24,483 nucleotides of DNA from a virus, in IMG/VR virus record IMGVR_UViG_3300025326_001455, positions 1 through 24,483 of that record; one strand, given 5' to 3'. The notes under the pieces were generated by a model. It was not told the origin of the DNA, made no database searches, and saw only the letters and a list, made by a program, of their open reading frames with translations. Below are positions 1 to 24,483 of the stretch, piece by piece. Each line of letters begins with the position of its first letter. Within the stretch, counting starts at the first letter, position 1. A program made the translations under genes and the position numbers.

Positions 1-1232
1 GGCAGTGGCACAAAAAATCGGCCCGTAAAGCCGTGCTCCCGTGCTCGCCGCATGAGTTCGTCCGCCCAGTTCCACGGGAGAATCGCGAGTTCGCGCACCG
101 CCGTGAACGCCGCCCCGGTCGGGCTGAAAATGAGCACGCCGACGCCCGGCATGCGCTTCCCTTGTTTCTGCGGACTGTCGTCATATACGACCACCGGCGG
201 GTGCTTGAGTAGGTTCAGCAGCACCGTGGTTTTCGCGGCGGCCCCATACCCGAAGACGGGCATCGCGGCGTCTATGCGCCGAATCAGGTCCCACACACGG
301 GCCGCAAACTCCTGGTACACGCTGCTGACCAGGTACGCGCTTTCGGCGCCGAGCAGCCGCCGCACACTCCGACCCTGGAGGCCGTTGCGCGACAGGAACA
401 CCCGGAGGGAGCCGCCGTGGATGTCGGGCAGGCGTGCGACACCGTTCACCGTCAAGCCGTGGTCTGTGGCCAGACGGCAGAGCGCCGTGACGGTCCAATA
501 GGAGAGGTGCTCGTGGTACACGGTGTCAAAGGCGTTGTTGCGGAGGAGGTCGAGGAGGTAGGGGACCTCGATGATGGCACGGCCCTCTGGCGCAAGGGCT
601 AAGGCTATACCGGCCATGAAGTTATGTACGTCGTCCACATGGCCCAAAACGTTCATGGCCACAAGGTAGTCCACCTTACCCAAGATCGTGGCTCTCAGGG
701 CAACGTCGTGCGTCCAGAAGGCACTCACAAGCGGGTAACCACAGGTTAGGAAGTTTCCGGCAGGCTCCACCCCAAGAATCGCGGCGCCCCGGCGGTCACA
801 CTCCTTCAGGAACGTGCCGTCGTTGCTGGCGATTTCCAGCACAAACTTGCCCTCCAGCGGCTCCAAGGTGTCGGCGAGTGACGCGCAATGCGTGTGCCAG
901 GCGGGGTTGACGCCACTATAATAGGCATACTGAGAGTATAAGAGCGCCGGGTCCACGACTTCGGTGAGCTGGGAGAGGGTGCAGTAGAGACAGGCTTGTA
1001 TACAAAGAGGTATACGGCGCTCTTCTCTGGTGTCAGCAGGATCGCGGAGTGCGTTGGCGAGCGGCTGGCACCCAAGGTCGAGATAGGGCAGAAGACTGGT
1101 GCTGCCGCAGAGGCGGCAGGTGGTCCGGTCAGTAGGACGCACGGGTGTAACAGGTGCGGAAGCTCCAGACACGCTCCAACTCGGTTCGACAGCTTGGGCA
1201 GCAGAGGGTGCCGTTGGCTCCGTAACTAACAT
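1..1232 (-). CDS. Sugar C-methyltransferase, SAM-dependent (3' end cut by the window edge)
   Basis: Open from an ATG at 1232 to the left edge (410 codons, no stop). Three parts typical of C-methyltransferases acting on nucleotide-bound deoxysugars are visible. An N-terminal zinc-binding segment has Cys39, Cys42, Cys81 and Cys84. A Rossmann SAM domain has motif I VLEIASNDGTFL at about 131-142. The C-terminal domain carries YHEHLSYW (239-246), HGGSLRVF (272-279), FGYGAAAKTTVLLN (327-340) and DDSPQKQGKRMPG (351-363). Family members are about 410 residues, so only a few are probably missing. GGAG precedes the start; an in-frame GTG one codon upstream is the alternative start. It lies 51 bp after the glycosyltransferase stop, in the same operon. 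The family methylates a sugar carbon; the substrate here is unknown. Such an enzyme is rare among virion genes and suggests acquisition from a bacterial polysaccharide or antibiotic-sugar pathway. Confidence 0.9.
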   Translation of the reverse strand, partial: MLVTEPTAPSAAQAVEPSWSVSGASAPVTPVRPTDRTTCRLCGSTSLLPYLDLGCQPLANALRDPADTREERRIPLCIQACLYCTLSQLTEVVDPALLYSQYAYYSGVNPAWHTHCASLADTLEPLEGKFVLEIASNDGTFLKECDRRGAAILGVEPAGNFLTCGYPLVSAFWTHDVALRATILGKVDYLVAMNVLGHVDDVHNFMAGIALALAPEGRAIIEVPYLLDLLRNNAFDTVYHEHLSYWTVTALCRLATDHGLTVNGVARLPDIHGGSLRVFLSRNGLQGRSVRRLLGAESAYLVSSVYQEFAARVWDLIRRIDAAMPVFGYGAAAKTTVLLNLLKHPPVVVYDDSPQKQGKRMPGVGVLIFSPTGAAFTAVRELAILPWNWADELMRRAREHGFTGRFFVPL

Positions 1233-1283
1233 CACGGTATCTCCAGGGGAAGGCGTGGTCGAGTGCACAGGTTTGCAGGGAAC

Positions 1284-2123
1284 TCATGCCAGCAGGCCAC
1301 ACAATTGCCGCTGCTGCTTTGCCATGTCCTGTACGGCTTTCCAGTGATCGGCGCCGGTGAGCACCCGGCTGTCCACATGGCCGCACGCGATGTCGGTGTT
1401 CACAAAGAGGCGGAAGCCCGCGAGTTTGGCGCGGTCACAGAAGCCACTGTCCTCGCCGACCTCTACCGGCACAAAGCTCTCGGCCACCACCGCCGGGTCG
1501 TCGCGGGCGCACTTCTCGGCTTGGTCCCAGAGGTCGCGCATGGCATCCCGGAAGGGATTTCGGCCATCGAACTTGATGCGGCAGAAGTTGTCGAACTCGG
1601 CGATGAAATCTATCGGGCGCGCGGGCACGCGCATGCGGAACCAGGGGTCTTTGAGTGCCTCAAAAACATGGCGCTTGATAAGCAGGAACGCGCCGCCGGT
1701 ACGCATGACTTCCACGGTGCCGCTGCCGGGGAACCAGGATTCCCAGGTGCCGGTGCCGGTGTCTATGGTGGGGAGCGCCAAGTCGCCGCGCAGTGGGCAG
1801 TAGCCACCAACCGTATCGGCGTGTGGCATGTCGGCATAGGCGGTCTGGAGGATGCGGAGCACCGCGTCGGGTGGGAACGTGCAGTCGCCGTCCACAAAGA
1901 GCAGCCAGCCCGCGCCTTCCCGCAGCATCCCACGCACCGCCTCGTTCCGCGCCTTTTCCACGAGTGTGCCTGGTAGCGTGTACCACTTCACGTTGTTCAG
2001 CCCATTGCGTTCGCTGAAGGAGCGAGCCTCCAGCAGACAGGCGGTAGTCTGGTGCGTCAACATACCGTAGGTGGTGACGCAGATGTGACCGGGCGGGATT
2101 TGGATTTGCGTGGGGTCAGGCAT
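1284..2123 (-). CDS. GT-A-fold glycosyltransferase (family 2-like)
   Basis: The 279-residue protein has a glycosyltransferase A layout. A nucleotide-binding beta strand leads to a DxD-type metal/nucleotide-sugar motif, FVDGDC (76-81). An acceptor-side segment RTGGAFLLIKRHVFEAL (141-157) follows, and then a GED motif in GEDSGFCDRAKLAG (223-236), as expected for the catalytic base region of inverting family 2-like enzymes. No signal peptide or membrane segment is seen, so it should act in the cytoplasm. The ATG at 2123 is preceded by GAGAG at about 7 bases, inside the end of a 28-codon ORF that stops 3 bases upstream. It is the third of three glycosyltransferases in the operon. Donor and acceptor sugars cannot be told from sequence. 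Confidence 0.8.
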   Translation of the reverse strand: MPDPTQIQIPPGHICVTTYGMLTHQTTACLLEARSFSERNGLNNVKWYTLPGTLVEKARNEAVRGMLREGAGWLLFVDGDCTFPPDAVLRILQTAYADMPHADTVGGYCPLRGDLALPTIDTGTGTWESWFPGSGTVEVMRTGGAFLLIKRHVFEALKDPWFRMRVPARPIDFIAEFDNFCRIKFDGRNPFRDAMRDLWDQAEKCARDDPAVVAESFVPVEVGEDSGFCDRAKLAGFRLFVNTDIACGHVDSRVLTGADHWKAVQDMAKQQRQLCGLLA

Positions 2124-2126
2124 CTA

Positions 2127-2213
2127 TCAACTCTCGTAACTTTCCATGCACCCTCTCAGCGCAAGAATCAGTGGCAGATTAATAATTGCTTGTTCTAGTT
2201 CTTTGTCAGTCAT
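2127..2213 (-). CDS. Possible 28-residue small protein between two glycosyltransferases
   Basis: A short reading frame begins with an ATG that overlaps the stop of the upstream glycosyltransferase (ATGA at 2213-2210). It ends with TGA three bases before the next glycosyltransferase start. Starting MTDKELEQAI, it has an acidic N-terminus and then a hydrophobic stretch INLPLILAL. It fills the only gap between the two genes, and its last codons carry the GAGAG that would serve as the ribosome site of the next gene. No family is recognised. It could be a real small protein or only a translational coupling device. Confidence 0.4.
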   Translation of the reverse strand: MTDKELEQAIINLPLILALRGCMESYES

Positions 2214-3454
2214 TTCGCCACTTCCGCCATTCCGGCGAGTTGCCGCTCCGTCAGGTTCGTGGTGCTCTCCCACTTGCCACTTCGTGGCCCCACAAAAAGC
2301 TCATTATCAACATGAGGACTGAAGCCATAGGGCTTGACATCGAGGAGCGTCACGCGCAGGAGCCGCCGCTTCCCTCGGTAGTAGGGAATCGGAGCGTGCG
2401 CCGGGAAATGCACCGGCACCGTGACATCCTTGCCTCGGGCGAGGCCATACACCGCCTCCTCCATCTCGGGCACCAGCGCGAGGGTGCCGAGGCGTCCACG
2501 CACATGCTGCGGCTGAATCATGGTCCAGCCGGTCTGGTGCGGCACCGGCTCTAGCGGCTGCAACTTAAGCGATACCAGGTCGCCAAGACCAGCGCGGTCA
2601 GGATGTGCGGCGCCCAAGCGGAGCGCCATCGCCGGAATCTGTTGGGCATCTTCGGGGAGGTGGTAGAGGTGGAAAATGTCCGGCCACGGGTCGGCCCACG
2701 CCTCAATGTGCATGCGCTCGGCGCGGAGACAGAAGTGGCGGTCCTCACCGGCCATTAGGCCGACCAGCGGCACGTCGGGCAGGTAGTCGAAGCTCACGCC
2801 TGCTTGCAGCGCGTGCTTGCCGATCAGCGTGCAGGCGCCGTAACCCGGTACCTTGACGAGTTCGCGGTTGATGAGCTTCGCGCGGAACTCCGCCTCGTCC
2901 AGGCCACGGCCTTCCAAGCCGTAGGGATGGCGGAGCCAGACCTGGGGCGCGCAGTGAATCTCGCGGGTTTCATAGCCGCGCTTGGTCCAGTAAGTCCAGT
3001 ACACCGCCGTGACAATCGGGCGCTCACTGTGCCACAGGCTCCAGAGCGTCGTGCGGTCCAGAATCAGGTCGGCGTCGCAGAGCCAGAGGGCGTCGGCTTG
3101 CGTCTTCTGGGCGTGCGCGATAATCTTGTTCTTGTTCGCGCCGACCCGGTGCATGGCACTGCCACTCCATTGGTGGCTGTCCACGTTCGCGTCGGTGAAG
3201 TCGGCGACGCCTGCGGGGAGTCCCCGGAGCAGCGTGCCGCCGTGCGCCTTGAGCCAGGCGTCCACGAACCCTTTGGCGTCCGGCGCCAGCCCGTCGTTCA
3301 CAAAGACGTAGTCGGGTTCGACGCGCTCGGGCCATTCCTGGCTCGCTAACGAGGCGAGCCAAGCTTGGAGCACCGGGAGCGGCTTGCGGAGTGAGGTGCC
3401 GACCGTGACACGGCGGGTCACGGCGTCGGGGAGAACAGCAAGTTGGACGGGCAT
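2210..3454 (-). CDS. Glycosyltransferase-like protein, GT-A type, with an extra C-terminal domain
   Basis: 414 residues from an ATG at 3454; a TTG one codon upstream is a less likely start. The first 270 residues resemble a GT-A enzyme: a nucleotide-binding start, a DxD motif in ALWLCDADLIL (122-132), GYGACTLIGKHAL (204-216) and GEDRHFCLRAERMHIEAW (236-253), followed by a His-rich DIFHLYH segment (259-265). Residues about 270-414 form an extra region rich in beta-type sequence, with no recognised family. It is not membrane-anchored. The gene lies 12 bases after the preceding glycosyltransferase stop and its own stop overlaps a downstream small ORF. The spacing of motifs differs from the two neighbouring enzymes, so the three are not recent duplicates. 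The sugar substrate is unknown. Confidence 0.75.
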   Translation of the reverse strand: MPVQLAVLPDAVTRRVTVGTSLRKPLPVLQAWLASLASQEWPERVEPDYVFVNDGLAPDAKGFVDAWLKAHGGTLLRGLPAGVADFTDANVDSHQWSGSAMHRVGANKNKIIAHAQKTQADALWLCDADLILDRTTLWSLWHSERPIVTAVYWTYWTKRGYETREIHCAPQVWLRHPYGLEGRGLDEAEFRAKLINRELVKVPGYGACTLIGKHALQAGVSFDYLPDVPLVGLMAGEDRHFCLRAERMHIEAWADPWPDIFHLYHLPEDAQQIPAMALRLGAAHPDRAGLGDLVSLKLQPLEPVPHQTGWTMIQPQHVRGRLGTLALVPEMEEAVYGLARGKDVTVPVHFPAHAPIPYYRGKRRLLRVTLLDVKPYGFSPHVDNELFVGPRSGKWESTTNLTERQLAGMAEVAK

Positions 3455-3466
3455 CAATCAAGGCGC

Positions 3467-4180
3467 TCAGTCAAGGATCGTGGCAACGTGCTGCCGCTCA
3501 AACTCGCTCATCTGCTTGCTCACTTTCGCGTATTGCTCGGCCTTGGCTTCGCGATGGCTCCGCTTGAGCCATCCGAGGTGCTTCCAAAATATGTCAGGCG
3601 GCGCCACAAGGCAAGGGCCGACCTGCGCGAAGTTCGCGGGAGCGTGGCCGCTGTGGATGCCGCGTCCAGACCAGGCCGGGGTGTAGTCCTCCGGCCAGCC
3701 AGTCACGCGGAAGAGCCACGGCCTCGGGGTGTTGCAGCCGACGCCCCACGGCCCGTCCATGCGATAGGTTGTCTCGCTCTCCCACAAGTCGGCTAGCGGC
3801 CACGCACATGCCGCCGCGTCCCAGGAGTAGCAAAGCGCCCGAATGGTCGCCGAGTCGCCGTGTAGGAGCATGTCGGCGTCACAGATGAGGAGCCAGGCGC
3901 TGGTGTGTGGTGTGGCGGCGAGCGTGCGCCCCACCTCCACCCCCCATTGCCACAACTCCACGCGCGCGGGCGTTTCGTGGCCCCAGGCGGGATACTGATT
4001 CGCGGCGCGCTTCTTGACGAGGCAGCCGAGCTTCTCGGCGACCTCGGCGGTGGCATCGGTGGAATGGTCATCGAGGAGCAGCACGGCGTCACTAAACTCT
4101 TGGCAGCGCTGGAGGACACGCGCTAGATAGCGATCCTTGCCTGCCTCATTGCGCGCGAGTACAGCGGAGACGAGTTTCAT
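3467..4180 (-). CDS. Family 2-like glycosyltransferase
   Basis: 237 residues from ATG 4180. The N-terminus MKLVSAVLARNEAGKD is the standard opening of family 2 enzymes. It is followed by the nucleotide-binding LLLDDHSTDAT (34-44) and the metal-binding DAD in LLICDADMLL (97-106). A Trp-rich middle contains GRGIHSGHAP, a possible acceptor-side loop. This is the most canonical family 2 member of the three. The start was chosen because the family motif begins here; the open frame upstream runs into the tailspike gene and looks like a shadow. No strong Shine-Dalgarno precedes it, but the ATG overlaps the stop of a 26-codon ORF (ATGA), so translation may be coupled. It is probably a cytoplasmic sugar transferase acting with its two neighbours. 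Confidence 0.85.
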   Translation of the reverse strand: MKLVSAVLARNEAGKDRYLARVLQRCQEFSDAVLLLDDHSTDATAEVAEKLGCLVKKRAANQYPAWGHETPARVELWQWGVEVGRTLAATPHTSAWLLICDADMLLHGDSATIRALCYSWDAAACAWPLADLWESETTYRMDGPWGVGCNTPRPWLFRVTGWPEDYTPAWSGRGIHSGHAPANFAQVGPCLVAPPDIFWKHLGWLKRSHREAKAEQYAKVSKQMSEFERQHVATILD

Positions 4181-4257
4181 GCGCCCGGCAGGACCAAGCT
4201 CGACGGGACGACGGCCAGAGTTTTCACTGCGGGGAGCCTGGGGGTCGGGGCGCCCAT
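4177..4257 (-). CDS. Possible 26-residue leader ORF upstream of a glycosyltransferase
   Basis: The 100 bp between the tailspike stop and the glycosyltransferase start contains a short frame beginning MGAPTPRLPAVKTL. Its TGA overlaps the glycosyltransferase ATG. An in-frame GTG three codons earlier would extend it slightly. The peptide is Pro- and Val-rich with no charge pattern of interest. The only support is the ATGA overlap, which fits the style of the operon; the ribosome site is poor. It may be a coupling leader or chance. Confidence 0.25.
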   Translation of the reverse strand: MGAPTPRLPAVKTLAVVPSSLVLPGA

Positions 4258-4280
4258 CGCCTGCACCAGAGAGCGGAGGG

Positions 4281-5957
4281 TCAGTGGACGATCTCCCAAT
4301 AGACAGTGGAGTCGTCATCCGACGAGAGCGTCCCATCGAGGGCCGTGGCGTTGATGACGAACGATGTGCTCGCCACGATTGTCCCGACTTCCAGCACCCC
4401 GCGCGTCGTACCCCCGCCAACCACCCGAGTGAGGGAAATGTTGTCGCTGGCAAGGACTTCTGTGGTGGACACCGTGACCGTCCCATTCACCAGCACCGCC
4501 CGACCCGACATCGCACCGATCGTAGACCAATTACCGCGCCGTTCGGTCGCGGTCCCCACGTCGCGAATCGCCGCTGTCGTCCAGCCGCCCTTGAGGTCGT
4601 TGTTGAGTAGGCGGGTGCGGTTGCAATCGCTTGTGTTGACGTTGATCGCCTGCTTGTGCTGCGTCCCGCGAATCGTGTTACCCTCTATTGTGTTGTCGTC
4701 ACAGGCCGGACTGAGCAGGATGCCGTCATAGGTGTTCGCTGCCGCCTGCCCATTGTTGTAGATGTAGTTGCCCCGAATGGCGTTCTCGGTTGCCGTGGCG
4801 AGCAGGATACCCCATTGTTGCGCGAAGTAGGTGTAGTTTCCCTGTACCACGTTCCGGGACGAAGTCGAGAGCCTAATGTTGTCAATCTGATTGCGGTAGC
4901 AGTAGTTGCCCTCGATCACGTTTTCCGTTGCTCCGACAAGCTGGATACCGTAGGCCTGGTTGGTACTTCCAGGAGCCGCCACCGCCTGGTAACAGAGGTT
5001 CCCAACGAGCTGGTTGCGGATTCCGGTACTGACGAGAATCCCGGCGCCCTCGGTTCCAATGCCGTTGTTGAAGCAGATGTTGCCGACGATCTGATTCTCT
5101 CGGGGCGGACTTGACCCATCGAGACGGATGCCAGCAGAGGTGTGCTTTTCACAACGGTTGCCAATCACCTGATTGCTGGCCGCAGCGACACCAGTCAGGC
5201 GCACTCCTGAGTAGAAGTTGTACAGCCGGTTGAACGCGATATGGTTGTGACCGCCATCCTCAATACGGATCGCGTCGCCAATATCCCCCACCCCATTCGA
5301 CTGGTGGGCACCGGACTCATTAAACAGAAACGACGAATCGGCCCCACCTAGTTGCCAAAGGAAGTGCGAATTGAGATTGTTGCCTCGATTCCGCATGACG
5401 TAGTTGACGCCATAGCCGATGATCTTGATGGCGGCCCCGCCAAGCCACTGGAGGTGACACCCCTCAATAGTGAGGAATGTGGCCTGTCCGGTGTCACTCG
5501 ACGCCACACCGCCCAGATTGCAGATACCCAGCACAGTGTTGAGCGTCGGATCGCTGTTCGCCACCATCAGCTTCAGGTTACGGACGGCCGCCCATTTTGT
5601 GTCTGTGATGTCTACGATGGGTGTCCCGGCCATCGCCGCCACGGCACTGGTCGGAACGCGCAGTACTGACGACCGAGAGCTGTCCGCCTCAGTTACATTC
5701 CATTCTGGTCTAACGCCGTTGAGCGTGACAGTGCTGTAGAGCAACAGGCTCGTTGTGATGAGGTAGATACCGGCGGGCACAAACACTCTTCCGCCACCGG
5801 CGGCACTCGCCGCATCAATCGCCGCTTGAATCGCCGCCGTATCATCCGTCACCCCGTCGCCGGTGGCACCATACGCGGGGTCTTTGACGTTAAACACGAT
5901 CCCTGACACGTTGTTCAGGTTCGCTGGAGTCAGTGGCGTGCCTTCAACCCATGCCAT
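4281..5957 (-). CDS. Tailspike with right-handed beta-helix (pectate-lyase-3/NosD-type repeats)
   Basis: 558 residues. The N-terminus MAWVEGTPLTPANLNN is a typical virion-attachment opening of phage fibre proteins. A pectate-lyase-3 start follows at about 22-80, with NVKDPAYGATGDGVTDDTA and RVFVPAGIYLITTSL. Beta-helix coils with Asn ladders of NosD type then run from about residue 130 to 470: repeated NxIxGN units such as ENVIEGNYCYRNQ, RNVVQGNYTY and ENAIRGNYIYNNG. The last 90 residues are a Thr/Val-rich beta domain, possibly for trimerisation. Tailspikes of this fold bind and often cleave host surface polysaccharide. The ATG at 5957 overlaps the previous stop (TAATG) and follows GAGGAG. Upstream in-frame codons lie inside the previous gene and were not used. 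Whether the spike is enzymatic or only binds is not decided. Confidence 0.9.
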   Translation of the reverse strand: MAWVEGTPLTPANLNNVSGIVFNVKDPAYGATGDGVTDDTAAIQAAIDAASAAGGGRVFVPAGIYLITTSLLLYSTVTLNGVRPEWNVTEADSSRSSVLRVPTSAVAAMAGTPIVDITDTKWAAVRNLKLMVANSDPTLNTVLGICNLGGVASSDTGQATFLTIEGCHLQWLGGAAIKIIGYGVNYVMRNRGNNLNSHFLWQLGGADSSFLFNESGAHQSNGVGDIGDAIRIEDGGHNHIAFNRLYNFYSGVRLTGVAAASNQVIGNRCEKHTSAGIRLDGSSPPRENQIVGNICFNNGIGTEGAGILVSTGIRNQLVGNLCYQAVAAPGSTNQAYGIQLVGATENVIEGNYCYRNQIDNIRLSTSSRNVVQGNYTYFAQQWGILLATATENAIRGNYIYNNGQAAANTYDGILLSPACDDNTIEGNTIRGTQHKQAINVNTSDCNRTRLLNNDLKGGWTTAAIRDVGTATERRGNWSTIGAMSGRAVLVNGTVTVSTTEVLASDNISLTRVVGGGTTRGVLEVGTIVASTSFVINATALDGTLSSDDDSTVYWEIVH

Positions 5958-6217
5958 TACAGTGCTCCTCGCGTATTGGCGCCCACACGGGGCCATACGG
6001 CTGTCGCGCGTTCCGGGTCATCCACAAATGAGTGCTGGCTGTCCGCGACCAGCGATGGCACAGGTTCTGCATGCGCAATCCAGTGGAAGCGTAGTGTGCG
6101 GCTGCCATCAGCAAGGAATGTCACCTGACTCGGCATGTGTAATGGCAAATTGTTCGAGCCAAACGTCGCCCAATCGGACGCGCGTGACAGGTTGGCGGTG
6201 AGTTTCGACCAGGGCAT
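5957..6217 (-). CDS. Small virion-operon protein of unknown function
   Basis: 86 residues, starting MPWSKLTANLSRASDW. The middle part QVTFLADGSRTLRFHWIAHAEP looks like a short beta domain. Its ATG sits directly next to the TAA of the upstream adaptor-like gene, and its own TAA overlaps the tailspike ATG. The tight packing on both sides argues that it is translated. No family is recognised. Its position between the head-tail connector candidates and the tailspike suggests a small tail or spike-attachment component, which is inference from order only. Confidence 0.7.
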   Translation of the reverse strand: MPWSKLTANLSRASDWATFGSNNLPLHMPSQVTFLADGSRTLRFHWIAHAEPVPSLVADSQHSFVDDPERATAVWPRVGANTRGAL

Positions 6218-6889
6218 TTACTGGAGCTTTCGCACGTAGGCGACCCGCGCGCCACGCGGGTCAAGCCGCTTTTTGCTCTGATCCGTTCGCACATTTCCGA
6301 GATATGTATTGTAGCGCGAGCGGTTCAGCCACTCGGCGGTGGTGTTGCCGCTGGCCCCACCAAGCAACTCAGCGGTCTTCAGCACAACAGCCCAGTGCCA
6401 CTGCTCGTCCAACACCGGGGTACTAGTACTGGCCACCAACTCCGGCGCTTTTGTAACATAGCGGAGCTGTGTACTGTATGCACTATCCGGTGAGGGAACA
6501 ATCTCGAACCAAGTGCTGTACTCGATATACCCCAAAGGTTCGCCGCCGTCTGCGTTGCCAACAAAAGTGTCGGCCCAGTTGGCGTTGTGCTTTTCCATCG
6601 GAACCCACGTTGTCGTGCGCGAAGTCGTGGTGCTCCACGAATTAGGGATACCGACGGTCAGGCCGAGGGAATAGTCATAGTCACTTGGTAGGGCAATACG
6701 GTTTCCGCCAGAGGTCGTGCTGCTGACCGCGAGCGCTTCTTTGGTTGTGTGCTGGATGCCCGCCGCCTGCGAAACAATGCCGAGGGCGACATTCGCGTAG
6801 AAGCTCACCTCGGAAGGGAGCCACGACACATTCACGCCGGTCATCTGGGTCGCCCGCGAAGCGATTTGCTTGAGGTTGAGAATGGGCAT
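6218..6889 (-). CDS. Adaptor-like (head-tail connector) virion protein, paralogue 1
   Basis: 223 residues. An N-terminal helical segment (LNLKQIASRATQMTG...EVSFYANVALGIV) is followed by a beta core with ALPSDYDYSLGLTVG and GYIEYSTWFEIVPSP. A C-terminal helix has QWHWAVVLKTAELLGG and NRSRYNTYLGNVR. The layout of helices, an LPSDY-type strand and C-terminal helices resembles phage adaptor (head-tail completion) proteins of the SU10-like type; this is remembered family resemblance, not a search. It is clearly homologous to the next gene: the two share LNL.QIAS.A at the N-terminus, a PSDY strand and W.WAVVLKT.ELL near the C-terminus. Its ATG overlaps the previous stop (TAATG). It would act at the portal vertex. 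Confidence 0.65.
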   Translation of the reverse strand: MPILNLKQIASRATQMTGVNVSWLPSEVSFYANVALGIVSQAAGIQHTTKEALAVSSTTSGGNRIALPSDYDYSLGLTVGIPNSWSTTTSRTTTWVPMEKHNANWADTFVGNADGGEPLGYIEYSTWFEIVPSPDSAYSTQLRYVTKAPELVASTSTPVLDEQWHWAVVLKTAELLGGASGNTTAEWLNRSRYNTYLGNVRTDQSKKRLDPRGARVAYVRKLQ

Positions 6890-7539
6890 TATCGCGTCCC
6901 CAGGCTTGGTTGAAACGACGAGCGAGTGTCCAGTGTCCGCCGGTCTTGTTCCGGCATCAACGTGGAGACATAATCGAGATAGCGATTGCGGGCAAGCGCT
7001 TCCATTTCAAAGTCTGCGCGGCTGGCCGCCAGCAGTTCGCTGGTTTTGAGCACGACAGCCCAGTTCCATTGATGGTCCCACGAAATCGTGTCGGCGATAA
7101 GCACAACACTTGGCGCGTCCCGCAGATAATGTTGGCGCACCGTATACGTACTGTTGGGATAGGGCACAAGTTCAAGCCGATCCGTGTACTCCACATAAGC
7201 TTCCGGCTTTCCGCCCGCCTCGTTCTCCGCGAACACCGTTTGCCACCCTGGGTCTTGTCGGGTAAGCGGTGTCCAGTAGGTCACGCCACCAACACGAGAA
7301 CCAAGCGAGACCGCAACAATGGAAGCATAGTCGCTCGGATAGGGAATGCGATAGCCGCCACTGGTGCCGGAAGAAAACTCGTAGGTGCTGAGTGCCGAGG
7401 TGTGCGCGAGTCCCGCGTTGTTCCAGATGTAGTCAACGGCGGCGTTCACATAGAGGGAGGCTTCACTGAGCGCCCAGTCGGCACGGCCCCCAGCGAGGGT
7501 GCTGGCGGTCGAGGCAATTTGGCCGAGGTTTAGAATCAT
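6889..7539 (-). CDS. Adaptor-like (head-tail connector) virion protein, paralogue 2
   Basis: 216 residues, starting MILNLGQIASTASTLAGG. It shares the architecture of its downstream neighbour: N-terminal helices, RIPYPSDYASIVAVSLG, YVEYTDRLELVPYP, and QWNWAVVLKTSELLAA near the C-terminus. The two are diverged tandem duplicates. One could form the adaptor ring and the other a nozzle or second ring; sequence does not say which. The start lies within an exact 18-bp repeat (7537-7554) also found at another gene start. That leader has AGGT but no full Shine-Dalgarno. The stop overlaps the next ATG. Confidence 0.65.
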   Translation of the reverse strand: MILNLGQIASTASTLAGGRADWALSEASLYVNAAVDYIWNNAGLAHTSALSTYEFSSGTSGGYRIPYPSDYASIVAVSLGSRVGGVTYWTPLTRQDPGWQTVFAENEAGGKPEAYVEYTDRLELVPYPNSTYTVRQHYLRDAPSVVLIADTISWDHQWNWAVVLKTSELLAASRADFEMEALARNRYLDYVSTLMPEQDRRTLDTRSSFQPSLGTR

Positions 7540-7554
7540 ACTGAAAGTTACCTA
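7537..7554 (-). promoter_or_regulatory. 18-bp gene-start repeat, copy 1
   Basis: The minus-strand sequence TAGGTAACTTTCAGTATG includes the ATG of the second adaptor-like gene and the stop codon of the gene before it. It is identical to the sequence at 10376-10393. It contains AGGT but no full Shine-Dalgarno, and could be a shared translation leader or binding site. Confidence 0.6.
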
Positions 7555-7791
7555 ATCTCGTGGCTCAATGGTACTGAACTTTGCCCGCTCGTAAGCGTGT
7601 TGTGCTTGTTCCGACAACCGGGCGTTGGCAAATCCGGCATCTGCGATATTCCAAGACGCCGCCGTAAGATCGTAGAGACCAATCGCGGCGTACTGATCCA
7701 ACGTCCCACTGGCAATCGGCAACCCCAGTGCGGGCTGCACGCTCCCGAAGTGGAGCGCGGCAAGACGTTTCGCGGCGGTGTCAATCGCCAC
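7552..7791 (-). CDS. Small conserved phage virion-operon protein
   Basis: 79 residues starting at a GTG (7791) that overlaps the upstream stop (TAGTG). The N-terminus AIDTAAKRLAALHFGSVQP, followed by SGTLDQYAAIGLYDL, matches a pattern I recognise from many short phage proteins near tail genes: an (A/S)IDTAAKR opening and then a Gly-Tyr segment near the middle. Their role is not established. The overlapping frame that starts at 7784 is a shadow. Confidence 0.75.
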   Translation of the reverse strand: MAIDTAAKRLAALHFGSVQPALGLPIASGTLDQYAAIGLYDLTAASWNIADAGFANARLSEQAQHAYERAKFSTIEPRD

Positions 7792-8426
7792 TAGGCGCCC
7801 GTCCCGACTTCCCCACGGTCCACGATGGTGCCGTTGTCACTCACGACCGCTTCCTGATCCTTGGTGGTCGCGTCATCCGCGTAGAGTGCATACTCGGTCG
7901 CGCTCTGGGTGTGCCGGTTCCGCCACGCCTTGTAGAGGTAGTCAATCTTGGTCACGACATCCGGGTTGACCGGCGGGGCGCCTTGACCTGGTTCAGTGCG
8001 CGCATCGTCCAAGAGGGCAAGAATGGCCGAGTCCGTCAGGGCGGTATCGGCTTCTGTGTTCACGTCGGCCTTCTCCTGGGTCGTGAGGCCAGCCGCCAGC
8101 GCCACCACCATCCAGAGCTTCGTGCCCGCCTTGCTCATGCTATCCACTGTACCAGCGGACAGGAACACATCAAGTTCATCGCCATCGGCCAGCGCCAGTG
8201 TCACGTTGTCAATATCCAGCGCAATCCGGTGCGCGCCGGTCACCGCCGACGCGCCGTTGTAGTCGTGGTCCACCGAGAGTGTGAGCCCCGCGTTCACATA
8301 GTCGCCGCCGTTGATCGAGGCGCGCAGCGCGGGCGTACCCGCGAGGGTAATCATCGCGCCCGTCGTGCCGTAGGTGTTGAACGCGAAGTAGTGCGTCCCG
8401 GTCTCGAGGAGAATAGGTTGTCGCAT
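7791..8426 (-). CDS. Predicted virion structural protein
   Basis: 211 residues. The N-terminal half is beta-rich (TGTHYFAFNTYGTTGAMITL, RIALDIDNVTLALADGDEL). A hydrophobic helix KLWMVVALAAGL and an acidic linker follow. The C-terminus contains KIDYLYKAWRNRHTQSAT and ends in a Gly-rich segment, a form I recognise from phage virion proteins annotated only as hypothetical. It sits between a jelly-roll protein and a small conserved protein, with a 4-base gap and a stop/start overlap. A role in tail or capsid surface assembly is inferred from order only. Confidence 0.6.
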   Translation of the reverse strand: MRQPILLETGTHYFAFNTYGTTGAMITLAGTPALRASINGGDYVNAGLTLSVDHDYNGASAVTGAHRIALDIDNVTLALADGDELDVFLSAGTVDSMSKAGTKLWMVVALAAGLTTQEKADVNTEADTALTDSAILALLDDARTEPGQGAPPVNPDVVTKIDYLYKAWRNRHTQSATEYALYADDATTKDQEAVVSDNGTIVDRGEVGTGA

Positions 8427-8432
8427 GGTGTG

Positions 8433-9158
8433 TTAGGCTCCTACCTGTACGAGTCCACCGGGACCGACGAGTTGGGCGATACCAGCGCCAGCAGACACGT
8501 CGCTGCCATCGTGATCTAACTCAATCAGTGCCGCCGCAATCGCGGATGAGGTAAAACCGCTCGCGGTCATGGCGGACTGGTTAATGGGGGAAAATCGCGC
8601 ATTAGCGCGAACCCCGTCAGGGGCGGCGTGTTGCGCACCGCACTGGTAGTGGTCTACATCATCCAGTCCCGCCGTCATAGCCCCCGTCGCCGCCGCGTTG
8701 GCAATGACCATCAAGACGCCGTTCCACACATCGGTCAGTCCGCTATCAAACGTCACCGTGATCGTCGTATCCGCCGCCACGCTTCCCATCTTAATCTGTA
8801 CAGGCGCTTCGTTCGCATTGCTGAGCAGAAAGACGGTACCGACATGGCAGTCCTGTGTTTCTGCGGTAAATGTGGCGGTCAGTTGGCCAGCCGACGGGGA
8901 CGCGCCAATGGTGCCCGTGAACACGGTCAGGCGCAGATCGCCAATAAGTATGTTCCCCCGTGCCGTCCAAGTGACGTTCCAGCCATTAGTGCCTGCGAGC
9001 GTCGGCGTCACGGATTGCCCAGCCGCGCGCCGTGCCTGCGAGACAACGATGTAAACGCCGCTGTCCACTGGTGTCGTTGAGACATTTGTATATGCGGTGG
9101 CATCGGCGTTCGACGCCCAGCTGGCGGCGGAAATCTTACGAGATGCTGTCGAGGCCAT
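8433..9158 (-). CDS. Beta-sandwich surface/fibre-like virion protein
   Basis: 241 residues from ATG 9158, which overlaps the upstream TAA (TAATG) and is preceded by GGAG. The in-frame extension to 9230 lies in the previous gene and was not used. The sequence is nearly all beta type, with small residues: VVSQARRAAGQSVTPTL, GTNGWNVTWTARGNI, LTVFTGTIGASPSAGQLT. This is a jelly-roll pattern also seen in the protein encoded at 11679-12851, which has an equivalent PSGW strand followed by a size-changing loop. The C-terminal 30 residues are Gly-rich. It is probably a decoration or receptor-contact protein on the virion. Confidence 0.6.
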   Translation of the reverse strand: MASTASRKISAASWASNADATAYTNVSTTPVDSGVYIVVSQARRAAGQSVTPTLAGTNGWNVTWTARGNILIGDLRLTVFTGTIGASPSAGQLTATFTAETQDCHVGTVFLLSNANEAPVQIKMGSVAADTTITVTFDSGLTDVWNGVLMVIANAAATGAMTAGLDDVDHYQCGAQHAAPDGVRANARFSPINQSAMTASGFTSSAIAAALIELDHDGSDVSAGAGIAQLVGPGGLVQVGA

Positions 9159-10378
9159 TATGGGGTCTCCTCCGCACTGATAAACGGCCCGTTCCAGTCC
9201 GCTGTCCGAATGATCGCCGCCCCGTGGCACCAGAGATCAAACGGGAAGTCGCCAGCTCCGACATTCCAATTCGGGCCGTTGTTGCCCATCTGCCACCCGG
9301 AGAGGAATGCCGTATCCTCGATATTGAGGTCGCTGGTTGTGGCGAACGTGGTGGAGCCGCCACCCGCCGCGTTCTTGAAATCCGCGTCGGTGAGCAGCAG
9401 GACGTTACTGGAATCGTAAATCCGACAATGCGGGAGAAATGTCGTTGTGCCGGTTCGCTCGAACTGAAACTCGATGCGATAGGTTTGGTTCTTGTTGAGC
9501 GCGGTAGCTCGCCAGCGGTTGTTGGGATAGCTGTTGGCGTTGGCGAAATTGAACTGTGGATTCCACGTTCCGTCGTCGTTGACGGGCGTCTCCCACATCC
9601 AGTTCATGGACCCGGCGGCGGGACCATCCTGCACCGTATGCGGTGTCGCGCTGCCTTGGGCTGGCACACTGTCGGGGACTTGATAGCGCTGATACCAGCG
9701 GTAGTAGAGACTCGCCCCAACGCCGGGGATCGCCCAATGGCTATTGGTGTGCGTGATGCGTAGTTGATCGGTGTAGATCGTCTGACCAGGAAACGCCGTC
9801 CCGGAAAACTCCGCGATACTCTTGTAGACGTTCGTGCTTGGAAAATCCAGGCCGGTGGCGGCGAGCACGGTGTTCAATGTTCCGTTGCCTGATTGCGTGT
9901 CCCACGGCAAGGTTTGGTCGGTATCACGCACCGCCGCGTCACCCGCGCCGGTCCCGGTGATCCACGCTGTACGGAAGACCACGTCCCCAGGGACACCACC
10001 CGCAGCCGCATAGGTGAAGCCGTTCGTCAAAGTGTCGCTGCCGTGGTAGTCGGCAATCACGACATCCACTGCGCCGTCCGCGTGGGCTGGCAACGTCACA
10101 TCCACATAGGGATATGGGGTCCCAACGCCATAACTGGAGGCTGTTACTGTGGCGGCATTACCGCCGATGGTGACGGTGGGCGTGGCGCGGAGGCGGGTAC
10201 AGTTGATCCGCAGGGTCTCGCCCCCAGCTCCAGTAGAGGGAGAGACTGAGAGGATTTCAGACGCGGTCGGAACGGCAGCGGCTGCCGCTCGGCCACGAGA
10301 CAATGCGAGGTAGCCCCGTTCGTTACGCAGCCGCTCCAGCACCCACAGCCCCGAGGGACGACGGGAGTAAGTTGGCAT
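9158..10378 (-). CDS. Virion fibre/decoration protein with IPT/TIG-type Ig domain
   Basis: 406 residues. After a basic N-terminus comes an IPT/TIG-like immunoglobulin domain at about 40-125: ILSVSPSTGAGGETLRINCT, then TVTIGGNAATVTASS and VDVVIADYHGS, the usual strand order. Residues about 130-406 form a Trp/Tyr/Asn-rich beta domain (SLYYRWYQRYQVPDS, NRWRATALNKNQTYRIEF) resembling concanavalin-type jelly rolls that bind carbohydrate. Such two-domain proteins are common as phage surface fibres or decorations. The ATG lies in the exact 18-bp repeat shared with the gene starting at 7539. Carbohydrate binding is inference. Confidence 0.65.
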   Translation of the reverse strand: MPTYSRRPSGLWVLERLRNERGYLALSRGRAAAAAVPTASEILSVSPSTGAGGETLRINCTRLRATPTVTIGGNAATVTASSYGVGTPYPYVDVTLPAHADGAVDVVIADYHGSDTLTNGFTYAAAGGVPGDVVFRTAWITGTGAGDAAVRDTDQTLPWDTQSGNGTLNTVLAATGLDFPSTNVYKSIAEFSGTAFPGQTIYTDQLRITHTNSHWAIPGVGASLYYRWYQRYQVPDSVPAQGSATPHTVQDGPAAGSMNWMWETPVNDDGTWNPQFNFANANSYPNNRWRATALNKNQTYRIEFQFERTGTTTFLPHCRIYDSSNVLLLTDADFKNAAGGGSTTFATTSDLNIEDTAFLSGWQMGNNGPNWNVGAGDFPFDLWCHGAAIIRTADWNGPFISAEETP

Positions 10379-10393
10379 ACTGAAAGTTACCTA
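10376..10393 (-). promoter_or_regulatory. 18-bp gene-start repeat, copy 2
   Basis: Identical to copy 1 at 7537-7554, here ending in the ATG of the IPT/TIG-domain gene. The flanking sequence differs, so the repeat is confined to the leader and start codon. Confidence 0.6.
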
Positions 10394-10414
10394 GTTTCTG
10401 CGTGTCACGCTATG

Positions 10415-10918
10415 TTAGACCCAGCGGTGAAATCGGGACAGGACACGCTGGATGGCCTTGACGAGCCAGACCCAGCACCGGGACCACCAGGAGCGCCAAC
10501 GGGCCGCCCATTGGGACGTACGTTGTCTCAGCACCCGAAGACTGGTCAGGGGTGCCCGGAGCGAGAACCCGGACGCCAGCGAGAGGCTGGCGGTCTTGGC
10601 CTTCAGGTCGTCATCCACGGTCTTGCTGGTGACGGTGCTCAGTGCCGGGTCCCAGGAATCACAGTCGTAGAACGTGGCGTTTACCCCAGCGGCGGTAAAG
10701 GCTTCCGCCAACTTGGTGCGCTGCTCCGGCAACATCTGCCAGTTGCAGACGTAGTACTCTGGGGTCGGGATGACCTCAGGGTCCGTCGGAAACGGCCAAC
10801 TGACGGTGAATGTCCCTCGCCCGCCAGGAACCACGGTGGCACAAGCATCGTTGGCCGCGTCGCGTTGCGCGGCGGGGACGGCGATGAGGGCGCGAGTGGT
10901 GTATTTGGTCAAGGGCAT
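10415..10918 (-). CDS. Unknown virion-operon protein with a Trp/Arg-rich C-terminal tail
   Basis: 167 residues; the ATG at 10918 overlaps the upstream stop (ATGA). Residues 1-120 look like a small alpha/beta domain (TKYTTRALIAVPAAQRDAAN, FTVSWPFPTDPEVIP, YYVCNWQMLPEQRTKL). No family is recognised. The last 31 residues (137-167) contain seven Trp and seven Arg or Lys, as in RWRSWWSRCWVWLVKAIQR, a cationic amphipathic pattern that would bind membranes. The tail could be real. Alternatively a frameshift near 10560 could have replaced a Gly/Pro/Ser-rich or hydrophobic tail that is open in the other two frames. Confidence 0.6.
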   Translation of the reverse strand: MPLTKYTTRALIAVPAAQRDAANDACATVVPGGRGTFTVSWPFPTDPEVIPTPEYYVCNWQMLPEQRTKLAEAFTAAGVNATFYDCDSWDPALSTVTSKTVDDDLKAKTASLSLASGFSLRAPLTSLRVLRQRTSQWAARWRSWWSRCWVWLVKAIQRVLSRFHRWV

Positions 10919-11682
10919 CAGATAATTCCCCACCGGGTGGTCAGATAGGCTTCGACTTGTTCGCGATCAGCGTCGGATAAGGCGCTGTCGTAGAGCAGAA
11001 CCTCACCAACATCCACATCGCACGCCTGGGTGCCATCTCCCGACACAGCACCGACGGCAAGGGTAGTGACGCTCAGCACCTCGTCACGCGGGTCAAAGGT
11101 GCTGCTGGAGGTGCCATTCTGATACACAGTCATGGCGGTGGCGTCTGTCGCGAGGGCCGTCAGCACGCGCCACGAGGCAGCGGTTGCTCCGGTGAGAGTT
11201 ACCCGCGCCAGGGTTTGATTGTACTGCCACAGCCAGAGCGTAGCGTTCAGCAGCGAGTTGCACTTCATGGTCGCGTTACCGCCAAAGCCGAACAGGGATT
11301 GGTGTATGGCAGTAGGAGCAACCCGCTTGGCGCCGACAATAACAAGGGTTTGCGCGGTGCGCGCCGCCAAGGTGATTCCCAAGGCGTCGTCGGTCCCATC
11401 AAAGCGCACAAGCGGCAAACCGTTCTGGCCAGTCTGAATCCACAGCGGACGCTTGGTTTCTGTCGCTTGTGTGGCATCATTCCCATTCCCGCTGCTATCC
11501 ACCCACGTCGCGACCGGGTCCCCGTCATCCAGGCCCGTGATGGCGTCGGCTTTGAGCCAGAGGGCGGGGGAGAGGTCCAGCGGGCTGAACACGCTGCCAC
11601 GCTGGGAAGCCCCGGCCAGCAGGGCGTCGGCGAAGCGCACGCGCCAGAGTTCCGCGCGGACTAAATCGGCGAGGGGTGTCAC
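10918..11682 (-). CDS. LamG/concanavalin A-like lectin domain virion protein
   Basis: 254 residues, starting at a GTG (11682) that overlaps the upstream stop (GTGA). The opening LDLSPALWLKADAITGLDDG followed by VATWVDSSGNGNDATQ is the standard start of phage and bacterial LamG-like jelly-roll domains. PLVRFDGTDDALG follows. The end VGEVLLYDSALSDADREQVE, then YLTTRWG, is the usual closing strand and helix. The domain fills residues about 33-254. These domains bind carbohydrate or serve as structural beta sandwiches on the virion surface. Partners are unknown. Confidence 0.8.
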   Translation of the reverse strand: MTPLADLVRAELWRVRFADALLAGASQRGSVFSPLDLSPALWLKADAITGLDDGDPVATWVDSSGNGNDATQATETKRPLWIQTGQNGLPLVRFDGTDDALGITLAARTAQTLVIVGAKRVAPTAIHQSLFGFGGNATMKCNSLLNATLWLWQYNQTLARVTLTGATAASWRVLTALATDATAMTVYQNGTSSSTFDPRDEVLSVTTLAVGAVSGDGTQACDVDVGEVLLYDSALSDADREQVEAYLTTRWGII

Positions 11683-12851
11683 AGGATTATCGTCTCATCC
11701 TGGCGCTTCACGTATTTTTCAGCGCGTTCAGCGGGGAAGAGAATAGTGCGAGTGAGGAGAACCGTGCGAACAACCGCTCCTCCAGCAACCGTTGCTTCTG
11801 TGCTTACGGTGGCAATCGCTGTGGCGACCGCCGCGAGCGCACGGCGAAAGGTGCTCCGGGTAGCCAACCCGGCGACGCCGAGCGCGGTGGCTGACAGCGT
11901 GCGGCGAAAGGTCACGAGCTTGGTGAGCAGCGCCGTGCCGATGGCCGTGGCGCTCATCGTGACCTTGAACACGAGTTTGGTGCTGAGAGCGGCAACCCCC
12001 ACCGCCGTGGCGGCGAGTGCCTGCTTGAAGACTTTAACCGCCGTGAGCGCCGCGACGCCAACAGCCGTGGCCGCAAGGGCACGAAGGAAGGTTGTTTGCG
12101 TGCTCAGAGCCGCAACGGCAAGCGCGGTGGCGACGAGCGATTGCTGGAAGGTTTGTGAGCCAGAAGGCCGAATCTCAAAGCCAATGGTGCCGGATTCGTC
12201 GTTGGCGCCCCCAAGCACACCGCCGGTAATTGTGCCGGGGTCCACATCTGGTGTCCCCACCATGAACGCCAGGCAGAGGCCCACTGGCCCTAAGGTGGAG
12301 CTGACAAACTCCAGGTAGCCCGCCCAGGCGCCGCCGGACTCTCCGGTGATGTCCGAGTGGGTGTTGTCGTCGTCTTGGCACATGAGGGCCACGGCTTTCG
12401 CCCCAGCAACCGTGGTGATAACGGTGGGCGCTTGCGGGTCCTGCTCATGTGCGATATCGGAGAAGCTGGCGAATGGCACTATCTCGGCGAGGGTGCCCGA
12501 CACATAGCCATCAAAGCTATAGATGCGTCCGGCCCGGCCATTGGTGCCGCCGCCGGTGCCGAATCCTACTGTGGCACCGTCCTCAGTGCCTATCGCGAGC
12601 TTGCCAAAGCACCAGTGGCGGGCGGTTGCGGTGCCGGTGCCGAGCGGCGCGCCGACGGTGATATCGGCGGGATCGGGATAGAGCAGCGACCACCCACTCG
12701 GCGTGGTGGGGTTGGTGGTAATCCCCGTGTGCATGACATGGGCGATAAGAATGTCATTCGCCGCCACGACCGCCGGACACACAAGGTCGAGCGAGACGCC
12801 GTTAGCCTCGGTCCCGGCGCCAGCACCCGAGGACTTAAAGGCTATCGCCAC
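11679..12851 (-). CDS. Jelly-roll virion protein with six 20-residue C-terminal repeats
   Basis: 390 residues from a GTG at 12851, 6 bases after the upstream stop. Residues 1-230 form a beta sandwich (SSGAGAGTEANGVSLDL, TPSGWSLLYPDP, ARHWCFGKLAIGTEDGATV, GRIYSFDGYVSGT), similar in layout to the protein at 8433-9158. Residues 233-352 are six consecutive 20-residue repeats with the pattern F(+)(+)xLxATAxxVAxLxTx, for example TTFLRALAATAVGVAALTAV. The C-terminus (353-390) is basic and ends VKRQDETIIL. The repeats are strongly hydrophobic with a basic pair near each start and could form a solenoid or a helical bundle. The function of the repeats is unknown. No catalytic motif is seen. Confidence 0.7.
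   Translation of the reverse strand: MAIAFKSSGAGAGTEANGVSLDLVCPAVVAANDILIAHVMHTGITTNPTTPSGWSLLYPDPADITVGAPLGTGTATARHWCFGKLAIGTEDGATVGFGTGGGTNGRAGRIYSFDGYVSGTLAEIVPFASFSDIAHEQDPQAPTVITTVAGAKAVALMCQDDDNTHSDITGESGGAWAGYLEFVSSTLGPVGLCLAFMVGTPDVDPGTITGGVLGGANDESGTIGFEIRPSGSQTFQQSLVATALAVAALSTQTTFLRALAATAVGVAALTAVKVFKQALAATAVGVAALSTKLVFKVTMSATAIGTALLTKLVTFRRTLSATALGVAGLATRSTFRRALAAVATAIATVSTEATVAGGAVVRTVLLTRTILFPAERAEKYVKRQDETIIL
11796..12155 (-). repeat. Six in-frame tandem 60-bp repeats
   Basis: Six units of exactly 60 bp with no length variation encode residues 233-352 of the jelly-roll protein. At DNA level the units keep a shared core around a GCC-ACG/GCG-GC(T/C)-GT stretch but have diverged by substitution. 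They therefore look old and selected, not a recent expansion. The first and last units are the most diverged. Confidence 0.9.
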
Positions 12852-12857
12852 GAGCCG

Positions 12858-13229
12858 TTATGTCTGTTGGAGCGAAATTGTGAACTCGATGGCGTCGTTG
12901 AGCGCCAGCACGATCCCGGTGAAGTCGCCGTGCACAATGAGGTTTCCCGCCGCCGCCGCGTCAAACAGTCCGGCGTTGGTGATCGTCTTGGCCCCGTCCG
13001 CCGTGATCGTGCCGACCCACTGGTTCGTGTCGGCGGCGGGCTGTGAGGTGCTCGCCGCCACACGGGCCTCGGTCGCCTCGGTAAACAGAGTCGTGTCGCC
13101 CTTGGCCGCCGTGCCCGCGCCCGTGCCCCACGCAACCTTCCCGTTCGTGTTGTCGAGGTGCGTGGCGCTCGTACCGTCAATCAGGTCGGCAACCACCGCC
13201 TCCCCCGCGCTCGTGTATATCGTAGCCAT
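12858..13229 (-). CDS. Conserved phage virion protein, probable decoration type
   Basis: 123 residues. AGGAG lies 7 bases before the ATG. The sequence MATIYTSAGEAVVADLIDGT, then KVAWGTGAGTAAKGDTTLFT, then AKTITNAGLFDA and IEFTISLQQT, follows a pattern I recognise from many phage structural proteins of about 120 residues, in which each module is near-identical. They are beta-rich and lie among tail or decoration genes. The exact role is not known. It directly precedes the repeat protein and is in the same operon. Confidence 0.75.
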   Translation of the reverse strand: MATIYTSAGEAVVADLIDGTSATHLDNTNGKVAWGTGAGTAAKGDTTLFTEATEARVAASTSQPAADTNQWVGTITADGAKTITNAGLFDAAAAGNLIVHGDFTGIVLALNDAIEFTISLQQT

Positions 13230-13232
13230 GTG

Positions 13233-13457
13233 TTACTCCTTCTTCGGCTTGCTGATAACGCCCAGATTGTGCCAGGTACCCGTCGCGGCCCGATACACGC
13301 GAGCGCTGATTGTCGCTTCCGGCTCACTCCACACCACCAACGGCCCACCGCCGCCTTTCCGCTCGTACACGCGCCCGCGCATGCCTGCGGGAGCAATGCG
13401 CCGCTCACCGCATCGCCAGGCGCGATACCGCTCAAAGAGCCTGCGCAGCATTCCCAT
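13233..13457 (-). CDS. Small basic protein of unknown function
   Basis: 74 residues if started at ATG 13457; an ATG two codons later (13451) and one at 13481 are alternatives. GAGAAA lies upstream of 13457. The start overlaps the end of the preceding membrane protein gene by 26 bp. It is rich in Arg (MGMLRRLFERYRAWRCGERR), with a short beta-like C-terminal half (PLVVWSEPEATISARVYR, TWHNLGVI). The stop is 3 bases before the next gene's start. No family is recognised. Confidence 0.55.
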   Translation of the reverse strand: MGMLRRLFERYRAWRCGERRIAPAGMRGRVYERKGGGGPLVVWSEPEATISARVYRAATGTWHNLGVISKPKKE

Positions 13458-13644
13458 TGATGCGTTTCTCGATGCGGTCAAGCCGCGTGATAATCTCTAT
13501 ATATTGGTGCTCGACAATCTCCGTGGAGGCTTTACCATCCACATCCTTGCGGACACCTTTCACGCGCTCATTGAGCGCGCCCCAGCCGACGAGGCCGCCC
13601 ACGGCGAGCGTGCCAATGGCAATCGCGTACCCTGGGTCAATCAT
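13432..13644 (-). CDS. Small membrane protein with coiled coil, holin-like
   Basis: 70 residues: one membrane segment at about 7-24 (AIAIGTLAVGGLVGWGAL), then a charged helix with heptad character (NERVKGVRKDV...YIEIITRLDRIEKRI). One N-terminal transmembrane segment plus a coiled coil is seen in some phage lysis accessory proteins (holin or spanin-like) and in small virion membrane proteins. The ATG overlaps the stop of the 40-codon gene upstream (ATGA). The only lytic enzyme in the window is on the opposite strand, so a lysis role rests on topology alone. Confidence 0.6.
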   Translation of the reverse strand: MIDPGYAIAIGTLAVGGLVGWGALNERVKGVRKDVDGKASTEIVEHQYIEIITRLDRIEKRINGNAAQAL

Positions 13645-13763
13645 TTCGATGTGCTCACTGGAATGGTCATGGTTAACCCTGAGAGCGGCCCGAGTGCGTT
13701 CGTCGTGGCGCCGCCGGTGGACTTGGTTTTACCTCCACTCACCGCCAAGGCGGTCGCGGCCAT
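13641..13763 (-). CDS. 40-residue small protein tiled between two genes
   Basis: The 118-bp gap between two annotated genes contains a frame of exactly fitting length. Its ATG overlaps the upstream TAA (TAATG at 13763) and its TGA overlaps the downstream ATG (ATGA at 13644). The product starts MAATALAVSGGKTKSTGG and ends PVSTSK; it is rich in Ser, Thr and Gly, with a short Leu/Pro middle. Overlap at both ends matches the rest of the operon and is unlikely by chance. No family is recognised. Confidence 0.65.
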   Translation of the reverse strand: MAATALAVSGGKTKSTGGATTNALGPLSGLTMTIPVSTSK

Positions 13764-14131
13764 TAGAAACTCACACCATTCACAATCAGCGAGGTGTAGG
13801 ACAGCGTACTGTCCACGTAGGGCGTGACGTGCGCGCGAATCCAGCGATAGCCGGGTGGGTCAAAGGTGATGAGCCCTGGTGTAACGCCAACCATGTTGAC
13901 CCCCGTAACCAGCGACCAACCAGCCGTAGAGGTCGCGCCGCCCAAATCCGAGGCTTGCAGGCCGTCCGCGTTGCTCCCCTCAACGGTGAAGCGACTGGCG
14001 CCGAGCGAGCCGATAGAGGCGAAGGACATGGTGACCAGCCGGAAATCTCCGGCGAACCACGGCCCCGAGGTATTGGTCGAGGCGGAATCCGCCCCCATGA
14101 GCACCTTACGATTTGTGTAGTGATACGCCAC
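13763..14131 (-). CDS. Predicted beta-rich virion protein
   Basis: 122 residues from a GTG at 14131 with a full AGGAGG 7 bases upstream. It is beta-rich throughout: GDFRLVTMSFASIGSLG, RFTVEGSNADGLQ, WSLVTGVNMVGVTPG, YRWIRAHVTPYVD. The order suggests a jelly-roll or Ig-like fold, as in phage decoration proteins; PGYRWIRAHVTP resembles the closing strands of discoidin-like domains but is too weak to assign. It follows a hairpin-containing gap and lies two genes after the homing endonuclease. Confidence 0.65.
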   Translation of the reverse strand: MAYHYTNRKVLMGADSASTNTSGPWFAGDFRLVTMSFASIGSLGASRFTVEGSNADGLQASDLGGATSTAGWSLVTGVNMVGVTPGLITFDPPGYRWIRAHVTPYVDSTLSYTSLIVNGVSF

Positions 14132-14143
14132 GGTGTCCTCCTA

Positions 14144-14197
14144 ATGAAACAGGCTGGGCTTTTCGCGGCCCAGCCCGTAGACATGCTGCTGTTTCAT
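14144..14197. promoter_or_regulatory. Two-part hairpin in the gap between virion genes
   Basis: The 73-bp gap 14132-14204 folds into nested stems. An outer 9-bp pair is ATGAAACAG (14144-14152) with CTGTTTCAT (14189-14197), and an inner 8-bp GC stem is 14152-14159 with 14168-14175. No T-run follows on either strand, so it is not a classical terminator. A stabilising or RNA-processing element in the operon transcript is possible. The minus strand also reads as an 18-codon frame (14141-14197), which the symmetry may explain. Confidence 0.55.
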
Positions 14198-14204
14198 GCT
14201 GCGC

Positions 14205-14642
14205 TTACGCCACTGGCGTAATCTTCACAAACACCCAACTTTGCGCCGACTGGTTTTGCTCCAACGTCGAAACGTTCGACAGCCGGAACTCGATTTGGCC
14301 CGCGACCGTGACGTGCGAGTGTGGCACAAGGCCACTCGAAATTGAGGAGGCGGCGCCACTCTTGATCACGCCAGTCAAAATCACGTCACCAATGGCGGCT
14401 CCGGCCCAAGCGATTCCGGTGAAACTGGACGCCGAGCCCTGCACCACAAAGGCACCGACCAGCGAGGAAATGGAGCTGATCGTCGGGAAGTTGAAGCCGC
14501 CACGCGAGATGCTGGACGCCCAAATGGCGTTGCCGACAATGGTGGCGCTGGAACTCAGCCGTGAGACCGCGATTCTCCCCTCGTCTCCCAAAGAGACATT
14601 GGAGAAGACGGTGGTGTCGCCGGAAAGATAGCCCACGGGCAT
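14205..14642 (-). CDS. Predicted beta-rich virion protein
   Basis: 145 residues, ATG 14642, starting MPVGYLSGDTTVFSNVSLGD. Ser, Gly and Ala dominate, with alternating beta strands: RIAVSRLSSSATIVGNAIW, FNFPTISSISSLVGAFVVQG, GDVILTGVIKSG, IEFRLSNVSTLE and a hydrophobic end WVFVKITPVA. The repeated small-residue strands recall phage head decoration or tail proteins, but no family can be named. It sits 3 bases after the homing endonuclease gene, which apparently separated it from the major capsid gene. Confidence 0.65.
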   Translation of the reverse strand: MPVGYLSGDTTVFSNVSLGDEGRIAVSRLSSSATIVGNAIWASSISRGGFNFPTISSISSLVGAFVVQGSASSFTGIAWAGAAIGDVILTGVIKSGAASSISSGLVPHSHVTVAGQIEFRLSNVSTLEQNQSAQSWVFVKITPVA

Positions 14643-14645
14643 AGG

Positions 14646-15020
14646 TTATGCCGCCTTTCTTTGGAAGCCCAGCGCAGCGCACATCTGTTCCTGTCGCCTG
14701 GGGCTCATCAACGAATAGAGTGTCATTGTAACACCTCGTGCCCGTGATCCATATACCTGCCACACCCAATATGCTTTGTCTTTACCGCCAGGCTTAACTC
14801 GCCCGCCAAAAAGGCGCAGAAGACGTTCAAGGGGCTCTCGCTGTTTCTGTGTAACACTTACTGTGGAACTGTTTGGTCTAGTTGGTGAAAAATATCCCTC
14901 ACCCTCTAAAAACCCAGCGGCCCAGTGTAAACTCTTTGCATCAGCCTTTACGACTGCCTTCGCTGTCTCACCAAACTCACGCCCTAGACGGTAGCTGGTT
15001 CTTGTTGCGTGTCGGGGCAT
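14646..15020 (-). CDS. Free-standing LAGLIDADG-type homing endonuclease
   Basis: 124 residues. One LAGLIDADG-type motif, WAAGFLEGEGYF (33-44), is followed by the usual strand SSTVSVTQKQREPLERLLRL, then FGGRV, a W.W.V strand (YWVWQVYG) and a C-terminal helix SPRRQEQMCAALGF. The acidic residue expected at the active site is Glu41. A single motif in a short protein implies a homodimer. Such enzymes cut a specific DNA site so that their own gene is copied into it. The gene is inserted 3 bp after the major capsid gene and looks less GC-rich than its neighbours, as expected for mobile DNA. No intron or intein boundary is visible. Confidence 0.85.
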   Translation of the reverse strand: MPRHATRTSYRLGREFGETAKAVVKADAKSLHWAAGFLEGEGYFSPTRPNSSTVSVTQKQREPLERLLRLFGGRVKPGGKDKAYWVWQVYGSRARGVTMTLYSLMSPRRQEQMCAALGFQRKAA

Positions 15021-15023
15021 TAC

Positions 15024-15944
15024 TCAACCGCCTGAAGTGCCCCAGACGCCGCGCCATTCCCCATGCCCGACGAAGAACCCTTCCACGACCTTGCGCTTGA
15101 TGACCTCAGAGTCAAAGTCCTCTTCCATCCCGCCGCGCGGTCGCGTGTCCCAGATGAAGTTTAGGTCATGCTGGTCGCCCAACAGGAACCACTGGTCGGT
15201 GTCGGCGCCGAGGAAGTGGCTGACCATGAAGGACAGGCCCTCTTCGCGGAGCGCATTGACTTCGTTGTTCGCCGTGCCGGGCTTGAACTCGGACTGGAGC
15301 AACTCGCGCGCCGTGAAGATGTCCGCCGGGTTAATAACAATCATCTTGGGCCGAATGAGCTGCGGTCGGCCCCGGTCATCCAGGTTCTGCGTGTGGTAGT
15401 CCACAATCGCGTTCTGGAGGCCGGTGACGCCCAGGTCCACGTCGGCACTGGGCCGGTTGCGGAGTGTCGCCCCGCCGTCCAACCGCGTGTGGGCGGTGCT
15501 GAAGAGCGCGAGGCTGTCAAAGCCGGAGGCGTTGAAGCCCTCGGCGTTGGTGGTGCCAAAGCCGTTGACCAGCAACAACGCGGCCTTGGTCTCCTGCAAG
15601 TTCACGGCGCTGGTAATCAGCGCGCGCTCGAACTTCTCCACCTGCCCGTACAGCTCGTGGTCAACCATCTCCTGGGTAATTTTGTAGCCCAGGCCGAACC
15701 GCACGGGTGTGTACGCCTTCTCGGGGCCGAAGAGCGGATCATCATAGATGATGGTCTCGCCTTCGCCTTTGAGACGCAGCGGCCCAAAGTCGGAGAGCTT
15801 GTAATCGGTGACAGTTTGCTTCCGGGTCGAGCGGATGTTCACGAAACTCGTGTACTCCACCGGACGCTGGGGATACGCCTCGTGCCAAATATTGCTGATT
15901 TTCGGCTCCAAGAGCGAGATCGCTTGGGATCGGGTAATCGTCAT
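15024..15944 (-). CDS. Major capsid protein (HK97-type fold expected)
   Basis: 306 residues with AGGAG 7 bases before the ATG. Features seen in phage major capsid proteins are present. A long N-terminal arm leads into TSFVNIRSTRKQTVTDYKL; a spine-helix region follows with GYKITQEMVDHELYGQVEKF and LQETKAALLLVNG; and there are capsid-like loops with FSTAHTRLDGGATLRNRPSA and MIVINPADIFTARELL. The C-terminal strand runs VVEGFFVGHGEWRGVW. The size is normal for a protein without a fused scaffold domain, which matches the separate scaffold gene upstream. Its place after portal, scaffold and decoration genes supports the call. It would form the icosahedral shell. Confidence 0.9.
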   Translation of the reverse strand: MTITRSQAISLLEPKISNIWHEAYPQRPVEYTSFVNIRSTRKQTVTDYKLSDFGPLRLKGEGETIIYDDPLFGPEKAYTPVRFGLGYKITQEMVDHELYGQVEKFERALITSAVNLQETKAALLLVNGFGTTNAEGFNASGFDSLALFSTAHTRLDGGATLRNRPSADVDLGVTGLQNAIVDYHTQNLDDRGRPQLIRPKMIVINPADIFTARELLQSEFKPGTANNEVNALREEGLSFMVSHFLGADTDQWFLLGDQHDLNFIWDTRPRGGMEEDFDSEVIKRKVVEGFFVGHGEWRGVWGTSGG

Positions 15945-15963
15945 TTAGCGGCTCCTTTCTCGC

Positions 15964-16449
15964 TCAAGTCAGGAAGGTGGCGGACGAGGTGCTGTAGATC
16001 ACCTGCGTCAGCGCGTTGAAGGCCACCTCAACCTGCGAGGTGTCGGCTTGCACCGGCCCCACGATAGTCACCAGAGCGCTGAAACGCGACGCTTGGCCCA
16101 TCACAGTCGAAGCATAAGAGGCGATGTTCCCGACCTTGTAGATGACCGATGCCTGTCCGACCGAGACTGAGCTGGCGGTCACGCCAGTGGTGATGTCGGA
16201 GTAGGCGGTGCAGTTGGGCGCGGGAAGCGCCACGAGCACCGAGTTCAATCCCCCGACCACGGCGGTCGAAGCCGTCGAGTTGGACATCGCGATGCCGAGG
16301 CACTGCGAGTCGGTGGACAGATACTCACGCAGCAAGAAGGTGTCGTCGAGATTCAGCAACGCCCCTTTCTTGAACGTGGCGGCAGAGGTCGTGGGGAACC
16401 ATCTAAGTTCCCAATTGCCCCGCGCTGGAATCAAGCCGTATTCAGGCAC
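15964..16449 (-). CDS. Probable head decoration protein
   Basis: 161 residues from a GTG at 16449; GGAGG lies about 10 bases upstream. The sequence starts PEYGLIPARGNWELRWFPTT, then FKKGALLNLDDTFLLREYLS and VLVALPAPNCTAYSDITTG. Short beta strands with FKKGALLNL and a LGIAMS turn are the usual pattern of the small head decoration (lambda gpD/DUF2190-like) proteins encoded next to the capsid gene. It lies 19 bp upstream of the MCP gene. It would stabilise the expanded shell. The call depends strongly on gene order. Confidence 0.65.
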   Translation of the reverse strand: MPEYGLIPARGNWELRWFPTTSAATFKKGALLNLDDTFLLREYLSTDSQCLGIAMSNSTASTAVVGGLNSVLVALPAPNCTAYSDITTGVTASSVSVGQASVIYKVGNIASYASTVMGQASRFSALVTIVGPVQADTSQVEVAFNALTQVIYSTSSATFLT

Positions 16450-16500
16450 TGTCGGTACACCTCCACGACGCTATCGCGAGAGTGGCGCTTCGCATCGTTT

Positions 16501-17061
16501 TTAAGACTCCCGTTTGACGTAGGGGTCCGCGCCTTTCACGCGCGCACCCACGTCGTGTAAGTCGCCGCGCACCAGCGAGGCGTCAACGTCTTCGTTCATG
16601 CGCCGGGTGTAGGCCGCTTTCGCGGCGGCATTCCGCGCGGCACGCTCCCCTGGGGCCACCATCAACACCGTGTCGCCCTTGCGGACGGAGCCGTCGGCGG
16701 CGAACGTCGCGCCGGGCGGCAATCCCTTGAGCCACGGTTGGCCGATATCCTGCTTGGTCACGAGTTCGTAGCCGAGGTTGCCCGCGCCGATTTGCTTCCG
16801 GGCGTCGGGGTCGCCACGCACTGTGGTGGCACGCACCCACCGGCAGTTCACCGGCAGCGGCTCGATTTTCGCGTCGCGCCGGTCTTTCTTCCCTGCCGCG
16901 ACCGCGGCAAGCTCCAAGTCGCGGGCGCGCCGCATGTCGCTGAACCCCGGCACATAGGTGAGGTCACGGTCGGCACCGGACACATCGTAGAACTCCGGCG
17001 ACTCAAAGACATCGCCAAACTCGGTGCGAATCGTGGTGTCTACAAGTGGACGCTGCATCAT
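16501..17061 (-). CDS. Unknown head-module protein
   Basis: 186 residues. Two adjacent ATG codons (17061 and 17058) follow GGAG, and the start overlaps the scaffold stop. It is hydrophilic and rich in Arg, Asp and Ala. It contains LVDTTIRTEFGDVFESPEFYD, FSDMRRARDLELAAVAAGKK, WVRATTVRGDPDARKQIG and PGERAARNAAAKAAYTRR. No family is recognised. Its position between scaffold and decoration genes suggests a head assembly or internal head protein. The gap 16450-16500 that follows holds no gene and no clear terminator. Confidence 0.6.
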   Translation of the reverse strand: MMQRPLVDTTIRTEFGDVFESPEFYDVSGADRDLTYVPGFSDMRRARDLELAAVAAGKKDRRDAKIEPLPVNCRWVRATTVRGDPDARKQIGAGNLGYELVTKQDIGQPWLKGLPPGATFAADGSVRKGDTVLMVAPGERAARNAAAKAAYTRRMNEDVDASLVRGDLHDVGARVKGADPYVKRES

Positions 17062-17918
17062 GCGCTCCTGGCTTTGCCGATTTCACCGACAATCGGGTTG
17101 CGCTGGCCTTCAAACTTGTCGAGGTGTTCAAACTGCTTGTAGAACGCCTCGGGGGTCATCTCGTTGGCCGCGCAGAACTCCCGCACAACCTGTTCGGTGA
17201 CGCCCACAGCCGACGCTCGCTGCTTCCATTCGGCAGGAATCCGCTCGGACTCCAGCGAATGTTCTTTCACGGGGACCGGAACCGAGCCTCCAGCACCACT
17301 TGAGCGGATCGTCGGTTCCATAGTGGAAGCGAGTTTCAGCGCCTGTTCACGCGAAATCTCGTCCAGATGGTCTACCTTTACTAATTTAACGACTGTTTCG
17401 AGATTGTCAATAGTCCAGAGGTGCTTCGGCACCGAGGCGAGCTTCTGGGAAATCTCCGGGCCGTACTTCTGGAACACGTCGGCGTGCTCGCGGCGGAGCC
17501 AGCCGAGATTCGCGCTGGCGCCCAACTCCACGCCTTGATTGATCGCGGGCTGCACTTGGCGCGTCGAGATGTCGGCGAGCATGGCCTTGAGGTCTTTGCC
17601 GGTGATATAGTCGTCGTCGCCGACTGTGGGAGCGCCAGAATCACGGACAATGTTACTCGACGCCGCATTGTACTGCGTCTGCACGGCACCTTGTGCCTGT
17701 GGACTTGCCGGCGCGCGCTCAAAGGTGTTCACGAGGTTCTGAGCAATCCCAAGCACTTCTTCGGCGGTTTTTCCCCGAGCCCACGCGGGCGCGTTCTCAC
17801 CGTACCGGAACGGTTCCGGCGCGGGCGGCGTCGTGGACGTAGGAGTCCCACCAGGGGGTGTTGAGGAAGGTGTTTCGAGTGCGGGACTCGCGTTCTGCGG
17901 TGGCACGGGAGCGGACAT
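17058..17918 (-). CDS. Scaffold-like protein
   Basis: 286 residues with AGGAG before the ATG. The first 40 residues are Pro/Thr/Ser-rich and probably disordered (SAPVPPQNASPALETPSSTP). Then comes a largely helical, charged body (KTAEEVLGIAQNLVNTFE, WLRREHADVFQKYGPEI, REQALKLASTM, VTEQVVREFCAANEMTPEAF). A disordered start and a charged helical body between portal and capsid genes are typical of phage scaffolding proteins, which guide shell assembly and leave before DNA packaging. No protease is seen in the window. Its first 122 bp overlap the preceding gene in another frame. Confidence 0.75.
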   Translation of the reverse strand: MSAPVPPQNASPALETPSSTPPGGTPTSTTPPAPEPFRYGENAPAWARGKTAEEVLGIAQNLVNTFERAPASPQAQGAVQTQYNAASSNIVRDSGAPTVGDDDYITGKDLKAMLADISTRQVQPAINQGVELGASANLGWLRREHADVFQKYGPEISQKLASVPKHLWTIDNLETVVKLVKVDHLDEISREQALKLASTMEPTIRSSGAGGSVPVPVKEHSLESERIPAEWKQRASAVGVTEQVVREFCAANEMTPEAFYKQFEHLDKFEGQRNPIVGEIGKARSA

Positions 17919-18228
17919 CGTTAATCTCCTTGAGTGATGTGACGGCGGTCAGCACGTCATCGGGGAACTGGTAGCAGCGGCGCAGGGCATACAGCGCACC
18001 ACAGGTAAACAAGTAGCGATCATGGGGCATGCCCCCGGCCAACTCATTGAATTGGGACTCCGCCAGGGCCTCCAAGGCCCTGGAGTAGTGAGGCCAGTGC
18101 GGCGAGCTGGTCAGGGCCTTGAGCGCCTCCACCTCCGTCTCCGAAAGGCCCAGGGGGAGCGCCGTTCGTGGGGTCTTGCGAAGCCATTTGGTCATCCAAC
18201 GGGAGAATGGATTCCACATCGCGTTCAT
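17797..18228 (-). CDS. Overprinted small protein between portal and scaffold genes
   Basis: 143 residues from an ATG at 18228, with GGAG seven bases upstream inside the portal gene. The first 185 bp overlap the portal 3' end and the last 122 bp overlap the scaffold 5' end, each in another frame. The sequence looks like a real protein: Trp-rich MNAMWNPFSRWMTKWLRK, then LSETEVEALKALTSSPHW, ALEALAESQFNELAGG, DRYLFTCGALYALRRCYQF, and a polar end with FLNTPWWDSYVHDA. The middle 125 bp are not covered by any other gene, which leaves a hole without this gene. No family is named with confidence; small helical proteins in this position occur in related phages. A role in head assembly is likely. Confidence 0.75.
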   Translation of the reverse strand: MNAMWNPFSRWMTKWLRKTPRTALPLGLSETEVEALKALTSSPHWPHYSRALEALAESQFNELAGGMPHDRYLFTCGALYALRRCYQFPDDVLTAVTSLKEINDVRSRATAERESRTRNTFLNTPWWDSYVHDAARAGTVPVR

Positions 18229-20059
18229 CGTATTGCTCCAAGACACGTTTGTAGAGTTCTTGCAACCCGAGCGCCGCGCGCATGGCGACCTGCGCGAGTG
18301 GGGTGCCCTGGGCTTGCATCGCCACCTGTACAAGCTGAATGAACTGTGGGGCAATTTGGGCGCCAATTTGCAGCAGGGAGAGCGCGCCTTGACGCTCCAC
18401 TTCCTTGTTGGCGCTGCCACTGGTCGCGGTGAGCGTCACGCCAACGCCAAACTCGGCGGGCTCCATCGGCGTGGCGAGCTTCTCGGCGACGATCGCGCCT
18501 TCGGGCATCCCGAGCATGTCCGTCATCATCTGGAGCCAGCGTTGGCCACCGATGTCTACCGGCTGCGAGATGAACTGCTGGCAGAGCTGCACCATGCGCA
18601 GGCCGACCACGCTCAGGCCCTCGTAGCGCATGTCCTTGATGGTCAGGTCGGGGCGGCGGTTGCCTTCCTGCAAGAGCGACAACATGGTGGTCGCGGGGGT
18701 GCGGCCCGGCAATTGCTGGAGATTCCCCAGCTGGATGTCCGAGATGCCGGTGCGTCGCTCCCCGAGCGCATTGACCATTTGTTGCAGCATCGGCAGCGAA
18801 TTGTAGATGTCGGCCATTGGGAACACGCCGAAGTCTTGTCGCACATCGCCGTCGGTGAGCCAGACCTTGTAGGGGTACACCGGCTCGCCGGGGGAGATGT
18901 TGGCGCCGCTCTTCGCGACAATCATGCGCGAGTTCGCCAGCAGCACGTTGTCAATCGTGAAGTTCATGAGTTCGCTGGAGAGCGCCTGGAACATCTCTTT
19001 TTGTTCGCAGAGGCCGATGCCGTAGAAGCCATCGCCGGGGAAATAGCGGGTGGCGTCGTAGGGGCGCTGACCGTGGTGGTAGTAGGCGTAGACCGCGCGG
19101 AGGATCGTGCGCGTGGGCGCATGGTACCAGACCACGATGTCGTCTTCGCTGTCGCCTTGCGTGGCAAAGCGGGCGTGGACTTCCCACAACTCAATTTCCT
19201 TGGGCAGGTGCGAGGTGGCACCGCTGGGCGAGCCGCGCTCGCGGTCCTTGTCGAAGTCGTCGCTGTCCAGCGTGGTGGCGCTGGTGTTCCCACCACGCTT
19301 CACAAAGTCCAGCTCCTGAATCTTCACGTCGTGAGGCGGGCGCTCGGACTCCTCGAACTTGATAACGAGATCGAGCTTGTCTTTCGGGATGTTTGGGAGG
19401 AACGGCGCCGTGGCGCTCGCCAGCGAGCGCAGACGGTTTACGTTCACGCGCAAGCGCTCGGCGACCCACGGGGCGCCGCCCTGCTCGTCGGGCTGGATGG
19501 CGTAGCTGTAGCCGGGCAGCAGGAAATCGGGGAGGCGCACATGGTCCACATAGGGCGCGCTCACGATGCGCTGCTGCGGCTGCCGGAGGCCGAAGTTGTC
19601 ATAGCCCCAAACGCGGCGGCTCTCGTAGTTCCAGCCGGTTTTGTAAATCGCAGTCCCGAGCTTGACCATCTCCAAGATCGCGCGCTTGTTCACGCGGTAC
19701 ATCTTGAGGAGGCGGTGGTCGAGCACTTGCAAGAAGTCTTGCAGCGGCTTGGCGGCGTCTTTCCAGCGTTCGTTCAGCGGCGACACGCTCCAGAGGTTTT
19801 CGGGGGCGTGAATCGTCTGGATGTGCTTGGCGTAGAGTTGGTCCGCGTCGGTCGCCGACATCGGCAGGACGTAGTTCGCGGCTCCCTCATACGGAAAACT
19901 CTTAATCGCCTGCTTGGCGGCAGGCCGGTACTGCTCTAAGTAGGAGCGCCACGCGCGCTCCAACCCGAGGCGCGCGGTCTGCGCGTCGAGCAGTTCAACG
20001 TCTATGTAGTCAACAAAGCGGGCTTCGCGGCCCGCCGCCCACTTAACGCTGTCAGCCAC
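18044..20059 (-). CDS. Portal protein
   Basis: 671 residues from a GTG at 20059, directly adjacent to the preceding stop (TGAGTG). Size and pattern fit portal proteins of short-tailed and related phages. There is an N-terminal helical region (RAWRSYLEQYRPAAKQAIKS, then PYEGAANYVLPMSATDAD) and a stretch with EMVKLGTAIYKTGWNYE. A central beta wing contains KEIELWEVHARFATQGD. A stem and long C-terminal helices contain LLQIGAQIAPQFIQLVQVA. The last 50 residues are Gly/Pro-rich (NGAPPGPFGDGGGGAQGP), probably disordered, and overlap the next gene. It forms the dodecameric DNA channel at one vertex, binding terminase and later the adaptor. Confidence 0.9.
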   Translation of the reverse strand: MADSVKWAAGREARFVDYIDVELLDAQTARLGLERAWRSYLEQYRPAAKQAIKSFPYEGAANYVLPMSATDADQLYAKHIQTIHAPENLWSVSPLNERWKDAAKPLQDFLQVLDHRLLKMYRVNKRAILEMVKLGTAIYKTGWNYESRRVWGYDNFGLRQPQQRIVSAPYVDHVRLPDFLLPGYSYAIQPDEQGGAPWVAERLRVNVNRLRSLASATAPFLPNIPKDKLDLVIKFEESERPPHDVKIQELDFVKRGGNTSATTLDSDDFDKDRERGSPSGATSHLPKEIELWEVHARFATQGDSEDDIVVWYHAPTRTILRAVYAYYHHGQRPYDATRYFPGDGFYGIGLCEQKEMFQALSSELMNFTIDNVLLANSRMIVAKSGANISPGEPVYPYKVWLTDGDVRQDFGVFPMADIYNSLPMLQQMVNALGERRTGISDIQLGNLQQLPGRTPATTMLSLLQEGNRRPDLTIKDMRYEGLSVVGLRMVQLCQQFISQPVDIGGQRWLQMMTDMLGMPEGAIVAEKLATPMEPAEFGVGVTLTATSGSANKEVERQGALSLLQIGAQIAPQFIQLVQVAMQAQGTPLAQVAMRAALGLQELYKRVLEQYDERDVESILPLDDQMASQDPTNGAPPGPFGDGGGGAQGPDQLAALASLLQGLGGPGGVPIQ

Positions 20060-20233
20060 TCAACCCCACTTGACGACGCGGGCGCCGGGGTCGCTCGGAC
20101 CCTTGGGGCCGCCCACGGGGCCGAACTTCTCGGTGCCGTCTTGCTTGGTGACGCCTGCGGGCAGGCCCTTCGCGCTCCCCGTGGCGTTCACGCCCTTGCG
20201 GCCCGTGCGGCGCTGCTTTTGGGCGCGGCTCAT
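20060..20233 (-). CDS. Basic small protein of 57 residues
   Basis: The frame starts at ATG 20233, overlapping the upstream TGA (ATGA), and ends exactly next to the portal GTG. AAGGA and a G-run precede the ATG. The product (MSRAQKQRRTGRKGVNATGS, then a Gly/Lys/Pro-rich end KWG) is short and strongly basic, so it could bind nucleic acid. It fits the tiling of the operon and uses typical high-GC third positions. No family is recognised. The overlapping 63-codon frame (20052-20243) is its shadow. Confidence 0.65.
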   Translation of the reverse strand: MSRAQKQRRTGRKGVNATGSAKGLPAGVTKQDGTEKFGPVGGPKGPSDPGARVVKWG

Positions 20234-20535
20234 CCCACCCCATCCTTGTACGTGCTCACGCCCGCTGGTCGCTTGTCGCGTCCCCCGGAGGGCCCGGCGC
20301 GGGTGATCCCCGCGTCATGTGTCGTAACAGTAACACGAAGATTCTCCACGCCATCTGCCACGCGCACATCAGCAGGAGCACCCACAGCGCGAGGCAGAGC
20401 GTCGCTCCCCATTGTTGGAGCCGCGTGGTAGCTCGTGCGCGGCGGCGCTTCAGCCAGCGCGGTGTCATTGTACGTGTCGAGAGGATTGCTCATCGTTAAG
20501 CCTCCTGCGGGCTTGGTGTAGTTAGGCTTGGACAT
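20230..20535 (-). CDS. Small hydrophilic protein of unknown function
   Basis: 101 residues from ATG 20535, or 87 from an in-frame ATG at 20493. The inner start has a full AGGAGG at 8 bases and is the better-supported one. The outer start shares the TAACTTTC leader element seen at two other gene starts. The protein is low in structure and rich in Ala, Asp and Gly (SNPLDTYNDTALAEAPPRTS). Its stop overlaps the next ATG. No family is recognised. A second frame inside it (20256-20468) encodes a membrane-spanning peptide and is listed among the findings. Confidence 0.6.
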   Translation of the reverse strand: MSKPNYTKPAGGLTMSNPLDTYNDTALAEAPPRTSYHAAPTMGSDALPRAVGAPADVRVADGVENLRVTVTTHDAGITRAGPSGGRDKRPAGVSTYKDGVG

Positions 20536-20561
20536 GTAGTAGAAAGTTAGCAATTCTTGGG

Positions 20562-22214
20562 CTAAACGGCAAGACCACGCCGGGTGCGGTAGGCGGCGAG
20601 TTCGAACTGCTGGCGTTGCGTCGCTGAACGGAACGTGGAGCCGGGCATCCTCCGCAGGTGCCGAGGCAGGTATGCAAGAGCATCCAGAATGTCTTTTTGG
20701 GCAGTACGAGGAAACTGCGTGTATTGCGTACGGAAGCCGTGGAAGTTCGGACCCTTCCCGATGCGGATTTCCCCGCGCTGGAAGTAGGGCTCCAGGCCCA
20801 AGATTCGGATGTCCTTGTTCATACGCCCAGGCGGTTCCTCGTCTATGGTGACACTCAGACCCGCGCGGGTAAGGTGTTCGCGGACAAGTTGGATGAACGC
20901 CGCCTGCTGACCAACGCGCTCAATCACAAGCTTTCGAGGCTGATAGCGCGTCACCCAAGCGACAATCTGCTGGATACAAGCAAGAAACGTATCCCTCTCG
21001 GCATATACATCGAGGACGTTGTGAGACCCAGTGCCGTCGCTCCCAACAACCACGATGGCCGCGCGGGCGCGGTCCTCAAGCTGGCGTACGCCGAAGCCGC
21101 CGGGGTCCACAAAAAACAGGACATCGAGATCGCGGATGCCAAGAACCTTCTTGGCGCCTGCACCATCGGTGTAAACAATGCGCTGCTCATCGAGCCAATC
21201 GTAATATTGGAGCCACTCCACCTTAAAGGTGGCGGTCAGTTCGTCCGACGGGTTATTTAAGATATTTGCAGCGAACAAAACTTCATCACGAATCCGCGAC
21301 TGGGCCATGCGCTCCGCAGACCAAATCTCAGGAAAGGCTGGGCGCCCGTTTTCGATTCCTGAGCGCGTGAAAACCGCCAAGTCTCCAAGACGCTGCGCCG
21401 GAATAATTTGAATCTCACCGTTCGGCAATTTTGTGCGAAGATAAGACGGTGTGGGAGCTTCCCCGTAGCCAAAAGCCTTGTCCAGGTGATCGTACACATC
21501 GTCAAAGTACCAACGGGTGCCAACGAATGTGATCTCAGCATGTTCGTAGTTTTTGTTCAACAGCATATCTAACTGATTCACCCAACGCGACACGCCATGC
21601 ATGATCTGCCAACTTCCCGCGCGCGCGTTTTCGGCAGCCTCCCGTGAGATCATGTCGTCCACAATAATGATGTCTGGGTGTGTTCCTGTAACCGTGCCCC
21701 CGACACCAATCACAAAAATAGAAGGTTCTTTTCGCGCAGACTTACGATTTAGAATAATGCGCGACGCCGACCAAACGGTGTCATTGAGGTCAGGCGGGAG
21801 TACCTCTGGAAAGAGTGCCCGAAGTACTTTGTTCGATTCAAACTGTTGCTTGATCGCATACAAAAAGTCTTTAGCGTTTTGCTCTTTCTCATTGGCAATC
21901 AGGATACTTAGGTCGGGGTTGCCACAAAGCCGCTGAATGACATAGCTCTGTGTCAAGATCGTGGTTTTCCCCGTCTCGCGGGGCATCATAATTTTGCGGT
22001 AGCGTGCCGTGTCAAGTGCGGGATGTCCTGTCCGGCGCTCGACAAAGCGGCAGAAAGCGCGGTGGGCGTGCTCACGAATGGGAACACGCTCACCATAGCC
22101 AAGGACATAAGAAGCAAACCAAAACAGGTCGGTAAGCGCGAGTTCTCTGTACTTTTCCCAGGCCGCGTCGCCCGCAACAAACTCCAACGATTCAGGCGGG
22201 GAGAGCGTATTCAC
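20562..22214 (-). CDS. terL: Terminase large subunit
   Basis: 550 residues from a GTG at 22214. The N-terminal ATPase carries Walker A MPRETGKTT (77-85) and Walker B IIIVDD (182-187), followed by an FVGTRW coupling motif (230-235). The C-terminal RNase H-like nuclease has FFVDPGG (Asp370), IERVG (Glu432) and KDILDALAY (507-515) as its acidic cluster. It cuts and pumps phage DNA into the prohead with the TerS-like protein and the portal. The gene looks more AT-rich than its neighbours in places. No Shine-Dalgarno precedes the GTG; instead a perfect 15-bp dyad lies just upstream (22222-22236). In-frame sequence before the GTG reaches a stop, so the start is fairly certain. Confidence 0.95.
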   Translation of the reverse strand: MNTLSPPESLEFVAGDAAWEKYRELALTDLFWFASYVLGYGERVPIREHAHRAFCRFVERRTGHPALDTARYRKIMMPRETGKTTILTQSYVIQRLCGNPDLSILIANEKEQNAKDFLYAIKQQFESNKVLRALFPEVLPPDLNDTVWSASRIILNRKSARKEPSIFVIGVGGTVTGTHPDIIIVDDMISREAAENARAGSWQIMHGVSRWVNQLDMLLNKNYEHAEITFVGTRWYFDDVYDHLDKAFGYGEAPTPSYLRTKLPNGEIQIIPAQRLGDLAVFTRSGIENGRPAFPEIWSAERMAQSRIRDEVLFAANILNNPSDELTATFKVEWLQYYDWLDEQRIVYTDGAGAKKVLGIRDLDVLFFVDPGGFGVRQLEDRARAAIVVVGSDGTGSHNVLDVYAERDTFLACIQQIVAWVTRYQPRKLVIERVGQQAAFIQLVREHLTRAGLSVTIDEEPPGRMNKDIRILGLEPYFQRGEIRIGKGPNFHGFRTQYTQFPRTAQKDILDALAYLPRHLRRMPGSTFRSATQRQQFELAAYRTRRGLAV

Positions 22215-22221
22215 GACGTTT

Positions 22222-22236
22222 CAACTGTTTCAGTTG
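22222..22236. promoter_or_regulatory. Perfect dyad just upstream of terL
   Basis: CAACTG-TTT-CAGTTG (6-bp arms, 3-base loop) ends 8 bases before the GTG of the large terminase, where a ribosome site would be expected. It could act as an operator or as an RNA hairpin limiting terL translation. Confidence 0.4.
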
Positions 22237-22256
22237 CATAGCAAGACGGGCCTCGT

Positions 22257-22838
22257 TCAGTCCACGACATCTTCTGTTCCTTGTGGCAGGAGTGCTTCCA
22301 CAACGACCTCGGGAGCCGCGTACTCTTTGAACCCCTTTAGTTGCTCTGCGCTTATTACAATCGCGACTTGTGTTGGTGCAACTGCCTCAGCACGCTTTGG
22401 GTAAGCCCTCTCAATCGCGGGGACAGTATATTGAGGAATCGCCCGGTAGTCGCCCTGCCGCACGGCCATCTCGGCGCCCTGGCGGTGCATCTCGATGTAC
22501 ACCGGGAGGTCCGAGATAAACTGTTGGCGGGCCGCTTCCATGCCGCCCTCTTCAAACTTCCGCACGACCTCCTGCCAGTCGGCACGCTGCCGGAGGCGGC
22601 GGACATGCGCCCAGGTGACAGTGGTGGGCCGCTGGTTGGGCCGCAGGTTCTCGTTCGCGATTGCGTTCGCGACCTTGACTTGCTCGTCTTTGGTGACTAC
22701 ATATGGCGCGGACGCCAGCCAGCCCGCGAACTTGAGCGTCCACAGGGGGAGTTTCCCCCGGACACGTGGAATGGGCGCTGGAAGGCGCTGGGAAAGGGGT
22801 TTGCGGCGCTTCTTGGGGACCACAAGTTCAAATGGCAT
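22257..22838 (-). CDS. Terminase small subunit-like protein
   Basis: 193 residues. A basic N-terminus (VPKKRRKPLSQRLPAP) is followed by a helix-turn-helix-like region at about 50-95 (KDEQVKVANAIANENLRPNQ, then TWAHVRRLRQRADWQEVVRK). A helical oligomerisation-type segment (GMEAARQQFISDLPVYIEMH) and a Val/Glu-rich tail complete it. Small terminase subunits recognise the packaging site and control the large subunit; size, HTH and position just before terL fit. The ATG lies only 4 bases after the 3' end of a tRNA, with no ribosome site, so it may be translated from a nearly leaderless RNA after tRNA processing. Confidence 0.75.
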   Translation of the reverse strand: MPFELVVPKKRRKPLSQRLPAPIPRVRGKLPLWTLKFAGWLASAPYVVTKDEQVKVANAIANENLRPNQRPTTVTWAHVRRLRQRADWQEVVRKFEEGGMEAARQQFISDLPVYIEMHRQGAEMAVRQGDYRAIPQYTVPAIERAYPKRAEAVAPTQVAIVISAEQLKGFKEYAAPEVVVEALLPQGTEDVVD

Positions 22839-22841
22839 GCA

Positions 22842-22916
22842 TGGCAGCGGCCCGAGTCGAACGGGCGGACTCCACGTTATGAGCGTGGCGCAGGAGACCG
22901 TGCCTGCTCCGCTGCT
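22842..22916 (-). tRNA. tRNA-Met (anticodon CAT)
   Basis: Read on the minus strand, a cloverleaf fits in 75 bases. The anticodon arm is CCACG-CTCATAA-CGTGG, the T arm GCCCG-TTCGACT-CGGGC and the variable loop AGTCC. A D arm GCAGG-CACGGTCT-CCTGC and an acceptor with six paired bases complete it. The first acceptor pair is an A:C mismatch and position 8 is G, not T. CCA is not encoded. CAT could also be read as isoleucine tRNA with lysidine, but identity elements are not clear. It lies 4 bases before terS at the front of the virion operon. Confidence 0.7.
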
Positions 22917-22994
22917 GATGAAATCTACTCACACTTGCGTTGCGAGCGCAACACACTAGATTCCGAATCCCACCTTGCCTTAGGAGTCTCCACC
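22917..22994. promoter_or_regulatory. Divergent promoter/operator region
   Basis: This 78-bp gap separates the minus-strand virion operon from the plus-strand lysis/replication genes, so both promoters should be here or nearby. It contains a perfect dyad GTTGCG-AG-CGCAAC (22939-22952). TAGATT lies on each side of it in opposite orientation: plus strand 22957-22962 and minus strand 22927-22922. TTGCGT-N16-TAGATT (plus) and TTGCGC-N18-TAGATT (minus) are weak promoter-like pairs that share the dyad. A repressor bound there could control both. No experimental support. Confidence 0.45.
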
Positions 22995-23393
22995 ATGGCC
23001 CTGACGACCGACCTGCCCAACTTCAAGCGCAGTGAGTTCAAAAATCCCCACTTGATTGCGCCCGACGCCGCCGAGTTCCTCCAAGCCGTCCGCACCCGCT
23101 ACGGGCACCCGATTCGCGTCACCAGTGATGCCCGCACCGCCACGGAAAACGTGGCGGCGGGCGGCAGCCCCCTCTCCTGGCACGTCAAGGGCCGCGCCTT
23201 CGACCTGCGGTGGCCCGCCGACGACGCGCTGGCGTTCAATCTCGTAGACGCGATTTTGGCGGAAGCCGCCGAACGGACGGCGGAAGAAATAACACTGGAA
23301 CTCGAACTTGTGTACAGCGAGCGGGACAAGCATATTCACTTTGCGGTGAAAAACAATGGGAGCCCCAACCGGCTGATCGTCGCCGCCGACTAA
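22995..23393 (+). CDS. M15-family peptidase, probable endolysin
   Basis: 132 residues; AGGAG lies 8 bases before the ATG. The peptidase M15 zinc site is complete: SWHVKGRAFD (61-70) provides His63 and Asp70, and KHIHFAV (112-118) provides His115. VTSDARTATEN (42-52) is the usual preceding strand and loop. These enzymes cleave D-Ala-D-Ala or L-Ala-D-Glu bonds in the peptidoglycan stem peptide, and phages use them for lysis. No signal peptide or wall-binding domain is present, so a holin would be needed for release. Frame upstream of the ATG overlaps terS on the other strand and is not coding. It forms a two-gene plus-strand unit with the ATPase 7 bases downstream. Confidence 0.9.
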   Translation: MALTTDLPNFKRSEFKNPHLIAPDAAEFLQAVRTRYGHPIRVTSDARTATENVAAGGSPLSWHVKGRAFDLRWPADDALAFNLVDAILAEAAERTAEEITLELELVYSERDKHIHFAVKNNGSPNRLIVAAD

Positions 23394-23400
23394 CACCAAC

Positions 23401-24291
23401 GTGCCCTGGACCTTCTTTGACACCGGAACGTTGCATGTCGCGACGTTTGCGCAGCCAATGTTCCTCGTGGAGCCAATTATCCCACATGGGGGGATTGTGG
23501 TGCTGCATGGCCCCAAAACGGCGGGAAAGACGCAACTCGCGCTGACCCTTGGGATCGCCGTGGCCCAGGGCACAACATTCCTCGGGGAATATGCCTGTCG
23601 CCAGGGGCCGGTCGTGTTTCTGGAAACCGACATGACCGTTCAGACGCTCCAAAGCCGGGTCCGGCTCGCGGAAGGCACCAAGCGGCTCCTCTTTTTGCAC
23701 GCGGAGCCGTTTGATATCGTGAAGCTGGCGGCCACCGCGCCCCTTCCTGATGCCGTGGTGCAGGCACAACAGCGGAACCCGGCGCTCGTGATTGTGGACA
23801 GTCTGCGCAAAACCAATGTCGGGGATGAAATCTCTTCGGCGACCCCGAGCCGCGTCTTTGCGGCCTGGAAACGCCTCTTTCCCCACGCCACGCTCTTGTT
23901 CATTCACCACGACCGGAAAAAGCCGCGTGATCCCGAGGCGTTCCTGCACGCGGAAGAAGCGGCACGCGGGACCGGCGCCTGGCTGGACGACGCCGACACT
24001 GGGCTCCACCTGACGCGCGTCCGTGGAAACCACACAGACGGGCATGTGTGCAGCCTCACCTTCAGCAAGTGCCGGACGACGGAGGAGCCACCGGCGCTGG
24101 TCCTCAAGATGCACGAAGACAGCCTCCTAGTTGAGCCCACCAAACCCAGCACGAGGCAGGCGGTGTGGGCGTGGCGGCAGGCACATCCTCAAGCAACCAA
24201 AGAAGAGGCGCGGGAGTGGTTTTTGGGGCAAAAACTGGGCGGGAGGAGCCTCGCGTACCGACTGATTGGTGAACTTTGGGGGGCAAAATGA
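23401..24291 (+). CDS. RecA-fold ATPase, RepA/AAA_25-like
   Basis: 296 residues from a GTG at 23401, 7 bases after the peptidase stop; an ATG at 23458 would remove the first 19. Walker A is HGPKTAGKT (36-44), Walker B is LVIVDS (129-134) and LLFIHHDRKK (165-174) is the sensor strand. ARGTGAWLDDADTGLHL (188-204) matches the usual R-G-(S/T)xAxxDxxD region of RepA-type hexameric helicases and related phage and plasmid ATPases. The C-terminal 45 residues look like a small winged helix (SLAYRLIGELW). A role in DNA replication initiation is likely, especially with the hairpin-rich DNA that follows. DnaB-like loading function is inference. Confidence 0.85.
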   Translation: MPWTFFDTGTLHVATFAQPMFLVEPIIPHGGIVVLHGPKTAGKTQLALTLGIAVAQGTTFLGEYACRQGPVVFLETDMTVQTLQSRVRLAEGTKRLLFLHAEPFDIVKLAATAPLPDAVVQAQQRNPALVIVDSLRKTNVGDEISSATPSRVFAAWKRLFPHATLLFIHHDRKKPRDPEAFLHAEEAARGTGAWLDDADTGLHLTRVRGNHTDGHVCSLTFSKCRTTEEPPALVLKMHEDSLLVEPTKPSTRQAVWAWRQAHPQATKEEAREWFLGQKLGGRSLAYRLIGELWGAK

Positions 24292-24428
24292 GGGTCGTCC
24301 ACAGGGGGTGTGGACGAATGGGGAAATCCACACCTTTCGTGGACGCGCAACCCTATGCCGCATATGGGCATAAGCCACTTTCCACACCCCCTGTACATAC
24401 CCCTTATAGCGTAGAGCTATATGGGTAG
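24288..24428 (+). CDS. Possible 46-residue ORF overlapping the ATPase stop
   Basis: An ATG overlaps the ATPase TGA (ATGA) and opens a 46-codon frame ending TAG at 24426-24428, starting MRVVHRGCGRMGKSTP. It spans a stretch with several hairpins, so its codons may simply follow those repeats. The residue composition (Pro, Tyr, His, Val) is not protein-like in an obvious way. The ATGA coupling is the only positive sign. Confidence 0.25.
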   Translation: MRVVHRGCGRMGKSTPFVDAQPYAAYGHKPLSTPPVHTPYSVELYG

Positions 24429-24447
24429 CCCCTTTTGGGGCTTACCC
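24297..24447. promoter_or_regulatory. Hairpin-rich element, candidate origin or structured RNA
   Basis: Five hairpins stand in a row. GTCCACA-GGGGG-TGTGGAC is at 24297-24315 and TCCAC/GTGGA at 24327-24343. TATGCC/GGCATA is at 24354-24372 and TATAGC-GTAGA-GCTATA at 24405-24421. A strong GGGTAGCCCC-TTTT-GGGGCTTACCC, with one bulge, is at 24423-24447. TCCACA occurs at 24298, 24327 and 24381, recalling the 3' half of DnaA boxes (TTATCCACA). The last hairpin has a TTTT loop but no T-tract after it, so termination is uncertain. It directly follows a replication-type ATPase gene. Confidence 0.5.
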
Positions 24448-24469
24448 AGCACATAAAAATAGAGGCAAC

Positions 24470-24483
24470 ATGCAAAAACTTGC
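24470..24483 (+). CDS. Start of a next gene (cut by the window edge)
   Basis: AGAGG at 24461-24465 precedes an ATG at 24470 by 4 bases, and the frame MQKL stays open to the edge. It is the first ATG after the hairpin cluster on the plus strand. The few codons seen allow no product call. Confidence 0.3.

Follow-up and report, generated by a model that had tools for sequence, protein, structure and literature searches.

A conserved three-glycosyltransferase block in the virion operon of an uncultured phage clade, with a linked sugar C-methyltransferase in one subclade

A clade of uncultured tailed phages carries in its virion operon a conserved block of three glycosyltransferase (GT) genes for which no sequence relatives were detected among GenBank phages. 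The block is best explained as a phage-encoded system that glycosylates a virion protein and that, in one subclade, has a branch for a C-methylated deoxysugar, a reading that we consider probable. To our knowledge, glycosylation of the phage virion is known from a handful of mycobacteriophages. Besides the clade and its block, new features are the fusion of a GT-A domain to an FKBP-like domain, for which no report of a GT joined to a chaperone-like domain was found in the literature, and the linked sugar C-methylation.

Gene layout of the virion operon

The window, i.e., the whole stretch of DNA analysed here, is a 24,483-base IMG/VR virus record from a tailed phage. Its minus strand carries a run of genes for the small and large terminase, portal, scaffold-like, capsid and decoration-like proteins, SU10-type adaptors and a beta-helix spike, among which small terminase, scaffold and decoration are names assigned by position (Table 1). 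Directly behind the spike, on the same strand, come GT1, GT2, GT3 and then a sugar C-methyltransferase, which is truncated by the end of the contig. As TerL, the portal, the major capsid protein (MCP), the SU10-type adaptors and the spike all precede the cassette, and tail genes follow it in relatives, it sits in the virion operon, where the first-pass annotation had placed it. That annotation was also right about four same-strand genes behind the tailspike, but not about overlapping stops and starts, since the genes are separated by 100 nt (spike-GT1), 12 nt (GT1-GT2), 86 nt (GT2-GT3) and, before the methyltransferase, 15 nt or 51 nt depending on which of its possible starts, GTG 1268 or ATG 1232, is taken. 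Some cassette genes do overlap in one relative, G006 (GT2/GT3 and spike/GT1). The tailspike start at 5957 is preceded by a good ribosome site, and a scan for promoters and terminators gave results at chance level.

Table 1. Features of the window that bear on the cassette and its operon
Feature	Position	Strand	Basis or remark
Sugar C-methyltransferase	1..1268	-	PF08421, PF13489, PF08484; 3' end cut by contig edge
GT3, GT-A glycosyltransferase	1284..2123	-	Invariant motifs; closest solved structure STIV A197
GT2, two-domain: GT-A and C-terminal trigger-factor/FKBP-like	2210..3454	-	Profile, predicted structure
GT2 C-terminal trigger-factor/FKBP-like domain	2321..2596	-	Profile matches
GT2 GT-A domain, resembles COLGALT1 N-terminal GT domain	2612..3412	-	D125xD127 invariant
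GT1, GT2-family (PF13704-like) glycosyltransferase	3467..4180	-	D101xD103 invariant; profile matches GmaR, SunS
Right-handed beta-helix tailspike, K1-lyase_C-type C-terminus	4281..5957	-	
Two SU10-adaptor-like virion proteins	6218..6889 and 6889..7539	-	Operon context
Major capsid protein	15024..15944	-	Query of GT-independent clade search
Portal protein	18044..20059	-	Query that found relatives
Large terminase	20562..22214	-	

Distribution and identity of the three glycosyltransferases

Relatives were gathered with a portal alignment, which gave the clade, and with a GT3 alignment, which gave 16 contigs; scans for close relatives with GT3 or the methyltransferase alone returned nothing, so that clade-wide alignments were needed, and a near-identical contig covers the head genes only. 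In 14 related IMG/VR contigs holding the region, GT1, GT2 and GT3 follow one another in that order behind the gene for a spike or tail fibre, and in most contigs the trio is followed by tail genes, namely a fibre-like gene, a gene for a "nozzle" of about 550 residues (a name given by position only) and an 86-residue gene. Even very divergent members retain this position among tail genes. The trio is also recovered by scans that are independent of the GTs: it is present in 5/5 contigs found with the nozzle, in all three contigs found with the portal that reach the region, and in seven of seven found with the MCP, where one slice stops within the cassette and GT3 is present on the complete contig. 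These three sets share some contigs with each other and with the GT3 set.

The trio is absent from the sister lineages L155, L159 and L194, in which capsid proteins are 38-40% identical and the full downstream region is present; in L159 and L194, an adaptor-like gene is followed directly by the nozzle and an acetyltransferase-like gene. Some 20 more distant contigs are also without it, and a single GT3-like gene was found in the more distant contig L179. On the simplest reading, an ancestor at the base of the clade gained the trio, and its descendants have retained it. No relatives of GT1-3, from the window and from divergent members, were found by tblastn in 50,697 GenBank phage records, the direct nucleotide search of the window against GenBank phages gave no match, and the GT3 alignment found no relative, by the patterns used, among 84,980 prokaryote genomes; tblastx results obtained with sum statistics were noise and were discarded.

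Each GT gene of the window is sub-threshold in Pfam when taken alone. Their assignment as GT-A proteins derives from 15-member families, invariant motifs and, for GT2 and GT3, predicted structures, in agreement with the first-pass annotation, which had described three distinct glycosyltransferases; indeed, GT1, GT2 and GT3 are not close paralogues of one another. They are thus glycosyltransferases as judged from sequences and models, with sugar transfer as the predicted activity. The DxD aspartates are invariant in all 15 homologues of each enzyme (D101/D103 in GT1, D125/D127 in GT2 and D78/D80 in GT3), and the GED motif is invariant over the 15 homologues of GT2 and of GT3 (G223-E-D-S in the latter).

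GT1 is assigned to GT-A by profile only, with PF13704 matched by 15/15 members, and its significant, distant profile matches are the flagellin transferase GmaR (1.4e-8) and the peptide transferase SunS (4.5e-7). In five phages, which form one tree branch, GT1 and GT2 are a single open reading frame with a short linker, which supports a joint action of the two.

The AlphaFold model of GT2 (pLDDT 85.5) matches GT-A structures, and among solved structures its GT-A domain is best matched by the first GT domain of human COLGALT1, a collagen hydroxylysine galactosyltransferase (Z 23.8 over 250 residues; LH3 follows at 19.9, and no other GT-A enzyme exceeds 18.4); the GT2 profile also reaches COLGALT1 by sequence (E 5.1e-10). 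The second GT domain of COLGALT1 is, however, missing from GT2, and a trigger-factor/FKBP-like domain stands in its place: below E 0.1, profiles of the C-terminal ~90 residues match only FKBP/trigger-factor chains (1.4e-5 to 8e-4), and the trigger-factor model TIGR00115 is matched by 8/15 GT2 members. These matches are significant and distant. FKBP folds do not appear in the VIA-align structure lists for the whole of GT2 because the GT-A domain fills the list. A lysyl-hydroxylase-like enzyme of the 2OG-FeII_Oxy_3 family, sought as a partner for the collagen-GT-like GT2, was not found in the clade. Collagen was also considered as a general acceptor and rejected, since collagen-like repeats are present in one relative only.

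The GT3 model (pLDDT 80.2) likewise matches GT-A structures, including LH3 and GalNAc-transferases, among others, and aligns with STIV A197 with a Z of 17.6 over 171 residues at 20% identity. In STIV, whose MCP is glycosylated, A197 is essential and is the GT-A protein proposed to modify this coat protein (PMC10551542). The two proteins share the same minimal GT-A fold, but STIV belongs to a different virus realm, and no partner GTs or sugar genes are described for A197 in PMC10551542. TarP, RmlT, SpsA and hyaluronan synthases are also among the structure matches; the acceptor cannot be read from a GT-A fold, and enzymes acting on polysaccharide and teichoic acid are represented among the matches.

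Sugar C-methylation in one subclade

The protein encoded at 3-1268 matches Methyltransf_13, Methyltransf_23 and Methyltransf_14 (Zn-binding, SAM and C-terminal domains), all above the cut-offs, and its residues 49-421 match D-mycarose 3-C-methyltransferase (E 1.7e-54), which upholds the earlier description of a three-domain sugar C-methyltransferase. The methyltransferases of relatives are roughly 12-20 residues longer than the contig-cut protein of the window. The putative Zn cysteines C51, C54, C93 and C96 and Y251-H-E-H254 are invariant in five phage methyltransferases and align with those of TylC3 (4rv9) and TcaB9 (3ndi), with which the phage enzymes share all three domains, these cysteines and YHEH in the active site; the phage proteins differ in being phage-encoded, distant in sequence and part of a virion operon, whereas TylC3 and TcaB9 belong to antibiotic clusters. 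The methyltransferase has many bacterial homologues. In a tree with 80 prokaryotic and three further phage proteins, the five phage methyltransferases group together to the exclusion of all others (SH-aLRT 99), with the window and L032 as sister taxa, a pairing that recurs in the GT tree. Carriers of the gene belong to one supported group, together with two phages for which no copy was detected; these two are partial contigs, but the position behind GT3 is covered.

The first-pass annotation had pointed leftward for NDP-sugar synthesis genes. Such genes do stand beside the methyltransferase in relatives, whereas the window itself ends inside the methyltransferase gene and does not contain the dehydratase. 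In G006, G018 and G020, GT3 is followed by the C-methyltransferase and then by a homologue of dTDP-glucose 4,6-dehydratase, whose best NCBIfam match in G006 scores 264 bits, below the equivalog cut-off of 365. Beyond the left edge of the window there is thus probably a 4,6-dehydratase homologue and then tail genes, as in these three relatives. A WbuC-like cupin separates GT3 from the methyltransferase in G006, G018 has a UDP-GlcNAc 2-epimerase homologue elsewhere on the contig, and SDR, UDP-GlcNAc 2-epimerase and cytidylyltransferase genes are carried by relatives; a complete set of sugar genes (with, e.g., a ketoreductase) was found in no single phage. A literature search for phage C-methyltransferase together with dTDP-glucose dehydratase gave no relevant report. 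The sugar cluster of Synechococcus phage DSL-LC02 (GMD, C-methyltransferase, GDP-fucose synthase, GTs) likewise has a C-methyltransferase adjoining an NDP-sugar dehydratase and GTs, but its methyltransferase is 25% identical and falls in a separate tree clade, its NDP-sugar genes are others, and its annotated neighbourhood holds no virion genes.

Acceptor of the sugars and meaning of the cassette

Three observations make a protein, and in particular a protein of the virion, the most likely acceptor of the trio: the enzymes to which GT1 and GT2 are best related transfer sugars to polypeptides, GT2 includes a domain from a family of polypeptide binders, and the genes keep their place among those for the virion. 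Alternatively, the enzymes might alter a surface glycan of the host (O-antigen, capsule, teichoic acid), thereby blocking superinfection or freeing progeny from receptor-bearing debris. This is unlikely, even though the neighbouring gene encodes a depolymerase-like spike, C-methylated deoxysugars are typical of bacterial surface glycans, TarP, RmlT and SpsA are among the structure matches, and relatives carry the SDR, epimerase and cytidylyltransferase genes. GT1-3 are without membrane segments (highest 19-residue hydropathy mean 0.92-0.99), in contrast to membrane-spanning enzymes of the Gtr type, and no GtrA/flippase-like gene was seen adjoining them; moreover, the position between tail genes is constant across very divergent members, and the closest relatives of GT1 and GT2 have protein acceptors. 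The preference of the first-pass annotation for virion modification over host-surface change is thus strengthened by the protein-glycosylating relatives and the absence of membrane segments.

The late virion-operon position in every member, together with the retention of three enzymes and a trigger-factor-like domain only in a virion context, also speaks against an activity on host proteins such as flagella or pili, by which the phage would exclude other phages or take over the cell. GmaR, the best match of GT1, glycosylates flagellin, which lends some substance to this proposal, yet we regard it as more doubtful still. Glycosylation of modified bases in the phage DNA is very improbable: some phages do have GTs for hydroxymethylated bases (T4; Pyle et al. 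2024, cited in PMC12619734), but the cassette lies among tail genes rather than replication genes, and no thymidylate-synthase-type hydroxymethylase was found in 12 records (five of 47-58 kb, possibly incomplete) with a search whose controls matched. A search for Tet_JBP (TET/JBP dioxygenase) gave no match either in these phages or in its control. That the genes are ordinary moron or cargo genes, or come from a misjoined bacterial contig, the outcome against which the first-pass annotation had cautioned, is the least credible alternative, as the many bacterial homologues of the C-methyltransferase are countered by the grouping of the phage methyltransferases as one clade and by the failure to find GT3, with the patterns used, among the 84,980 prokaryote genomes, and a misjoin is excluded in practice by independent contigs that share the arrangement.

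With glycosylation of a virion protein as the preferred reading, the cassette would be a protein glycosylation line made together with the late virion genes. GT1, GT2 (fused in some relatives) and GT3 would each transfer a sugar, with a nucleotide-sugar as donor; at least one of them, most likely GT2 via its trigger-factor/FKBP-like domain, would engage a new virion protein (spike, fibre or capsid), and the remaining GTs would lengthen the glycan or supplement it. In the subclade of the window, the C-methyltransferase and the NDP-glucose 4,6-dehydratase would jointly make a donor for a C-methylated 6-deoxysugar, the synthesis of which host enzymes would probably complete. We infer the virion protein as acceptor, the order of sugar addition, the identity of the sugar and the holding of the substrate by the FKBP-like domain; a search for Ser/Thr-rich tracts gave no convincing acceptor, and none is obvious in the capsid protein. 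A more specific version, in which a collagen-galactosyltransferase-like enzyme captures the new virion protein with its trigger-factor-like domain and adds a phage-made C-methyl deoxysugar, is put forward tentatively; if true, it would place an antibiotic-type sugar on a phage particle.

Mycobacteriophages (Che8, Corndog, Myrna) attach glycans to capsid and tail tube by means of phage GTs (Freeman et al. 2023, as given in PMC12363180). These phages and the clade have in common phage-encoded GTs that are proposed to decorate capsid or tail proteins. The clade differs in that its GTs have no tblastn homology recognisable to any GenBank phage GT, and in its three-GT block within the virion operon, the FKBP-like domain on one GT and the predicted sugar C-methylation.

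All in all, a whole uncultured phage clade appears to have a fixed three-enzyme glycosylation block, to which a sugar-methylating gene was gained in one subclade, and its members most likely decorate their own virions with an unusual glycan. The question of how phages select and glycosylate proteins of their own becomes testable, as does a possible role of rare sugars in particle survival, host binding or hiding, while the cassette provides a sequence source for possible new protein glycosyltransferases.

Sugar-modifying genes beyond the GT cassette

A second sugar/acyl block, composed of another GT-A-like gene, a Methyltransf_24 gene and an acetyltransferase-like gene, is found repeatedly in many members of the clade of contigs carrying GT1-GT2-GT3 behind a spike or fibre gene. 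In most carriers the block is located after the nozzle gene, while in the relative L038 it immediately follows GT3, and extra SDR sugar dehydratases are present at this site in three lineages.

Coordinates of features in the window and its relatives (L-numbers, contigs or contig slices)
Feature	Location	Strand	Remarks
Second sugar/acyl block	L025 11994-13920
	L032 18150-20206
	L034 15261-17837
	L038 8503-11151
	L039 13989-18307
UDP-GlcNAc 2-epimerase homologue	L051 13450-14505	minus	G018; distant from GT cassette
Collagen-like (Gly-X-Y) fibre protein	L032 15935-16861		PF01391; tail module
Capsid gene with in-frame stop	L033 1115-2035
tRNA-Met	window 22843-22915		adjoins small terminase gene
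Divergent genes	window 22900-24291	plus
HNH-endonuclease-like genes	L034 8278-8754		by eye
	L036 7483-7938 and 10819-11457		by eye
LAGLIDADG-like homing endonuclease	window 14646-15020		by eye; within head operon

Virion genes and the right end of the window

The phage nearest to the window, L032, encodes the collagen-like fibre protein, which was not found in the remaining clade contigs scanned. In L033, codon 92 of the capsid gene is an in-frame stop where relatives have Glu, which may represent a sequencing error or recoding. The tRNA-Met is shared with the near-identical L002 and is absent from all other relatives scanned. The divergent genes encode an M15-peptidase-like protein, recognized by eye, and a primase/helicase-type ATPase.

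Cassette arrangement and mobile-type genes

The most divergent branch, represented by L042 and L043, has a rearranged operon in which GT1-GT2-GT3 are still together and the cassette runs convergently to the head and nozzle genes. The LAGLIDADG-like protein of the window has a 45% homologue in L009, located elsewhere than in the window. In some relatives, the HNH-endonuclease-like genes adjoin the GT genes or separate them, and are possibly a route of cassette shuffling.
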